This document shows, piece after piece, positions 1 to 64,000 of a stretch of 64,000 bases of DNA (positions are counted from its first letter, which is position 1; every line of letters begins with the position of its first letter). The notes beneath the pieces were generated by a model. That model saw nothing but the letters and a program-made list of their open reading frames with translations. It had not been told where the DNA came from and did not search any database. The translations under genes were made by a program, and so were the position numbers. The DNA is from an uncultured Prevotellaceae bacterium (GTDB lineage Bacteria; Bacteroidota; Bacteroidia; Bacteroidales; Bacteroidaceae): contig OMXS01000005.1 of assembly GCA_900315095.1 (NCBI GenBank), positions 1-64,000 of the forward strand, read 5' to 3'.

Positions 1-2
1 AA

Positions 3-92
3 AACGAAGTGACCTATGATGAAAACAACAAGCCTGCTTATCGCATCTGGAGATGCTTATGCTCCATCCAAGCGAATTGCAAATCCGCTTGA
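3..92 (+). other. Possible 3' tail of a gene entering from the left edge
   Basis: One frame is open from the window edge and ends at a TGA at 90-92. It encodes about 29 residues beginning NEVTYDENNKPAYRIWRC. The last third of this tail reads through a degenerate copy of the palindromic repeat seen at 215-267. It may be the end of another RHS-associated gene, but too little is visible to name it. Confidence 0.3.
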
Positions 93-100
93 GCCTTGGA

Positions 101-187
101 GAAAACTTCACCTTCATGTACTATGACAAGGACCACCTGGGAAACGTCCTGTCAAGACGGTATTTTAATGTTACAGCAACAATATGA
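101..187 (+). pseudogene. RHS tip fragment, 3' end only
   Basis: This stretch encodes the same C-terminal residues as the intact orphan at 1041-1373, including the RHS hallmark YYDKDHLGNV, and stops at the matching TGA (185-187). DNA from 104 to 267 matches 1290-1453 nearly base for base at a constant offset of 1186. The 5' half of the reading frame is missing, so this is a truncated duplicate rather than a gene. Confidence 0.75.
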
Positions 188-214
188 GAAAAATGAATAT
201 GAATATATCTTGTC

Positions 215-267
215 GCATTGCAAATGCTGATACTCAATGCGGTCGGATTACAAATCCGCCCGAGCGG
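215..267 (+). repeat. Left arm of ~53-bp inverted repeat, copy 1
   Basis: The arm is nearly the reverse complement of 971-1024, with a handful of mismatches. Inside it lies a short self-palindrome, GGATTACAAATCC. The two arms bracket the lipoprotein gene at 421-948. A second pair with the same sequence brackets the lipoprotein gene at 1457-2038. Confidence 0.85.
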
Positions 268-270
268 GTC

Positions 271-424
271 GACCATTCAATCTGGAACCCGCCCACCTGT
301 TATTGGTTATACAAAAATGTGGCAGAATACTATTGGCAAGGAACTAAATGATATGTTTTCCTCGGGTCCAATGTCGCCAACAACTCAGAAATTTGTATGG
401 ATAGAAAAAAAAGATATAAAATGA
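271..424 (+). pseudogene. Possible remnant of an RHS toxin tip
   Basis: The reading frame that crosses the left repeat continues for about 50 unique residues (ending WIEKKDIK) and stops at TGA 422-424. The stop overlaps the ATG of the next gene as ATGA. A short unique C-terminal tail directly after RHS-type sequence and translationally coupled to a lipoprotein is the expected arrangement of an effector tip and its immunity gene. The N-terminal part of the tip is absent. The toxin family is not recognisable. Confidence 0.4.
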
Positions 425-948
425 ACAGAATATTATTAAATGCTTTTATAAGTATATTTACAATATCATTCGTTTCTTGTATATTTGATGATGATGATAA
501 AAAAACAATATACATGCAGATGTTGCCAGATTATCCTGTAGAAAATAAAGACGTATGTGGCAGAACTTGGATATCTGATGATGATAATTACCATCTGACA
601 TTTAATGAAAATGGTTCATGTGTTGTTTCAAACTATCCTAGATGTTTATCCTATAAAGAACCATATCACGATATAGAAGACAGAAATGATACAACCCGTA
701 TAACATTATATGGGAAATGGTATATTGGTTATAATGCTAATGATGTTAAAGAGGTCAATATTAATTATAATATAGAATCCGATAGAAGATTGAAATACGA
801 CAGATATGAACCAGGCAATAGGCTTTTATCCATTAGCATGAAATATGATCCTTTCGGAGGAAATAACAAATATATACCTTATTACGAAATAAATAGTAAA
901 GATGAAGTATTATACTTTTATACTTATAGAGTGATTAGTAAAGAATAA
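421..948 (+). CDS. Small lipoprotein, candidate immunity protein of an RHS cassette
   Basis: A 175-residue protein with a lipoprotein signal ending in the lipobox FVSC at about residue 20, followed by a run of Asp (IFDDDD). The mature part has a W-rich beta-strand pattern (GRTW..., GKWYIG) compatible with a small beta-barrel or lipocalin-like fold. The family is not recognised. The start at 421 is chosen over the in-frame ATG at 397 because it gives a proper signal peptide and overlaps the preceding stop (ATGA). The base composition is clearly more AT-rich than neighbouring genes. That fits the usual pattern of horizontally exchanged effector/immunity genes. The gene sits between the arms of an inverted repeat (215-267 and 971-1024). 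The immunity role is inferred from position only. Confidence 0.65.
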   Translation: MNRILLNAFISIFTISFVSCIFDDDDKKTIYMQMLPDYPVENKDVCGRTWISDDDNYHLTFNENGSCVVSNYPRCLSYKEPYHDIEDRNDTTRITLYGKWYIGYNANDVKEVNINYNIESDRRLKYDRYEPGNRLLSISMKYDPFGGNNKYIPYYEINSKDEVLYFYTYRVISKE

Positions 949-970
949 TAGAAAACTGGGGGAGGAATGA

Positions 971-1024
971 CCTGCTCGGGCGGATTTGTAATCCGACCGC
1001 ATTGAGTATTAGCATTTATAATGC
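971..1024 (-). repeat. Right arm of ~53-bp inverted repeat, copy 1
   Basis: Near reverse complement of 215-267. The DNA from 971 to 1140 also recurs at 2047-2216 at a constant offset of 1076, so this arm plus the head of the RHS fragment were duplicated together. Confidence 0.85.
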
Positions 1025-1040
1025 ACAATAAACAAAACCT

Positions 1041-1373
1041 ATGGCAACATTAAGTTTTACAAAAGGACTCTATATTCTGCGCGACTTTAAGAAGTTCACT
1101 AGCAAGGCAGTTCCGGACATCACCGTCGCCATAGGAAGCACAAGGGAGCTCATGCCGTCGGAGATACTATACACCGACTCCACGGACTATCTGCTGGGCG
1201 GTGCTCTAACGCTTAAGAACGGACGCATAGACATGTTCCAGTTTGACGAGGGATACTGCCAAGCCACACAATATAATGCCACGCAGGACAACTTCACCTT
1301 CCTCTACTATGACAAGGACCACCTGGGAAACGTCCTGTCAAGACGGTATTTTAATGTTACAGTAACAATATGA
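1041..1373 (+). CDS. Orphan RHS C-terminal fragment
   Basis: A 110-residue open frame corresponding to the last part of an RHS core: a 'STRELMPSEILYTDSTDYLL' segment, then 'FQFDEGY', then the YYDKDHLGNV motif that in RHS proteins precedes the variable tip. It has no signal peptide and no complete RHS repeat barrel, so it cannot act alone as a secreted toxin shell. It lies between two inverted-repeat-bracketed lipoprotein genes. Truncated copies of the same sequence are found at 101-187 (tail) and 2118-2214 (head). RHS loci commonly keep displaced tips with their immunity genes downstream of the active gene; this fragment fits such an archive. Whether it is translated is unknown. Confidence 0.65.
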   Translation: MATLSFTKGLYILRDFKKFTSKAVPDITVAIGSTRELMPSEILYTDSTDYLLGGALTLKNGRIDMFQFDEGYCQATQYNATQDNFTFLYYDKDHLGNVLSRRYFNVTVTI

Positions 1374-1400
1374 GAAAAATGAATATGAATATATCTTGTC

Positions 1401-1453
1401 GCATTGCAAATGCTGATACTCAATGCGGTCGGATTACAAATCCGCCCGAGCGG
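1401..1453 (+). repeat. Left arm of ~53-bp inverted repeat, copy 2
   Basis: Near-identical to 215-267 (offset 1186) and inverted relative to 2047-2100. The lipoprotein start codon at 1457 lies only three bases past this arm. Confidence 0.85.
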
Positions 1454-1456
1454 AAA

Positions 1457-2038
1457 ATGATAAAGATAGAATACAACTTTATTTATATTGCATTTATACT
1501 ATGTATTACAATGCTTATGCCGTCATGTGTATTAAAACGTAAACACATGTACCATTTTTCACAAAGTGATAGTTTATACTTTAACATGTATGACACTTTG
1601 CAATACTATACTTTCAAAACGAATAAGGGGATAGATACTTTAATATTCAAAAGGAAACAGATAGAAGAGAATTACAATGAGTGGTATATTGATATAGTAG
1701 ATGGTACTATTTTCAATGCATTCTCTTACAGTGAAGGTGTCTTTAGGCATAATGGCTCAAATGAGGAAATACACATTTCGCATAGAAAAGATGCAGATAA
1801 TAAAGATCCTGTTCTTAATATAATTTTAGGAGAACGCTACGCAATGCCTATTGACGATGCAAGGAATTTCTCAAAAACAGGTATATACAAAGATACAATT
1901 ATCATAGACGACACAAATTCTCATCTGAATCATTATCGTCAGCATAATTACACATTCGAATATTTGAAATGGCATAAATATAAAGGCATCGTAGAATATA
2001 AATTGTCAGATGGCACAATCTACAAAGGTAACATATAA
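1457..2038 (+). CDS. Small lipoprotein, second candidate immunity protein
   Basis: A 193-residue protein with a hydrophobic N-terminus and lipobox MPSC, so probably membrane-anchored after signal peptidase II cleavage. No family is recognised. The mature chain is Lys/Asp/Tyr-rich with a likely all-beta pattern. The start at 1457 is preferred over the in-frame ATG at 1370, because the longer version would translate the RHS-tail overlap and the repeat arm. The gene is strongly AT-rich compared with the chromosome. It lies precisely between repeat arms 1401-1453 and 2047-2100. By position and character it is the counterpart of the gene at 421-948, but it shows no sequence similarity to it beyond the lipoprotein signal. 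This is what one expects of interchangeable immunity cargo. Confidence 0.6.
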   Translation: MIKIEYNFIYIAFILCITMLMPSCVLKRKHMYHFSQSDSLYFNMYDTLQYYTFKTNKGIDTLIFKRKQIEENYNEWYIDIVDGTIFNAFSYSEGVFRHNGSNEEIHISHRKDADNKDPVLNIILGERYAMPIDDARNFSKTGIYKDTIIIDDTNSHLNHYRQHNYTFEYLKWHKYKGIVEYKLSDGTIYKGNI

Positions 2039-2046
2039 TTCTATTA

Positions 2047-2100
2047 CCTGCTCGGGCGGATTTGTAATCTGCCCACATTGAGTATTAGCATTTGTAATGC
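2047..2100 (-). repeat. Right arm of ~53-bp inverted repeat, copy 2
   Basis: Matches 971-1024 with a few changes and is inverted relative to 1401-1453. Confidence 0.8.
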
Positions 2101-2117
2101 ACAATAAACCAAACCTA

Positions 2118-2214
2118 GGGCAAAATTGAATTTTACAAAAGGACTCTATATTCTGCGCGACTTTAAGAAGTTCACCAGCAAGGCAGTTCCGAACATCACC
2201 GTCGCCATCGGAAG
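2118..2214 (+). pseudogene. RHS orphan fragment, 5' end only
   Basis: This copy matches the start of the orphan at 1041-1373, but the ATG has become AGG. The reading frame also has several substitutions, and similarity ends abruptly at about 2214. It is a dead head fragment marking the right boundary of the duplicated block. Confidence 0.75.
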
Positions 2215-2376
2215 TGCCTTAAAGGGCGGTATGTCCAACAAAGCCTTCTGACAACCTCACTTGTATATATCTGATCTCCTCAGGAGTGCCTTCTGACATG
2301 CTCAGGAATATCTCCTGACAATGGCATTAGGTGCTAGTGGAGAGTGGAGAGATTAAAGTTTAGAGTTTAGAGATTA

Positions 2377-2444
2377 TGTCTTTATGTCCAACAAAACATG
2401 TCTTTATGTCCAAAACCACTTATGTCTTTATGTCCAAAACCATG
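2377..2444 (+). repeat. Three short direct repeats in the 2215-2451 intergenic stretch
   Basis: TGTCTTTATGTCCAA occurs at 2377, 2399 and 2423, spaced 22 and 24 bp. The rest of the 2215-2451 interval shows only loose short repeats and no open frame. Confidence 0.6.
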
Positions 2445-2451
2445 AAAAACT

Positions 2452-2482
2452 TTTGTGTTTATCATATTTATTTGTACTTTTG
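2452..2482 (+). promoter_or_regulatory. Promoter for the DUF3667 gene
   Basis: TTTG at 2452-2455, a 19-nt spacer and TACTTTTG at 2475-2482. Both boxes match the Bacteroidota sigma-ABfr consensus. The gene starts 32 nt further on. Confidence 0.7.
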
Positions 2483-2514
2483 CAGCCATATCAGTAATCT
2501 GGGGATTGTAAATC

Positions 2515-3390
2515 ATGATGAAACGCTTAGCAGAGAAGTGGCACGCTTTCCTTGAATGGCAGCGTAAGCCGTATGAGGTGGCTCCGTTGTCGGAGGTGCA
2601 TCACACGTGTGCTACATGCAGAACGGAATATCAAGGCAACTACTGTCCGCGATGCGGTCAGTCGTCTAGGATCGGACGTTACTCGTTAAAGAACGCATTC
2701 TTGCTGTTCCTCGACGTGTGGGGACTTGGCAACAGAGGCATGTTCCGCACGTTGCGCGACCTTATCTTACGTCCAGGATATATGATTCGCGACTACCTCT
2801 CGGGCATGCAGATGGCGTATTTCCCGCCATTCAAGTTGTTCTTTCTGCTCACCGCCCTATCTGTTGTTATAGAAGGAGGCTTCAACTTGAAAGGCAAGAA
2901 CTATTTTGAAGAGTCGCGCACCATTACCAACCAAGCCTTAAACGACAGCATGCAAGACGATGTTTCAGTAGACCCAAAAGCGAAGGCTTTTCAAGATGCA
3001 TATAAGAAATACTCTATCAAGTATTACGATTTAAGTATAAGGTATCCGAACATCTCCACGCTGCTGATATTGGTTGTACTGTCGGGCATCCTCTACATCT
3101 TCTTCCGCCGAAGTCCCGCCATTCCTGACCTGCGCTATTCAGAGTTTCTTGTGGCACTGGTGTATATCACCAACATGTTTTCCATTTATAACATCGTGTT
3201 CGAATTCTTATGCATTAATATGATTATGATTGCCGTCAGCATGTTGCTTTCGCTCATCCCGCTGAAGCAGATGTCGGGATTCCCTTGGTGGAAAATATTG
3301 CTCTATGCATTCATTGTCTATATCATTGCAGCTGGTTTTTTCGGACTTATCGGCATAGCCTATGCTATAATAGAAGTTGTCCGTACGTAG
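2515..3390 (+). CDS. DUF3667-type integral membrane protein with zinc ribbon
   Basis: A 291-residue protein. Residues ~30-55 form a zinc ribbon (CATC...CPRCG). The following segment, with GMFRTLRDLILRPGYMIRDY, is the hallmark of DUF3667. Several hydrophobic helices follow: one near residues 105-125, then three or four in the C-terminal half. It is therefore an inner-membrane protein of unknown function. A tandem ATG ATG makes 2515 or 2518 equally possible as start. It has its own promoter and is not obviously in an operon. The next genes are convergent. Confidence 0.8.
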   Translation: MMKRLAEKWHAFLEWQRKPYEVAPLSEVHHTCATCRTEYQGNYCPRCGQSSRIGRYSLKNAFLLFLDVWGLGNRGMFRTLRDLILRPGYMIRDYLSGMQMAYFPPFKLFFLLTALSVVIEGGFNLKGKNYFEESRTITNQALNDSMQDDVSVDPKAKAFQDAYKKYSIKYYDLSIRYPNISTLLILVVLSGILYIFFRRSPAIPDLRYSEFLVALVYITNMFSIYNIVFEFLCINMIMIAVSMLLSLIPLKQMSGFPWWKILLYAFIVYIIAAGFFGLIGIAYAIIEVVRT

Positions 3391-3479
3391 GCAACATGAG
3401 CTGAGTGAACAAGAATGTTACGCCACTTGGTGCAGCAAGCAGCAATACAATATGACTAAGTGGGATATTTGATATATCG

Positions 3480-4103
3480 TTATGGCATGCTTTCCAGTTG
3501 CTTTGCCACCTCAACGAGTTCGTTGTACCATTCCTCACCGAAACGTTTGATGAGGGGTTCACGCAGGAAACGATAGACGGGAATGTTGAGCTGTTGTCCT
3601 TTCTCACGCGCACAATCGCACACTTTCCAACGGTTATAATTGAGTCCTATGAGCCCTCCCTTGAACGTCTTGACACGAATGGGATAAAGGGCGCAGCTTA
3701 TTGGCTTGCAGAATGATGACTTGCCTGCACGGTAAGCCTTCTCAAGCAGGCAAAGGCAGCATCCACTCACCACTGTGCCATCGTCGAGACGAAGGTCTTC
3801 ATGACATGTGAAGACGCAGTCCTTTCCACGCACTATGCTCGTCACAAGGTCACCTTCCTGGTCGGTGTAAGCCACTCCCTGCTTGTCTATCACCGCCTGT
3901 GCCGATGCCGAGAGGTCGCTCCATACAACATCAAGAGCATCCTCTATGGCAGCAATCTCGTCGAGAGTAACGGGCGCACCGGCATCTCCCTCAACGCAAC
4001 ACTGCCCCTTGCATTTCTCGAGGTCACAGCAGAAACGCTCGTAGATGATATCTCCTGAGACCAAAACGCCGCTGACATCTATTATTCCTACCCTATTCTC
4101 CAT
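3480..4103 (-). CDS. DUF3109 cysteine-rich protein
   Basis: A 207-residue soluble protein with many cysteines in conserved-looking clusters: CCDLEKCKGQCC near residues 25-36, a middle CCLCLLEKAYR region, and FCKPISCALYP. This is the pattern of the DUF3109 family, which I recall as widespread in Bacteroidota and related to YkgJ-like putative Zn/Fe-S proteins. The cysteine pattern suggests metal or cluster binding; no reaction is known to me. It is the last gene of a three-gene minus-strand operon, 14 nt downstream of the uracil-DNA glycosylase gene. Confidence 0.8.
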   Translation of the reverse strand: MENRVGIIDVSGVLVSGDIIYERFCCDLEKCKGQCCVEGDAGAPVTLDEIAAIEDALDVVWSDLSASAQAVIDKQGVAYTDQEGDLVTSIVRGKDCVFTCHEDLRLDDGTVVSGCCLCLLEKAYRAGKSSFCKPISCALYPIRVKTFKGGLIGLNYNRWKVCDCAREKGQQLNIPVYRFLREPLIKRFGEEWYNELVEVAKQLESMP

Positions 4104-4117
4104 ACGTCATAACCATT

Positions 4118-4783
4118 CTACCATTCGATTTCTTTTATTCCGTTGTTTCTCAGATAGGCGTTGCATTGTGAGAAATGATGGTTACCGAACCATCCACCAC
4201 GGTTTGCACTTAATGGTGAAGGATGCGCACATTGAAGCACGAGATTGTTACGCGAATCTATGAGTGACGCCTTGCCACGTGCGAAGCCACCCCACAGCAT
4301 ATACACCACATGCTGACGGTCGCGAGCAAGGGCACGGATACAGGCATCGGTGAACTCCTCCCAACCGCGGCGCTGATGCGATGCAGCCTGATGAGCGCGT
4401 ACGGTAAGAGTGGCGTTGAGTAGCAAAACGCCCTGCTCTGCCCATCTTCTTAGACTGCCCGAACTCGGCATCTGCTTGCCAAGGTCGGTCTGTATCTCCT
4501 TGAAAATATTAATAAGAGATGGCGGAGGCATCACCCCGTCCTTTACCGAAAAGCACAAACCCTCTGCCTGTCCTGGCTCATGGTAGGGGTCTTGACCGAT
4601 TATCACCACCTTCACTTGGTCGAAAGGACACAGGTTGAAGGCATTGAATATCTCTCGTCCAGGAGGATAACATGTGGTGGTGGCGTACTCCTGACGCACG
4701 AAGTTCACGAGATTGGCGAAGTATGGCTTGTCGAATTCCGCGCCCACATGCTGTTTCCACGATTCTTCTATCTGTACATTCAT
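4118..4783 (-). CDS. ung: Uracil-DNA glycosylase, family 1
   Basis: A 221-residue enzyme that removes uracil from DNA at the start of base-excision repair. The water-activating motif GQDPYH places the catalytic Asp at residue 65, and the DNA-intercalation motif HPSPLS places His at 187. These positions nearly coincide with those of E. coli Ung (Asp64, His187). The length matches the family. An upstream in-frame ATG at 4912 would add 43 residues lying over the end of the preceding gene and lacking Ung similarity. The start at 4783 (MNVQIEESW) is therefore used. It lies 16 nt after the transporter gene and 14 nt before the DUF3109 gene, indicating co-transcription. Confidence 0.95.
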   Translation of the reverse strand: MNVQIEESWKQHVGAEFDKPYFANLVNFVRQEYATTTCYPPGREIFNAFNLCPFDQVKVVIIGQDPYHEPGQAEGLCFSVKDGVMPPPSLINIFKEIQTDLGKQMPSSGSLRRWAEQGVLLLNATLTVRAHQAASHQRRGWEEFTDACIRALARDRQHVVYMLWGGFARGKASLIDSRNNLVLQCAHPSPLSANRGGWFGNHHFSQCNAYLRNNGIKEIEW

Positions 4784-4799
4784 AATGACTGAAGTGTTT

Positions 4800-5729
4800 T
4801 CAAAGATTAACGCACACCACACCAGGTAGCACAAGGCCGATGCCAAGATACTGCAGGGCATTGATGTGACGTGCAGGATTGCCGAAAAGTCCCCTGCCCT
4901 CGATGACCGCACCGCTTACCAACTGTCCGAAGATGCTCACCACAGAACAAATGCCTATGCCGAGCAATGGCGTGAACCAAGCGAACATCGTGACGAAGAA
5001 TGCGCCCAGAATGCCACCTGTCCACATCCACCACGGCGACTGCAGACGGAACATTCCTGCCATGTGCTTGCGCTCGCTGGGCATGACAAACAGTAGGATG
5101 TAGAGTATCACGGTGGATATTGCAAAGGAAATGAACGATGCATGAACCGATGATGTGAGCGCCGTGGCCAGCACGCCGTTCATCACCGGCTGTATGGCGA
5201 AGCAGAAACCTATGAATAAACCTGCCACAAGCCACACTATGCCTACACCCTTTGTGTCGGAACCGTTGTCCTCTTGTTTGCGCTTGCCCATTACATAACA
5301 TATAAGCCCTGCCGTAACAAGCAGCAATCCGACGATACGAGGGAACGAAAGCGGAATGGGGGCGCTGCCGAACCATCCGAAGGTGTCAATGAGGATGGAA
5401 AGGAATATCTGACCTATCATTGGCAAAAGCACGGTGAGCACGCCGCCAAGTTTGGGGAACACAACGATGAGTGCTGTAAGCATGACAGCACCTACAAATC
5501 CTCCGCCCCATGCCCACCAAGGCACTTGCGATGCCACCGATACGGGAACCAGCAGAGAGTCGCAAGTGACGAGCGTAAGCACCATAAGCACCAATAGCCC
5601 CACTGTGAACGAGACAGTTGAGGAAATGAGCGGAGTACCCAAAGCAAAGCGGAGACGCGAGTTAACCGCAGTTTGCACAGGGTTGCCTATTCCTGCCAGT
5701 AATATCAATAATATTCCTATGTATTCCAT
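4800..5729 (-). CDS. DMT-superfamily transporter, DUF606/YdcZ type
   Basis: A 309-residue, very hydrophobic protein with about ten predicted helices in two homologous halves. Each half begins with a small-residue-rich segment (GNPVQTAVNSRLR; QPVMNGVLATAL). Fused tandem YdcZ/DUF606 domains are typical of this family of putative small-molecule exporters. The substrate cannot be told. The longer reading frame starts at 5765, but that start lies inside the promoter. ATG 5729 (MEYIGILL) is only 8 nt from the end of the -7 box, so the message has almost no leader. It is the first gene of the operon with ung and the DUF3109 gene. Confidence 0.8.
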   Translation of the reverse strand: MEYIGILLILLAGIGNPVQTAVNSRLRFALGTPLISSTVSFTVGLLVLMVLTLVTCDSLLVPVSVASQVPWWAWGGGFVGAVMLTALIVVFPKLGGVLTVLLPMIGQIFLSILIDTFGWFGSAPIPLSFPRIVGLLLVTAGLICYVMGKRKQEDNGSDTKGVGIVWLVAGLFIGFCFAIQPVMNGVLATALTSSVHASFISFAISTVILYILLFVMPSERKHMAGMFRLQSPWWMWTGGILGAFFVTMFAWFTPLLGIGICSVVSIFGQLVSGAVIEGRGLFGNPARHINALQYLGIGLVLPGVVCVNL

Positions 5730-5737
5730 AACAATGG

Positions 5738-5767
5738 CAAAGATACAACTTTTCAACCGAAACACAA
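5738..5767 (-). promoter_or_regulatory. Promoter of the transporter-ung-DUF3109 operon
   Basis: On the minus strand: TTG (5765-5767), a 19-nt spacer and TATCTTTG (5738-5745). Its position decides the start codon of the transporter and implies a leaderless or nearly leaderless transcript. Confidence 0.75.
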
Positions 5768-5787
5768 CGCATTTATGAAAAAAACAC

Positions 5788-5795
5788 TACCTTTG
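5788..5795 (+). promoter_or_regulatory. Promoter -7 box of the secreted-protein gene
   Basis: TACCTTTG matches TAnnTTTG. No convincing TTTG lies 19-21 nt upstream. It is divergent from the operon promoter at 5738-5767. Confidence 0.55.
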
Positions 5796-5827
5796 CATCA
5801 TTAATACAATATTAAAAACAGGAATAT

Positions 5828-6619
5828 ATGAGAAAAACAATTACATCACTTCTTCTGGCAGTATCACTATCGGCATTTGCACAGGCTTCAACAGATGATT
5901 CATACGATGTATGGAACATCACGGAAGCAGAATTTGGCAACATTGCTCCCATCGAACTATGGATATGGGGCTACTATGCCGGTTCAAACACTCTGGGCAT
6001 GGTTAAGTTTGCCGAGCATTTTAACAGTCCAGAGACACCAGTAAAGATAAACAGCGTGAAGGCGTTGTTCGCAAATGGAACGGCAACAAACCCGAGCAGC
6101 ACCATAACGGCTGTCATCTGTAAGCCCGATGACAACGGTATGCCAGGCGAGACAATTGCCTCTGCATCGATAACTGCTGCCGACATTGTATGCAATGCAA
6201 GCACAAAACCTGCCACGGTGTTTACCTTTAGCGAGCCTGTTAGCATCGACTGTGAGTTCTTTGTTGTGATGGAAGGCATTGCAAATGCCAGTGATGACAT
6301 GTACCTCTACTGCCTTCGCCGTAATGAAGGCGAACTGTGCACCGCCTATCACTTGCTGGAAGACGAGGATCCCGTTACCTACGCACCACTCGGCACTTAC
6401 ACTTGGTATAAGAACATTGACGACCCCACATCGATTGCGATAGGCGTAAACATGTCTAATGATGATACCAACAGCATTGAGAACATTGCAACCAACGATA
6501 ACCACAATGTCGTTGAACACTATTCCATCAACGGACAGCGTGTGGGCAACAATCACCGAGGCATTCAGATAATAAGGAATGCTGACGGTTCTACCACAAA
6601 AGTCATTACAAGACAATAA
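5828..6619 (+). CDS. Secreted protein with C-terminal sorting-like tail
   Basis: A 263-residue protein with a clear signal peptide (MRKTITSLLLAVSLSAFAQA). The middle third has a beta-sandwich pattern resembling the middle of the 705-residue protein at 30776-32893. Shared landmarks are a GETIA motif, then alternating hydrophobics, then F(F/A)VV.EG. The last ~35 residues carry 'YSINGQRV...RGIQIIRNADGSTTKVI', the tail seen on several exported proteins in this window and in Prevotella generally. Such tails probably direct type IX secretion or surface attachment. The function is unknown. It is monocistronic, with its own -7 box and a strong hairpin after the stop. Confidence 0.7.
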   Translation: MRKTITSLLLAVSLSAFAQASTDDSYDVWNITEAEFGNIAPIELWIWGYYAGSNTLGMVKFAEHFNSPETPVKINSVKALFANGTATNPSSTITAVICKPDDNGMPGETIASASITAADIVCNASTKPATVFTFSEPVSIDCEFFVVMEGIANASDDMYLYCLRRNEGELCTAYHLLEDEDPVTYAPLGTYTWYKNIDDPTSIAIGVNMSNDDTNSIENIATNDNHNVVEHYSINGQRVGNNHRGIQIIRNADGSTTKVITRQ

Positions 6620-6639
6620 TAAAAAAAGATATAAAAACA

Positions 6640-6700
6640 ACGGATTCCACAGGTTACACGGATTTTTGATAGTATAATCCGTTATGCCTGTGGAATCCGT
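6640..6700. terminator. Bidirectional terminator between convergent genes
   Basis: A 14-bp perfect stem: 6640-6653 pairs with 6687-6700 (ACGGATTCCACAGG and its complement). It lies between the secreted-protein gene and gpmI, which converge. Confidence 0.75.
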
Positions 6701-6728
6701 CCTTTATAATTATCGCTGTATTTTCTGT

Positions 6729-8258
6729 TTACTGAGCGATGTTATCGCTGATAAGGCACTCGCCAGTCATGTCGCTTGGCTGCACAAGACCCATGATATG
6801 GAGTATTGATGGAGCGACATCGGCAAGACGGCCGTCCTTTACTGTTGCCGAGTTGTTGTTTGTCACATATATGAACGGTACAGGGTTCAACGAGTGAGCA
6901 GTATTTGGAGTGCCGTCAGCATTGATGGCGTTATCAGCATTGCCATGATCGGCAATGATAATTGCCTCATAGTCGTTAGCCTTTGCTGTCTCGATGACCT
7001 CACGAACGCAGTTGTCAACAGCCCATACTGCCTTTGCAATGGCATTGTAAACACCAGTATGACCCACCATATCGCCGTTGGCGAAGTTAACCACGATGAA
7101 ATCGTATTCCTGAGTCTTTATCGCTCCCACGAGTTTGTCCTTCACCTCGAAGGCAGACATCTCTGGTTTCAGGTCATAGGTAGCCACCTTTGGCGATGGC
7201 ACGAGGATACGGTCCTCTCCTTCGTATGGCGCTTCGCGGCCGCCGTTGAAGAAGAATGTAACGTGAGCATACTTCTCTGTCTCTGCTGTATGCAGCTGAC
7301 GCTTGCCGAGTTTTGACAAATACTCGCCTAGTGTGTCCTCTACGTTCTCTTTCGGGAAGAGGATGTGAACGCCAGTGAACGATGCATCGTAAGGAGTCAT
7401 GCAGTAATACTGCAAGTCCTTGATTGTATGCATGCCCTGCTCAGGCATATCCTGTTGCGTGAGAACTACGGTAAGCTCTTTGGCGCGGTCGTTGCGGAAA
7501 TTGAAGAAGATGACAACGTCGCCCTCCTGGATAGTGCCGTCAACCTTTGCATTGTTAATTGGCTTGATGAATTCGTCGGTAACGCCATCGGCATAACTCT
7601 CTTCCATTGCCTTCACCATGTCGTCGGCCTGCTTTCCCTTGCCCTCAACGAGCAGGTCATAAGCTTCCTTTACACGTTCCCAACGCTTGTCGCGGTCCAT
7701 TGCATAGAAACGTCCCACGATGCTGGCGATGGCTGCGCCGTTGTTATCACATACGTCCTTAAGTTGTTGAATGAAGCCAACGCCACTCTTCGGGTCGGTG
7801 TCACGACCATCCATGAAGCAGTGAACGAACACTTCCTTCAAGCCATACTCCTTGCCAATCTCAATGAGTTTATACAGATGATCGAGTGAAGAATGTACTC
7901 CACCGTCACTTGTCAATCCCATCAGGTGCAGACGCTTGCCTGTCTTCTGTGCATAACTGTATGCCGAAACAATTTCCTTGTTCTGAAGGATGCTGCCGTC
8001 CTTGCACGCGCGGTTTATCTTCACGAGGTCCTGATAGACGATTCTACCAGCACCGATATTGAGGTGACCCACCTCAGAGTTTCCCATCTGACCATCGGGC
8101 AGACCAACGTCTTCGCCCGAAGCATTCAACTGTGAGTGAGCCGAAACTGCGTTAAGATAATCAAGATAAGGCGTCGGAGTGTTATAGATAACATCACCCT
8201 TACCATGCTTTCCGATTCCCCATCCGTCGAGAATCATAAGTAATGCTTTCTTTGCCAT
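6729..8258 (-). CDS. gpmI: 2,3-bisphosphoglycerate-independent phosphoglycerate mutase
   Basis: A 509-residue cytoplasmic metalloenzyme interconverting 3- and 2-phosphoglycerate in glycolysis and gluconeogenesis. The N-terminus has the metal-binding LMILDGWG, and the phosphorylated Ser lies at residue 61 in MGNSEVGH. Later metal sites are visible in GDMVGHTG and ADHGNAD near the C-terminus. The length is normal for the family. It has its own strong promoter at 8338-8368 and a leader of about 70 nt. It is monocistronic, converging on the secreted-protein gene across the hairpin at 6640-6700. Confidence 0.97.
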
Positions 8259-8337
8259 ACTGTCAATTGTTATATAATGTTTTAATCTATGATGCTACAA
8301 TGGGCATGATTCCTCTTTCCTACGGAAAGTTCGCGTG

Positions 8338-8368
8338 CAAAATTACAAAGAAAACCGCTAATGGCAAA
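8338..8368 (-). promoter_or_regulatory. gpmI promoter
   Basis: On the minus strand: TTTG (8365-8368), 19-nt spacer, TAATTTTG (8338-8345). Confidence 0.8.
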
Positions 8369-8417
8369 GTTTTGATGTACCTAAATAGCTTCAAGAAACA
8401 AAAAAATTGATATAAGT

Positions 8418-8448
8418 TTTGCAGTTTCAGTTATTTACCTTATCTTTG
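8418..8448 (+). promoter_or_regulatory. Promoter of the lipoprotein/radical SAM cassette
   Basis: TTTG (8418-8421), 19-nt spacer, TATCTTTG (8441-8448): a full consensus match. It is followed by a leader of about 150 nt (to 8600) that is purine-rich and contains a small hairpin GGGTG...CACCC near 8529-8545. The leader matches no riboswitch class I know. Confidence 0.8.
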
Positions 8449-8600
8449 CAAAACTAATAGTATCAATTATTTCTCTTGTAGACGGAGAAATAAGAAGACG
8501 CAAAGAAGAATAAAGGTGAGGGCAATGAAGGGTGTAAAGGGCACCCGAAGACTACTCGGACGAGAAGAAGAAAAAGTGAAACACATTAAAACAAAGACTT

Positions 8601-8813
8601 ATGGGAAAACTTAGAAACTGGACTTTAGGCATTATTGGCTCCTCAGTGCTCGCCGCATTGGGATTTTCCGCATGCTCGGGGAACGGACTAAGGCGAGAGA
8701 ATGTGGAGTGCGTTTATGGTCCTCCACCAGAGTTCTACAACGACACGGTGAAGATGCAGAGCATTGAAGCACCCGACACCTCAGAAACCATTCAGGTAAA
8801 GGAAAAGAAATAA
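8601..8813 (+). CDS. Small lipoprotein 1 of rSAM/lipoprotein cassette
   Basis: A 70-residue protein: hydrophobic signal ending in the lipobox GFSAC (Cys25), a short linker, the motif VYGPPPEFYNDTV at about residues 38-50, and a charged tail ending KEKK. Four paralogues follow in the same operon. They share the signal region and the YGxxPxxYx(D/E) motif but little else. I recall families annotated as 'rSAM/lipoprotein system' lipoproteins with a similar YG-P motif after the lipobox. On that basis it is probably an exported, lipid-anchored substrate of the radical SAM enzyme at 9461. The modification itself is inference. First gene after the promoter. Confidence 0.75.
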   Translation: MGKLRNWTLGIIGSSVLAALGFSACSGNGLRRENVECVYGPPPEFYNDTVKMQSIEAPDTSETIQVKEKK

Positions 8814-8850
8814 ACGTCGGAAACACAGAAACACAACAGCAATAGTGCTT

Positions 8851-9066
8851 ATGAAAAGATTGAAGACATGGGCTTTAGGCATCATCGGAACATCAGTGCT
8901 TACGGTACTGGGCATAACGTCGTGTTCTAAAAAAGCTCTTAACAACCATGAAATTGTCGATGTCTATGGACCACCACCTTCAGAATATGTTGATTCTCTC
9001 GACAACTCGGAAACAGAAGTGATAGAAAACAACGACACAACACAAACGATAAAGGATAAGAAATGA
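8851..9066 (+). CDS. Small lipoprotein 2 of rSAM/lipoprotein cassette
   Basis: A 71-residue paralogue of the preceding protein. The first 30 residues are closely similar (KRLKTWALGIIGTSVL against GKLRNWTLGIIGSSVL), showing recent duplication. Lipobox ITSC, then VYGPPPSEYVDSL, then an acidic/Thr-rich tail ending KDKK. The start at ATG 8851 is used. An upstream GTG at 8845 is in frame but adds only two residues. The stop codon overlaps the next start as ATGA (9063-9066), so translation is probably coupled. Confidence 0.75.
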   Translation: MKRLKTWALGIIGTSVLTVLGITSCSKKALNNHEIVDVYGPPPSEYVDSLDNSETEVIENNDTTQTIKDKK

Positions 9067-9287
9067 GGAAAGGAATAACCAAAGCGGCAATAGCAATGAT
9101 TTCGGCAGTGCTCACGGCTCTCGGACTGAGCAGTTGTGACATCATTGGAGGCACTATATCTCACCCGAAGGTGTACGGACCGCCCCCTATGGAGTATGAG
9201 GACACCATAGAAAACAACTCTGAAAACATCCAAGAAACAAACGATTCAACAAAGGCTGAAAGCGAGAATGAAAAAGGGAATAACTAA
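9063..9287 (+). CDS. Small lipoprotein 3 of rSAM/lipoprotein cassette
   Basis: A 74-residue paralogue: signal with ALGLSSC lipobox, motif VYGPPPMEYEDTI at about residues 37-49, and a long Asn/Glu-rich tail. Its N-terminus resembles protein 4 (KGITK start) more than proteins 1 and 2, so the cassette holds two duplicate pairs plus one outlier. It begins four bases inside the preceding gene and ends 20 bases inside the next. Confidence 0.75.
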   Translation: MRKGITKAAIAMISAVLTALGLSSCDIIGGTISHPKVYGPPPMEYEDTIENNSENIQETNDSTKAESENEKGNN

Positions 9288-9483
9288 AGTTGGAATGGCG
9301 TTGGTGTCGGCTGTGCTGGTGGCATTGGGATTTTCGAGCTGCAACCCGTTCAAGAAGATACTTCCGCAACCGCTGGAATACGGCACGCCTGACGTGAGAT
9401 ACATAGAGAAGATCGACTCCGTCGGCGAGAACATGAACGTTCCAGAGCAAAACACAGACAATGGAACAGAAAACCAGCGCTAA
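9268..9483 (+). CDS. Small lipoprotein 4 of rSAM/lipoprotein cassette
   Basis: A 71-residue paralogue: lipobox GFSSC, then EYGTPDVRYIEKI, a variant of the motif in which the Pro run is broken and Asp after the second Tyr becomes Glu. The tail is Asn/Glu-rich. It overlaps the preceding gene by 20 bases and the radical SAM gene by 23, in different frames. The whole operon is therefore tightly packed and probably translated by coupling. Confidence 0.75.
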   Translation: MKKGITKVGMALVSAVLVALGFSSCNPFKKILPQPLEYGTPDVRYIEKIDSVGENMNVPEQNTDNGTENQR

Positions 9484-10561
9484 CGACTACCGACTCGACC
9501 TGCGCCACCGACTGGGACTGGAAATGGCTCGCGTAGTGCAGAACAACTACAGGCGCGAGCACCGACTGACGCAACTGTTTTGGGAATGCACATTGAGATG
9601 TAATGTGCATTGTCGTCATTGTGGCAGCGATTGTCGTCAGATAGCCAACACACAAGACATGCCGCGCGAAGACTTCTTCCGTGTTCTAGATAGCATTAAA
9701 GAGAAAATGGACCCTCACAAGGTGTTCGTCATCGTCACCGGTGGTGAGCCTTTGGTGCGCGAGGACATTGAACTCTGTGGAAAAGGCATCTATGAACGGG
9801 GGTTCCCTTGGGGCATGGTGAGCAACGGACTGATGCTCACACGCGAGAAGCTCATAGCACTTAGGAAATCTGGACTACATTCTATCACCGTTAGTCTCGA
9901 CGGACTAGAGGACGACCACAACTGGATGCGCGGTCACCGCGACAGTTTCCTGCGCGTCAGCGAGGCTCTTGACTACCTCGTGGAGATGCGCGACAAGGTG
10001 GGACTAGTGTTCGATGTGGTGACGTGTGTTAACCAACGCACATACCCGAAACTCACAGAAATACGCGATTTCCTTATAAACAAGGGTGTCAAGCACTGGC
10101 GAATGTTCTCCATCTTCCCTGTGGGAAGAGCAGCAAAAGATCCTGTTTTGCAACTTTCCAACGAACAATACCGCGGCATGCTCGACTTTATCAAGAGAAC
10201 GAGAAAGGAAGGAATCATCAATGCTGCATACGGCTGCGAGGGCTTTCTCGGCAATTATGAGGGCGAGGTGCGCGACTCCCTACTTGGCTGTCAGGCAGGA
10301 ATCAGCGTTGGTTCGGTAATGGCCAATGGTGACATTGCTGCCTGCGCAAGCATCAGGGCAGACTATGCTCAGGGCAATATCTATCGCGATGACTTCCTGA
10401 CTGTATGGGAAAACAAATACCAGCAATACCGAGACCGCTCATGGATGCGCAAAGACGAATGTGCCGATTGCAAGTATTTCCGTTATTGCAAGGGTAACTC
10501 GATGCACCTTCGCGATGCCGATGGCAAACTGATTACATGTCACTTGAAGAGATTATTATGA
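9461..10561 (+). CDS. Radical SAM/SPASM peptide-modifying enzyme
   Basis: A 366-residue cytoplasmic enzyme. The S-adenosylmethionine [4Fe-4S] motif CxxxCxxC is at Cys47-Cys51-Cys54. TGGEPLVRED supplies the GGE SAM-binding motif. The C-terminal SPASM region has cysteines at LLGCQAG, ACAS and CADCKYFRYCKGN, enough for one or two auxiliary Fe-S clusters. SPASM enzymes generally modify ribosomally made peptides. Here the only partners are five tiny lipoproteins encoded around it, two kinds before and one directly after, all overlapping or nearly so. No separate leader-binding RRE domain is evident. This matches what I remember as the rSAM enzyme of the 'rSAM/lipoprotein system'. Substrate and product are not known to me. 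Confidence 0.85.
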   Translation: MEQKTSANDYRLDLRHRLGLEMARVVQNNYRREHRLTQLFWECTLRCNVHCRHCGSDCRQIANTQDMPREDFFRVLDSIKEKMDPHKVFVIVTGGEPLVREDIELCGKGIYERGFPWGMVSNGLMLTREKLIALRKSGLHSITVSLDGLEDDHNWMRGHRDSFLRVSEALDYLVEMRDKVGLVFDVVTCVNQRTYPKLTEIRDFLINKGVKHWRMFSIFPVGRAAKDPVLQLSNEQYRGMLDFIKRTRKEGIINAAYGCEGFLGNYEGEVRDSLLGCQAGISVGSVMANGDIAACASIRADYAQGNIYRDDFLTVWENKYQQYRDRSWMRKDECADCKYFRYCKGNSMHLRDADGKLITCHLKRLL

Positions 10562-10782
10562 GAAAACCATTTCTGAAACTCACCACCCTACTCTGTTCGG
10601 GCATCATTGCGCTGCTCGGACTGGGCGCATGTAAGTCGTCAAAGGCTCTTGAAAAAGAAGAACAGAGAAAACAAAACGACCAAAACGTGAAGCCCATCGA
10701 CCGTGACAACGGGCGCGTAAGACTCATGTACGGGGTGCGACCAACGCCCTATTCTGACAAGATTCACCAAGAAAACAAATAA
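10558..10782 (+). CDS. Small lipoprotein 5 of rSAM/lipoprotein cassette
   Basis: A 74-residue lipoprotein starting at the ATGA that overlaps the radical SAM stop. Lipobox LGAC at about residue 25, a longer charged linker, then the motif near the C-terminus as MYGVRPTPYSDKI. It is the most diverged of the five. It keeps Tyr-Gly, the Pro, the second Tyr and the Asp at the same spacing, though the linker length differs, so those residues appear to be the selected core. An earlier in-frame ATG at 10537 is rejected because it would precede the signal peptide with acidic residues. It is the last gene before a strong terminator. Confidence 0.75.
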   Translation: MRKPFLKLTTLLCSGIIALLGLGACKSSKALEKEEQRKQNDQNVKPIDRDNGRVRLMYGVRPTPYSDKIHQENK

Positions 10783-10795
10783 CCATTAATAATAT

Positions 10796-10828
10796 AAGCA
10801 GGCGAGTTTACTTTAAACTCGACTGCTT
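10796..10828 (+). terminator. Rho-independent terminator of the rSAM cassette
   Basis: A 15-bp stem with one mismatch, 10796-10810 paired with 10813-10828, followed by a T-rich run. Confidence 0.85.
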
Positions 10829-10851
10829 TATTTATTCATTTGTGCCTAATT

Positions 10852-10911
10852 GCATTGTCAAAGATGCCTTATCGCACAGCGAAACGTGTGCAATGGCACT
10901 GCGAAATGTGC
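10852..10911. repeat. Three short palindromes with 22-bp period
   Basis: Imperfect palindromes GCAT...ATGC (10852-10867), GCACA...TGTGC (10874-10891) and GCAC...GTGC (10896-10911). They start exactly 22 bp apart and lie in the gap between the rSAM cassette and the convergent GH43 gene. The geometry matches the longer array at 20744-20890. Confidence 0.65.
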
Positions 10912-10927
10912 ATCATTCGCACTCGCA

Positions 10928-11959
10928 TCAATCGTTCTTTACTTTTTGTATTGTGCCGTCCTCATTGTAGAAGAGGCGCTGTACCTTCAGCGAACGAAGA
11001 TGTGTGATGTCGTTAGAAGGAACACAGTCGTGATAGAACAGATACCACTGTCCCTTGTACTCTACAATACTGTGGTGGGTTGTCCAGCCGACAACTGGAT
11101 CGAGGATAACTCCCTGATAGGTGAACGGACCGTATGGATTGTCACCCGTGGCGTAGCACAGGAAGTGGCTGTCACCTGTAGAATACGAGAAGTAGTACTT
11201 GCCGTTGTACTTATGCATCCATGAAGCCTCGAAGAAACGATGTGGATCACCAGCCTTCAATGGCTGTCCATCCTTGTCAAGAATAATGACAGGACGTGGA
11301 GCCTCAGCAAACTGCTTCACATCGTCAGTCATGCGAACCACATTGCTAGGCAATGCGGGTGCGTCAGGCTTTGCAAAGAGTTGTGTCTTATGGTCTGGAG
11401 CCGGGCCGAGGTCAATGAGACCGTTATCGTCACCATACTTGCCAGGAATAGCCTCAAAGCCATGATAGAGCGTGCGGCCCCACTGCAGCTGTCCACCCCA
11501 GAGTCCACCGAAGTAGCAGTAAATCTGTCCATCGTCATCCTTGAACATACAAGGGTCAATGGAGAACGAGCCACGGATAGGGAACTTCTCAGGAATGAAC
11601 GGACCTTCGGGCTTGTCTGCCACAGCAACACCAAGACGGAACACACCACTGTATTCCTTGGCAGAGAAGATGAGATAGTACTTGCCGTCCTTCTCAACGA
11701 CATCGTTGTCCCACATCTGCTTCTCAGCCCATGGTACGTCCTTAACATCAAGGATAACACCGTGGTCGGTGACTTCGCCATTTTCAATGTCGTCCCATGA
11801 CAACACATGATAGTCCTTCATCTGGAAGTGACCACCATCGTCGTCGAAGCATTCACCAGCATCCCAGTCATGAGAAGGATAGACGTAAATACGTCCGTTA
11901 AATACATTGGCTGAGGGGTCAGCCATATAGTCACTAGGGAAAAGATAACGTGGTTTCAT
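10928..11959 (-). CDS. GH43 beta-xylosidase / arabinofuranosidase
   Basis: A 343-residue five-bladed beta-propeller glycosidase. The three GH43 acidic residues are visible: general base Asp14 (ADPSANVF), the pKa modulator Asp135 (SFSIDPCMF) and general acid Glu244 (FFEASWMHKYNGKYYFSYS). The length and single-domain form match the short GH43 subfamily typified by the exo-xylanase of rumen Prevotella xylan clusters. There is no signal peptide, so it should act in the cytoplasm or be retained in the cell, trimming imported xylo-oligosaccharides. It is the last gene of the transporter-GH10-GH43 operon, 26 nt after the xylanase. Xylosidase versus arabinofuranosidase activity cannot be told from sequence alone. 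Confidence 0.9.
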   Translation of the reverse strand: MKPRYLFPSDYMADPSANVFNGRIYVYPSHDWDAGECFDDDGGHFQMKDYHVLSWDDIENGEVTDHGVILDVKDVPWAEKQMWDNDVVEKDGKYYLIFSAKEYSGVFRLGVAVADKPEGPFIPEKFPIRGSFSIDPCMFKDDDGQIYCYFGGLWGGQLQWGRTLYHGFEAIPGKYGDDNGLIDLGPAPDHKTQLFAKPDAPALPSNVVRMTDDVKQFAEAPRPVIILDKDGQPLKAGDPHRFFEASWMHKYNGKYYFSYSTGDSHFLCYATGDNPYGPFTYQGVILDPVVGWTTHHSIVEYKGQWYLFYHDCVPSNDITHLRSLKVQRLFYNEDGTIQKVKND

Positions 11960-11985
11960 ATTATTCTGAATTAAAGAGTTTTTGG

Positions 11986-13095
11986 TTATTTATAAAGTTT
12001 GATGATTTCGTTTACAACGGGTTTTGCCTGGTACTGACGGTCGAAGAGCAACGGGTAGTTGGTGCGCCCCTTGATAGGCCATCCGTTGAGCCATGAATTC
12101 TCGTCGCATACGCCCCACAAAGTGATGCGGCTAATCTGCGAGCGATGCTTATAATAAATCTTGAACAGGTCGAGCCAGCGTTTGTCCAGTTCTTTCTGCT
12201 TAGCGGCAGGCAAACCGGCTGCATAGGGATTGTACTTCTGCTGGAACTCGAAGTTCTGCTCAACGGCTGCACCTCCGAATCCTTCTGGATTGGGCAACAC
12301 ATTGATGTCAAGTTCGGTTATCATAACCTTCACGCCACAGGCAGCAAAGGCATCGATGCTCTTTTCGTATTCCTCCAGATTAGGATAGTCTAATCCGTTG
12401 TGGCTCTGCATTCCCACGCCATCGATACGAAGTCCTTTGGCCTTCAGGTTCTTCACCAGGCGGCATACCGCCTCACGCTTGGCTGCTCCAGACATCGAGT
12501 AATCGTTATAGTAGAGTTCGGCATCGGGGTCTGCCTCGTGGGCGGCACGGAAAGCAATCTCGATGAACTCCTCGCCCAACAAGTTATAATATGGCGACTT
12601 GCGGAACGAGCCGTCGTCGTTGATGGCCTCGTTGACAACATCCCATCCGAAGACCTGTCCCTTGAAATGTCCCACGACGGTCTTGATGTGCTTGATGAGA
12701 CGCTCCTTCAGCACTTCCTTGGATGCGGGCATGGCGGTATAGCCATTGGTGAACCACCAGTCGGGAGCCTGTGAGTGCCATACCAGGCAGTGCCCGTTCA
12801 CCTTCAGTCCCAACTGCCGTGCATAGTTGACAAACTTGTCGGCCACACGGAAGTCGAAGATGCCTTCTGCCGGTGCCAGCACCTCTGGTTTCATGCAGTT
12901 CTCAGCCACCACACAGTTAAAGTGCTTGGCAAGCACAGCATCTGCCTGTGGCACCTGTCCGTCACTCTGCCACTGATTAACTGCCGCTCCAATAAGGCAG
13001 TACTTGCCAATGGCATCCTTCAACCCCTGCTGAGCCATAGATGCCAACGGCATCATGGCCAGACAGGATATAAGTATCTTAATGCTTTTATTCAT
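11986..13095 (-). CDS. GH10 endo-1,4-beta-xylanase
   Basis: A 369-residue secreted enzyme cleaving internal xylan bonds with retention. Signal peptide of about 21 residues ending SMAQQ. Acid/base Glu156 is in WDVVNEA and nucleophile Glu261 in MITELD. The N-terminal substrate-binding motifs NCMKPE and GHCLVWHSQ are typical of GH10. The frame is open from 13149, but ATG 13095 is chosen because it begins the signal peptide. It overlaps the upstream transporter gene by 8 bp, so the two are translationally coupled. It contains only the catalytic domain, with no carbohydrate-binding module. Confidence 0.93.
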   Translation of the reverse strand: MNKSIKILISCLAMMPLASMAQQGLKDAIGKYCLIGAAVNQWQSDGQVPQADAVLAKHFNCVVAENCMKPEVLAPAEGIFDFRVADKFVNYARQLGLKVNGHCLVWHSQAPDWWFTNGYTAMPASKEVLKERLIKHIKTVVGHFKGQVFGWDVVNEAINDDGSFRKSPYYNLLGEEFIEIAFRAAHEADPDAELYYNDYSMSGAAKREAVCRLVKNLKAKGLRIDGVGMQSHNGLDYPNLEEYEKSIDAFAACGVKVMITELDINVLPNPEGFGGAAVEQNFEFQQKYNPYAAGLPAAKQKELDKRWLDLFKIYYKHRSQISRITLWGVCDENSWLNGWPIKGRTNYPLLFDRQYQAKPVVNEIIKLYK

Positions 13096-14509
13096 TATGG
13101 TGACGTGCTTCAATTTCTGCGTTAATCTTATCAATAACATCGTCTTCAAGTTCGTATTTGCTGATAATCCACATGGCGAGCAGCAGTAATATAGCAGGAA
13201 TCACGCATACTAACCACAGGATACCTTGCTCTGCAAACGGGGTTTGTTGGTCAAGCTTGGCATCGAATCCCACAAATGCCAGTACAGCACCAGGCACCAC
13301 ACCACCCAACGCCATGCCGAGTTTGAAGAAGATGCCTGTGAGAGCATTGACAATGCCTGCAATACGCTTGCCTGTCTTGTATTCGCCATAAGATACTACT
13401 TCGGGTACCAGTGCCCACATGTAACCTGTGGCAACAATGATTCCGGTAGATTTGACAAACTGAATGACACAGAGAATCCAGAATTGCTTAAGCGACTCCA
13501 CCTGCACACAAATATACATGAGTATCATTCCTATGACGGCAATGCCAAGGAAACAGTAGAACATGCCTTTTTTGCCAATACTACGCTTGATGGCAGGTAC
13601 CATGGGCATAAAGATGAACGCCGGAATAGTGCCAAGCCACATAAAAACTGTCGTCATGTATTCATTAGCACCAACATTATAAGTCATGAAGTAAGCATCG
13701 GCAGCATTACTGACACTCATCATGGAGAAGGCTGTAACAAAGAAGAATGCAAGAACGCGCAACGGACGGTTTCGTACAAATTCCGTAAACAAATCGGTTG
13801 CTTTCACCTTGTCAGATTCTGCCTTATCCATAACAACGCGTTCTTTGCTTTGCGTGAAGCAGAAAATAAGGAGTGCAAGACCTGACAAGGAGAACAACGT
13901 CATCGTGATAAACCATGCTGGTGCTGACACAGGTTTGTTGATAATGGCTGTGCCGTCAGCTGCCATAGGGGCGAATATGGCCAAAACCATCGGCAGCGAC
14001 TTGACAATGAGGGCACCGGCATTGGCCATGAACATACGGGTTGAGGTAAGAATTGTGACCTCATTGGTGTCGCGGGTGAGCGAAGAGTTCAACGCACCAT
14101 AGGGTACGTTGACCAGCGTGTAGGACATGGACATTAATACGTATGTGACGTATGCATATAACAAAGAGCCACTGAATCCGTTCCAAAAACAGAGAATAGC
14201 AAATCCCGTCAGAGGAATACCGCCGAGAATAAGCCAAGAGCGGTATTTTCCCCATTTTGGGTTGCTCTTGTCAACAAACGCACCTACTACAGGATCCCAA
14301 GCCCAGTCAATGAGCCTTACAATAAGGAACATGACGGCAGCGGCACCGGGGTCAAGTCCATAGACATTCGTGTAGAAAAATAGCAGCCAGATGCTAACAG
14401 TCTGATAAATCAGGTTCTGGGCCATGTCACCAGCACCAAAGCCGATGCGCTGGAGCCAAGAAAGTTTGTAGAAGCCTTTCGCTTCGCTAGTGGTTTGATT
14501 GTTTGTCAT
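13088..14509 (-). CDS. GPH-family (MelB-like) sugar:cation symporter
   Basis: A 473-residue inner-membrane protein with twelve likely helices. The N-terminal signature GFGAGDMAQNL, followed by WDPVVGAFVDKSNPKWGKYRS, is characteristic of the glycoside-pentoside-hexuronide cation symporters. As the first gene of an operon with GH10 xylanase and GH43 exo-enzyme, it most likely imports xylo-oligosaccharides from the periplasm. Similar transporter-xylanase-xylosidase operons are known from rumen Prevotella. It is divergent from the HTCS regulator, with a shared 311-bp control region. Confidence 0.9.
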   Translation of the reverse strand: MTNNQTTSEAKGFYKLSWLQRIGFGAGDMAQNLIYQTVSIWLLFFYTNVYGLDPGAAAVMFLIVRLIDWAWDPVVGAFVDKSNPKWGKYRSWLILGGIPLTGFAILCFWNGFSGSLLYAYVTYVLMSMSYTLVNVPYGALNSSLTRDTNEVTILTSTRMFMANAGALIVKSLPMVLAIFAPMAADGTAIINKPVSAPAWFITMTLFSLSGLALLIFCFTQSKERVVMDKAESDKVKATDLFTEFVRNRPLRVLAFFFVTAFSMMSVSNAADAYFMTYNVGANEYMTTVFMWLGTIPAFIFMPMVPAIKRSIGKKGMFYCFLGIAVIGMILMYICVQVESLKQFWILCVIQFVKSTGIIVATGYMWALVPEVVSYGEYKTGKRIAGIVNALTGIFFKLGMALGGVVPGAVLAFVGFDAKLDQQTPFAEQGILWLVCVIPAILLLLAMWIISKYELEDDVIDKINAEIEARHHNE

Positions 14510-14820
14510 TTTTGTTAATTATTGTTTGATTGTTATGTTCCCTGGTGTTACTACTAAGAAATCCGTGTTCAATGCATCAGAAATATTAGTGTTATTCTAA
14601 AATAATGGTGCAAATATACTCATTATTACGCATATCTAGCATTCAATTTGTTGCGTTTTTGTTTCTTTATGTCTCATTTCAATTTTTTACATGTTATTTG
14701 TTGCAAAAGTAGCATGCCAAATGTTTCATGTATGAATTTAATTTCTTAACTTTGCCGTGAAAATGCATGTTTACAAATCCTTTGTTCCAAACAACTAATT
14801 AACCGCAGTAACCAGAAAAG
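14510..14820. promoter_or_regulatory. Divergent control region of the xylan operons
   Basis: Toward the regulator: -7 box TAACTTTG (14747-14754) with only a weak TTTC 19 nt upstream. Toward the transporter: TATATTTG on the minus strand (14611-14618) with no -33 box at proper spacing, as expected of an activator-dependent promoter. A 9-bp direct repeat ATTTGTTGC at 14646-14654 and 14696-14704 lies between them and is a candidate operator for the HTCS protein. The AT-rich interval holds no open frame. Confidence 0.55.
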
Positions 14821-17800
14821 ATGAAAAGACTGAAACATTTTTATACGATTGCATGTCTGTTGCTCTTGTCTCTGATGGTAAGGGCAGGAATGTCGCGGCT
14901 ATACACCAGCGACAAGATGACTAGCAGTCTGATTGACTGTGTAATGCAGGACAAGTATGGTTTTATATGGATTGGAACAGAATACGGTCTGAACAAGTTC
15001 GACGGATACAGGTTTACACCTTATTTATATAATAAGGATGACAGCACCACTATTGTCGATAACGAGGTGGTGAGACTGATGAGTGACAGCGAAGGACGCC
15101 TGTGGGTGGGATGCACCTACGGCCTGGCGCAATATGATTATCATAACGACAACTTCCGCCGTTACCATTTCCCGGGCAACGTGAGACCACGAGCCAACGC
15201 TCTGCTTGAGACATCTAACGGTGACATTCTTATAGGAACGGCTGGTGAAGGACTGTTTGTAATACGCAAGGGCGAGGACAAGATAAGGAAACTCGAGTCG
15301 TTTGTGAAGCGCGACGTTGACGAGTTCTACAGTCGAATCTTTGAGGACGACCAGCACCACTTATGGCGTTCGAGCCACCTTGTGACGCTTACACGCATCA
15401 CCACCAAGGACGGCAACCCTACTGAGTTTAAGGACTACGAGTCGCCTTGCGGACCTCCCATGTCTTTCATCCGCACCGACAACCGCGGTTTCATCATCAT
15501 TTGTCACCACGGAATCTTGCGTTACGACTACAGCACAGGCGAAATAGACGATGCCGGATATGACCTTTCGGTGCTCTCTGGCAAGGCTTCCATATTGAAA
15601 GCGCGGCTCGACCGCGAGGGCAATCTTTATCTCGGAACGGCTGGAAACGGTCTTTATGTGATAAAGAAAGGTTCTATCTCTGCAGAGATTGTTAACAGCG
15701 ACAACAACGACTTCGACCTTACCTCCTCAAACATCAATGACATCATGGAGGATAAGGACGGCAATCTGTGGGTGAGTTGCTACAAGAAAGGACTCTTCCA
15801 GATGAGCCAGCACAAGGACCTTTTCGAGTCGTACACCTTCGAAAAGCAAGGACACAGCATTGGAAGCAGCGTCTCTTCACTGGCAATTGGCGACGACAAT
15901 AGCATTCTATGCACCGTACAGAACTCGGGAGTTTATAGATTTGACGAGAAGGGAAAAGTAAGCCCGATGCCCAACACCCTGCCTACAGCTAACAACATCT
16001 ATCGTGACAAGCGCGGTCAATACTGGCTTTGCTCCGAGAACAAGGTAAACAAGTATTCACCGTCTACAGGCGCTATGCAGACACAACTGGAAACAGACGG
16101 ATGGGGACTGAACTGTATTACCGATGACTCGCGCGGCACATTGTTCATATGCAACTACGGAAAGGGACTCATCGTTCACAACACCAACACCGGCGAAACG
16201 CAGACCTATAGCATGCGCGACAAGGACAAGGCGCGCGGAGTGCTCTGCAACGACTGGATAAAAGCGCTCTACTACGACAGTCGCGGACTGCTGTGGATAG
16301 GCACAACGAGCGGCGTTTCGTGCTTCGACCCAGAGAAACAGTCGTTTAAGCCGTTAGGATGGGACGTGCAGCTAAACCATGTTCAATGCTCCGCTATTAA
16401 CGAAAACGACAAAGGCAATATAATAATAGGTACGCACGAGGGGATGTTCATCTACCTCAGAGACCAAAACAAGATAGAGCCTTTCAAGAATGCGGAGAAG
16501 CTATCTGACAAAACCATCTACAGCATAACATTCGACCATGCTGGCGACATGTGGCTGAGCACCTCGATGGGTATATGGCATTACAGTCCGAAAGACAAGC
16601 AATTCATAGACCACATCAGCGGAAACGGCCTTATCACAAAGGAGTATATCCTCGGCGCTGTCATACACAATGACGACGACATGATTGCCTATGGTACTAG
16701 CGACGGCATTACAACATTCTACCCCGAGGAGGTTAAGAAGCAGCACATGGAGATGGGGGACATCCATCTTACTAACTTCATTGTTGACGGAAAGTCGATG
16801 GACTGTTTCCAAGACCACTTCAGCGTGCCATACAACGAGAACAGTTTCACGATGGAGTTCTCGCTGCTGACATTCAAGAATGCAGACAACATCAACTTTG
16901 AATACCGCATCAACGGCGGCGACACATGGACTCAGACAGGCGAGGGAAACAACTCTATCTCGTTCAACAAGATGAAGCCAGGCAAGTATGTCATCGAGGT
17001 GAGAGCGCTGAGCAACGGCGTTTACTCCAAGAACACTAAGGAAATAGTGGTCAGGGTGAAAGACCCGTGGTACTCATCTATATGGGCTTTCATTCTTTAC
17101 GGACTGCTGGCAGCAGGCATAGTCACGCTCGGCGTTTACTATATAGAGCGAAAGCGAATGATTGAGATGGAGGAGTCGAAGATGAAGTTCCTCATCAATG
17201 CCACTCACGACATACGCTCTCCGCTGACACTTATCATGGGTCCGCTGAAGAAACTGAAAACAAAAGCATTCGACGAGGAAAGCCTCAACGACATCGAAAC
17301 TATCGACCGCAACGCTCAGAGGCTGCAACAACTTGTAAACCAAATACTCGACGAGAGCAAGATTGACAAGAAACAGATGAAACTGCAATGCCGCGAGACC
17401 AACCTTGTGCAGTTCATCAACGGCATATTCACGCTTTACCAGTACAATGCGCAGCAAAGAAACATGCACTACACCTTCGAGGTGGAGACGCCAGAGGGCA
17501 GAGTCAAGGCGCGCGAGGCAAAACCCGTGATGGCTTGGATAGACCGAATAAACTTCGATAAGGTCATCAGTAACCTTCTGAGCAACGCCTTCAAGTACAC
17601 CTTCGACGGCGGAGACATCAACATTTTACTTGCTGAAGAAAATGACAACGTGGTTATCAAAGTTATCGACAACGGTATCGGACTGAAGGAAAGCAACACA
17701 GACAAGTTGTTCGAGCGCTTCTATCAGGGAAGCAACGCGCGTGACGTGCATCTCGATGGCACAGGAATCGGACTGAATCTGAGCAAGGCCATAGTGAAAC

Positions 17801-18813
17801 TTCATGGCGGAACGATTAAGGCGAACAACCGTACCGACGGCGTACGAGGCACAGTTCTTACCGTGACTCTGCCCAAGGGGAACAAGCATCTCGCGCCAGA
17901 TATGATTGAAGACACCACACAGCATGCTGCCATTAACACCGCAAACGCCAACAGCAAGACACGTGCGAACAAGAACTTCAAGATTCTTATCGCCGACGAC
18001 GAGGAAGAAATAGCAAGCTACATACGCAACGAACTGGGCAACTGGTATCGCTTCGATGCCGCGCCTAACGGCAAGGAGGCGCTGAAAGCGCTGCTTACGA
18101 GCGACTATGACCTTGTTATTTCAGACATCATTATGCCTGAGATGGACGGCATAACACTTCTTAAGAACATCAAGGGCAACCCCAATATCAGCGATGTTCC
18201 TGTGATATTGCTTACCTCAAAGGCTGAAGTGAAGGACCGTCTGGAGGGATTGCGCCGCGGCGCCGATGCCTACCTTGCCAAGCCGTTCAGCATGGACGAG
18301 TTGCACATCCTCATCGACAACCTCATCGATAACGTGCGGCGACTGCGCGGAAAGTTCTCTGGTGCTCAGCGACAAGAGTCAAAATTGGAGAAGATGGAGG
18401 TGAAGAGCAATAACGACGAACTGATGGACCGCATCATGAAATGCATCAACGAACATCTCTCCGACCCAGAATTCAACGTTGAGAAACTCACCGAGAACGT
18501 GGGCATCAGCCGTGCACAGCTCCACCGCAAGATGAAAGAGATAACGGGAATATCGGCTGGTGACTTCATCCGCAATCTCCGTCTGGAGCAGGCAGCAAGC
18601 CTTATCCGCCAGCATAAGATAAACGTCACACAAGTGGCTTATGCCGTGGGATTCAACAACCAAACCCACTTCTCTACGGTATTCAAGAAACACTTCGGCG
18701 TCACTCCTTCGGAGTATGCTGAGCAGAATCATGAAGATACGCCCGAGACGCTAGAAACTGCGGAGGAACCAAACGTCTCGGAAGGTCCAAAAGAAAACGA
18801 TAATAACCAATAA
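14821..18813 (+). CDS. xynR: Hybrid two-component system (HTCS) regulator, XynR-like
   Basis: A 1330-residue one-protein signalling system. Order: signal peptide; about fourteen Reg_prop beta-propeller repeats (GFIWIGT, GRLWVGC, GNLWVSC and similar) to ~residue 640; a Y_Y_Y domain to ~745; one membrane helix at ~750-775; HisKA with phospho-acceptor His796 (NATHDIRSP); HATPase (DNGIGL, GTGIGL); receiver with phospho-acceptor Asp1102 (ISDIIMPEMDG); AraC-type HTH from ~1200. The periplasmic sensor would bind an oligosaccharide and the cytoplasmic HTH would activate transcription. Position between xylan operons, as with xynR of rumen Prevotella, indicates xylo-oligosaccharide sensing. The ligand is inferred from neighbours. 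GH67 follows after 15 nt. Confidence 0.9.
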   Translation: MKRLKHFYTIACLLLLSLMVRAGMSRLYTSDKMTSSLIDCVMQDKYGFIWIGTEYGLNKFDGYRFTPYLYNKDDSTTIVDNEVVRLMSDSEGRLWVGCTYGLAQYDYHNDNFRRYHFPGNVRPRANALLETSNGDILIGTAGEGLFVIRKGEDKIRKLESFVKRDVDEFYSRIFEDDQHHLWRSSHLVTLTRITTKDGNPTEFKDYESPCGPPMSFIRTDNRGFIIICHHGILRYDYSTGEIDDAGYDLSVLSGKASILKARLDREGNLYLGTAGNGLYVIKKGSISAEIVNSDNNDFDLTSSNINDIMEDKDGNLWVSCYKKGLFQMSQHKDLFESYTFEKQGHSIGSSVSSLAIGDDNSILCTVQNSGVYRFDEKGKVSPMPNTLPTANNIYRDKRGQYWLCSENKVNKYSPSTGAMQTQLETDGWGLNCITDDSRGTLFICNYGKGLIVHNTNTGETQTYSMRDKDKARGVLCNDWIKALYYDSRGLLWIGTTSGVSCFDPEKQSFKPLGWDVQLNHVQCSAINENDKGNIIIGTHEGMFIYLRDQNKIEPFKNAEKLSDKTIYSITFDHAGDMWLSTSMGIWHYSPKDKQFIDHISGNGLITKEYILGAVIHNDDDMIAYGTSDGITTFYPEEVKKQHMEMGDIHLTNFIVDGKSMDCFQDHFSVPYNENSFTMEFSLLTFKNADNINFEYRINGGDTWTQTGEGNNSISFNKMKPGKYVIEVRALSNGVYSKNTKEIVVRVKDPWYSSIWAFILYGLLAAGIVTLGVYYIERKRMIEMEESKMKFLINATHDIRSPLTLIMGPLKKLKTKAFDEESLNDIETIDRNAQRLQQLVNQILDESKIDKKQMKLQCRETNLVQFINGIFTLYQYNAQQRNMHYTFEVETPEGRVKAREAKPVMAWIDRINFDKVISNLLSNAFKYTFDGGDINILLAEENDNVVIKVIDNGIGLKESNTDKLFERFYQGSNARDVHLDGTGIGLNLSKAIVKLHGGTIKANNRTDGVRGTVLTVTLPKGNKHLAPDMIEDTTQHAAINTANANSKTRANKNFKILIADDEEEIASYIRNELGNWYRFDAAPNGKEALKALLTSDYDLVISDIIMPEMDGITLLKNIKGNPNISDVPVILLTSKAEVKDRLEGLRRGADAYLAKPFSMDELHILIDNLIDNVRRLRGKFSGAQRQESKLEKMEVKSNNDELMDRIMKCINEHLSDPEFNVEKLTENVGISRAQLHRKMKEITGISAGDFIRNLRLEQAASLIRQHKINVTQVAYAVGFNNQTHFSTVFKKHFGVTPSEYAEQNHEDTPETLETAEEPNVSEGPKENDNNQ

Positions 18814-18828
18814 AAACAATAAACACTA

Positions 18829-20724
18829 ATGAAGAAAACGCTTTTCTTGCTCGCGACAATGCTGTTCTGCATCGCGGCAAGCGCAGAAGACGGGCATGAC
18901 CTGTGGCTGCGTTACAACGAGGTGAACAAGGCAAAAGTGACTGCCAACAAGCAGTCGGCAACCATCGACATCGCCATCAGCGAGTTGAAACACTACTGGC
19001 AAGGGGCAAAGGTTCAACTTGTGGTAAGCGAGAATGGCGCTAAAGACGGCGCGTTCTCAATAAAAGGCACTCAGAACGACGTAACAATCGAGGCTGGAAC
19101 AGACATCGGAATACTCTACGGAGCATACGACTTGTTGCGCACTCAGGGTGAAGGGCAAGTGAAAAAGGACCTCACGAAGTTCTCTGCACCTGCTTTCGGC
19201 ATTCGCCTTCTCAATCATTGGGACAACCTTGACGGCTCTATTGAACGCGGATATGCGGGCAACAGCATCTTCTGGAATACAGGAGCCGTCAACACCCAGA
19301 TAATCACACGATACGCCCGTGCTAATGCCTCTCTCGGCATTAACGGCACAGTTCTGAACAACGTGAACGCTTCTCCGAAGATGCTCACAAAAGAGTATCT
19401 CGACTCGGTGAAGGTTTATGCTGACCTGTTGCGCCCTTATGGCATCAAGGTTTACCTGAGCATCAACTTCGCAACGCCAATGGCATTGGGCGAAACGAAG
19501 ACCGCTGACCCGCTTGACAAGGACGTTGCAGCATGGTGGAAAGCAAAGGCGAAGGAGATTTACGCGCTGATTCCCGACTTCGGAGGATTCCTTGTAAAGG
19601 CCAACTCTGAAGGACAGCCGGGTCCAGGCGACTACAAACGCTCGCATGCAGATGGTGCTAATATGCTAGCAGACGCCTTGCAGCCCTACGGCGGCATTGT
19701 AATGTGGCGCTGCTTTGTCTATGGTGCCAACCACAAAGGCGAGGACCGAGTGAAGCAGGCGGTATCAGAGTTCAAGCCACTCGACGGCAAGTTCCGCCCG
19801 AATGTTATCCTTCAGACCAAGAACGGACCGCTCGACTTCCAGCCACGCGAGCCTTACAGCCCTGTGTTCGACCAGATTCAGGAGACTCCGAACATGGTGG
19901 AACTGCAGATAACACAAGAATATCTGGGGCAATCGCGCCATCTTGTCTATCTCGCAACAATGTGGAAGGAGTTCTTCTCCTTCGTTTCTCCCGAGAGTCT
20001 TGTGGGCATTGCTGGTGTGGCTAACATCGGTAACGACCGCGACTGGTGCGGACACCACTTCTCGCAGGCCAACTGGTACGCCTTCGGCCGTCTGGCATGG
20101 AATCCTCAGTTGTCAGCAGAGGAGATAGCAAAGGAATGGCTTTGCCAGACATTCACACAGAACGAGCAGTTCGTGAAGCCTATAACCGAGGTTATGATGG
20201 AGAGCCGTGAGGCATGCGTCGACTACATGATGCCGCTCGGATTGCATCATATCTTCAAGTTCGACCACCACTATGGCCCCGAGCCTGACGGCTTCAAGGC
20301 GGAATATCCCATTGAGTGGTGCCCCGTTTATTACCACAAGGCTGACGCCGAAGGTGTGGGATTCGACCGTTCATCGCAAGGTACCAACGCAGTATCGCAG
20401 TATCGTGAGCCTTATTGCAGCCTTTATGATAACATCGAGACCTGCCCGGAGGAGTATCTGCTGTGGTTCCATCATGTGCCTTGGACATACAAGATGAAGA
20501 GCGGGCGCACGCTTTGGCAGGAACTGAACATGCACTACAACCGCGGCGTCGAGACGGTAATACGCCACCGCGAGGCATGGAACAGAGCATGGATGCACGT
20601 TGACAAGCAACGCTACGAGGAGGTTACGGAGCGCATGAATCACCAAGTGTACAACGCACAAGAGTGGCGCGACGTGTGCTTGAAGTACTTCCAGACATTC
20701 AGCAAGCAACCAATCGTGGATTAA
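18829..20724 (+). CDS. aguA: GH67 alpha-glucuronidase
   Basis: A 631-residue exported enzyme releasing (4-O-methyl)glucuronic acid from the ends of xylo-oligosaccharides. Signal peptide ends at about residue 19 (ASAEDG). The family signature LLNHWDNLDGSIERGYAG is intact. Glu261 (KANSEGQPGP), Asp336 (GPLDFQP) and Glu364 (ITQEYLG) have almost the same spacing as the catalytic triad Glu292-Asp365-Glu393 of the Cellvibrio enzyme. It lies 15 nt after the HTCS gene and is probably co-transcribed with it. It complements the GH10 and GH43 enzymes on the other strand. Confidence 0.93.
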   Translation: MKKTLFLLATMLFCIAASAEDGHDLWLRYNEVNKAKVTANKQSATIDIAISELKHYWQGAKVQLVVSENGAKDGAFSIKGTQNDVTIEAGTDIGILYGAYDLLRTQGEGQVKKDLTKFSAPAFGIRLLNHWDNLDGSIERGYAGNSIFWNTGAVNTQIITRYARANASLGINGTVLNNVNASPKMLTKEYLDSVKVYADLLRPYGIKVYLSINFATPMALGETKTADPLDKDVAAWWKAKAKEIYALIPDFGGFLVKANSEGQPGPGDYKRSHADGANMLADALQPYGGIVMWRCFVYGANHKGEDRVKQAVSEFKPLDGKFRPNVILQTKNGPLDFQPREPYSPVFDQIQETPNMVELQITQEYLGQSRHLVYLATMWKEFFSFVSPESLVGIAGVANIGNDRDWCGHHFSQANWYAFGRLAWNPQLSAEEIAKEWLCQTFTQNEQFVKPITEVMMESREACVDYMMPLGLHHIFKFDHHYGPEPDGFKAEYPIEWCPVYYHKADAEGVGFDRSSQGTNAVSQYREPYCSLYDNIETCPEEYLLWFHHVPWTYKMKSGRTLWQELNMHYNRGVETVIRHREAWNRAWMHVDKQRYEEVTERMNHQVYNAQEWRDVCLKYFQTFSKQPIVD

Positions 20725-20743
20725 CAATACATCTTTCGCATCA

Positions 20744-20890
20744 TTACAAGCGGCTTGTAACAGGATTACAGATGCCTTGTAACAAGATTACAAACCGCTT
20801 GTAATAGTGTTACAGACCGCTTGTAATAACATTCCAAAGCGCTTGGAAACTTCTGGAATTTTATTCCAGAGCATACCAAAAAGTTTGGAA
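20744..20890. repeat. Array of seven 17-bp palindromes with 22-bp period
   Basis: Palindromes begin at 20744, 20766, 20788, 20810, 20832, 20853 and 20874. The first four are TTACA...TGTAA, the fifth TTCCAA...TTGGAA, the sixth CTGGAAT...ATTCCAG and the seventh CCAAA...TTTGG. Base changes in one arm are matched in the other. The array fills the gap between aguA and the GH35 gene and ends 20 bp before the latter's ATG. Confidence 0.85.
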
Positions 20891-20910
20891 CAACTGATAT
20901 TCAACAATTT

Positions 20911-22578
20911 ATGAAGAAACTACTGATATCCTTACTGTTATTCATTGGGGTGCTTTCAACGGGCGCTCAAAATCCCTCTGTGTCTAACCTCTTTATTCTT
21001 GGCGGCGAATTGTCTAACTCTGCCGCCACAAGCATCGAGGACATCGACGAGGTGATGCCACGAATGGCTGCATTAGGACTGAATACCGTACTGGTGCCGG
21101 CATACTGGGACCTCATAGAACCCATAGAAGGAAAATATGACTTCACTCTTATCGACCGCGTCATCGACCGCGCCCGCGAGAACAACCTGAAAGTCGTGTT
21201 CCTGTGGTTTGGCGCATGGAAGAACTCCATGAGTTGTTATGCACCATTATGGTTCAAGCAAGATACAAAGAAATACCCGCGTGCTATGACCGCCACAGGC
21301 AAGCCTCTGGAGATTGCATCATGCTTTTCGGAGAATGTGTATAATGCCGATTGCCGTGTCTTCACACGCCTGATGGAGCACATAGCACAAAAAGACAGCG
21401 GTTCGGGAACGGTGATTATGATACAGATAGAGAACGAGATAGGCATGCTGGAGGATGCCCGCGACCACTCGCCTCTTGCCGAGAAAGCCTACGACCTGCC
21501 TATTCCGGCAAAGCTTCTCGCCGCGCTGAAGAAAGCAGGCAAACCTATTGCCGCTGGAAAGACAACTTGGCGCGAGGCATTCGGCAACGACCCGTACGGC
21601 GAGGAGTGCTTCATGGCTTGGCATTATGCTTGTTACGTGGAGCGTCTGGCACAGGTAGCACGCCGCATCTATAACGTTCCGCTCTATGTGAATGCCGCAA
21701 TGAACAGCCGCGGACGCAAGCCCGGCGAATATCCCTCGGCAGGTCCGCTCGCACATCTCGCCACGATATGGAAGTGCGGAGCGCCCAGCATAGACATGCT
21801 CTCGCCTGACATATACGACACAGGGTTCAAGTCATGGGCATCACAATACGCCTTCGAGGGCAATCCTCTATTTATTCCTGAGACGCGATGCTGCGAGAAT
21901 AGCGGTGCAAGAGCGCTCTACACATTCGGTGAATACGACGCTGTGGGGTTCTCCCCTTTCGCTATCGACCAGTACGCAGACCCATCGAACGTCACCAATG
22001 CCTATGCTTTGCTGCGCCAGATGCACAACTACGTCAGCCACAACACCAACAAGTCGCTCAGCGCTCAACGCTCAACACTCAACCATTGGGGGCTTCTCTT
22101 TGACCAAGAGGACAAGGAGCGCATCATAACCGACGGCGACCACGTGCTCACTTGCAGGCATAACTTCACTCTGCCTTGGGACCCTCGCGCCACCGATGGT
22201 TCCACATGGCCCGAAGGAGGGGCGTACATATTGAAGATAGCGCCTATGGAATACCTCATTGCAGGTCAGGGAATAGTGGTTGAATTCAAAACAAAGAGCG
22301 AGAAAGAACAAGAAGTGAAGAAGCAACTCGGCGAAGACGGTTTCGTGGAGGGCAACACCTCAGGCAACGACAATAATGCTACTGCCCAGCAAGTTAAGCG
22401 TTTCAAGGGTAAGCGTCTCGGCATAGGATATGTTGATCAGGTAAGCATTGGCGAGGACGGCACGATGAAGTACCTCCGACGTGACAACGGCGACCAGGAC
22501 CATCAGGGACGACATGCTCGCATAGGGGTGGGAGAATGGAAAATCCTTCATGTCAAGTTATACGAGTACTCGAATTAA
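20911..22578 (+). CDS. GH35-like beta-galactosidase, DUF5597-containing
   Basis: A 555-residue secreted protein: signal peptide ending STGAQ, then a TIM-barrel with acid/base Glu176 (QIENEIG) and likely nucleophile Glu324 (FIPETR). A C-terminal beta-domain with IVVEFKTK resembles the DUF5597 region found with this GH35 group. By family it would remove terminal beta-linked sugar; in a xylan cluster this may be galactose or an arabinopyranose-type side unit, which is an inference. Near residues 382-392, LSAQRSTLN is encoded by a repetitive CTCAACGCTCAACACTCAAC tract, looking like an in-frame repeat insertion. No separate promoter is visible; the palindrome array separates it from aguA. Confidence 0.8.
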   Translation: MKKLLISLLLFIGVLSTGAQNPSVSNLFILGGELSNSAATSIEDIDEVMPRMAALGLNTVLVPAYWDLIEPIEGKYDFTLIDRVIDRARENNLKVVFLWFGAWKNSMSCYAPLWFKQDTKKYPRAMTATGKPLEIASCFSENVYNADCRVFTRLMEHIAQKDSGSGTVIMIQIENEIGMLEDARDHSPLAEKAYDLPIPAKLLAALKKAGKPIAAGKTTWREAFGNDPYGEECFMAWHYACYVERLAQVARRIYNVPLYVNAAMNSRGRKPGEYPSAGPLAHLATIWKCGAPSIDMLSPDIYDTGFKSWASQYAFEGNPLFIPETRCCENSGARALYTFGEYDAVGFSPFAIDQYADPSNVTNAYALLRQMHNYVSHNTNKSLSAQRSTLNHWGLLFDQEDKERIITDGDHVLTCRHNFTLPWDPRATDGSTWPEGGAYILKIAPMEYLIAGQGIVVEFKTKSEKEQEVKKQLGEDGFVEGNTSGNDNNATAQQVKRFKGKRLGIGYVDQVSIGEDGTMKYLRRDNGDQDHQGRHARIGVGEWKILHVKLYEYSN

Positions 22579-22617
22579 GAAGAAACGCAATTAACAGCAA
22601 ACAATATCTCATGATGA

Positions 22618-22682
22618 GACAGGGAGCGCACTCGGCTACACCTTTTCATAGCATTCTTGTTCGCTCTCTGTCTTCCATGAGT
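22618..22682 (+). terminator. Hairpin after the GH35 gene
   Basis: GACAGGGAGCG (22618-22628) pairs with 22672-22682. The loop is 43 nt and there is no strong T run, so termination is likely but not certain. The rest of the 22579-22951 gap is AT-rich with no frame. Confidence 0.45.
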
Positions 22683-22857
22683 CATTTTGAAAGATAAAAG
22701 TACATATGTTTTGGCGTTTATTTCGTCATTTTAAAGCGTACTTTCCACGATGACAACAAAATAAGCTAATGTCGTTTCAAAAGGGTATTAAATATACACC
22801 CAATATGGTATTTGTGTTAAAAAAAAGAGTTAAAATTGCATTTTTGTAACATTTATC

Positions 22858-22888
22858 TTGCAAGAAAGGAAAAAAACTCTTAATTTTG
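22858..22888 (+). promoter_or_regulatory. Promoter of the SusC/SusD operon
   Basis: TTG (22858-22860), 20-nt spacer, TAATTTTG (22881-22888). Gene start is 63 nt further on. Confidence 0.65.
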
Positions 22889-22951
22889 CACTTTAGAACG
22901 TAAAAAAGTATCTTTATAATAATTAATAACACACTGAAAAGTCAGCATTTT

Positions 22952-25900
22952 ATGAAATTAAGACTTTGTATGATCTTCGCCCTCCTTTCTCTATTTATAG
23001 GGATGGCAGAGGCGCAAACGGTTGTCTCTGGTACCGTCACCTCATCGGAAGACGGCGAGCCAGTAATCGGTGCTTCGGTGATCGTAAAAGGCACTCAAGT
23101 AGGTGCGGCAACCGACTACGATGGTAATTTCCACATTACCACTCAAGTTAAGAATCCACAAATAGTAGTAAGTTACATCGGCATGGAGACCGTCACCCTA
23201 AAGGGTGGACAAGGAATGAAGATTACGCTCCATCCTGACAAGGCTACACAGCAGATTGACGAGGTTGTGGTAACTGGTATGCAGAAGATGGACAAACGCC
23301 TCTTCACCGGTGCATCCTCAAAGATTGACGCAGACAAGACAAAACTTTCGGGTATGGCTGATGTCAGCCGCTCGCTCGAAGGCCGTGTTGCCGGTGTGCA
23401 GGTTACCAACGTCAGCGGTACATTCGGTGCTTCACCAAAGATTCGCGTACGTGGTGCTACCTCCATCTATGGTAACTCCAAGCCTCTGTGGGTTATCGAC
23501 GGTGTGATCTATGAGGACAACGTTGACGTTAGTGCAGACGAGCTGGCATCAGGTGACGCCAAGACCCTTATTTCTTCAGCTGTGGCTGGTCTTAACTCAG
23601 ACGATATCGAGTCGTTCACCATTCTTAAGGACGGTTCTGCAACATCAATCTATGGTGCCCGCGCTATGGCTGGTGTGATTGTAATCACCACAAAGCGAGG
23701 CAGCAAGGGACGTGCCACAGTTAACTATACTGGTGAGTTCACCACACGTTTGAAGCCTTCTTATGCCAACTATAACATCATGAACTCACAAGAGATCATG
23801 GGTGTTTACAAGGAAATGGCAGACAAGGGATGGCTCCAGTTGGAGAACCTTGCAAATGCACAGAACTCCGGTATCTACGGATACATGTTCCAGCAGTTGA
23901 GAAAATATGACGTCACTTCAGGAGCATTCGGACTGCAGAACACCGAGGCTGCACGCAACGCTTACCTCCAGGCTGCAGAGTTCCGCAACACCGACTGGTT
24001 CGACCTGTTGTTCTCTAACAGCATCTCGCAGAACCACTCTATAAGTGTTGGTAGCGGTACTGAGAAATCGCAGAGTTACTTCTCTATGTCATTGATGAAT
24101 GACCCGGGACAGTATGTCAACCGCAGCAGCGTGAAGCGTTACACCTTCAACGGCAACACTTCATACGACATCTTGAGCAACCTCACCGTGAAACTGGCCG
24201 CACAGGGCAGCCATCGTAAGCAGGAGGCTCCAGGTTCTCTCAACCAGACTACCGACGTGGTTACTGGTGAGGTAAAGCGTGACTTCGATATCAACCCGTT
24301 CAGCTACGCTATGAACACTAGCCGCTGTCTTGACCCGAACATCAACTACACTCGTTTCTATACAGGTTTCAATATCTTCGACGAGTTACAGAACAACTAT
24401 AACGACATCAACGTTAACGAACTTATGTTCCGTGCTGAGTTGGAGTACAAGCCGATTCGTTCAGTCACCCTGAGCGGACTTGTTTCTACTCGTATGTCTA
24501 ACACAAAACGCCAGCACAACGTAATGGACAACGCCAACCAGGCAAACGCTTATCGCGCCGGTGTGGATGCAACAGACGACAACTCTACCATCCGTGACAA
24601 CAACGCATTGCTCTATACTGACCCGGACAATGACTTGGCCCTTCCAGAGTCTGTACTTCCTGAGGGCGGTATCAAGTACCAGTACGATGACAAAATGCGT
24701 TCTCACAACTACCGTGTAATGGCAGAATATCGCGATGTATTCAAAGACAAGCATGTCGTTAACGCTATGCTGGGTTCAGAGTACTCTTCTGTAAAGCGTA
24801 CATCTACATGGTGGACAGGATGGGGCTACCAGTTCAACAATGGTGGTATCACCAACACACCGTATATTTGGCTGAAGCAGATGAACGAGGAGAACACCGA
24901 GTACTTCGGCGAGACATTCACACTCACCAACACTTTGGCATACTACGGACAGGCCGTTTATAGTTTCGACCAGCGTTACACCATCAACGGTACATTCCGC
25001 TACGAGGGAACCAACCGCCTTGGCAAGAACCGCAGCAGCCGCTGGTTGCCTACATGGAACATCTCTGCCTCATACGACATCACCAACGAGCCATTTATGA
25101 AGGGAACAGAGAACTGGCTCTCACAACTGAAACTGCGCGGCAGTTACTCACTGACAGCCGACACCGGTCCATCATGGGTAACCAATGCTACCGCCATCTA
25201 CAAGACTCAGAACAAGTGGCGTCCGACAACCTCATCAAGAGAGTCGGAAATCTACATTTACCAGATTGCAAACACCGAACTCACATACGAAAAGAAGCAC
25301 GAGTGGAACGTAGGACTCGACATGGCGTTCCTGAACAACCGCATCGCCGTGACATTCGACGCATACTGGCGTAACAACTTCGACCTCATCGGTACTGCAT
25401 TCACACAGGGTGCTGGTGGAACCATCTCGAAGTATGCCAACGTTGCCGACATGAAGTCTAACGGTGTTGAGTTGGGTATCTCTACAGTTAATATCGCCAG
25501 TCCCAAGTTCAGATGGACATCAGACCTTATTTACTCTTACGCGAAGAACGAAATCACTAACCTGAAGACCGACGGACGTGCCGTTGACCTCGTGACAGGT
25601 ACTGGTTACGGTGTTGAGGGTTATCCCGTTCGCGCATTGTTCAGTTACCAGTTCGCCGGCCTCAACTCTGAGGGTCTGCCTAAGGTAATCAACGAAGAAG
25701 GAGTAGAAACCGTGGGCGATGTAAACTTCCAGGAGACCGAGAACCTTGACAAGTTCCTCGTTTACGAAGGACCATCAGACCCAACTTGGTATGGATCTTT
25801 GAATAACACATTCACCTATACCGACACATGGGGCAAGCTCAACCTTGACGTGTTCATCACATACTCTGGTGGTAACGTTGTACGTCTCGACCCAGTGTTC

Positions 25901-26314
25901 AGAGCAGGCTACTCAGACCTGTCTTCTCTGCCACGCGAATTCAAAAACCGCTGGATGATTCCTGGCGACGAGCTGCGCACAGACATTCCGACCATCGCTT
26001 CTGTAAACCAGCGCGACCGACTCGGAGGCACATCACTCTCTATGGCATATAATGCTTACAACTACTCTACAGCACGCATTGCGAAAGGCAACTTTGTCCG
26101 TATGAAGGAAATCGCCCTCACCTACACCATGCCGACAGAGATTCTCAGGAAGACTTTGCTCTCAAGCGCATCACTGAAACTGGCTGCCACCAACCTCTTC
26201 CTCATCTATGCAGACAAGAAGTTGAACGGACAAGACCCTGAGTTCATCAACTCAGGTGGTGTGGCATCGCCAATCTCCAAGCAATATACATTAACACTGC
26301 GTTTAGGCTTCTAA
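22952..26314 (+). CDS. SusC/RagA-family TonB-dependent outer-membrane transporter
   Basis: A 1120-residue protein: signal peptide (ending AEAQ), carboxypeptidase-D-like regulatory domain (~residues 25-105, DGEPVIGASVIVKGT), plug domain (~115-250, with LEGRVAGVQV, RVRGATSIYGNSKPLWVIDG, ILKDGSATSIYGARAMAGVI), then a 22-strand-type barrel ending in LTLRLGF with terminal aromatic Phe. It forms the import channel with the SusD partner 18 nt downstream. The lack of an adjacent HTCS or anti-sigma gene and the presence of metallohydrolase and protease genes point to a non-glycan ligand, perhaps peptide. The substrate is inferred, not shown. Confidence 0.92.
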   Translation: MKLRLCMIFALLSLFIGMAEAQTVVSGTVTSSEDGEPVIGASVIVKGTQVGAATDYDGNFHITTQVKNPQIVVSYIGMETVTLKGGQGMKITLHPDKATQQIDEVVVTGMQKMDKRLFTGASSKIDADKTKLSGMADVSRSLEGRVAGVQVTNVSGTFGASPKIRVRGATSIYGNSKPLWVIDGVIYEDNVDVSADELASGDAKTLISSAVAGLNSDDIESFTILKDGSATSIYGARAMAGVIVITTKRGSKGRATVNYTGEFTTRLKPSYANYNIMNSQEIMGVYKEMADKGWLQLENLANAQNSGIYGYMFQQLRKYDVTSGAFGLQNTEAARNAYLQAAEFRNTDWFDLLFSNSISQNHSISVGSGTEKSQSYFSMSLMNDPGQYVNRSSVKRYTFNGNTSYDILSNLTVKLAAQGSHRKQEAPGSLNQTTDVVTGEVKRDFDINPFSYAMNTSRCLDPNINYTRFYTGFNIFDELQNNYNDINVNELMFRAELEYKPIRSVTLSGLVSTRMSNTKRQHNVMDNANQANAYRAGVDATDDNSTIRDNNALLYTDPDNDLALPESVLPEGGIKYQYDDKMRSHNYRVMAEYRDVFKDKHVVNAMLGSEYSSVKRTSTWWTGWGYQFNNGGITNTPYIWLKQMNEENTEYFGETFTLTNTLAYYGQAVYSFDQRYTINGTFRYEGTNRLGKNRSSRWLPTWNISASYDITNEPFMKGTENWLSQLKLRGSYSLTADTGPSWVTNATAIYKTQNKWRPTTSSRESEIYIYQIANTELTYEKKHEWNVGLDMAFLNNRIAVTFDAYWRNNFDLIGTAFTQGAGGTISKYANVADMKSNGVELGISTVNIASPKFRWTSDLIYSYAKNEITNLKTDGRAVDLVTGTGYGVEGYPVRALFSYQFAGLNSEGLPKVINEEGVETVGDVNFQETENLDKFLVYEGPSDPTWYGSLNNTFTYTDTWGKLNLDVFITYSGGNVVRLDPVFRAGYSDLSSLPREFKNRWMIPGDELRTDIPTIASVNQRDRLGGTSLSMAYNAYNYSTARIAKGNFVRMKEIALTYTMPTEILRKTLLSSASLKLAATNLFLIYADKKLNGQDPEFINSGGVASPISKQYTLTLRLGF

Positions 26315-26332
26315 AATAAAACAACGACGATT

Positions 26333-28102
26333 ATGAAATTATATAAGAATTTATCATACGCTTTTGCACTGATTGTTGCAGCAGGCATGTTCGCAGCATG
26401 CACTGACAAACTCGACGAAGTGCCAGACAACCGTACCTTTATCGACAACCCAGATAAAGTGAGGAAACTACTCACATCGGCATATCCGGTAATGACACCA
26501 GCAATGATTCTGGAACTTTCTGGCGACAACATGGTTGACGATAACGTAGTGGTGCCCGCTACCCATAACGACCCTTACGACAAGTTCCATGAGGAGGCTT
26601 ATCTGTGGAAGGACATCAACAACTACTCCATTAACTCTGACGACACGCCATATCAGGTATGGGAGTCGTACTATGCAGGAATATCTGTATGCAACCATGC
26701 CATCGCTGCAATGAAAGAGATGAGCGAAGACCCCGCTAACGACATCGAACTGGCACATTCCTGGGGCGAGGCTCACGTGCTGCGTGCCTACCTCCACTTC
26801 GTTTTGGTGAACATCTTCGCCGAGGCATATAAGAACGATGCCATGAGTGCATCAGACCGAGGCATACCATACGTTACTGAGCCAGAGACAGTGGTGCATG
26901 TGGACTATAGCACATCACAGTATCTGCACAACGTAAAAGAAACTTACGACCTCATTGAGCAAGACCTTCTTGAAGGAATCGACCTCATCGACGACTCTAA
27001 GTTTAAGGTGGGAGCATATCACTTCAACCGCAACGCTGCCAATGCGTTTGCAGCCCGTTTCTACCTGTTTAAGCGCGACTATGCAAAGACAATCCATTAC
27101 GCAGACGAAGCACTGGGCACCAATCCCACTACCATGCTGCGCAAATGGGGGTCAATAAACCTTAACACTTTGGTGTCAAAGGTAAACGACTATAATGACG
27201 CAAATCAGCCATGCAACTTCCTCATCCAGTCAACCTATTCCCTGATGTGGCGAATGATTTTTGACAGCGCACGCTTTGCTGTGAACGAAGGAACAAATTT
27301 CACAAAGGACGGAAAGACATGGCACGTGCCTTCAACTATGGATGTTACAATCTTCGGAAGCGGTCCTAACTGGTCATCAGTTCTGCCTGCTTATCAGAAC
27401 ACTGGCGTTTATGTTAACGGTTATGGTCAGGAATACGGTGGCTGGCTCTTCCGCCTATATGAGTACTTTGAATACACCGACAAGATTGCAGGTATCGGTT
27501 ATGTGCACATGCTTTATCAGCCATTCACAGCAGAAGAGACTCTGCTCTGCCGTGCAGAGGCCAAACTCTATTTGGGCGACCGTGACGGCGCTATTCAAGA
27601 CCTGGGCTACTGGACAAGTTCACACCTCGTGACCAGCGCGCTCACGATGGACAACATCCGTTCTAAGTACAGACGTACAGCAACGGGCAGCACTGATGTG
27701 GCAACTCCCACCATGAACGCTAACAACAACGACTGGGTGAGCGAACTCTACCCAGCAGAGATGGGATTCGAGAAAGTGCTTACCGGTGACGACCTCAGCG
27801 TGCTCGACTGTGTGCTCCACTTCCGCCGCGTCGAGACAATACACAATGGCGACCGTTGGTTCGACATCAAACGCTACGGAATAAAGGTGCGTCACTTCTA
27901 TCGTGGTCCGCAGGAGGATGAGATACACATCGACTCTCTGACTTACAACGACCCACGCCGCGTGCTTCAGTTGCCTAACAACGTCATCGAGGCAGGCTAT
28001 CCTGCAAACCGTGAGACTGGCTATTCTGGAGGAATGAGTATCGGCGGAAGCGGATATGTACAGTCAAGTCCTCTCAACGCTAACCCTCAAATGATGCAGT
28101 AA
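26333..28102 (+). CDS. SusD/RagB-family nutrient-binding lipoprotein
   Basis: A 589-residue surface lipoprotein with lipobox FAAC (Cys near residue 23). SusD landmarks are visible: RAYLHFVLVNIFAEAY early in the chain, the TPR-like region, and GDRWFDIKRYG in the C-terminal third, where the RagB/SusD group ends. It forms the lid on the SusC channel. Co-transcribed, 18 nt after the transporter gene and 23 nt before the metallohydrolase. Confidence 0.92.
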   Translation: MKLYKNLSYAFALIVAAGMFAACTDKLDEVPDNRTFIDNPDKVRKLLTSAYPVMTPAMILELSGDNMVDDNVVVPATHNDPYDKFHEEAYLWKDINNYSINSDDTPYQVWESYYAGISVCNHAIAAMKEMSEDPANDIELAHSWGEAHVLRAYLHFVLVNIFAEAYKNDAMSASDRGIPYVTEPETVVHVDYSTSQYLHNVKETYDLIEQDLLEGIDLIDDSKFKVGAYHFNRNAANAFAARFYLFKRDYAKTIHYADEALGTNPTTMLRKWGSINLNTLVSKVNDYNDANQPCNFLIQSTYSLMWRMIFDSARFAVNEGTNFTKDGKTWHVPSTMDVTIFGSGPNWSSVLPAYQNTGVYVNGYGQEYGGWLFRLYEYFEYTDKIAGIGYVHMLYQPFTAEETLLCRAEAKLYLGDRDGAIQDLGYWTSSHLVTSALTMDNIRSKYRRTATGSTDVATPTMNANNNDWVSELYPAEMGFEKVLTGDDLSVLDCVLHFRRVETIHNGDRWFDIKRYGIKVRHFYRGPQEDEIHIDSLTYNDPRRVLQLPNNVIEAGYPANRETGYSGGMSIGGSGYVQSSPLNANPQMMQ

Positions 28103-28125
28103 TAATCAATAAAGGAATGATAATT

Positions 28126-29355
28126 ATGAGAAAGTTTATAAATATTACCCTGGTGCTTGCTGCCTGTGTTGCCATGTGGTCATGCAGCAGCGAGGAGGAT
28201 TTCACAGAGTCAATATTCGACACCAATACTCCTGTTGTTGACAATGACGCAGCAACAGCGCCATTCGACCAGTGGCTCTACGACAACTTCGTAGTTCCTT
28301 ACAACACGGAGATACAGTATAAGTTCAACTTCCCTGCATCTAATCTCAATTTCCAGTTGGCACCGGCCGACTATAAGAAGTCGCAACTGCTGTCACACTT
28401 CATCAAGTACCTCTTCTATGATGTATATACAAAATATGGAGGCGAAGACTTCATGAAGCAGTATGGACCGCGCATCTTCCACTACATCGGCTCTGCTGCA
28501 TACTCGCCAACCACGGGAACAGAGACTCTGGGTTATGCATCAGCGGGTGTGAAGATCACGCTTATCAACGTGAACAACATGAAACTCTGGACAGAGGACA
28601 ACCAGTACTCTCCTACAGACATGTTCTACCTCAACAAGGACCAGTTCCACACAATGCACCACGAGTTCTCGCATATCCTGCACCAGACAAAGTCTTATCC
28701 TGTTTCTTTCGGACAGGTGACACCTGGTAGCTACGACGGACGTAACTGGCAAGACCGCGACTCTGTTGAGAGCCACCGTCTGGGATTCGTTACACAGTAT
28801 GGTTCTTCTGCAACATACGAGGACTTTGTGGAGACTCTTTCATGCACCATCACCGACACCGACGAGCGCTGGATGAACACCATCATTGACGCTTGTCTTA
28901 ACGGCGGAGTTCGCGAAGGCGACAAGGAGCAGATTTATCAACTCATTGAAAATCTTGAGATTGAAGGACTTGACGACCCAAGCAAGCCGTGGAACAAGTT
29001 CACTGTTTACAAAGAATCGATGCAGAACAAGAATACCAAAAATTATGAGGAGACAGGCCGTCTGGTTCCCAGTTTCCATCAGGCAGACACAAAGGCTCAG
29101 ACAGATGAAACTCTCAAGTTTGAGAAAGTGGCAGAATACACCTCATTCCGCGAATTCCTCAACGGCGTAGAACTCGACACCAGCGACTTTGACGGAGGTA
29201 TCAATGCTATACTGAAGAAGATTGACATCGCCAAGAAATGGTACTCCGAGAAATGGGGACTTGACCTTTATGCCATACGTCGTGAGGTGCGTGAACGTCA
29301 GAACCGCATCAACGAGTATGTGAAAGAGAATGTTACAATTTACGACTATCAATAA
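28126..29355 (+). CDS. Import-associated zinc metallohydrolase lipoprotein
   Basis: A 409-residue lipoprotein (lipobox MWSC) with the zinc motif HEFSH at residues 179-183 inside an otherwise all-alpha/beta domain. It resembles the family I know as 'substrate import-associated zinc metallohydrolase lipoprotein', which is found just downstream of particular SusC/SusD pairs. It probably acts on the cargo at the outer membrane. The start at 28126 gives the standard signal MRKFINITLVL; an ATG nine bases earlier (28117) is also possible. Third gene of the operon. Confidence 0.82.
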   Translation: MRKFINITLVLAACVAMWSCSSEEDFTESIFDTNTPVVDNDAATAPFDQWLYDNFVVPYNTEIQYKFNFPASNLNFQLAPADYKKSQLLSHFIKYLFYDVYTKYGGEDFMKQYGPRIFHYIGSAAYSPTTGTETLGYASAGVKITLINVNNMKLWTEDNQYSPTDMFYLNKDQFHTMHHEFSHILHQTKSYPVSFGQVTPGSYDGRNWQDRDSVESHRLGFVTQYGSSATYEDFVETLSCTITDTDERWMNTIIDACLNGGVREGDKEQIYQLIENLEIEGLDDPSKPWNKFTVYKESMQNKNTKNYEETGRLVPSFHQADTKAQTDETLKFEKVAEYTSFREFLNGVELDTSDFDGGINAILKKIDIAKKWYSEKWGLDLYAIRREVRERQNRINEYVKENVTIYDYQ

Positions 29356-29373
29356 ATCAAGGGGGACAAGAAT

Positions 29374-30729
29374 ATGAAAGTAAAGCATATCATTAATACT
29401 TCACTCATGTGTGCAACAGCAGCAATGCTCAGCACTTCATGTACCTTTGAGCAGGAAGACTTCTTCGATGAGAGCGCATCGCTGCGCATCACACACCTCA
29501 ACGAAGACATCCAGTCGCGACTGGTGGATCAAAGCACCGGCGAGAACAACGGCTGGGTGATTCAGTATTTCGTTGCGGGAACAGACGAATTAGACTTTGA
29601 AGGCTTCAACCTCTTCGGTCGTTTCTATAAAGACAACAAGGTGACATTGGCAAGCAACCACCGCTATCTGCGCAACGGCAATGCCAATAAGTACACCGAG
29701 CACACCAGCCACTACGAGATGCTGGCAGAGGAGGGTCCAGTGCTCTCATTCAACACATGGAACGACATCCTCACTGTGTTTGAAGACCCTGTTAGCCCTA
29801 CATCTGCACCAGGCAGCATAGTGCAGGACGGTGTTGGAATGAACGGCGACCACAATCTTGTTCTGAAGTCATTCAACGACGACGAGATTGTATTCCGTGG
29901 GGAGCGCCATTCTGCTTTGGTTCGCTTCGTTCCGTGCGACCGCTCATTTGAGGAGTATATTGCTGCAGTAAACGAGTTCAAAAACAGCATCACCTCAAAC
30001 ACGATGAACAACTTCATAGTCACCAACGGCACAGATACCATGTATTTTGCAGGTCTCAACAAGGGATTATTCGGTTATTACGACCGTTTGATTGACCCAT
30101 TGAAGCGCAAGACACTCTCATGCGTGTTCACCCCTAACGGATTCCTTCTTAACCGCGTTGACTCATTAGGAGCACAGACATTCCAGGAATTCACAATGGC
30201 AGAAGACAAGCAGAAACTTCTTTCTGAAGACGGACTGACAAAGGTGGTATCAATGTGGGAGAATTACATTCTCACAAACACTACTCTTTGGAAATTCGAC
30301 ACCTCTGTTTTCTCAGCTGAGCAAGCATCATTGTTTGAACAGATAAACGAGGAGATAAAGAAGTACAATGCCAACTGGTCACTTGAAAGCATCGGTATGG
30401 GAAAAAGTTCGGGCGGTGGTGCTGTTAACGGTTTGGTATTTACGTTCTATACTAATACAGCAAAAACCCGTACTAACACAACCGGCCTTGCCTTAACAAA
30501 GAAAAAAGTTGGAGAAGCAGAAATACAAATAATCGCTGATGCTTCAGACAAGATAGATACCAACATGACCAATGTATGCAAAAAGGCGACCAACCTGGAG
30601 TCTCTGGCAAGAAGTTTCGCTGCCACTCTTAATGGCACTTATTCCATAACACCAGATGACTACTTCCTCCCCACTGGCGGAACATTCACCGCTATCAACG
30701 GAGGCACTACATTTGTGTTGGCAAAATAA
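29374..30729 (+). CDS. DUF4302 lipoprotein
   Basis: A 451-residue lipoprotein (lipobox STSC at about residue 22) with a mature part matching the general look of DUF4302: a GWVIQYF start, FNLFGRFYKDNKVTLAS, then GDHNLVLKSFNDDEIVFRGER. DUF4302 proteins accompany SusC/SusD/metallohydrolase sets, so this is probably an accessory surface component of the same uptake system. The C-terminal 100 residues are Thr/Ala/Asn-rich. It lies 18 nt after the metallohydrolase gene. Confidence 0.78.
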   Translation: MKVKHIINTSLMCATAAMLSTSCTFEQEDFFDESASLRITHLNEDIQSRLVDQSTGENNGWVIQYFVAGTDELDFEGFNLFGRFYKDNKVTLASNHRYLRNGNANKYTEHTSHYEMLAEEGPVLSFNTWNDILTVFEDPVSPTSAPGSIVQDGVGMNGDHNLVLKSFNDDEIVFRGERHSALVRFVPCDRSFEEYIAAVNEFKNSITSNTMNNFIVTNGTDTMYFAGLNKGLFGYYDRLIDPLKRKTLSCVFTPNGFLLNRVDSLGAQTFQEFTMAEDKQKLLSEDGLTKVVSMWENYILTNTTLWKFDTSVFSAEQASLFEQINEEIKKYNANWSLESIGMGKSSGGGAVNGLVFTFYTNTAKTRTNTTGLALTKKKVGEAEIQIIADASDKIDTNMTNVCKKATNLESLARSFAATLNGTYSITPDDYFLPTGGTFTAINGGTTFVLAK

Positions 30730-30775
30730 TATTTTAGAATTTTGAATCATTATTATTAATTTAAACTAAAGAGTT

Positions 30776-32893
30776 ATGAAAAAAATTTTACTAATTGCGG
30801 CTGCAGCACTCATAACTGTTTCAGCCAATGCTCAGAAAGTCAACAAAGGCTTTACTAAGCGTTCACAAAGCAAAGATGTTGTCGTAAGTAAAGGGCAGCA
30901 CACTATTGTAAAAGAGACAGATGCTACTTTAAAACTGGTGAATAAGAATTTCATGAAGAAAAATAGCAATGTAGCTATGATGAAATATTCTCTAAAACCA
31001 GCAAACACTATCAACAAGAATTCAATCATACGCAAGGCTGGTGCAGTACAGAGCACATACAACGGCTCAGGTAAAGATTACTTCTCTGGTGATAAATTGA
31101 CATGGACAATGACCAGCGGTAGTGTTCCCGCAACAGATACAGACCCAGAGATCTTGTTCTTAGAAGATGTTATTCCACTTCCAGAAGATTGGGCATCTTT
31201 GGAGAGCATTCCTGTTGTGTACACACTGGAAGGTTCTACAATTACTATTCAGCCACAGAAAGTAGTTTCAGGAACTAAAGATGACGGTTCTTCTGTTTAC
31301 TATTATATCCATAGTTGGGCGTCTGATGATGGTGCTATCGTGTTTACCGTTGGTGACGATGGTTCTATTACAACAATTGAAGATGAAGATATCGCTTACT
31401 CTGCATTTTCAGAAGACAGATTCAGCCTTTCATCTGCAGAAGGTATCTATATAAGTTCTGTAGAAGACGTGGTTAACCTACAATACCGTTTGCCAGGTCA
31501 GGTAATTATTCCTAATGCTGAATATGTACCATCAAGTTTCTTCCTTACAGCAGGTATCAATACTGAATGGAGCTATTGGTATCTTATGATAACATCACCT
31601 ACGGCAGCAGCAGAATTTACAAACAAGACCGACAATTTCGACCAAAGTGCATGGACTGTAAACTATGCAGAATGGACTGGAAGTGAATGGACTAAGGGAG
31701 AAGTAGCAGCAGAAGGACAGGATGCTGATTTCTCTTTCAATCCAGACCGCGGTGGAGCATATTACGTTCCTGAACTGATTGCCTCATACGAGGGCAACGC
31801 TGGCGAGCCTGCATATTACCTGGATCCAGACGTAAGATTTAATGCGGGAAGTTATGCGGGAAGTTTTGATTTTGGCGATGGAACTTCACTTCCTACATGG
31901 GGTAACTTCGACATGAGAGGTGGTTTGACAACAGCTAATACAGCTGGCGCTGATGCAATCGTAGCATATCAGGGAAAACCAGGTTCTCCTCTCTATTTCG
32001 AAGGCATCAATGTTTTGATGTACAATTTCTCGCAGAAAGAGAACTTCAATATGACATGTAAGATTGTCAAGGCCACCCGTGATGACGCAACAGGAGACAT
32101 TGTCATTGGAGAGACCATTGCAGAGTCGGAAGTTGACGTTGACGCAATCGAAGAAGGTTCAAAATGTACTCGTCTTAACTTCAATGACTTCTATGCTTAC
32201 GACGAAGACGGCATGAGCTACGGTCTTGACTATATCATGATAGAAGACGAATTCGCAGTTGTATTCGAAGGTGTTAATACAAGTGCTAAAGATGCCACAT
32301 ACGCTGGCAATTTCCTTTGCTTGACAGACAATGGAATGTATGCTTACGCCATATTGGCTGGCGAGACTGATTGGAGAGGTTACGGATGGAGTGCTAGAAA
32401 AGTCGCAGTTGGTTTCAACGAAGCAGTATTTGGCTATCTCTACACAGAGGACAATACCGATATTACACTCCCAGAGGAAGGTGGCAGCCAGTCAATCCAC
32501 ATCGAGCCAATGTTAGCAGGAAAAGATGGAACAATGCTTGACATTGACCAGAATTCTGAACTTCCAGAATGGATAAGCCTTGATATAGAAAACGAGGTAT
32601 ATACAGACGATGAATATAGCTTCGACCTAGTAGTTACAGCTGATCCTCTGACTAGTGCTTCTGGTGCTCCAAGAAAGGAAGCAGCAGCAGGTCGTCAGGC
32701 TACATTCACACTGATGCAGCCAGGTGCTAAGCTCGACATTACCGTTACACAGGGTACCGTAACAGGCATCAGCGATGTTAAGGTTACAAAGACCACTACC
32801 GACGGTAAGGTTTACAACGTTGCAGGCCAGCGCCTGAACAGCAATGCTAAGGGCCTCATCATTAAGGACGGCAAGAAGTTCATCGTGAAGTAA
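30776..32893 (+). CDS. Large secreted beta-rich protein with BACON-like domain and sorting tail
   Basis: A 705-residue protein with a signal peptide ending SANAQ. The N-terminal ~110 residues are basic. Residues ~400-520 form a beta-sandwich resembling the one in the protein at 5828-6619 (GETIAES..., F.VVFEGV). Residues ~565-665 run from LPEEGGSQSI to ITVTQG, the pattern of a BACON-like domain. The end, VYNVAGQRL...KGLIIKDGKKFIVK, is the exported-protein tail shared in this window. No catalytic motif is seen. It is probably a surface adhesin or ligand binder and is likely the last gene of the SusC/SusD operon (46 nt gap, no promoter between, terminator after). Confidence 0.65.
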   Translation: MKKILLIAAAALITVSANAQKVNKGFTKRSQSKDVVVSKGQHTIVKETDATLKLVNKNFMKKNSNVAMMKYSLKPANTINKNSIIRKAGAVQSTYNGSGKDYFSGDKLTWTMTSGSVPATDTDPEILFLEDVIPLPEDWASLESIPVVYTLEGSTITIQPQKVVSGTKDDGSSVYYYIHSWASDDGAIVFTVGDDGSITTIEDEDIAYSAFSEDRFSLSSAEGIYISSVEDVVNLQYRLPGQVIIPNAEYVPSSFFLTAGINTEWSYWYLMITSPTAAAEFTNKTDNFDQSAWTVNYAEWTGSEWTKGEVAAEGQDADFSFNPDRGGAYYVPELIASYEGNAGEPAYYLDPDVRFNAGSYAGSFDFGDGTSLPTWGNFDMRGGLTTANTAGADAIVAYQGKPGSPLYFEGINVLMYNFSQKENFNMTCKIVKATRDDATGDIVIGETIAESEVDVDAIEEGSKCTRLNFNDFYAYDEDGMSYGLDYIMIEDEFAVVFEGVNTSAKDATYAGNFLCLTDNGMYAYAILAGETDWRGYGWSARKVAVGFNEAVFGYLYTEDNTDITLPEEGGSQSIHIEPMLAGKDGTMLDIDQNSELPEWISLDIENEVYTDDEYSFDLVVTADPLTSASGAPRKEAAAGRQATFTLMQPGAKLDITVTQGTVTGISDVKVTKTTTDGKVYNVAGQRLNSNAKGLIIKDGKKFIVK

Positions 32894-32928
32894 TCATAAA
32901 CGTTAACGATAACGACAATTTTAAAAGT

Positions 32929-32957
32929 CGGGGAGTCCATTGTGACTCCCCGATTTT
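32929..32957 (+). terminator. Terminator of the SusC/SusD operon
   Basis: CGGGGAGTC (32929-32937) pairs with GACTCCCCG (32944-32952), followed by ATTTTT. Confidence 0.9.
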
Positions 32958-33082
32958 TATTTAGTTAAATATATACTGTTTGCCCCATACCTAATGATCA
33001 GGGCCAAGGAACTGTCAACCAGACTAAAAATTGACCTTTCTTTACTTGTGGGTCTAATTATATATATCTAATTTATGGATTA

Positions 33083-33116
33083 ATGGTCACACGGTCACAG
33101 CTGTGACCATGTGACC
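33083..33116. repeat. Nested palindrome, copy 1 of 3
   Basis: GGTCACA twice, then TGTGACC twice, forming one continuous 32-bp palindrome around AGCT. It lies in the 32958-33491 gap, which has no gene. Confidence 0.85.
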
Positions 33117-33204
33117 ACAGGAAGAGACAGCAACATCTTAAAATACATAACACGCTGATACACAGACTGATTCGAAGAAAAATCGTGCAACAAACTCTTT
33201 CTAA

Positions 33205-33238
33205 ATGGTCACACGGTCACAGTTGTGACCGTGTGACC
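33205..33238. repeat. Nested palindrome, copy 2 of 3
   Basis: Same structure as the copy at 33083, starting 122 bp later. Paired changes in the two arms (C/G in place of T/A) keep the fold intact. The DNA between copies is not repeated. Confidence 0.85.
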
Positions 33239-33330
33239 GCATGACCGAAGAAAGTAATACCATACATAAATCAAACTTAACTATTTGATAATCAACACGT
33301 TTTAAAATATTACACTATTCTGCTTACCAA

Positions 33331-33364
33331 ATGGTCACATGGTCACAGCTGTGACCATGTGACC
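33331..33364. repeat. Nested palindrome, copy 3 of 3
   Basis: Same structure, 126 bp after copy 2. It ends 128 bp before the -33 box of the protease gene. Confidence 0.85.
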
Positions 33365-33491
33365 GCAGAATGTCTTTTCCTAATTAAAATCATCCACATT
33401 GCTTTTCGCGGGATTTAGTGACTGAATACCTGTAAGCTGGGCGAGTTAATAGGCGTTGTAGCCCCTCTTTTTATTTAAAAATTGTTTATCT

Positions 33492-33523
33492 TTTGCATAT
33501 ATAGGCGTTTATTTGTATCTTTG
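33492..33523 (+). promoter_or_regulatory. Promoter of the first M6 protease gene
   Basis: TTTG (33492-33495), 20-nt spacer, TATCTTTG (33516-33523). Confidence 0.8.
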
Positions 33524-33549
33524 CCAACCAAATATAACAAAAAAAGAAT

Positions 33550-35793
33550 ATGAACAAAACGATTCTACTATTACTGTCTTTCTTTGTGAGCGTCTTCACA
33601 GCGATGGCTGTTCCTGCACACAAAGGGAAAGTCAGCGTGAAACAACCTGACGGCAGCACCGTTACAATAAGGCTGCATGGCGACGAGTACATGAGCTTCA
33701 CCACTACAGAAGACGGCTACACCGTTGTCAAGAACGACAAAGGATATTATTGCTATGCTGTTAAGCAGGGCAGCACTTTGACGACTACAGACATTGTGGC
33801 TCACGACAGCAACATGCGCGATGCTAAGGAGACAGCATTCCTTGCCCAGCAGGCAAAGATGCAACATGCCGATATGACCGCAGAGCAACTGGAGTTCAAG
33901 AATCGTTCACAGGCATTGTGGAACGGTCCGAAGAAAGTGAAGAACGGCGCATCGGCATACAACTACAGCAACTTCAAGGGACTAATCATCCTCGTTGAGT
34001 ATTCTGACCGTCCATTCCAGCGTAGCGATGCAAATGCATTCTATAATGACATGGTGAACACCCCCGACTTCGAAGGTTACTATGAAGAGAACAGCACACG
34101 GTTCACTCAGTGTACAGGAAGCGTAAGAGATTATTACTATGATAACTCCAACGGTATTTTCGACCCGACGTTCGATGTCGTGGGACCTATACAGGTGAGC
34201 AAAGTGACTACTGATGCACATAAGACATCTAACTTCTACCCTATTGCCAAAGAAGCTCTGCAAAAGGCGAACGACCAAGTTAACTATGCTGACTATGACA
34301 CAGATAACGATGGTTCTGTGGATATGGTTTATTTCATAGTATCAGGTTACGGCAGCAACTATGATGGTAATAACCAAGACTATCTATGGCCATATGCAAG
34401 TGATCTCTCCTATTATTCATACGTTGACGGCCTGAAATTTGACAACAAGAGGTTTGGTCGTTATGCATGTAGCGTGGAGATGGGTGGATACGAGGAGTAT
34501 GCCGATTATCCAGACTACTCATACATCGACGGCATTGGCACCATCTGCCATGAGTTCAGTCATGTACTTGGACTAGCAGACCACTACGACACAAACTACG
34601 AAGAGGACGGTGAGAGCAACGACCCAGGCGAGTGGGACGTAATGTCGGGTGGCAGTTATCTGAACAATAGTCGCACACCAGCGGGATATAACGCCTACGA
34701 GAAATACTCATTGGGATTCCTCAGCACTCTGAACTATATCAACGAGGAAAATGAATACACTCTGAATCCGCTGAACACCTCTAACGAGGCACTCCGCCTG
34801 AACACCAAGGTGAACAAAGAATACTTCATACTTGAGAACAGACAGAAGACTGAATGGGATAAGTATCTCCCTGGTCACGGCATGTTGATATGGCGCGTTG
34901 ACTCTACAAACACAGCTGTTTGGCGCGACAACGAGGTGAACTGCAACCCTAACCACAACTATTTCGAGCTGTTACGCGCCAAGAACGGTAAAGGCGCTAA
35001 GGCCAGCGATGCTTTCCCTGGCACTGGCAGAGTGAGAGAGATAAACAACGAGACCTCTCCATCGCTGAAAACATGGTCTGGCAAGGAGTCTGACTGGGTG
35101 ATAAACAGCATTACAGAATCTAACGGTGTGATTACATTCTCAACAGCAAGTGATGCTGTGGAACTGGAAAGCGACAACGAACCTTTCGAGTCACTCGATG
35201 TAACCACAGCAGACGCCACAGCATTGGAAGGCGTGTTCTGCAAGTGGGACCTCGCAGGTGCTACAATCGTGGAGACAGGAACAGACTACGGCAACGGCAA
35301 CCGCGCTGTTAAGATAGAGCGCAACGGCACACTGACATCATCGAAGATTCGTAAACCGATAAACAAAATCACTCTCAAATTCTGGAACACAGGAACAAAT
35401 CCCACATCGGTTTATTTCGCAACTTCAACCGACGGAAGCACCTGGACTAACAAGAAAGAACTTAATGCTGACGCGTTAAAGGTGAGCGTAAGTGCAGGAA
35501 GTACCGTGGAATTAGTTTACCAACTCGACGAGACAGAGCCAGGCACATTCTTCCGCATTCAGAACAAGCCTACAACAAAGAATGTCCTGAACTATATCGA
35601 CGACATCACCATAACATACAACCCAGGCGAGGAACTGCCCGAAGACGACCCAATCGTCAACGGAATAGAGCAGGTAACAGCTATGCCAAAGGTTGACGGC
35701 AACAACCAGATGTACAACCTCTCTGGTCAGAAGGTGAACTCCTCATACCGCGGCATCGTTATCATCAACGGCAAGAAGGTGATTAACCGCTAA
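33550..35793 (+). CDS. Secreted M6-family metalloprotease
   Basis: A 747-residue exported protease. Signal peptide ends FTAMA. A propeptide-like region (VRL.GDEY..F.TTEDGYTVV) to ~residue 120 is typical of M6 proteases of this phylum. The catalytic domain has His334-Glu335-(x2)-His338 in CHEFSHVLGLADHYD, followed by the Met-turn region WDVMSGGSY. Residues ~550-700 form a beta-sandwich (SIRKPINKITLKFWNTG pattern). The C-terminus YNLSGQKV...RGIVIINGKKVINR is the shared sorting tail. It is related to the protease at 38110-40203. It has its own promoter and terminator. Confidence 0.88.
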   Translation: MNKTILLLLSFFVSVFTAMAVPAHKGKVSVKQPDGSTVTIRLHGDEYMSFTTTEDGYTVVKNDKGYYCYAVKQGSTLTTTDIVAHDSNMRDAKETAFLAQQAKMQHADMTAEQLEFKNRSQALWNGPKKVKNGASAYNYSNFKGLIILVEYSDRPFQRSDANAFYNDMVNTPDFEGYYEENSTRFTQCTGSVRDYYYDNSNGIFDPTFDVVGPIQVSKVTTDAHKTSNFYPIAKEALQKANDQVNYADYDTDNDGSVDMVYFIVSGYGSNYDGNNQDYLWPYASDLSYYSYVDGLKFDNKRFGRYACSVEMGGYEEYADYPDYSYIDGIGTICHEFSHVLGLADHYDTNYEEDGESNDPGEWDVMSGGSYLNNSRTPAGYNAYEKYSLGFLSTLNYINEENEYTLNPLNTSNEALRLNTKVNKEYFILENRQKTEWDKYLPGHGMLIWRVDSTNTAVWRDNEVNCNPNHNYFELLRAKNGKGAKASDAFPGTGRVREINNETSPSLKTWSGKESDWVINSITESNGVITFSTASDAVELESDNEPFESLDVTTADATALEGVFCKWDLAGATIVETGTDYGNGNRAVKIERNGTLTSSKIRKPINKITLKFWNTGTNPTSVYFATSTDGSTWTNKKELNADALKVSVSAGSTVELVYQLDETEPGTFFRIQNKPTTKNVLNYIDDITITYNPGEELPEDDPIVNGIEQVTAMPKVDGNNQMYNLSGQKVNSSYRGIVIINGKKVINR

Positions 35794-35818
35794 AAGCGGG
35801 ATATAATTAAGAAATAAA

Positions 35819-35862
35819 GGCTACGAATATCACGCATGATATTCGCAGCCTTTTTTAATGCT
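35819..35862. terminator. Terminator after the M6 protease gene
   Basis: GGCTACGAATATC pairs with GATATTCGCAGCC (one mismatch), followed by TTTTTT. It ends a few bases before the convergent small gene. Confidence 0.88.
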
Positions 35863-35868
35863 TTGTTA

Positions 35869-36153
35869 TCAAAGACATCTCTTGCACTTCTTCACCGCAA
35901 CTACAGTCCATACGGTGAAGGCTATGCGCAGAGCCATCGGCATATCGATGGGCATAATACCGAGGAAGAAGGCGAGTTGAGCCTCAAGCAGAGCAAGTGT
36001 TTGTCTGCGATTAATGTTCCGCTCCAGTTGCTTGCTGTAGAAATCGGCCACATGATTCATCATGTTGTCATAGGTGTTAGTCACTCTCTTAGCTGCTGTG
36101 AGCATGCCCATTATCATGGCGCTGTTGCTCGTTGTTGTGGTCTTGTTCATCAT
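35869..36153 (-). CDS. Small membrane-associated protein of unknown function
   Basis: A 94-residue protein starting MMNKTTTTSNSA, with a central amphipathic/helical region (YSKQLERNINRRQTLALLEAQ), one or two hydrophobic stretches (LAFFLGIMPIDMPMALRIAFTVWTVVAV) and a KKCKRC end. I do not recognise the family. A TAnnTTTG box upstream in the correct orientation (36183-36190) and isolation between convergent genes support it as a real gene. It is probably an inner-membrane protein. Confidence 0.55.
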   Translation of the reverse strand: MMNKTTTTSNSAMIMGMLTAAKRVTNTYDNMMNHVADFYSKQLERNINRRQTLALLEAQLAFFLGIMPIDMPMALRIAFTVWTVVAVKKCKRCL

Positions 36154-36182
36154 TTATATTTTGTTGTTTTTTGTTCCTGCTG

Positions 36183-36190
36183 CAAAAATA
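36183..36190 (-). promoter_or_regulatory. -7 box of the small membrane-protein gene
   Basis: TATTTTTG on the minus strand. The -33 element is unclear. Confidence 0.5.
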
Positions 36191-36252
36191 AATGCCGTTT
36201 GTGCACAATAAGTTCAATGTTTCTACGTTTTTAGTTAAAAAATCATAAAGAA

Positions 36253-36879
36253 ATGCTGAAACAACACTATTATGAAGGGGTGATAGAGGCAGGATGTGAC
36301 GAAGCAGGACGCGGCTGCCTCGCAGGAAGTGTGTATGCTGCGGCGGTGATTCTGCCGCCCGATTACGTTAACGAAGACCTGAACGATTCGAAGCAACTGA
36401 CCGACCGCCGCCGAAAGAAACTGCGCGAGCAGATAGAGCGCGACGCCATTGCATGGGCTGTGGGCATAGTTACGCCCGAGGAGATTGACAAGATTAACAT
36501 TCTCAATGCCTCGTTTCTTGCCATGCATCGTGCGCTGGACCAACTGAAAGTGCGCCCAGAGGCAGTCATCGTTGACGGAAACCGCTTCAAACCATACACT
36601 CCCCCACAGTCCGAAGGCGGCAAACCTCTGCCCCACACCTGTATAGTGAAGGGCGACGGGAAATACCTGTCCATCGCTGCGGCGAGCATACTTGCCAAGA
36701 CCTATCGCGACGACTACATGGACAGACTGGCTGAGGAATACCCTCAGTATGACTGGCAGAGCAACAAGGGTTATCCTACAAAGAAACACCGCGAGGCAAT
36801 TCGGCAATTCGGCATCACGCCTTATCATCGCAAGAGTTATAACCTGCTGGGAGACGGACAACTGGAGATACCTTTTTAA
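36253..36879 (+). CDS. rnhB: Ribonuclease HII
   Basis: A 208-residue enzyme cutting the RNA strand of RNA-DNA hybrids and single ribonucleotides in DNA. Metal-binding acidic residues Asp16 and Glu17 lie in CDEAGRG and Asp108 in VIVDGN. The conserved [10 protein letters not shown] and KGYPTKKH segments are present. Full length. A 31-nt gap separates it from the WYL regulator gene downstream, so the two may be co-transcribed. Confidence 0.96.
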
Positions 36880-36910
36880 GTATTATATAATTCCTAACTT
36901 CTAACTACAA

Positions 36911-37813
36911 ATGCGTCACGACAAACTTGAGAGAGAACTTAACCTCTTGCTGCTGCTGGCAGGCAACAGAGGCTATACTATTGAACAGATATGCTACAAG
37001 ATGAACATCAGCCGAAGAAACTTCTACTACTATCTGGAGTTCTTCCGCGACTGCGGTTTCATCGTGGAGAAAGTGAGTAATTTATACAGCATCGACCGCG
37101 ATTCGCCTTTTTTCAGACGACTGCAGGAACGCATCGACTTCACCGAGGACGAAATAATCACCATCAGACGACTGCTGAAGGCAACAACAAGGAAAAATGC
37201 CATCACCGCTAACCTGCTGAGGAAACTCGAACGGCTGTACGACTTCAAAATACTCGCAGACGACGAGCTGCGCGAGCAGTCAGCCCGAAACGTCTCTGCT
37301 TTGCACAAGGCTATCAAGTTCAAGCGAATGGTGGTGATTCAACGCTACAACTCGCCTCACAGCAAGACGGTAAAGAACCGTCTGGTGGAGCCTTTCCTGC
37401 TGATGAACAACAACAATGAGGTACGATGCTATGAGCCTCAGTCCATGATGAACAAAACTTTCAAGGTGTCACGAATGGGAAAAGTAGAGGTGCTTGACGA
37501 CGAATGGGTGAACGAGGGGCAACACCGCATGATGTACACCGACATCTTCATGTTCTCAAGCGAGGAGAAACACGACGTGGAGATGACGCTCGGCCCTCTC
37601 TCGTACAACATCCTGAAGGAAGAATACCCCGCTTCTAAGAAGTATATCAGCAAGTTGCCCGACAACCAATGGTTGCTCAAGTTGCCCATTTGCAGTTATG
37701 CCGGCATCGGGCGTTTCGTACTTGGACTTTACGATGATATCTGCGTGAAGGGCGACGAGGGATTCCTGGAATATCTGAAAGAAAAGATTGAGAACATGAA
37801 AAGCCATCTTTGA
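36911..37813 (+). CDS. WYL-domain transcriptional regulator
   Basis: A 300-residue protein: N-terminal winged-helix HTH (YTIEQICYKMNISRRNFYYYL, residues ~20-40), a helical linker, then a WYL-type Sm-like domain around residues 125-200 (KRMVVIQRYNS, RLVEPFLLMNNNNEVRCYE). WYL proteins bind nucleic acids or nucleotides and regulate DNA-damage and defence genes in many bacteria. No defence genes are next to it, so its target is unknown. The classic W-Y-L triplet is changed in this protein (EVRCYE in place of WYL), as in many Bacteroidota homologues. Confidence 0.85.
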   Translation: MRHDKLERELNLLLLLAGNRGYTIEQICYKMNISRRNFYYYLEFFRDCGFIVEKVSNLYSIDRDSPFFRRLQERIDFTEDEIITIRRLLKATTRKNAITANLLRKLERLYDFKILADDELREQSARNVSALHKAIKFKRMVVIQRYNSPHSKTVKNRLVEPFLLMNNNNEVRCYEPQSMMNKTFKVSRMGKVEVLDDEWVNEGQHRMMYTDIFMFSSEEKHDVEMTLGPLSYNILKEEYPASKKYISKLPDNQWLLKLPICSYAGIGRFVLGLYDDICVKGDEGFLEYLKEKIENMKSHL

Positions 37814-37866
37814 GATTGCGATTGATGCCTTCTTGCATTCCCAAATACGTCAAATGAGGAGACAAT

Positions 37867-37902
37867 GTTATTAACTTTGTTGAACAAAGTTATTAACTTT
37901 GT
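37867..37902. repeat. Palindromic repeat with 22-bp period
   Basis: A perfect 19-bp palindrome AACTTTGTTGAACAAAGTT (37873-37891) with flanking GTTATTAACTTTGT at 37867 and again at 37889, 22 bp apart. A diverged three-unit version is at 48695-48754. The remaining bases of the 37814-38109 gap show no frame. Confidence 0.75.
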
Positions 37903-38057
37903 CTTCCCACTTATATCTTCTTGAAATTCTGCTGATTACAAGAGACATATTATAAAGGTGTTGGATGGAGGGTGTCAGGTGGTGGTATTAGGGGTTAGGA
38001 AACGTTATAAATACATAATTTTGTGGCCATTTGCGGATGTATATAAAATGAATAATG

Positions 38058-38065
38058 TATCTTTG
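38058..38065 (+). promoter_or_regulatory. -7 box of the second M6 protease gene
   Basis: TATCTTTG. The nearest TTTG (38030) is 24 nt upstream, longer than usual. Confidence 0.6.
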
Positions 38066-38109
38066 CACGGCGAATAGCTAATCATACAGACAAAAAACAC
38101 ATTTCAACA

Positions 38110-40203
38110 ATGAAGAAAATATTCCTTGGGCTAGTGTTCCTACTAGCCGCACTTACCGCCTTTGCCATTCCTGCAAAGAGAGGACAGAAGACTACGTTGA
38201 CGCTTACCGACGGCACACAGGTCGTGGCAGAACTGCGCGGTGACGAGTTCGGACACTATTATGAGGCTGCTGATGGCCGTGTGTTCGTGAAGTCGGCAAA
38301 TACGGATGTTTACGAACAAGCCGACAAGGTGCAAATTTTAAACAAAGCAAACGCACGCAGAACGGCTCGCAACGCTAAGCGTGCGGAGCGCCGCAACGTA
38401 CGCCATAAGGAGTTCGGTGTGCCGACATCATACACAGGCTCGAAGAAGGGAATCATCATTCTGGTGAACTTCGCCGACAAGACCTTTAATGCAGCCAACA
38501 ACCAAGCCTTGTTTAATAACATCGCTAACACCGAAGGATTCAACCAAGGCAACTTCAACGGCTCCATGCACGACTACTTCACGTCGCAGAGTAACGGTCA
38601 GTTCGACCTCACCTTCGACGTGGTAGGTCCCGTTACGTTGTCGCAAAACTATGCTTATTATGGGCAGAACAACTCCGCCGGCGATGACATGCGTCCTGAG
38701 CAGATGGTTGTGGAGGCATGCAATCTAGTGGGAGACATGGTTGACTTCAACGACTACGACTGGGACGGCGACGGCGAGGTGGACCAGGTTTACATCGTCT
38801 ATGCTGGCAAGGGCGAGGCTGACGGCGGCGCAAAGGACACCATCTGGCCGCACGAGTGGGAACTGTCGGAAACCTATTCCGACTTCGACATCGACGGAGT
38901 GCACATAAACACCTACGCCTGCGGTCCTGAGCTGAACGGCAGCAGCCAAATAAACGGGCTGGGCACGATGTGCCATGAGTTCACACACTGCCTTGGTTTG
39001 CCCGACTTCTACGACACTCGCACCAACGGAACGAACTTCGGCATGGACAGTTGGTCGTTGATGGATTATGGCTGCTATAACAACAACGGATACACTCCGT
39101 GCAACTACACCGGATACGAGCGTATGTTCTGCGGATGGGTGGAACCGATAGAACTGACGGAAGACATGCAGGTAACAGGCATGAAGTCGCTTGAAGACTA
39201 TGGCGACGTTTACATCATGTATAACCCAGGACATCATGACGAGTACTACATTCTGCAGAATGTGCAGAAGAAAGGCTGGGACCTCTATGCCGAGAGCAAG
39301 GGACTGATGATAATGCATGTGGACTATGACAAGGACATTTGGCAACAGGATGTGGTGAACAACACCACGTCGCGCCAGCGATGCACCATATTCCCTGCCG
39401 ACAACTCGCTGTCGTCATATTCCACTTATGGCGACCTGTTCCCTTATAATTCAAATAACAGTTTCGGCAACAACACCTCTCCTGCCGCAAAACTGTACAA
39501 TGCCAACACCGATGGTACGAAACTGATGAACATCGAGATAACAGGCATCACGCAGAAAAGCAACGGAACAATAGAGTTCAACTTCGTGAACAACAACGAG
39601 GGCTCTGTAGGACCACAACCGCAAGGCGATGTTTTCTGCGAGACATTCAACGAATGTAAGGGCACGGGCGGCAATGACGACCGCTGGAGCGGCACCATCG
39701 CCTCATCAGGTTTCTTGCCTGACAACACAGGATGGGAAGTGACACAAGCATACGGCGGCAACAAGTGCGCGCGTTTCGGCACAGGCAAGAAGACGGGCAT
39801 CGCGACAACGCCTGAGTTTGAGGTCAACGGCTCTGTCACAATGACGTTCAAGGTGGCTCCGTGGGGCACAGAAGGCGGTGCAATACAGTTGACTTCATCT
39901 AATAGCGGCATAACGCTGTCGCAGGAAGCCTTTGAACTGGAAAACGAGACATGGAACGAGTGCACCGTTACTTTGACAGGAAACGGATACACTACAATCA
40001 CCTTCATGGCTTCAGAAAAAAGATTCTTCCTCGACGACATCAATGCTGAGCAGGACGCACCTACCGCCATCAGCATTATCACTCCGCAGCGTGCGGCAGA
40101 GAGCAGACGCATCTACAGCATCGACGGCCGCTATCTGGGCACCGACTTCGACCGTCTTGAGCACGGAATTTATATTGTTGGAGGAAAGAAGGTAATAAAG
40201 TAA
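38110..40203 (+). CDS. Secreted M6-family metalloprotease
   Basis: A 697-residue exported protease with signal peptide ending TAFA and a propeptide-like start (LRGDEFGHYYEAADG) parallel to that of the protease at 33550. Zinc site His289-Glu290-(x2)-His293 in CHEFTHCLGLPDFYD; Met-turn SWSLMDYGCYN. The C-terminal ~180 residues form a beta-sandwich (GSVTMTFKVAPWG, YTTITF), ending IYSIDGRYL...GIYIVGGKKVIK, a sorting tail. Paralogous to the first protease but clearly diverged. Together with the nearby SusC/SusD-metallohydrolase set, it suggests a local theme of protein digestion and peptide uptake. Confidence 0.88.
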   Translation: MKKIFLGLVFLLAALTAFAIPAKRGQKTTLTLTDGTQVVAELRGDEFGHYYEAADGRVFVKSANTDVYEQADKVQILNKANARRTARNAKRAERRNVRHKEFGVPTSYTGSKKGIIILVNFADKTFNAANNQALFNNIANTEGFNQGNFNGSMHDYFTSQSNGQFDLTFDVVGPVTLSQNYAYYGQNNSAGDDMRPEQMVVEACNLVGDMVDFNDYDWDGDGEVDQVYIVYAGKGEADGGAKDTIWPHEWELSETYSDFDIDGVHINTYACGPELNGSSQINGLGTMCHEFTHCLGLPDFYDTRTNGTNFGMDSWSLMDYGCYNNNGYTPCNYTGYERMFCGWVEPIELTEDMQVTGMKSLEDYGDVYIMYNPGHHDEYYILQNVQKKGWDLYAESKGLMIMHVDYDKDIWQQDVVNNTTSRQRCTIFPADNSLSSYSTYGDLFPYNSNNSFGNNTSPAAKLYNANTDGTKLMNIEITGITQKSNGTIEFNFVNNNEGSVGPQPQGDVFCETFNECKGTGGNDDRWSGTIASSGFLPDNTGWEVTQAYGGNKCARFGTGKKTGIATTPEFEVNGSVTMTFKVAPWGTEGGAIQLTSSNSGITLSQEAFELENETWNECTVTLTGNGYTTITFMASEKRFFLDDINAEQDAPTAISIITPQRAAESRRIYSIDGRYLGTDFDRLEHGIYIVGGKKVIK

Positions 40204-40223
40204 AAAGGAGATAGAAGAAGATA

Positions 40224-40312
40224 GAAGGAGATAAAGGGAGATAGAAGACAAATGCCATGCTTAGTGTTACATTCACTAAAGGCGTTGTCTTCTATCTCCC
40301 TTTATCTCCTTC
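40224..40312. terminator. Very long hairpin between convergent genes
   Basis: 40224-40251 is the exact reverse complement of 40285-40312, a perfect 28-bp stem. The 33-nt loop itself contains TTAGTG...CACTAA. There is no T run. It may terminate transcription from both sides or be a miniature inverted-repeat element. Confidence 0.65.
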
Positions 40313-40342
40313 TTACCACTTTTAACTCCTTATACCCCTCTT

Positions 40343-41608
40343 TTACCTCTTTTTGTCCTCTTTATAAAGTCTTCTCACCGCCTTCTCCAAGCTTTCAGTA
40401 GGCTCGATGATGTTATATCCCGACCAGAAATCTTCATCGAGGGTATAAGAAGCGGTGTCATAGAGCGAAGAACTCTTGCTATATGCTTCTTTGCGTTTTA
40501 TCGTTTGAGACGGCGACTCATCGCGGTCGGTAACCACAACCTCGCTTACAGCCGTGAAATTCGTGTTGAACAAGCGACGTTTCCAGTCACATGCAAAGCG
40601 GAAAGTGGAACGTACATAACTCAGTCGTGTCACTCCATCCTCATATTTATAATTGACTAGAAGAGTCTGTTCGCGCGGTTTGAAACGCAGTCCTAAAGGC
40701 TTTTTAAACAGCATAAACTGCGTTGCGAGGTCGCGATTGCTGACATCAAGCGACAACTCTATGCGCGTGAAGGCGAGTGTTTCACGATCAACATAAATCT
40801 TACCATAGTAAAGCGGGCGGTCAATAGACACCCCTGGTTCCAGTTCTATAACATATTGCATGCGGTCGTCGATGACCGTTGGCGATCCCATTTTCATCGA
40901 ATAAAGTTCAAGTTCCATGCTATTAAGAAGGAACTCGCGGTTCTTCACGAGGTCGAGCGACACGGCGAAAGTCGGCCCTCCTAGCACCTTCACGCTCAGC
41001 GTGTCGCTACTCTTCGGACTAAGCAGGCGTCTGTCCTTAACCACCGACACGCGGTCGCCAATGTCGCGGTGTGTGTATGCAGTCTTATAAAGGTCGGTCA
41101 CCGCCTCGGCAATATAGATGTATTTGCTACGTTTCTGTGCCGTTTCGCGATAGAAACAGCGATACATTTCAGGGGTTGTGATGTAGTTATCCTTCACCTT
41201 GTCAAGAGCTGTGGTGAGAATGAGCATCGGGTCTTCAGCCATCACTAGCACCTCCTTCAGTTGTATCGTGTTCGGCTCAAGACGAATGGTCAGCGGTTTG
41301 CCGTCTGTTGTAACAACGGCGCGGCGCGAGTTATATCCCACGTGACTCACCAGCACTTCCTTTGGCGGCTCGTTAGTTTTCAAGACAAACTCTCCGTCAC
41401 TGTTAGTCACCGTGGAATAACGTTTCCCCGGTATTGACACACTAACGTACTGAAGCCGGTGCCCGCTCTTGGCGTCGCGCACAGACCCCCTTACCTGATA
41501 GCGCAGCAGCAACGAGTCACCCTGTGCCCTTGCCGTTGAAGGCATCAGCAAGGCAAGCAGGAGCGGTAGAAGCACCGTCAATATCGATTTATTTCGTTCT
41601 CTTCCCAT
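40343..41608 (-). CDS. Carboxypeptidase-like regulatory-domain protein
   Basis: A 421-residue exported protein. Signal peptide with long hydrophobic core (ILTVLLPLLLALLMPSTARA); then a carboxypeptidase-D-like beta-sandwich at ~residues 35-115 (GSVRDAKSGHRLQYVSVSI, TNSDGEFVL), ending IQLKEVLVMAED as in the start of TonB-dependent receptors. The remaining ~300 residues are beta-rich with no barrel signature I can name. It may be an outer-membrane or periplasmic accessory protein. The frame extends to a TTG at 41638, but that lies within the -7 box, so ATG 41608 is preferred. Confidence 0.65.
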   Translation of the reverse strand: MGRERNKSILTVLLPLLLALLMPSTARAQGDSLLLRYQVRGSVRDAKSGHRLQYVSVSIPGKRYSTVTNSDGEFVLKTNEPPKEVLVSHVGYNSRRAVVTTDGKPLTIRLEPNTIQLKEVLVMAEDPMLILTTALDKVKDNYITTPEMYRCFYRETAQKRSKYIYIAEAVTDLYKTAYTHRDIGDRVSVVKDRRLLSPKSSDTLSVKVLGGPTFAVSLDLVKNREFLLNSMELELYSMKMGSPTVIDDRMQYVIELEPGVSIDRPLYYGKIYVDRETLAFTRIELSLDVSNRDLATQFMLFKKPLGLRFKPREQTLLVNYKYEDGVTRLSYVRSTFRFACDWKRRLFNTNFTAVSEVVVTDRDESPSQTIKRKEAYSKSSSLYDTASYTLDEDFWSGYNIIEPTESLEKAVRRLYKEDKKR

Positions 41609-41635
41609 CACATTTTCGGTTTTAGTTTCCTGTTG

Positions 41636-41643
41636 CAAATATA
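41636..41643 (-). promoter_or_regulatory. -7 box of the regulatory-domain protein gene
   Basis: TATATTTG on the minus strand, 27 nt before the chosen ATG. No clear -33 box. Confidence 0.5.
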
Positions 41644-41818
41644 TATATATTTCAATAGATTACATCATTTTGACGTCACTTTTTTCATCATTGCACATTT
41701 AGTGCTGCGATATGACACATTTTAAAAGAATTGCGTCAAGCATTGCACATGTTTTATACTAACTCTATGAATAAAATGGCGAAGTTGCTGCACCTAATAT
41801 AAAAAAGAAACAAGTTTC

Positions 41819-41850
41819 TTTTGTTCTGCCCTCGATTTTCTGTAACTTTG
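41819..41850 (+). promoter_or_regulatory. metG promoter
   Basis: TTTTG (41819-41823), 19-nt spacer, TAACTTTG (41843-41850), 20 nt before the ATG. Confidence 0.8.
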
Positions 41851-41870
41851 CACCCAAATATCTATAAACA

Positions 41871-43937
41871 ATGGAACAGAAGAAAAACTTTAAACGCACA
41901 TTGGTGACCTCTGCACTGCCATACGCAAACGGCGGAGTGCATATAGGACATCTGGCTGGCGTGTATGTGCCTGCCGACATCTACGTGCGCTATCTCAGAC
42001 TGAAGAAACAAGAAGTGGTATTCATCGGCGGCTCTGATGAGCACGGAGTGCCTGTTACAATGCGTGCCCGCAAGGAGGGCATCACACCGCAGGATGTTGT
42101 TGACCGCTATCACAAGATGATTAAAGACTCGTTCGAGGAGTTCGGCATTTCATTCGACATCTACAGCCGTACCACGAGCGAGACACACCATAAGTTCGCA
42201 TCCGACTTCTTCCGCAAGCTCTACGATGACGGTAAACTGGTGGAAGAGACTTCAATGCAATACTACGATGAGGAGGCAAAACAGTTCCTCGCCGACCGCT
42301 ATATCACTGGCGAATGCCCTCATTGCCACAACGAAGGGGCATACGGCGACCAATGTGAGAAGTGCGGACGCGACCTATCTCCTACAGAACTCATCAACCC
42401 GAAGAGCACCATTAGCGGCTCAAAGCCGGTGTTGAAGGAGACTAAGAACTGGTATCTACCTTTGAACCAGTGGCAAGACTGGCTGAAGAAGTGGATTCTC
42501 GAGGATCATAAGGAGTGGAGACCGAATGTTTATGGACAATGCAAGTCATGGCTCGACATGGACCTTCAGCCACGCGCAATGACACGCGACCTCGACTGGG
42601 GTATCCCTGTTCCTGTCGAAGGAGCTGACGGCAAGGTGCTTTACGTATGGTTCGACGCGCCCATTGGATACATCTCTAACACCAAGGAACTGTGTGAGAG
42701 CAATCCTGAGCGCTGGGGCACATGGCAGAAATGGTGGCAAGACGAGGACACTCGACTCATCCATTTCATCGGAAAGGACAATATCGTGTTCCACTGCCTC
42801 ATCTTCCCTGTGATGATGAAAGCACACGGCGACTACATCATGCCCGACAACGTGCCGGCAAACGAGTTCCTTAACCTTGAGAATGACAAGATTTCAACAT
42901 CGCGCAACTGGGCCATCTGGCTGCACGAATACCTTGTTGACTTCCCAGGAAAGCAGGATGTGCTGCGCTATGTGCTAACAGCCAATGCACCGGAGACGAA
43001 GGACAACAACTTCATGTGGAAGGACTTCCAAGAGCGCAATAACTCGGAGCTGGTTGCAATCTACGGCAACTTCGTAAACCGTGCTCTGCAACTGACAAAG
43101 AAATACTTTGAAGGCGTGGTGCCAGAATGCGGCGAACTGCTCGATGTTGACCGTCAGGCTATCAATGAGTTCAAGGATGTTAAAGAGAACGTGGAGCAGA
43201 TGCTCGACCAGTTTAAGTTCCGTGACGCTCTCAAAGAGGCAATGAACCTCGCACGCATCGGCAACCGTTACATCACCGAATGCGAGCCGTGGAAGGTGGC
43301 AAAGACCGACATGGAACGCGTAAAAACCATTCTTAACATTTCGCTGCAACTGGTGGCAAACCTCTCCATAGCCTTCGAACCGTTCCTTCCGTTCAGTTCA
43401 AAGAAACTGCGCGGAATGCTTAACGTTGAAACGTTCGATTGGGAGCAACTCGGAAGCACCGAGATACTGAAGCCTGGTCATCAATTGGCAGAGCCTTCGT
43501 TGCTTTTCGAGAAGATTGAGGATGACACCATACAGGCACAACTCGACCGCCTAGAGCGCATTCGCAAGGAAAATGAGGCTGCCAACTACAAGGCAGAGCC
43601 CGTGAAAGAGAACATTCCTTTTGATGTTTTCGAGAAAATGGACATCCGTGTTGGCAAGGTGCTGAAATGCGAGAAGGTAAAGAAATCTAAGAAACTCTTG
43701 CAGTTTACCATCGATGACGGCAGCGGTACCGAGCGCACCATCCTCAGTGGCATCGCTGCATACTACGAACCAGAACAGCTGACAGGCAAACAAGTTTTGT
43801 TCGTAGCCAACTTCGAGCCTCGCAAGATGATGGGCATAGAAAGTCAGGGAATGATTCTCTCTGCCGTTGACTCAGACGGTTCGCTCCATGTCACCTCTGT
43901 TCTCGACGAGGTGAAACCAGGAAGCGTTGTTGGTTGA
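41871..43937 (+). CDS. metG: Methionyl-tRNA synthetase
   Basis: A 688-residue enzyme charging tRNA-Met. The HIGH motif is in [13 protein letters not shown] (residues ~18-31). The zinc-binding insertion is [18 protein letters not shown], and the KMSKS equivalent is KISTS beginning at Lys340. The C-terminal ~110 residues ([14 protein letters not shown] onward) form a Trbp111-like tRNA-binding/dimerisation domain. Standard length for the long bacterial form. Monocistronic, with its own promoter and terminator. Confidence 0.97.
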
Positions 43938-43956
43938 CGGACCTGAACATATAACA

Positions 43957-43996
43957 AAAGGCAGGGGGTGAGACTATATCTCACCCCCTGCCTTTT
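43957..43996. terminator. Bidirectional terminator between metG and the convergent barrel gene
   Basis: AAAAGGCAGGGGGTGA pairs perfectly with TCACCCCCTGCCTTTT. T runs on both strands make it work in both directions. Confidence 0.9.
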
Positions 43997-44012
43997 CAAC
44001 TTTTACAACAGA

Positions 44013-46547
44013 TTATTCCTCCCCACCACCGAAGCCGTTGTCCTGCTGCTGGAAATTATTATTGTTGTTATTATTCTGCTGGTCGTCCTCCTGTTCATTC
44101 TCACCTTCTTCACCCTTCTGCTGCTTCTTCTTCATATTACCGAAATTCCATGTTATGCTGATGTTGGCACGTCGTCCACCTCTCCAGTTACGCTGATGGC
44201 GTGTGAAGGTATCGCTTGAGGTGAATATTTCAAAGTGACGGCTGTCAAGCAGGTCACGAACATTAACAGAAATGGCAAGTTGCTTGTCGAAGAATGTCTT
44301 GCGAATGCCAAGATCCATACCGTACATTGGTTTGCGGTATCCCTGTGTAACCACCTGACGTGAACGGTAGTTTCCTGAAAGTTGGAAGCTTAAGTCGTAT
44401 GGCAGTCTCACCGATGCCATCATCCTTCCTGTCCAAGAGAAGTTGTGGTCTTCGTCGCCTGTCACTGTCTGCCCGTCAATGTCGAAACTAAAGCCGTCTA
44501 TCTTATAGTAGTAGGCATTGAACGTTGTGGTTAAGTCAACAATCTTGAACAGTCTGTTCTTGAGTACCATCTCAATACCTGTGCTGAGATTCTTTGTGAC
44601 ATTCATCGTTGTCTGGTACATCTTCGAGTCAACACTATTCAGGTACCTGATTCGTTGCATAACATCTGTAGTAGGACGATAATATGCCGAAAGAGACAAA
44701 GTGTGCTCTGTCCATTGCTTGAGATAGTTCAAAGCAAAGGCATTGGAGTATTCAGGCGTAAGATATGGGTTTCCATACTCCACCATCGAGGCGTCTCTTG
44801 TGTTCTTGAAGTTGTTCAGCTGTCCTCCCCACGGGCGTCTCAGTCGACGTGTGTAATTCAGCTGCAACTGCTGCGTTGGAGTAAGCTGATATGAAATGAA
44901 CACGCTGGGGAAGAGTTGGAAGAAGTCCTTCTTGAACGGAGCCTCACGTTTCGATGCATCATGCTCCTGCCACCAGTCATAACTCTCTGTGTTCACCCGC
45001 CAATATTCGCCGCGCAAACCACCCATGACGCCGAGTTTGCCAAATTGCAACGATGCAGTAGCATAGAGAGCATGTGTGTCCTGACCATAGATAAAGCGGT
45101 TGAAGTAGTCCTTGTCCTCAACTAAGTTCTCACCACTCCACGATGAATAGTCTACCCATGACTCCTGAGGGTTGTTCTCACGCGAGAAACGACCATTGTA
45201 TCCCGCTTGTAATCTGAATATGTCTGTTATCTGGTTCTCATAATCTACCTTAGTCTCCCAAGCATGGTTGGAAATGAACATCGGGCGATACTGATAGTCG
45301 TATGTGGTTGACAGAGGCTCAAAGACTGTGGTGCTGTCTTGATAATAGTTGAGGTTATCACTAAACCAGCGGTTAAATCCGACCATCACATCAAGTTTAT
45401 GCTTGGCATTCCACGTGTGGTTATAATTCATTTCAGCATGGAAGAAATGGTTGTTGCCGCCAGAACGAGTCAGTCGGTCCATCACCTTAGTGTCTGCCGC
45501 TGCACCCATTGTGCCATAGTGATATAGCGTACTGTTTGACCCGTTACGACCGCCTATCATACCCATACCGCTCAGCGTTATATCATCTTTCTCTGTGGCG
45601 TGCCATGTTACTCCTGCACGCATAAAGAGGTTGTTGCCCTGATCACGGTTCTTTGAGTCGTAGTTCTGGTATTCGTTAGTCAGCAGATAGTTCTGATTGC
45701 TCCATCCTCCGCCTTGATAATTGCGGCGATGACGGTAACCCACATTAGCATAAGCATCAAACTTCGGACTCGAATAGTTTATGTTGCCGCTAGCATTTGC
45801 TCCACCATTGGTGTTTCCTCCCGCCTGTAACGAACCATAATATCCAGCCTTGCGGTCCTTTTTCAGCACAATATTAATGATTCCAGCACTACCTTCCGCA
45901 GAGAACTTTGACGACGGGTTGTCTATAACTTCTATTCGCTCTATGCTCTCGGCGGGCAACTGCTGGAGTATCTCGGCACGGTTGTCTGATGTCAGTCCGC
46001 TTGATTTTCCGTTAATCCACACTTCCACACTCTCGTTTCCACGCAACGAGATATTTCCATCGTTGTCAACTTCAACAGAAGGTATGTTCTCCAACACATC
46101 ACTTGCCGAGCCACCAGAATTTGCAATCTGCTGGTTAACGTCGAAAGACTTACGGTCAACCTCCAGTCGCATCGACGACTGCTGGCCAGTCACGGTGACT
46201 TCCTTCAGCATCGTAGCGTCTTCTTGCAAGTAAAGTTTATGGAAAACATGAGTTGGCTTTGCGCTGGTGAGCGTAAATTTCCTCGTCAATGTCTTGTATC
46301 CCACATACGAAACCTCCAGTTGATAAGAGCCAAACGGCAATCCCCCAACCTTGAAGTCACCTTCAATATCAGTAACTCCACCGTCAATAGTTTTTTCACC
46401 AGTAGCATCTTTTACAACAACAGTAACGTATGGAAATGACTCGTCAGTGCTTTTGTCTGCTACTTTACCTTTTACTGTTCCACTTTGTGCAAATACACAT
46501 AGAGTGCTTGTTATCAACAAGCACATCATAAAAAAGATCTTCTTCAT
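44013..46547 (-). CDS. TonB-dependent-receptor-like outer-membrane beta-barrel protein
   Basis: An 844-residue protein: signal peptide ending VFAQ, carboxypeptidase-D-like regulatory domain (~20-110), plug (residues ~115-230: SASDVLENIPSVEVDNDGNI, SLRGNESVEVWING, EIIDNPSSKFSAEGSAGIIN-like segment), then a long barrel rich in aromatic girdle strands. It resembles the OMP_b-brl_3 group of TonB-like receptors that lack SusD partners. The C-terminal tail after the last strand (SITWNFGNMKKK) is unusual: Lys/Glu-rich and then a run of Asn/Gln ending GGGEE, presumably outside the barrel in the periplasm. ATG 46547 is chosen over 46568 because it begins the signal peptide. Ligand unknown. Confidence 0.82.
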   Translation of the reverse strand: MKKIFFMMCLLITSTLCVFAQSGTVKGKVADKSTDESFPYVTVVVKDATGEKTIDGGVTDIEGDFKVGGLPFGSYQLEVSYVGYKTLTRKFTLTSAKPTHVFHKLYLQEDATMLKEVTVTGQQSSMRLEVDRKSFDVNQQIANSGGSASDVLENIPSVEVDNDGNISLRGNESVEVWINGKSSGLTSDNRAEILQQLPAESIERIEVIDNPSSKFSAEGSAGIINIVLKKDRKAGYYGSLQAGGNTNGGANASGNINYSSPKFDAYANVGYRHRRNYQGGGWSNQNYLLTNEYQNYDSKNRDQGNNLFMRAGVTWHATEKDDITLSGMGMIGGRNGSNSTLYHYGTMGAAADTKVMDRLTRSGGNNHFFHAEMNYNHTWNAKHKLDVMVGFNRWFSDNLNYYQDSTTVFEPLSTTYDYQYRPMFISNHAWETKVDYENQITDIFRLQAGYNGRFSRENNPQESWVDYSSWSGENLVEDKDYFNRFIYGQDTHALYATASLQFGKLGVMGGLRGEYWRVNTESYDWWQEHDASKREAPFKKDFFQLFPSVFISYQLTPTQQLQLNYTRRLRRPWGGQLNNFKNTRDASMVEYGNPYLTPEYSNAFALNYLKQWTEHTLSLSAYYRPTTDVMQRIRYLNSVDSKMYQTTMNVTKNLSTGIEMVLKNRLFKIVDLTTTFNAYYYKIDGFSFDIDGQTVTGDEDHNFSWTGRMMASVRLPYDLSFQLSGNYRSRQVVTQGYRKPMYGMDLGIRKTFFDKQLAISVNVRDLLDSRHFEIFTSSDTFTRHQRNWRGGRRANISITWNFGNMKKKQQKGEEGENEQEDDQQNNNNNNNFQQQDNGFGGGEE

Positions 46548-46631
46548 AATTGCTTCTTTGACGTACATATATATATGATGGTTTAATCATCTACGTTGTT
46601 TTTTTACAAAAATAAAATATGGCACGTCAAA

Positions 46632-46663
46632 TTTGGAAATACGGCATAAAAACAGTAACTTTG
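46632..46663 (+). promoter_or_regulatory. Promoter of the tRNA-Arg gene
   Basis: TTTG (46632-46635), 20-nt spacer, TAACTTTG (46656-46663), about 55 nt before the mature tRNA 5' end. Confidence 0.75.
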
Positions 46664-46718
46664 CAACCGCAAATGTGGCAGCATGCTTTTCTTAGCCGCT
46701 GCAGTTGCGAGTAATGAT

Positions 46719-46793
46719 GGTCCCTTAGTTCAATGGATAGAACAAGTCTCTCCTAAAGATTAGATCCGAGTTCGATTCTCGGAGGGACTACCA
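46719..46793 (+). tRNA. tRNA-Arg (anticodon CCT)
   Basis: A 75-nt cloverleaf. Acceptor stem GGTCCCT/AGGGACT, D-loop GTTCAATGGATAGAAC, anticodon stem AGTCT/AGATT with loop CTCCTAA and anticodon CCT at 46752-46754, T-arm CGAGTTCGATTCTCG, and encoded CCA. It reads AGG codons. Confidence 0.95.
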
Positions 46794-46854
46794 TGCAGTT
46801 ATTTGACGATTTCACTATTATGACGACTTGGTGTTTTTTTTCGTTTTAACTTCA

Positions 46855-46884
46855 TTGCTATATAAAAAAGTTTTACTATCTTTG
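46855..46884 (+). promoter_or_regulatory. Promoter of the lipoprotein gene after tRNA-Arg
   Basis: TTG (46855-46857), 19-nt spacer, TATCTTTG (46877-46884). Confidence 0.65.
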
Positions 46885-46912
46885 TCGCACCAAACCAATT
46901 TATCAACCAATT

Positions 46913-47842
46913 ATGAAAACAATGAAGAACCTTTTTCTATTGCTGTTGGGCGTGATGATTCCCATGCTGACAGCAAACTGCAGCAACAAGAAACCTGCAG
47001 GAAAAGCAGAAACGGCAGAAGCAACAGCCAAAACAGAGAGCGTAATCAAATTGAGCACACCGCAATTCCAGAAATTCGTGGTGGTGACCGTAGAAGACGA
47101 AGCAGAAGGAACACCGCTCTTGAAAGAACCTAATGACAACAGTCCTTCTTTGCAGCGATGGCTTGAGTCTAACTGTGAGAGTGACTTTTGCGAGCAGAAG
47201 TATCTATGGACAGGCCAGCCTCGTCCGCAGGGTTTTGATTTAGGAACGGATGCTATTGCTGGCGTAGGCCGTATATTCCCTGTAATTGGCGAGGAAGGCA
47301 ACTACTATAAGGTGAGCATCCTCAACAAATGGTGTGATATAGAAAGTGCCTACATTTCAAAAGCCGACGTAGGAGACATCGAGATGAGTCCTATCAATGC
47401 AGATATGCTTGAGAAAAACGGAGATGAGATTGGCCTCAAGTGCCGCGTGTTGAAGGACGGCAAGTATAAGGACATTGCCATTTGTGACTCGTATGATGAA
47501 CTCGACGGAGAGACTCTTCAGGTGGGAGTATTGCAAGACGGTGCTCTTGTCATCCCTGTCACTTACAACATTGACTGCCAAATGATTCCTGAGTTGGAAG
47601 AGACTACAGACAACTTTGAAATCAGAGAGGAAGGGAACAACTTCTTCATCAAGTACAACAAGAGTCTGTCAGTTGTAGCCGAAGAAGAAATTAATGCTCG
47701 CCAACTCGACCCAAAGAAACTCGATGACAAGCAGATTGCAAAGATCATTGATACCGTGACAAAGAAGAAGCCTGAATATGTAGAATGCATGTACCACTTC
47801 CCTGCCCAAGGTGTGCGATTCTTCTATTACAAAGCTAAATAG
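46913..47842 (+). CDS. Lipoprotein of unknown function
   Basis: A 309-residue protein with a signal sequence ending in TANC (Cys near residue 23), then an Ala/Glu/Lys-rich linker and a mature domain that starts like an SH3-type fold (VVTVEDEAEGTPLLKEPNDNSPSL, then GRIFPVIGEEGNYYKV). The middle and end show no motif I recognise. A second ATG at 46922 is equally plausible as start. It is probably an inner- or outer-membrane-anchored periplasmic protein. Monocistronic between the tRNA and a strong terminator. Confidence 0.65.
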   Translation: MKTMKNLFLLLLGVMIPMLTANCSNKKPAGKAETAEATAKTESVIKLSTPQFQKFVVVTVEDEAEGTPLLKEPNDNSPSLQRWLESNCESDFCEQKYLWTGQPRPQGFDLGTDAIAGVGRIFPVIGEEGNYYKVSILNKWCDIESAYISKADVGDIEMSPINADMLEKNGDEIGLKCRVLKDGKYKDIAICDSYDELDGETLQVGVLQDGALVIPVTYNIDCQMIPELEETTDNFEIREEGNNFFIKYNKSLSVVAEEEINARQLDPKKLDDKQIAKIIDTVTKKKPEYVECMYHFPAQGVRFFYYKAK

Positions 47843-47867
47843 GCCTTTTTACTTTGAATAAACAATT

Positions 47868-47920
47868 AACAACAGATTGCATAGATTCTGCGGATTTAAT
47901 CTATGCAATCTGTTGTTTTT
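47868..47920. terminator. Terminator with 20-bp stem
   Basis: 47868-47887 pairs perfectly with 47898-47917, followed by T residues. It serves the convergent genes on both sides. Confidence 0.88.
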
Positions 47921-47964
47921 ATATAAGATAGGTAAACATAACTCGCGTAACACATAGTTCGCGA

Positions 47965-48606
47965 TTATCTTCTGAACGTTCCGTTGTTCCAGCGGAACAC
48001 AGTTTTCTTGCCGTCCTTTTCAAGAACTATGTCCTTGCCTTGTCGCGGAAGGCGTATAGTGTAGTTCTCTAACGAACCGAGTTTCGTGCCAAGAATCTCA
48101 TCGGTAGATACAGGAATAAAAAACGGCTCGCCAAGAGTGTAGGTATAAAAGAACAGCGATGATATCGAAGTGCTGTTTTCCTCAGAGTCGCGGCCTGGCA
48201 CTTCGCCATAAGTGTAGCCGTTTAAGGCAAGTCCTACGAGGTAAGTGCCGTCGGTCTTCAACCAGTAGCAGAGCGCGACCGAGGGCGACAACTCAGTCAA
48301 CAGTTCAGCACTACAATATCCGTTTGCCGTATCAAAGACGCAATCAGACTCTTCGTTCTTGCCCATCAGCTGAGTCCTGACAAGTTGGTTGAACAATTCG
48401 TTGGGATATGCCTCACTAAACGAGAGCAGCAGAGTCACGAGCGACAGTTTCTTATTATTATAATCGCCGACATAAGGCACTGTTTCTGTTTTGCAATACT
48501 TCAACAATTCGCCTATTTCCAATTGATGATAAGCACAATTCTCCTCCTGAGCCGATGCCATCATCGTAGTGAATGCTAGGGCTACAATTAATAAAAGTTT
48601 CTTCAT
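47965..48606 (-). CDS. Exported protein of unknown function
   Basis: A 213-residue protein with signal peptide MKKLLLIVALAFTTMMASAQ. The mature part has four cysteines and no motif I recognise; the C-terminus is basic (FRWNNGTFRR). The longer frame from 48672 is rejected because the signal peptide begins at 48606. The 5' region contains a palindromic repeat (48695-48754) instead of an obvious promoter box. Confidence 0.6.
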   Translation of the reverse strand: MKKLLLIVALAFTTMMASAQEENCAYHQLEIGELLKYCKTETVPYVGDYNNKKLSLVTLLLSFSEAYPNELFNQLVRTQLMGKNEESDCVFDTANGYCSAELLTELSPSVALCYWLKTDGTYLVGLALNGYTYGEVPGRDSEENSTSISSLFFYTYTLGEPFFIPVSTDEILGTKLGSLENYTIRLPRQGKDIVLEKDGKKTVFRWNNGTFRR

Positions 48607-48694
48607 AATTATACAGTTTTGTTGGTTAGTAAACACGTTTGATACGGCAACCCGTAAACTCTTGGTTTCCAAAGTAATACAAGACGCTTAACAA

Positions 48695-48754
48695 TGTTAT
48701 TAACTTAGTCGAACAAAGTTAATAACTTTGTTGAACAATCTTATTAACTTTGTT
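48695..48754. repeat. Three-unit repeat with 22-bp period
   Basis: Units beginning AACTTAGTCGAACAAAGTT (48702), AACTTTGTTGAACAATCTT (48724) and AACTTTGTT (48746) are exactly 22 bp apart. They are diverged copies of the palindrome at 37873. The repeat lies just after the sufS stop on the minus strand and before the 47965-48606 gene. Confidence 0.75.
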
Positions 48755-48805
48755 CCCTCACTTGATACAAGTGACAAAGCAATAAGGCATTAGTTGCATA
48801 CTTAT

Positions 48806-50074
48806 CTAAAACATCTGTGCTACTCGGGCGATGCCTTTTGCAAGCACGTCAACCTCTTCTCGGGTGTTGTAAAGGGCGAAAGAAGCACGCACGGTGCCAA
48901 GTATTCCGAGGCGATCCATCAACGGCTGGGCACAATGATGCCCTGTCCGCACGGCTATTCCGAGACGGTCGAGCAGAGTGCCGAGGTCTAGATGATGAAT
49001 GAATGATGGGTGCTGGGGAGTGGATGACGGTTGTTGGATGTTGAAGGAGATTACGGCATCGTGGATGTTTGCGCCCTCGTGCATTGCCGAGAGGGGCGTG
49101 CCGTAGATGTGTATGCCCTCGATATCGCCCAAACGTTGCATGGCATAGCGAGTAAGGTCTTTCTCATGTGCAGCAATAATGTCCATTCCGAGAGTCTCCA
49201 AGTAGTCGATGGCGCGTGCCAGTCCGTTGGTTGCCACATAGTCGGGAGTGCCTGCCTCGAACTTGAACGGCAGCCGCTCGAATGTAGTATGCTCAAAAGT
49301 AACACGGTCAATCATCTCGCCGCCACCCTGATACGGGGGCAACTGCTCCAGCCACCGCTCCTTTCCATAGAGCACACCGACACCCGTGGGGCCGTACATC
49401 TTATGACCTGAGAAAGCAAAGAAGTCGCAGTCCATCGCCTGCACGTCAACTTTGAAGTGCGGCGCGCTTTGTGCTCCGTCAATCATAACTGGCACATCGT
49501 GCTCATGGGCGATGCGAATGATTTCGTTAACGGGGTTAACGGTGCCCAGCACATTGCTCACATGAGCCACGCTGACGATACGAGTGCGCTCGTTGAAGAG
49601 CCGCTCATACTCGTCCATCTGCAACTGCCCGTCGTCGGTCATCGGAATGACGCGCAGACGAATGCCACGCTTCGATGCCTGCAACTGCCAAGGCACGATG
49701 TTCGAGTGGTGCTCCATAACGGAGACTATCACCTCGTCACCCTCCTTCATGAACTGCTCCGCGAAGGTTGCCGCCACTAGGTTAAGGCTCTCCGTAGTGC
49801 CGCGTGTGAAGACAATCTCCTCGGTCTTCTCCGCATTGATGAACTGCCGCACCCGCTCACGCGCCGCCTCGTGCAGGTCAGTTGCCTGCTGCGAGAGGTA
49901 ATGTACGCCACGATGCACATTGGCATTCACATTGTAGTATTCCTCCACCAGCGCGTCAACCACTTGCCGCGGCTTCTGTGTCGTAGCAGCATTGTCGAGA
50001 TATACTAGCGGTTTGCCATACACCTCGCGGCTCAATATCGGGAAATCGGCCCGCACCTTATTTATGTCGTACAT
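48806..50074 (-). CDS. sufS: Cysteine desulfurase SufS
   Basis: A 422-residue PLP enzyme supplying sulfur for Fe-S cluster assembly. The N-terminus YLDNAATTQKP is typical of SufS; PLP lysine Lys225 is in FAFSGHKMYGPTG; catalytic Cys381 is in RTGHHCAQP. Residues ~347-361 (QQPSSTPQHPSFIHH) look like an in-frame insertion where other SufS proteins have a short loop; it is encoded by low-complexity DNA similar to a tract in sufD. The gene is separated from sufD by two unrelated genes and preceded by a degenerate duplicate of the sufD 3' end. Confidence 0.95.
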   Translation of the reverse strand: MYDINKVRADFPILSREVYGKPLVYLDNAATTQKPRQVVDALVEEYYNVNANVHRGVHYLSQQATDLHEAARERVRQFINAEKTEEIVFTRGTTESLNLVAATFAEQFMKEGDEVIVSVMEHHSNIVPWQLQASKRGIRLRVIPMTDDGQLQMDEYERLFNERTRIVSVAHVSNVLGTVNPVNEIIRIAHEHDVPVMIDGAQSAPHFKVDVQAMDCDFFAFSGHKMYGPTGVGVLYGKERWLEQLPPYQGGGEMIDRVTFEHTTFERLPFKFEAGTPDYVATNGLARAIDYLETLGMDIIAAHEKDLTRYAMQRLGDIEGIHIYGTPLSAMHEGANIHDAVISFNIQQPSSTPQHPSFIHHLDLGTLLDRLGIAVRTGHHCAQPLMDRLGILGTVRASFALYNTREEVDVLAKGIARVAQMF

Positions 50075-50102
50075 CGTTGTTTCCTTTTGTTTTTTTCAAA
50101 CA

Positions 50103-50153
50103 TGACAGTTTTCAGCCCTCGCCACTTGGAGTGTTTCCCACGGAAGCCTGCTC
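50103..50153 (-). repeat. Degenerate duplicate of the sufD 3' end
   Basis: Read on the minus strand, this stretch aligns over about 50 bases with the last 50 bases of sufD (51966-52016), at roughly 80% identity with a few single-base gaps, for example CTTCCGTGG and GCGAGGG. The frame is broken. It lies directly upstream of sufS, where the ancestral sufD end would have been. Confidence 0.75.
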
Positions 50154-50160
50154 ACGAACT

Positions 50161-51243
50161 TTATTTCTTTTTTGTATTCATGTGAACCCGCTCCCAAGTG
50201 ATGTCGCCATTGCGCTTCACATGGACACGTACGAGATAGTCACCAGGACCGGGATTGTTGTTCTCGCTCATGGAGTCGAGGGTCAGGTAATGAACGCCTC
50301 CAACTTCCTGCTCGTCCCACTTATGCACATGGCCGCAGAAGACAATGTTGGCTTTCCACTCGATGAACTGATTAAGCAGGAAGAACGTCTCCTCACGGGC
50401 AAACGTAGAGGCAAACTGCAGACTCGACGGACGGAAGATGTTTGTATGACTGAACACAAACGTGTTGCGGGTATAAATTCCTGACTGCTCATAATACTTG
50501 TCGTCAAGCAGTCCTGCTTCTATTAGATTTACCTGCTCCTTGCCGAGTGTACCATTGGCCGTGTCTAGGAATATGAAATGGTCATAGGTATACTTGCCAT
50601 CAATCTCACCAACATATACATAAACATCATAGAATGACGAATGGAAGATGTTAGACCAGAGAGCCCATCCATTGTGAGTGATGTCATGGTTGCCCACCAC
50701 AGGGAAGAAGGGATACTGTATTTGATCCAGAGTTAAATTAGCGCCAGTCTTTTCGTCCTCGTAATAGATGCTCTCACCTATTAGCGTATAGCCACCATCC
50801 TCGGCATAATCTTCCGATGCATACTTCTCAAGACTGTCGAGCAAGTTCACTTCCTTATAGTATTTCTTTGCAAATTTCAACTTATAATCATCTATGACAT
50901 CTTCAAGATTGATATAGTACTCAGCCTTGGTGTCAGCGATGTCGCCCAGATGGGCATAAAGCACATCATCGTGATCGAGTCCGTTCTGCAGCATCTCTGC
51001 CATTCGGCTCGTATCATTGGTCATGTGACTGTCGGCTCCCACCAAGAAGGTGTATTCATCGCCGTCGGGAGCCGTAAGTCCGTTATAATCTCCCTTGTGT
51101 TCTTGAAAATAGATGTGTGACATCTTCACACGATCCTCCACGCCAGTGCCAGACACCAGCACACCGATGGGACTCACCTTTTCGCACGAAGCCAGCACCA
51201 ATACGGCGACTGCTGCCAGCATGATATATTGAAACTTCTTCAT
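50161..51243 (-). CDS. Metallophosphoesterase lipoprotein
   Basis: A 360-residue lipoprotein (lipobox LASC at residue ~20) with all calcineurin-type metal motifs: VGADSH, HLGDIAD, VVGNHD, FSHTN and CGHVHKWD. It would hydrolyse a phosphoester or phosphoanhydride outside the cytoplasm; the substrate is unknown. It starts 3 nt after the barrel gene, so the two form a unit. The pair sits between sufD and sufS with a sufD scar on its far side, indicating insertion into an older suf operon. No role in Fe-S assembly is evident. Confidence 0.88.
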   Translation of the reverse strand: MKKFQYIMLAAVAVLVLASCEKVSPIGVLVSGTGVEDRVKMSHIYFQEHKGDYNGLTAPDGDEYTFLVGADSHMTNDTSRMAEMLQNGLDHDDVLYAHLGDIADTKAEYYINLEDVIDDYKLKFAKKYYKEVNLLDSLEKYASEDYAEDGGYTLIGESIYYEDEKTGANLTLDQIQYPFFPVVGNHDITHNGWALWSNIFHSSFYDVYVYVGEIDGKYTYDHFIFLDTANGTLGKEQVNLIEAGLLDDKYYEQSGIYTRNTFVFSHTNIFRPSSLQFASTFAREETFFLLNQFIEWKANIVFCGHVHKWDEQEVGGVHYLTLDSMSENNNPGPGDYLVRVHVKRNGDITWERVHMNTKKK

Positions 51244-51246
51244 AAC

Positions 51247-51960
51247 TTACCACACGTATTTGATTCCTAACTTGCATGATGTCTCGTATCTGCTGGCCAA
51301 CTGACTCATGGAGCCTGCAGGACGGATGTTTAACTGTCCGAAGAGTTGCATGTCCTTAGCGATGCCGGCATAGAAGTTCAGACCCCAGTTGATGTTCCAG
51401 TTCTCATAATAGAAGTCGTCGTAGTTGCGGAAGTAGAGCCCGATGTTCCAGGAGTTCCAGCGCGGACGGATATTGACACTAGTGCCAAAGGTGAAGGTCA
51501 GCGGTTCGGTGGTGCCGAAATGCAACAGATGATAGTGGATGTACGACTCACCGATGCGCAACTGGAAATAAGGCGTCTCCCAGGTAACAGAGATGTTGGC
51601 GATGGTCTCGTTTGTATCCCAGCGATTGTAGCGGTTGTACATAAGCTGACCGTCGAAATAGAAGTCCATCCAACTGACAGGCAGTCGATAGCCTCCCTTC
51701 ACATCTACAGAATAGAGTTGCTTGCCAAACTGTATCTGCATGTCGCCGCCCACATGCCAGCGGTCAGTAAGATGGCGCAGATAGGAGCCTTCAAATCCGA
51801 AGAAAGCATCGCTGACCACATTACTGCCTCCCATCATGTAGCCTGACGCTTCGTTCTTGTGCTCGCCGTCATACTTATGCAGACCGCAATATGTCTGGGC
51901 CTGCATCAGCAGGACAGACATGAGCAAGAGATTAATTAATAGTAGTTTTCGCATATACAT
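51247..51960 (-). CDS. Small outer-membrane beta-barrel protein
   Basis: A 237-residue protein with signal peptide ending LMQAQ and alternating hydrophobic strands rich in Trp/Tyr (WMDFYFDGQLMYNRYNRW, WNIGLYFRNYDDFYYENW), ending in a strand LGIKYVW. This is probably an 8- to 12-strand barrel. Its ATG at 51960 overlaps the sufD stop (TAATG); a second ATG at 51954 is possible. It is translationally coupled with sufD and followed after 3 nt by the phosphoesterase lipoprotein, so the two may work together at the cell surface. Confidence 0.7.
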   Translation of the reverse strand: MYMRKLLLINLLLMSVLLMQAQTYCGLHKYDGEHKNEASGYMMGGSNVVSDAFFGFEGSYLRHLTDRWHVGGDMQIQFGKQLYSVDVKGGYRLPVSWMDFYFDGQLMYNRYNRWDTNETIANISVTWETPYFQLRIGESYIHYHLLHFGTTEPLTFTFGTSVNIRPRWNSWNIGLYFRNYDDFYYENWNINWGLNFYAGIAKDMQLFGQLNIRPAGSMSQLASRYETSCKLGIKYVW

Positions 51961-53375
51961 TATTTACAAAGTTTACATCCCTCGCACTTAGAGAGTTTTC
52001 CACGGAAGCGCTGCTCCACAAGATAGTGAAGGCGGTCGCGAAGAGGCACAAGTTCCACCATGTCGATTACCTCACGAATGAATGCCACCTGCAGAAGCAT
52101 GCGCGCCTCCTTCTCGGTGATACCTCGCTGTCGCATATAAAAGAGTGCGGCATCGTTTAGTTGACCAACAGTAGAGCCATGAGCACATTTCACGTCATCG
52201 GCATAAATCTCAAGCATTGGCTGAGTGAACATGCGCGCCTCACGCGTAGTGGTGAGATTCTGGTTAGTCATCTGCGACGCTGTCTTCTGTGCCCCGTGAG
52301 CCACATAGACACGACCTGCAAAGGCACCTGTGGCATGTTGGTCGAGAACATATTTATATAGTTCGTTAGAAGTACAATGCTGAGCTTCGTGAACGATGAG
52401 CGTATTGTTGTCCACATGTTGCTGCTTGTCAGCAATGACACAACCGTTGCATTGACACTCGGCGCCATCGCCTGCCAATATGAGGTCTAGTTTGTTGCGT
52501 GTGATACCGTTGTGCAGCGTCAGCACATTATGCTTCACGCTGCTGTTACGGTCCTGACGCACATAAACATTGCTTATACGGACGTTCTTTGCATGCGTTT
52601 CCTCCATGCAGAAAAGGTCAACCTTGGAGTTCTCGCCAGCAAACACCTCTATGACTTGTGTGGTGAGGAAGTTGCAGTCGTCAGCGGTGTGGTCGCAGAA
52701 AAGCAACTTTACTTCAGCACATTCTTCGGCAATGACAAGGACACGGCGATTGGCCATAAAAGAAGGTGTTGAGTGCTGGGATACCGGTGTTGGGGACTTC
52801 AGAATGTTTATCACCTGAACAGCCTTACCCACAACAACATTCTTTGGCACGTAAACAAGCAGCCCGTCTTGTGCCAGCATAGTGTTCAAGGCAGTAACTC
52901 CGTCGTCGGCAGTCTTCGCCAAACGTCCGTAATATGCCTTCACTATATCTGTATTCTCTCTAAGTGAGCCTATAATCACACCATCAGGCAAAGAGACTTT
53001 GGGCAATGCTTTCTGATAGAATGCGTCGTTGACCACAAAATATAGCAGCGTTGAGAGGTTGGGAACATCGCAACGGAATGCTTCATACGGGTCAACGGGA
53101 ATTTCAAAACGATTGAGATTAAGTCCATAGTCGGGTGCAAAGAGCGATGGAATGTCAGTATATTTGTACCGTTCCACCTTCTTTGTAGGAAATCCCAGAC
53201 GCTTGAAGTCGCTGAACGCCTCATCGCGCACGGCATTCATCACGTCGGAAGAGTGCCCGAAAATCATCTGCCGCGCCTGCTCGTACAGTTCTATATATTG
53301 AAGACTCTCCCCCGGCCCCTCCCTGTGAGGGAGGGGAGCAGTTAGACTCTTATTAGGAATGTTATCTTTGTTCAT
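51960..53375 (-). CDS. sufD: Fe-S cluster assembly protein SufD
   Basis: A 471-residue scaffold subunit that pairs with SufB and SufC. The C-terminal half has the beta-helix and the conserved CAHGSTVGQLNDAALFYMRQRGI motif of SufB/SufD, and the N-terminal region has KYTDIPSLF. Two segments look like in-frame repeat insertions: near the N-terminus (TAPLPHREGPGES, from the palindromic repeat 53303-53337) and SPTPVSQHSTPSF in the middle. The start is ATG 53375, overlapping the DUF559 stop; the frame extends to a TTG at 53390. Confidence 0.93.
   Translation of the reverse strand: MNKDNIPNKSLTAPLPHREGPGESLQYIELYEQARQMIFGHSSDVMNAVRDEAFSDFKRLGFPTKKVERYKYTDIPSLFAPDYGLNLNRFEIPVDPYEAFRCDVPNLSTLLYFVVNDAFYQKALPKVSLPDGVIIGSLRENTDIVKAYYGRLAKTADDGVTALNTMLAQDGLLVYVPKNVVVGKAVQVINILKSPTPVSQHSTPSFMANRRVLVIAEECAEVKLLFCDHTADDCNFLTTQVIEVFAGENSKVDLFCMEETHAKNVRISNVYVRQDRNSSVKHNVLTLHNGITRNKLDLILAGDGAECQCNGCVIADKQQHVDNNTLIVHEAQHCTSNELYKYVLDQHATGAFAGRVYVAHGAQKTASQMTNQNLTTTREARMFTQPMLEIYADDVKCAHGSTVGQLNDAALFYMRQRGITEKEARMLLQVAFIREVIDMVELVPLRDRLHYLVEQRFRGKLSKCEGCKLCK
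53303..53337 (+). repeat. Palindromic repeat inside the sufD 5' end, right-facing arm
   Basis: GACTCTCCCC...GGGAGGGGA, 35 bp. It is inverted relative to a similar 35-bp copy at 53751-53785. The pair brackets the DUF559 gene. This copy is translated in sufD as PLPHREGPGES. Confidence 0.8.
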
Positions 53376-53736
53376 TGAAATACTTATCAATTTCGTTTAA
53401 TACGGTCTCAATGTCATTCAGGACTTCCTCATTGGAAAACCGCAACATGTGATACCCCATTCGCTCTAATTCCTCCTCACGCAACTTGTCATTTTCTTGT
53501 TGCAGTGGTTCAGAGTGGTATCCGCCATCAACCTCAATAATAAGTCCTCCATGACATGACACAAAATCAACAATGTAATCGCCAATCACGTGTTGTCTCA
53601 AGAACTTCTCTCCTGAAATGCCCTTTCTAAGACTATTCCACAATACACTCTCAGCTAAAGTAGCATTTCTACGATTTTCCCTAGCATACTCCTTCAGCAA
53701 ACCATATCTGTCAGGAGAAGCTGTCTTATAACTCAT
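53362..53736 (-). CDS. DUF559 (Vsr-like) endonuclease-fold protein
   Basis: A 124-residue protein with the DUF559 pattern: RRNATLAESVLWNSLR early, then LRQHVIGDYIVDFVSCHGGLIIEVDGGYH, where the Asp and Glu/Asp form a PD-(D/E)xK nuclease-like core, and a basic/acidic helical tail. DUF559 proteins are small, mobile-looking, and often inserted in unrelated operons; their role is unknown to me. Here the gene splits sufC from sufD and is bracketed by a 35-bp inverted repeat. Its last 14 bases overlap the sufD start. Confidence 0.85.
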   Translation of the reverse strand: MSYKTASPDRYGLLKEYARENRRNATLAESVLWNSLRKGISGEKFLRQHVIGDYIVDFVSCHGGLIIEVDGGYHSEPLQQENDKLREEELERMGYHMLRFSNEEVLNDIETVLNEIDKYFNEQR

Positions 53737-53750
53737 TGCTTCACTATTTA

Positions 53751-53785
53751 TCCCCTTCCCTTCAGGGAGGGGTTAGGGGAGAGTC
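53751..53785 (-). repeat. Palindromic repeat between DUF559 and sufC, left-facing arm
   Basis: The reverse complement aligns without gaps to 53303-53337, at roughly 80% identity. It lies a few bases before the sufC stop at 53789. Confidence 0.8.
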
Positions 53786-53788
53786 TTT

Positions 53789-54544
53789 TCATTCTTCTCC
53801 TACTTCTTCCTTAATCCAGTCGTAGCCATATTCTTGAATCTGCTTTGCCAGTTCTGGTCCAGCGGTCTTTACGATGCGGCCCTTGTACAATACATGTACG
53901 AACTGTGGACGAATCATCTCAAGCAGACGGTCGTAATGGGTTATTACGATGCACGAACTCTCTGGCGTCGCCAGTTTGTTAACACCTTCTGCCACAATGC
54001 GCATTGCATCGACATCAAGACCTGAGTCAGTCTCGTCAAGGATACTCATCTTAGGTTCAAGCATCGCCATCTGGAAAATCTCATTGCGCTTCTTCTCTCC
54101 ACCGCTGAAGCCTTCGTTGACACTACGGTTTGCAAGTTTTGAGTCGAGGTCAACAATCTTACGCTTTTCACGCATCATCTTCAAGAACTCAGCAGCATTC
54201 ATTGGCTCTTTACCCTCGTACTTGCGTTTCTCGTTGATAGCAGCGCGCATGAAGTTGGTCATCGAAACACCAGGAATCTCCACAGGATACTGAAACGAGA
54301 GGAACAGTCCTTCATGAGCACGGTCCTCAGGTTTCATCTCCAATAGGTTCTTACCATTGAAGAAAACTTCGCCATCGGTGACCTCATATAGAGGATTACC
54401 TACGAGAACTGCCGATAGCGTGCTCTTTCCAGAGCCGTTAGGTCCCATGATAGCATGAGTCTCGCCGTCGTTAATCACGAGGTCGATGCCCCTCAATATC
54501 TCTTTCTCGCCTATTCTGGCATGCAAGTTTCTTACTTCTAACAT
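53789..54544 (-). CDS. sufC: Fe-S assembly ATPase SufC
   Basis: A 251-residue ABC-type ATPase energising the SufBCD scaffold. Walker A GPNGSGKST, signature FSGGEKKR, and Walker B MSILDETDSGLD are present. Full length with no insertions. It lies 123 nt after sufB, a gap that holds an imperfect inverted repeat. Confidence 0.96.
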   Translation of the reverse strand: MLEVRNLHARIGEKEILRGIDLVINDGETHAIMGPNGSGKSTLSAVLVGNPLYEVTDGEVFFNGKNLLEMKPEDRAHEGLFLSFQYPVEIPGVSMTNFMRAAINEKRKYEGKEPMNAAEFLKMMREKRKIVDLDSKLANRSVNEGFSGGEKKRNEIFQMAMLEPKMSILDETDSGLDVDAMRIVAEGVNKLATPESSCIVITHYDRLLEMIRPQFVHVLYKGRIVKTAGPELAKQIQEYGYDWIKEEVGEE

Positions 54545-54563
54545 ATCATTTACCCTCTGAGTT

Positions 54564-54655
54564 TAGGGGATATGGTCTGAACAAGCGTTTATCAGACTAT
54601 ATATTACTTTATACTTTAGAGGTAGTCTGCGCCTGTTCAGACTCCCATCCCCCTA
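54564..54655. repeat. Inverted repeat between sufB and sufC
   Basis: The left arm TAGGGGATATGGTCTGAACA (54564-54583, continuing AGCG) is imperfectly complementary to 54630-54655. It resembles the G-rich repeat pair around the DUF559 gene in composition but has a different core (TCTGAACA). Confidence 0.6.
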
Positions 54656-54667
54656 TAGGGGGCAATA

Positions 54668-56116
54668 TCATCCCACTGTTCCCTCCAATGAAACACTAAG
54701 CAACTTCTGTGCCTCAACAGCAAACTCCATTGGCAACTTATTCAGCACTTCCTTTGCATAGCCGTTTACAATAAGTCCAACGGCCTGCTCGGTAGGAATA
54801 CCTCGTTGGTTGCAATAGAAGAGTTGGTCTTCCGAGATTTTGCTTGTCGTCGCCTCGTGTTCGAAGATGGCTGTTTCATTGTGAACATCCATATAAGGGA
54901 AAGTGTGCGCGCCACAGTCGCTGCCAAGCAGCAACGAGTCGCACGAGCTATAGTTGCGTGCGTTCTCAGCCGTTGATGCAGCACGCACCAATCCTCGGTA
55001 GGAGTTCTGGGAATGTCCTGCCGAGATTCCTTTTGATATGATTGTTGAACGGGTATTTCGCCCTATGTGAATCATCTTCGTTCCCGTGTCCGCTTCTTGG
55101 AAATTATTGGTCACCGCAACGCTGTAAAACTCTGCCTGCGAGTTGTCGCCACGCAGTATACATGACGGGTATTTCCACGTTATGGCCGAGCCTGTCTCCA
55201 CTTGAGTCCATGAGAGTTTAGAATTCTCGCCACGCAGGTCGCCACGCTTTGTAACGAGGTTAAGCACACCACCCTTACCGTTCTCGTCACCTGGATACCA
55301 GTTCTGTACCGTTGAATACTTTACTTCAGCTCGGTCCTTAACTATTATCTCCACAATGGCGGCATGCAACTGGTTCTCATCACGCATCGGAGCAGTGCAT
55401 CCCTCAAGATAAGAGACGTAACTATCATCATCAGCAACGATAAGTGTGCGTTCAAACTGTCCTGTATTACGTGCATTGATGCGGAAATAACTGCTCAGCT
55501 CCATCGGCGACCGAACGCCCTTAGGGATATAAACAAAAGAACCGTCGCTGAACACGGCACTGTTAAGGGCAGCATAGAAGTTGTCCTTATATGGCACCAC
55601 AGTACCAAGATACTGGCGCACAAGGTCACCATGCTCCTTAATAGCCTCTCCTATAGAGCAGAAGATGATGCCTTTCTCACGAAGTTTCTCCTTAAATGTT
55701 GTCTTGACCGACACAGAATCCATGATGGCATCAACGGCAGTTCCGCTTAGCGCAAGGCGCTCTTCAAGCGGGATGCCCAGTTTGTCGAAGGTCTTCTCCA
55801 GTTCTGGGTCAATCTTTCCTTGCTCCCCAGAACTTTGTTTCTTTGCCGTAGGGTCAGCATAATAGGAAATCTCCTGATAGTCAATGGGCGGTATATGCAC
55901 ATGTCCCCATGTAGGTTGTCGCAGTGTCTGCCAGTGACGGAACGCCTTCAATCTAAACTCTAGCATCCATTCCGGTTCACCTTTCTTAGCAGAGATAAGC
56001 CGAACGACATCCTCATTGAGTCCTTTCTCTATGATTTCTGTATGTACGTCAGTGGTGAAGCCGAACTCATATTTCTGTTCGGCCACCTGACGTACAAACT
56101 CATTGTTATTACTCAT
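54668..56116 (-). CDS. sufB: Fe-S assembly scaffold SufB
   Basis: A 482-residue core scaffold subunit. Conserved motifs include [53 protein letters not shown] and the C-terminal cluster-binding region with [18 protein letters not shown]. Length is normal and no insertion is seen. The ATG is 38 nt after the infB stop, with no promoter box between. It is probably transcribed from the rimP promoter as part of the long operon. Confidence 0.97.
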
Positions 56117-56154
56117 TCAAAAATTGTCAATTGCCAATTATCAATTGTCAATTA

Positions 56155-59001
56155 TTAAAGTTTCTGATCAACCTCTATCTCGGTGAATGTCTCTATGATA
56201 TCACCTACTTGGATATCGTTGAAGTTCACCAGTGAGATACCGCACTCCAAGCCTGTTGCCACTTCTTTGGCATCGTCCTTGTAGCGTTTGAGGGCATCGA
56301 TAGGTGCGGTGTGTATGACGATACCGTCGCGTACCACACGCGCCTTGTCCTTGTTGTGAACCTTGCCGTCGATGACAAGACCGCCGGCAACGGTGCCCAC
56401 CTTGGATATCTTGAACACTTGCTTTACTTCTATCTCGCCAGTGACAATCTCTTTCTTCACCTTATCGAGCATTCCCTCCATCGTTGACTTCACTTCGTCG
56501 ATGGCATCGTAGATAATGGAATAGGTGTTTATCTCCACTCCCTCACGCTCTGCCACCTTGCGAGCATCGGCAGAAGGACGCACTTGGAATCCAACGATGA
56601 TCGCGTCTGAAGCACTTGCAAGCATAACGTCGTTCTCGCTTATCTGACCCACAGCCTTGTTGATGACATTCACCTGAACCTTCTCCGTAGAGAGTTTAAT
56701 GAACGAGTCAGAAAGTGCCTCGATAGAACCGTCGGTGTCACCCTTAACGATGATGTTAAGTTCATGGAACTCGCCAAGAGCGATACGGTGAGAGATGTCG
56801 TCGAGACCGAGAGTCTTCGTCGTACGCAAGCTTTGCTCACGTTGCAACTGGGTTCGCTTATTGGTAATCTCACGTGCCTCCTGCTCAGAACCCATCACAT
56901 GGAACGAGTCACCAGCAGTAGGCGCTCCGTTGAGTCCGAGGATTATAGCTGGTTCTGCAGGTCCTGCGCTCTCAATGCGCTGGTTACGCTCGTTGAACAT
57001 AGCCTTGATGCGTCCATAAGACGTTCCGGCAAGAACAACGTCGCCAACCTTCAGCGTACCATTTGACACAAGCACGGTACTGACATAACCACGTCCCTTA
57101 TCAAGAGAAGACTCAATGATAGAACCCGTGGCATTGCGGTTAGGATTAGCCTTCAGGTCGAGCATCTCGGCTTCGAGAAGCACCTTCTCAAGCAGTTCGT
57201 CTACGCCCAAGCCTTTCTTTGCAGAAATCTCTTGGCACTGGTACTTACCGCCCCACTCCTCCACAAGTAGGTTCATATTAGCGAGGTCCTCACGTATCTT
57301 GTCGGGATTTGCACCTGGCTTGTCTATTTTGTTGATGGCGAACACCATCGGAACATTAGCTGCCTGAGCATGAGCGATAGCCTCCTTGGTGGTAGGCATC
57401 ACCGAGTCGTCGGCAGCAATGATGATGATTGCGATATCTGTTACTTGAGCACCACGGGCACGCATAGCAGTGAACGCCTCATGACCTGGGGTGTCAAGGA
57501 ATGTTATCTTGCGTCCGTCGGAGAGTGTCACGTTGTAAGCACCGATGTGCTGTGTTATACCTCCTGCCTCACCAGCGATAACGTTGGTATTGCGGATATG
57601 ATCGAGCAGAGAGGTCTTACCATGATCAACGTGTCCCATCACCGTAACGATAGGAGCGCGTGAAACGAGATCGTTCTCATCATCCTCCTCTTCGGTAATT
57701 GCTTCCTGCACCTCTGCGCTGACATACTCTGTCTTGAAACCGAACTCATCGGCAACGATGTTTATCGTCTCTGCATCAAGGCGCTGGTTGATACTTACCA
57801 TGATACCGATGGACATACAGGTTCCGATTACCTGATTAACGCCCACATTCATCATGTTAGCAAGTTCACTAACGGTAACAAACTCCGTAAGTTTCAGCAC
57901 TTTGCTCTCTGCCAGTGCCTCAGCCTCCTGTGCATCCATCTTTTCATGCACAGCCTCGCGCTTCTCCTTACGATACTTGGCGCCTTTCTTGTTCTGAGTC
58001 TTTGATGTAAGGCGTGCCAACGTCTCTTTTACCTGACGTGCTACGTCTTCCTCGTTAACCTCAAGAGGTTTCTGCGGACGATTCTTCTTCTTTTTCTTGC
58101 CGCCACCTTGCTGACCACCCTTCTGACCACCGTTTGGTTGCTGAGATGCCTGGCGACCTGCTGCCTCTATGTCAACGCGCTCCTTTGTGATGCGCTGGCG
58201 CTTTTTCTTCTCACCATTCTGAGGTTTCTGCTGTGCAGCCTTTTCCTCACGCTCACGACGCTTCTCCTCCTTAGACTTCTTCTTTGGACGAGTGCTTTGG
58301 TTCAGTTCGTCGAGGTTGATAGAGCCAAGCACCTTCACCTTCGGCGCGAGTTTCTTCTCGCTCTTAAGTGTGAACACGCTGTTTTCTTCTTTATCATCCT
58401 TTTCCGGCTGCGATTGCTCTATCGGCAGTTCAGCCTCTTGAGACTTCTCCTCAACAGGTTTTGGCTGCTCTTCCTTCACTGGTTTTGGCTGAGATTCTTC
58501 CTTTGGCTGCGGTTTCTCATCCTTCTTTTCTTCTACCACCGGCTTTGTTTGTTCCTCTGCCTTGGTCTCCGAAACAGGCTTTTCTGCCTTCACCTCGGGT
58601 TTCTCCACAGGTTTCTTCGCCTCTGTTTCAACCTCTTTCTTCTCTTCAATAGGCTTTGCCTCCTCCTTTTTAGGAGCAGGCTTGCCAATACTCTCAAGGT
58701 CAATCTTTCCGAGAGGCGTGAATTTCTGTTGTGGAGCAGTCTCCACCTTAGTCTCAACGCGCTGCTCAGTCTTTTTCTTTTCCTTGTCTTTTACCTTCTT
58801 CGTGAACAGTTTGTTAGCGTCAACTTTCACTTCCTTGTCTTTCTTGAACGCCTCAATGAGCGCATCATACTGCGCATCGTTGAGCTTGAAACTCGGTTCT
58901 GCCTTCACTTCGCCGAGATTCGAGCGTTTCTCAAGGAATTCAACTGCCGTCTGAAGTCCTATGTTTAATTCTCTAATTACCTTATTTAATCTTACACTCA
59001 T
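56155..59001 (-). CDS. infB: Translation initiation factor IF-2
   Basis: A 948-residue GTPase placing initiator tRNA on the ribosome. N-terminal IF2_N-like domain ([22 protein letters not shown]), a long Lys/Glu/Pro-rich linker (~70-340), then G1 GHVDHGKTS beginning at residue 456, G3 DTPGHEA, G4 NKID, and C-terminal beta-barrels. The start at 59001 (MSVRLNK) is chosen over an upstream GTG. Order rimP-nusA-infB is conserved in many bacteria. A 144-nt gap to nusA shows no promoter. Confidence 0.97.
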
Positions 59002-59145
59002 AAAAAACAATTGAGTCACTCCTTCTTATTGTCTTCTTTACTCTTAGTCACACATAACCCTTTCGTGGTCATTTCTATAGAGGGTATGGCAAAACGAGTA
59101 CAACTGACCGCTCGTGCCACTAATAATCCTAACTCCTAACTTTAA

Positions 59146-60402
59146 TTACTGCTCAAACTCTGCTTTCAGGATGCGGATGACGTTGTCAACAGTCTCTTCC
59201 TCGAGATCGGCTTTCTCGATGAGCATCTCACGAGGAGCGTTGATGACGGCCTTAGCAGTATCGAGACCGATGCCCTTGATGGCGTCGATAACCCACTGGT
59301 CAATCTCGTCAGAGAACTCGTCCAGATAGATATCCTCGTCTGCTTCGTTCTCATCAACCTCACGGAAGACATCAATGGTGAAACCTGTAAGCATTGAAGC
59401 AAGTTTGATGTTCAGACCGCCACGACCAATAGCGAGCGAAACCTCTTCTGGTTTCAGATACACCTCTGCCTTGTGGTTTTCCTCGTCAACATTAAGGCTC
59501 GACACCTTTGCTGGACTCAACGCGCGCTGGATAAACAACTTGGTGTTAGCGGTATAGTTTATGACATCAATGTTCTCATTGCAGAGTTCACGAACGATGC
59601 CGCGAACACGACCTCCATTTACACCCACACAAGCACCAACTGGGTCGATGCGCTCGTCATAACTCTCAACTGCAATCTTAGCCCTCTCACCCGGCATGCG
59701 TGCCACACGCTGAATGGTTATGAGGCCATCAGCAATCTCTGGCACCTCGGCCTCAAGCAGGCGCTCAAGGAACACCGGACTTGTACGGCTCAGAATAATC
59801 TTAGGATTGTTGTTCTCGTTGTCAACGCGAAGGATAACGGCACGCAAGGTCTCGCCTTTGCGATACTGGTCTTTCTGTATCTGCTCACTCTTAGGCAGAA
59901 CCAGTTCGTTGTTCTCGTCATCAACGAGTAGCACCTCGCGCTTCCACACCTGATAAACCTCGGCGCTGATAACCTGACCCACGCGATCCTTATACTTGTT
60001 GTAGAGAGAGTCGTGCTCCAGCTCAAGAATCTTAGATGCAAGAGTCTGGCGCAGGTTAAGTATTGCACGGCGACCGAACTTGGCGAAGTCAACACGCTCT
60101 GACACGTCCTCACCCACCTCGTAATCGTCTTCAATCTTGCGTGCCTCGCTAAGAGAGATTTCCTTGTTCTCATCTTCAACCTCGCCGTCAGCCACAACAA
60201 CACGGTTGCGATAAATCTCGAAGTCGCCCTTGTCTGGGTTTACGATGACGTCGAAATTCTCGTCAGAACCAAAAATCTTTGCTATCACATTGCGGAAGCT
60301 CTCTTCGAGCACGCTCACAAGAGTAGTACGGTCGATATGTTTCGACTCGTAGAACTCTCTAAAGGTATCGACCATGCTTATGGTCTCATTTTTTGTTGCC
60401 AT
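59146..60402 (-). CDS. nusA: Transcription termination/antitermination factor NusA
   Basis: A 418-residue RNA-polymerase-binding factor: N-terminal domain (residues 1-125), S1 domain (VISAEVYQVWKREVLLVDD), KH1 (SYDERIDPVGACVGVNGGRV) and KH2 (EEVSLAIGRGGLNIKLAS). It ends shortly after KH2 with no E. coli-type acidic repeats, which is usual outside Proteobacteria. 43 nt after rimP. Confidence 0.96.
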   Translation of the reverse strand: MATKNETISMVDTFREFYESKHIDRTTLVSVLEESFRNVIAKIFGSDENFDVIVNPDKGDFEIYRNRVVVADGEVEDENKEISLSEARKIEDDYEVGEDVSERVDFAKFGRRAILNLRQTLASKILELEHDSLYNKYKDRVGQVISAEVYQVWKREVLLVDDENNELVLPKSEQIQKDQYRKGETLRAVILRVDNENNNPKIILSRTSPVFLERLLEAEVPEIADGLITIQRVARMPGERAKIAVESYDERIDPVGACVGVNGGRVRGIVRELCNENIDVINYTANTKLFIQRALSPAKVSSLNVDEENHKAEVYLKPEEVSLAIGRGGLNIKLASMLTGFTIDVFREVDENEADEDIYLDEFSDEIDQWVIDAIKGIGLDTAKAVINAPREMLIEKADLEEETVDNVIRILKAEFEQ

Positions 60403-60445
60403 TTTATGTATTATTTTTGTTTATATTCGCTTAACAAGCAGACCC

Positions 60446-60904
60446 TTAGAACTTGATGAGATACTTGCAATATTTCACCTCGTCCATGTTGTAGTCGTGG
60501 TCAATGTCCTGCATCTCAGGACGTTTCTTGCCCTTCACCTTCTCCTGAACGCTGACGGTGAAGTTGCGACCGTCAACAGCCTTCAGTACTCCCTTCACTT
60601 TCTTTCCGTCGGCTCCGAGCACCTCAACATCCTTGCCGATGAAGTTAAGATACTGCTGCTCCACCTTGAAAGGCTGGCCCAGTCCTGCCGAACCTACCTC
60701 CAGTTCATAGTCCTCGTCATCACGACTGAGATGCTCCTCTATGAAACGGCTCAGTTCCACACAGTCCTCAATCCACACACCGTCGGCATGGTCAATCTCA
60801 ACAACAATCTTGTCGTCTGCATTCACTTCAATGTCAACGAGGAAATATTCCTTTCCTTCGAGCCACTGGTTAACTAATTCTTTTACAATGTTTTTGTCAA
60901 TCAT
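60446..60904 (-). CDS. rimP: Ribosome maturation factor RimP
   Basis: A 152-residue protein needed for 30S maturation. The N-terminal alpha/beta domain has the conserved IVVEIDHADGVWIEDCVELSR region and YELEVGSAGLGQPF; the C-terminal half is the SH3-like part. First gene of the rimP-nusA-infB-suf operon, starting about 60 nt after a strong promoter. Confidence 0.93.
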   Translation of the reverse strand: MIDKNIVKELVNQWLEGKEYFLVDIEVNADDKIVVEIDHADGVWIEDCVELSRFIEEHLSRDDEDYELEVGSAGLGQPFKVEQQYLNFIGKDVEVLGADGKKVKGVLKAVDGRNFTVSVQEKVKGKKRPEMQDIDHDYNMDEVKYCKYLIKF

Positions 60905-60964
60905 ACAATAACTTTAAATAAAAATGTGGAACTCTTGCGAGTCCCACATTCCTCTGAACGGGTG

Positions 60965-60996
60965 CAAAGGTACTAACTTTTCCCCAACTGTGCAAA
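60965..60996 (-). promoter_or_regulatory. Promoter of the rimP operon
   Basis: On the minus strand: TTTG (60993-60996), 20-nt spacer, TACCTTTG (60965-60972). The interval from here to 61373 is AT-rich and shows no gene. Confidence 0.8.
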
Positions 60997-61373
60997 TATT
61001 TCACACATTTCCTTACATTATTTATGCTTTTCCCTGCCTTAAATAAGATATAACAAGAGCCTTAAAGCCTTAACGAACATAATATGACTGCCTTTATTGT
61101 CAGTTTTTATGCCTTTAAAATATAGGTATTTATATATTATACCCCATCGGCCAATAAGCGCGTTAGAATTTTGCGGAGAATTTCAAAAAAGACCTCACCA
61201 CCTCACGTTTTTCGATTTCCTTTATTTTTATGAAATCGTATTGCTACTAGTATATGGATGAGTAGCGAAAGATATATCATTGAGATATACAAGACATGTC
61301 TTCTGAGAAGCCAGTTATATATCATTTGCCCCGTCACCATAGGTAAGTGAGCATCGCAAAAGACTCCCCTTCG

Positions 61374-61414
61374 CCAAAAAGATAGCGGAGCACTTCCTCA
61401 TTGGAGTGCCCCGC
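61374..61414 (-). terminator. Terminator of the surface-protein operon
   Basis: On the minus strand a GCGGGGCACT/AGTGCTCCGC stem (61385-61414, with one mismatch) is followed by TATCTTTTT. Confidence 0.75.
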
Positions 61415-61457
61415 CATCATTAAATATCATTGGATAACTAGAAAAAATGTTTCGTGT

Positions 61458-61688
61458 CTATTCTATGTGTTTTTTCTCGTTTTCCCATATACTCTTGAAT
61501 TCAACATACCTGATGCCGTCGGTACCATCCTCATCTTCCTCTACCTCATCGAATGGGTTCTCTTTGGCTTCGGTATAAGCGCCATCATTCGACTGATTGG
61601 CACCTGCACCCCAGTCATCCGCTGTTAACTGCTCACCAAGGTTGAGGACAACAATTTCAGTTGTCGGATTTTTATACTCTTTCTTCAT
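61458..61688 (-). CDS. Small acidic peptide of the 'MKKEYxxPxxE' type
   Basis: A 76-residue protein without a signal peptide. It begins MKKEYKNPTTEIVVLNL, continues with a Gly/Asn/Asp-rich acidic middle (DEVEEDEDGTDG) and ends EKKHIE. I recall many Prevotella and other Bacteroidales genomes encoding short peptides starting M-K-K-x-Y-x-x-P-x-x-E-hydrophobic, usually unannotated and next to surface proteins. The function is unknown. It lies 14 nt after the stop of the large surface protein and is probably co-transcribed with it. A clear hairpin follows. Confidence 0.6.
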   Translation of the reverse strand: MKKEYKNPTTEIVVLNLGEQLTADDWGAGANQSNDGAYTEAKENPFDEVEEDEDGTDGIRYVEFKSIWENEKKHIE

Positions 61689-61702
61689 GATGTGGTCCTC
61701 CT

Positions 61703-64000
61703 TTATTTTACGGTTATCTTTGTATTGTTAACGATATAGATACCTGCGGGCAGGTTCACAGTGGTCGTGCTGCCGGCTTTGACACTGACATTGCGCAGAG
61801 TCAAGCCATTGATGGTGCGGATAGTGAACTTCTGGTCGGCAGTGGTCGTGATGGTGATGAAGCCCTTGCCAGAGCGAATCATCATATCTGCCTTCGTGCC
61901 CAGTTCGTCCAAACCAGTGGTGAATCCTGCGCTCTCCATATCGTCGAGGTCGTAAGAGATATAGAAGCCGTTCATCAACTTCGCTCCCGAGGGAGCAGAT
62001 GTACTGTAGGTATAGACACCTCTGAACGGATAACTCATGAGGTAACGCTGTGTTCCAGGATAGAGAGTGTGCAAGTCAACGTACTTGTTCTTCGAGAAGT
62101 AGAACACATCCTCCGACACGGCGCGGTCGAACTTACCACCAGAATAGGAAGCGTAATTCGTGAAGTAATAATTCACATCTTTATATTTGGCCTGTGCCGT
62201 TTCTCCCTTAATGAATGAACCGGAGAAGACAGACTCTGTGACTAGCTCTGGCGTCTTCACGATAGATGAACCCTTCTGTGTGGCGATAAACGAAATCTTA
62301 TTGCCGTTGGACACTGACTCATCGATTCTTTCCACCTTAATCACATAGGGCTTGTTAGCCACGGAAACTGACGTTGTCAGCGGTTTGAAGTAAGCAGTAC
62401 CGTAGTTCACGCTGCTGCTTCCTTCGGTAGCCATCTGAGCATTGGTTTCCATCGAGCTTACATAGAACGAACATTTTCCATCGTCATTAGTGTGCAAGCC
62501 ATTCTCCAGCGCGAGCGTGAATGGCAACATTACGGTGGCGTTCACGGCCTGTCCATATTCAGGACGTGTCAGTAGTCGAGTGTAAGTAGCTCTATTCGCA
62601 GCATCCACCGTGATGGTGTATGGTGTGTAGAACGGCTGCTTGTCGGTCAGTATGATATCCTTACCAGCGCGGAAAGCACCAGAGGTAGTCATGTAGGCGA
62701 CATTGTCAAGCGTCGATGTCGTGTTCTTAGGCAAGAAGACAAGGGCGTTGGCAGGAAGTTCAGCCTTCAGGTCTTCAAGTTTTTTCACCACAGAGTTCTG
62801 ACTACTGTTGAGCATGGCCTTAAGCGGTGTGCCATCCACATAGAGAATCTGCTTCATAGATGATGCTGTCTCCTTTGCGGTATTATTAATGTCTGCCATG
62901 ATGGCGTCGAGAATCTCCTGATACGTCAGATAACTCTCCATCTTTACAACCTTTCCGTCAACGACTTCTGTGTCAGAAGTGTCAAGTGTCAGTCCCCACA
63001 TGCTGTCTTCAGCATCTGTACCATCTTTGTCATAAAGGGAAGCATCGTAGATCCTCGTCCACGTGAAATCAGGTGTGAAGGTCTTTGCCCTCAGTTCAAT
63101 GTCCATACGATAGAAGGCGTAGTAGCGATGCTGCAATGCCGTAGTTGGAGCGATGTTGTAACGCGTCTCGTCGGCAGTGAACACATAGAAGATACCTGTA
63201 TTTTGGTAGCCTAATGTAGGGTCAGCCATCAACTGACATGTTATAAATGATCCTGTCTCTGAAGAATGGTCGGGATCATCTGAACCGAGATAGTCGGTTA
63301 CTGTAAAAGGTGTCTCTATCAAGTACCTCGCCCCTGAGGTACTACTACCAGAGGATTCGATGTCTTCAGCATTGTTGAACTTGAAGCGAATGTTTCCGGC
63401 CGTAGAGGTGAAAACTTTATCCAAATAATTGGAATTGGGGCTATAGTTCGTGTCGTATAGACCATTGTTTACGGGAACTCCATCAATGCCAGGATCCTGA
63501 TTACCACTTACAGGCAAGAAATAATCGGAGGTCACAAAGCTATAGCGTGCCGTTCCGTTTGTCTGGTCTGGCGTGCCTGTATAATAGGTGTTGTCACCGT
63601 AATGGCTATACAAGTTAGAGAATGTGAATGTCAGCAAGTCATCAGAATAATCTGAAGGCACATAGAAGATGAATTTTCCTCCACTCACCGAGAAGTCGCT
63701 CGCAGTGAACGGCTGCGACAGTTCCAAGGTTGGTTTATTCGTTTGTGGATTAATAGCATCGTGGCAGACGACATCCATCTTGTCGATATACGGATTCAGC
63801 GCCTCCAGCTTCAGTGTTACATTCACCAATGCCTGTGTGCCATCAGCAAGGTTAGAGATTCTGAATTTTACGGCATCGTTGTTCAATCCTGTCAGCTCGT
63901 ATACGTCAGCGTCAGCAGCGCTATTCACAGTGACGGTCTCTACTGGCGTGTTAGGATCGGTTCCGAATATCTCCAACTTATAAGCGCCCGGCGTGAAAGA
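61703..64000 (-). CDS. Large surface protein, 3' part only
   Basis: The frame is open from the right edge of the window (the apparent start at 63976 is only a TTG inside the frame), so the protein is truncated at its N-terminus here; about 765 residues are visible. They are Thr/Ser/Asp/Tyr-rich, beta-type, with no catalytic motif I recognise. The end (IRTINGLTLRNV..AGSTTTVNLPAGIYIVNNTKITVK) resembles the exported-protein tails elsewhere in the window. It is probably a cell-surface or secreted protein. The small acidic peptide gene follows in the same operon. Confidence 0.65.
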   Translation of the reverse strand, partial: SFTPGAYKLEIFGTDPNTPVETVTVNSAADADVYELTGLNNDAVKFRISNLADGTQALVNVTLKLEALNPYIDKMDVVCHDAINPQTNKPTLELSQPFTASDFSVSGGKFIFYVPSDYSDDLLTFTFSNLYSHYGDNTYYTGTPDQTNGTARYSFVTSDYFLPVSGNQDPGIDGVPVNNGLYDTNYSPNSNYLDKVFTSTAGNIRFKFNNAEDIESSGSSTSGARYLIETPFTVTDYLGSDDPDHSSETGSFITCQLMADPTLGYQNTGIFYVFTADETRYNIAPTTALQHRYYAFYRMDIELRAKTFTPDFTWTRIYDASLYDKDGTDAEDSMWGLTLDTSDTEVVDGKVVKMESYLTYQEILDAIMADINNTAKETASSMKQILYVDGTPLKAMLNSSQNSVVKKLEDLKAELPANALVFLPKNTTSTLDNVAYMTTSGAFRAGKDIILTDKQPFYTPYTITVDAANRATYTRLLTRPEYGQAVNATVMLPFTLALENGLHTNDDGKCSFYVSSMETNAQMATEGSSSVNYGTAYFKPLTTSVSVANKPYVIKVERIDESVSNGNKISFIATQKGSSIVKTPELVTESVFSGSFIKGETAQAKYKDVNYYFTNYASYSGGKFDRAVSEDVFYFSKNKYVDLHTLYPGTQRYLMSYPFRGVYTYSTSAPSGAKLMNGFYISYDLDDMESAGFTTGLDELGTKADMMIRSGKGFITITTTADQKFTIRTINGLTLRNVSVKAGSTTTVNLPAGIYIVNNTKITVK

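Follow-up and report, generated by a model that had tools for sequence, protein, structure and literature searches.

Radical SAM enzymes of the PlpX type, the spliceases, and their spliceotides were reportedly described by Morinaka in 2018 and Scott in 2022, and a leader-independent tyramine splicing is said to come from Richter in 2024. PlpX presumably belongs to IPR026482, which we take to be the same as TIGR04103. In the splicease literature (PMC10533398, PMC11002830, PMC10373908), the target is X-Tyr-Gly with a variable X, a substrate may carry several such sites, and the enzymes act at N-terminal, internal or C-terminal sites of a protein. According to PMC10373908 and PMC11117315, the modification makes known spliceotides inhibitors of proteases. 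PMC10533398 gives 939 predicted splicease systems, among which TIGR04133 may be counted, and an FtsZ table in which PlpXY modified only two of 16 splice-tag constructs, so that Y-G-L-P alone was insufficient there. In a related system, the enzyme family TIGR03913 lies near TIGR04133 (one enzyme, at locus L190, scores 534 bits to TIGR03913, below its cut-off, 422 to TIGR04103 and 164 to TIGR04133) and its peptides carry X-Y-G near the N-terminus, but these are DUF1843 proteins with no lipobox and not lipoproteins. The family pair TIGR04133/TIGR04134 of NCBIfam is so far a name with no chemistry: both names were absent from the literature searched, where no chemistry was found for this system, and the main text of a RiPP survey of Bacteroidales (PMC10352776) contains neither "lipoprotein" nor "splic".

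The window considered here, a stretch of 64,000 nucleotides from an uncultured Prevotellaceae bacterium, holds a cassette in which five lipoprotein genes surround a single radical SAM/SPASM gene (Table 1), confirmed from the open reading frames and the sequence, as the preliminary description had it. A gap of 37 nt separates the first two lipoprotein genes, and the remaining junctions overlap by 4 nt (lipoproteins 2 and 3), 20 nt (3 and 4), 23 nt and 4 nt (enzyme and lipoprotein 5), so that the count of four overlapping junctions out of five holds, as does the pattern of one lipobox (Cys at residue 25) followed by one Y-G motif in all five peptides. For lipoprotein 2, the list of open reading frames includes an alternative GTG start at 8845. 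The single promoter and terminator proposed to enclose the cassette stood only in part. The promoter is an exact match to a -33/-7 consensus that we take to be of the Bacteroidota type (10 exact sites in the window, 1.39 expected), while terminator-like hairpins, one found against 2.9 expected, are no better than chance.

Table 1. Features of the cassette in the window
Feature	Coordinates	Strand	Length (aa)	Tag and its codons	TIGR04134 (bits; cut-off 39.8)	Remark
Promoter, Bacteroidota-type (TTTG -33, TAnnTTTG -7)	8418..8448	+				exact match to TTTG-N-TANNTTTG
Lipoprotein 1	8601..8813	+	70	VYGPPPEFY (V38-Y39-G40), 8712-8720	15.7, under cut-off	lipobox Cys25
Lipoprotein 2	8851..9066	+	71	VYGPPPSEY, V-Y-G 8962-8970	13.4	
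Lipoprotein 3	9063..9287	+	74	VYGPPPMEY, V-Y-G 9171-9179	17.8	
Lipoprotein 4	9268..9483	+	71	EYGTPDVRY, E-Y-G 9376-9384	26.9	
Radical SAM/SPASM enzyme, TIGR04133	9461..10561	+	366			family profile match
Lipoprotein 5	10558..10782	+	74	MYGVRPTPY, M-Y-G 10726-10734	no match	
Terminator-like hairpin, weak, T-rich tail	10803..10821	+				not above chance

The "rSAM/lipoprotein system" that the preliminary description named is TIGR04133/TIGR04134, and the window enzyme is a full member, with 557.3 bits to TIGR04133 over the curated cut-off of 425; a second copy in the same genome scores 545.6 bits. It has the CX3CX2C cysteines (C47/C51/C54) and SPASM cysteines of the family, seven more conserved cysteines being C259, C277, C295, C334, C337, C343 and C360, and these cysteines are conserved in fractions of 0.993 to 1.0 of 136 enzymes. 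The lipoproteins resemble TIGR04134 proteins in their lipobox and Y-G but differ in that all five fall short of the TIGR04134 cut-off (13-27 bits, the fifth unmatched), lack the CarboxypepD-like domain of that family and come five to one enzyme, a number shared by three other loci, two of which are close relatives, among the 75 counted. They do show the combination of a lipobox, a later Y-G and a nearby TIGR04133 enzyme, which is our own reading of TIGR04134 members rather than a published definition, and they are a minimal form of the TIGR04134 partner with no globular domain. In the 15 lipoproteins of three genomes (those of the window, L009 and L022), no columns are invariant other than M1, G21, C25, Y38 and G39. 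The ratio dN/dS is 0.10-0.26 in nine of ten comparisons (0.13 and 0.10 for lipoprotein 1, 0.13 and 0.19 for lipoprotein 5), dS being saturated in the tenth and above 1.2 in four of the other nine; judged by these ratios, the window lipoproteins are under purifying selection.

In relatives, what the partners of the enzyme have in common on their unlike scaffolds is X-Tyr-Gly, in most cases with a Pro at +3. Of 134 loci, 123 have a tagged exported ORF next to the enzyme, compared with 6/134 and 11/134 in controls; at some loci, the far control zones were truncated where the locus ended. The loci were those whose enzymes score above 350 bits to our own profile and differ from one another somewhere in the first 200 residues; near-identical enzymes remain in this set, and three loci with short flanks were omitted from it. 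This rule replaced a signal-peptide predictor that had missed many true partners. Among the 11 loci with no tagged ORF under the rule, two have a variant tag (L090, L165), in one the enzyme and the tagged lipoprotein form a single fusion (L146), and eight remain with no tag; nor was a tagged ORF found at L153 and L128-L130, four weaker relatives that score under the limit. An "LG-hydrophobic" core appears unusually common in the signal peptides of partners (64/111, compared with 10/182 other candidates), an enrichment that is suggestive only, since the partners are kin to one another and spurious ORFs are among the controls.

The two components also keep company across genomes. In the order of the window, taken to be Bacteroidales, TIGR04134 scores over its cut-off in 42 of 295 genomes, 40 of which have the enzyme at E<=1e-60; in all, 74 of the 295 carry the enzyme. 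In a draw from the family, 27 of 32 genomes with TIGR04134 have the enzyme, itself found in 54/200. At E<=1e-5, an alignment of window-type lipoproteins matches 18 other genomes of the family, every one of which has the enzyme, and many of these matches are longer TIGR04134-type proteins; at a loose E<=0.01, the alignment matches 72 genomes (41 with the enzyme, 31 lacking it) and misses 13 of 54 enzyme genomes. The possibility raised beforehand, that such lipoproteins are as common in genomes lacking the enzyme, is at odds with 40/42, 27/32 and 18/18.

The tyrosine of the tag is kept at 77 of 79 places with the enzyme versus 2 of 6 places lacking it, a scoring that covers 86 of 100 places which are not independent. 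It was done by hand in a few cases: the tag was seen in L054, the Y-G of G456 lies inside a domain and not at the tag, G463 was left out as a 613-aa protein of another kind with MFYGK, and a second domain in the already counted frame of G248 was not entered. In one enzyme-less genome, the enzyme gene is cleanly absent at the syntenic site. Two enzyme-less genomes keep the tag: a draft 94% complete (G199), and one (G296) in which a run of N beside the lipoprotein means that the absence of the enzyme cannot be judged. In enzyme-bearing genomes, unlinked lipoproteins keep the tag in 11 of 13 cases, the exceptions being L136 and L188. What is new here is the X-Tyr-Gly common to unlike partners, its linkage to the enzyme, and the loss of the tyrosine with the loss of the enzyme, all three shown by comparison at the level of sequence.

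These observations support the earlier reading that the enzyme modifies the lipoproteins and, together with the X-Y-G match, turn a bare family name into a specific hypothesis. The best explanation of the whole, in our judgement a modestly probable one, is that the enzymes of TIGR04133 resemble spliceases and have prolipoproteins as their substrates. The five small lipoproteins would between them be the substrates of the cassette enzyme, which would target the Tyr of X-Tyr-Gly-x-Pro-x-x-x-(Tyr/Phe) while the prolipoprotein is cytoplasmic, the signal peptide with its "LG-hydrophobic" core perhaps acting as leader. From the known splicease chemistry, we infer a splice step that would excise tyramine (-135.076 Da per site) and leave a reactive group; its timing before export would follow from cytosolic Fe-S chemistry and the signal peptides of the substrates. 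Export of the processed peptides and their lipidation at Cys25 would follow, leaving electrophiles anchored in the membrane that plausibly inhibit proteases. More tentatively, and with less than even confidence in the whole, an RRE-free splicease with the lipoprotein signal peptide as leader may put alpha-keto-beta-amino acid electrophiles into membrane lipoproteins in about a quarter of the order's genomes (74/295) and in the window cassette, which would then be a minimal five-copy "tethered warhead" array whose Val, Glu and Met side chains could inhibit different envelope proteases. If true, reactive ketoamides would sit on envelope lipoproteins in a large part of the Bacteroidales of gut and rumen, an unexpected place for a modification of the spliceotide type.

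The likeness to PlpX-type spliceases lies in a SPASM radical SAM enzyme and in X-Tyr-Gly sites in the partners, with a variable X and at times several per partner. It is worth pointing out, however, that TIGR04133 loci differ in having no RRE partner such as PlpY, no Nif11 or nitrile-hydratase leader and no recurrent small neighbour, protease or transporter, and that their putative substrates are lipoproteins with signal peptides. The predicted model of the window enzyme has a single N-terminal helix (14-33) and no RRE domain; SuiB aligns to it only from SuiB residue 102. None of the solved structures listed for the comparison is named as a splicease. With 113.6 bits, the enzyme stays far below the TIGR04103 cut-off of 725. 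Over nine TIGR04133 proteins, the best peptide-modifying family is TIGR04103 in six, mycofactocin in two and TIGR03913 in one (TIGR04053 left aside as unassigned), and for the PlpX-like enzymes found, TIGR04133 ranks third or fourth among NCBI families; these ranks point to an only loose relation to PlpX.

The same Tyr-Gly tag could instead undergo another radical SAM reaction, for instance oxidation, epimerisation or a cross-link (C-C or ether) joining Tyr(0) to the +7 aromatic; this is the less likely reading but deserves a hearing. The +7 aromatic is present in.55 of the sites in relatives and in all five window lipoproteins, and the solved structures closest to the enzyme model are SPASM enzymes of what we take to be reactions other than splicing. 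Against it, many partners (the coiled-coil MYGGPNMT and the CYGTPQD types) lack the +7 aromatic and keep Tyr and Gly, the enzyme-less L134 and L186 have lost the Tyr and kept Gly-x-Pro and the +7 aromatic, and the variable X and multi-site partners are as in spliceases. Quite improbable is that the enzyme makes a small cofactor and leaves the lipoproteins, as co-expressed binders of the product, unaltered. Heme enzymes are among the nearest NCBI families, NirJ2 (123.3 bits), TIGR04053 (116.3) and heme b synthase (114.5) being slightly ahead of TIGR04103 for the window enzyme and for several relatives, but the tag is short, stands on unlike scaffolds, occurs more than once within partners, is kept in most unlinked lipoproteins of enzyme-bearing genomes and loses its Tyr when the enzyme is lost, and so bears the marks of a substrate site. 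It is scarcely credible that these are ordinary lipoproteins of an expanded family whose place beside the enzyme is accidental: they are short and have signal peptides in common, so that common descent alone could explain their similarity, but the accident is contradicted by the co-occurrence and the synteny and opposed by the control counts and the purifying selection.

A protease-inhibitor domain was suspected in a repeat protein at locus L189, where Pfam found none. The enzyme tree was dropped as evidence of kinship to PlpX, since long branches make its root and the PlpX-like rows unsafe. Within the tree, the label "CysAdj" clusters by enzyme clade, though the low-scoring clade was the only one that the label covered. 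Partners with CYGPAP stand beside enzymes labelled "distal" as well (L020, L025), so the adjacency of the tag to the Cys probably arose more than once.

The open frames bear out the cassette as the preliminary description had it, with four short lipoprotein genes, one radical SAM/SPASM gene and a fifth lipoprotein gene, and with four of the five junctions overlapping (by 4, 20, 23 and 4 nt). Of the promoter and terminator said to enclose it, the former has a matching pattern and the latter has a hairpin not above chance. The signal peptide of lipoprotein 3 resembles the NCBIfam family NF033879 ‘smalltalk’, slightly under the cut-off (20.9 of 24.7 bits). The five-lipoprotein set recurs beside the enzyme gene at loci L009 and L022, both from Prevotella MAGs, with enzymes 95% and 91% identical to the window’s, respectively; in L022, lipoproteins 2 and 3 have exchanged order. 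When the 15 lipoproteins of these three genomes are aligned, the positions that never vary are M1, G21, C25, Y38 and G39, in other words the start, one signal-peptide glycine, the lipobox cysteine and Tyr-Gly, in agreement with the lipobox and single short motif noted earlier. The dN/dS was 0.10–0.26 in nine of ten lipoprotein comparisons, the tenth being saturated, and 0.03–0.05 for the enzyme. Of 75 loci whose tagged lipoproteins were counted, 4 have five per enzyme: the window, L009, L022 and L068. L068 (genome G117) is an independent multi-substrate locus, where one enzyme is flanked by five tagged lipobox proteins of unlike scaffolds.

Of 295 genomes from the order, 74 have a match to the enzyme family, TIGR04133, at E<=1e-60 (68 exceeding the cut-off); so do 54 of 200 genomes from the family and 2 of 247 from the phylum draw, one of the two being the window’s own. 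The partner lipoprotein family, TIGR04134, is not equally common without the enzyme: over the cut-off it occurs in 42/295 genomes of the order and 32/200 of the family, and 40/42 and 27/32 of these have the enzyme. An alignment of the window-type lipoproteins matched 18 further family genomes at E<=1e-5, all 18 enzyme-bearing (hypergeometric 4e-12, with kinship ignored and many of the matches being longer TIGR04134-type proteins). Of the 7 genomes matched between 1e-5 and 1e-4, 5 have the enzyme. At E<=0.01 the alignment matched 72 genomes, 41 with and 31 without the enzyme, and gave no match in 13 of the 54 enzyme genomes of the family; many weak matches extend barely past the signal peptide.

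The partners of related enzymes, read at loci from named records and from further genomes, have unlike scaffolds: short tails, a CarboxypepD-like domain, coiled coils, a type with Tyr immediately after the lipobox Cys (ACYGTPQ, ACYGPAP), and a Sec-exported type that begins QYG, one member of which bears a T9SS sorting tail. Common to all is the tag X-Tyr-Gly, mostly with Pro at +3 (Tyr = 0). The preliminary description proposed looking for the motif beside SPASM enzymes. For 134 enzymes with sufficient flank (three loci with too short flanks were omitted), the operon zone was searched for a tagged exported-type ORF; 123 loci have one, versus 6/134 on the opposite strand and 11/134 in a distant zone of the same strand under the identical rule. 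Among the 11 loci without such an ORF, L090 and L165 carry tag variants, and L146 was scored this way because its lipoprotein is hidden in an in-frame fusion to the enzyme. The joined frames of L146 and L198, in reverse order to each other, are either true fusions or the result of lost stop codons. In 182 sites from 157 distinct partners, where Tyr and Gly are fixed by the selection, X varies (E, C, M, V, K and others), Pro is at +3 in.82 and an aromatic residue at +7 in.55 of the sites; 56 of the 157 partners have at least two Tyr-Gly. No other gene recurs much at the enzyme loci, the biggest neighbour families reaching 4 loci. Loci L131–L133, L135, L137, L138 and L140–L142 have tagged proteins and no enzyme within the fetched stretch, but their genomes are enzyme-bearing, and these proteins are possible substrates in trans; in the one at L140, Pfam recognises a T9SS sorting tail.

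Natural losses of the enzyme bear on whether motif and enzyme co-vary. We entered 100 TIGR04134 places over the cut-off (63 from the order, 37 from the family; 86 within fetched loci) and corrected the tag scoring by hand, restoring L054, excluding G463 and reading G456 where the tag lies. The tag was present in 77/79 places of enzyme-bearing genomes versus 2/6 of enzyme-less ones (p 1.1e-4, or 0.006 before correction, with places partly non-independent). Adjoining the enzyme it was present in 66/66 places, with Pro after one or two residues in 61, and away from the enzyme in enzyme-bearing genomes in 11/13. TIGR04133 gave no match at E<=1e-10 in G456, G461, G349 and G296, and weak matches only (46–50 bits) in G263 and G199; G456 and G461 are single contigs.

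Coordinates of features, and the tag in enzyme-less genomes
Feature	Source	Position	Detail
Promoter pattern	window	8418-8448	pattern match
Lipoprotein 3 signal peptide	window	9063-9137	
Radical SAM/SPASM gene	window	9461-10561	four lipoprotein genes before, fifth after
Joined frame	L146	3722-5323 (+)	enzyme, then lipoprotein
Joined frame	L198	1049-2569 (+)	lipoprotein, then enzyme
PlpX-like gene, then repeat protein	L189	4928-7059 (+)	
Second TIGR04133 enzyme	G000, contig C31	103451-104500 (-)	
Tag loss	G263		GNGSPYAKF, Tyr to Asn
Tag loss	G349		EHGTPSIRY, Tyr to His
Tag loss	G456		ENCTSYAKY
Tag loss	G461		VENYAEH
Tag kept, no enzyme	G199		draft, 94% complete
Tag kept, no enzyme	G296		lipoprotein adjoins run of N, which may hide an enzyme gene

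The strongest evidence that the tag tyrosine serves the enzyme is the synteny of G456. The intact locus L196 reads ComM-like gene, enzyme, lipoprotein (EYGMPYAKYEIKG) and 687-aa ACS-like gene; in G456 (L183) the order is ComM-like, lipoprotein (ENCTSYAKYEFRG) and ACS-like, with 13 nt at the enzyme position. The two flanking genes, named tentatively from their sequences, are 83% and 89% identical between L183 and L196, and 77% and 82% between G461 (L185) and L196. The enzyme is therefore absent in G456, where Tyr, Gly and Pro in the tag have all been replaced but the flanking YAKYE is retained. The wide spread of intact loci suggests that the tyrosine was lost rather than gained.

The window tags VYGPPP, EYGTP and MYGVRP match the X-Y-G target of PlpX-type spliceases. 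Passages in PMC10373908 describe multiple processable sites per precursor, and passages in PMC10533398 describe a dispensable leader for PlpXY, as well as splice-tag constructs of FtsZ, of which 2 of the 16 shown were modified, both with GYGLP. The window enzyme falls outside TIGR04103 and lacks an RRE, and the claim is therefore limited to splicease-like action and does not extend to membership of the PlpX family. TIGR04103, which we take to be PlpX’s IPR026482, has relatives in 7/395 genomes of the phylum, none exceeding the cut-off. When four of these were scanned, TIGR04133 ranked third, third, third and fourth among families; the kinship is plausible rather than proven, because for the window enzyme TIGR04103 comes no higher than fifth, TIGR04133 itself included. 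Next to such enzymes, L190 has two peptides, one containing MPYG (DUF1843 by Pfam) and one containing MAYG; L189, from a genome of the window’s family, has a 214-aa protein with a KYGYPC repeat run and no Pfam domain; L193 has a 165-aa protein with the C-terminal end LLYGTPPVPLYQAPSK; and the neighbours of L194 include no evident partner.

In our working model, the cytosolic enzyme would meet the prolipoprotein and excise the tag tyrosine, and export, lipidation at Cys25 and display would follow. With X being Val, Val, Val, Glu and Met in the five peptides, several ketoamide side chains would result. An acidic surface-export signal is known from Bacteroidota lipoproteins; the mature residues +2 to +6 here (SGNGL, SKKAL, DIIGG, NPFKK, KSSKA) are without it, which makes a periplasm-facing place appear more likely. 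As known spliceotide products inhibit proteases (in passages of PMC11117315 and PMC10373908 that cite Scott 2022), our guess would be that the lipoproteins are anchored protease inhibitors.

The TIGR04133/TIGR04134 pair is already known by name. What is new here is the minimal five-copy form, the tag common to unlike scaffolds, the paired cases of enzyme loss and tyrosine loss, and the splicease reading of TIGR04133, for which no published chemistry was found in the literature searched, a set that excludes the key splicease survey (Scott 2022). The weak TIGR04133-like enzymes of L128, L129 and L130 (222–247 bits), at whose loci no tagged partner was seen, possibly have a different function. 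The window’s genome (G000) has a second TIGR04133 enzyme, grouped with L040 and L078; its partner is a coiled-coil-like lipoprotein with MYGGPNMT, and its clade is sister to that of the window enzyme in the enzyme tree.
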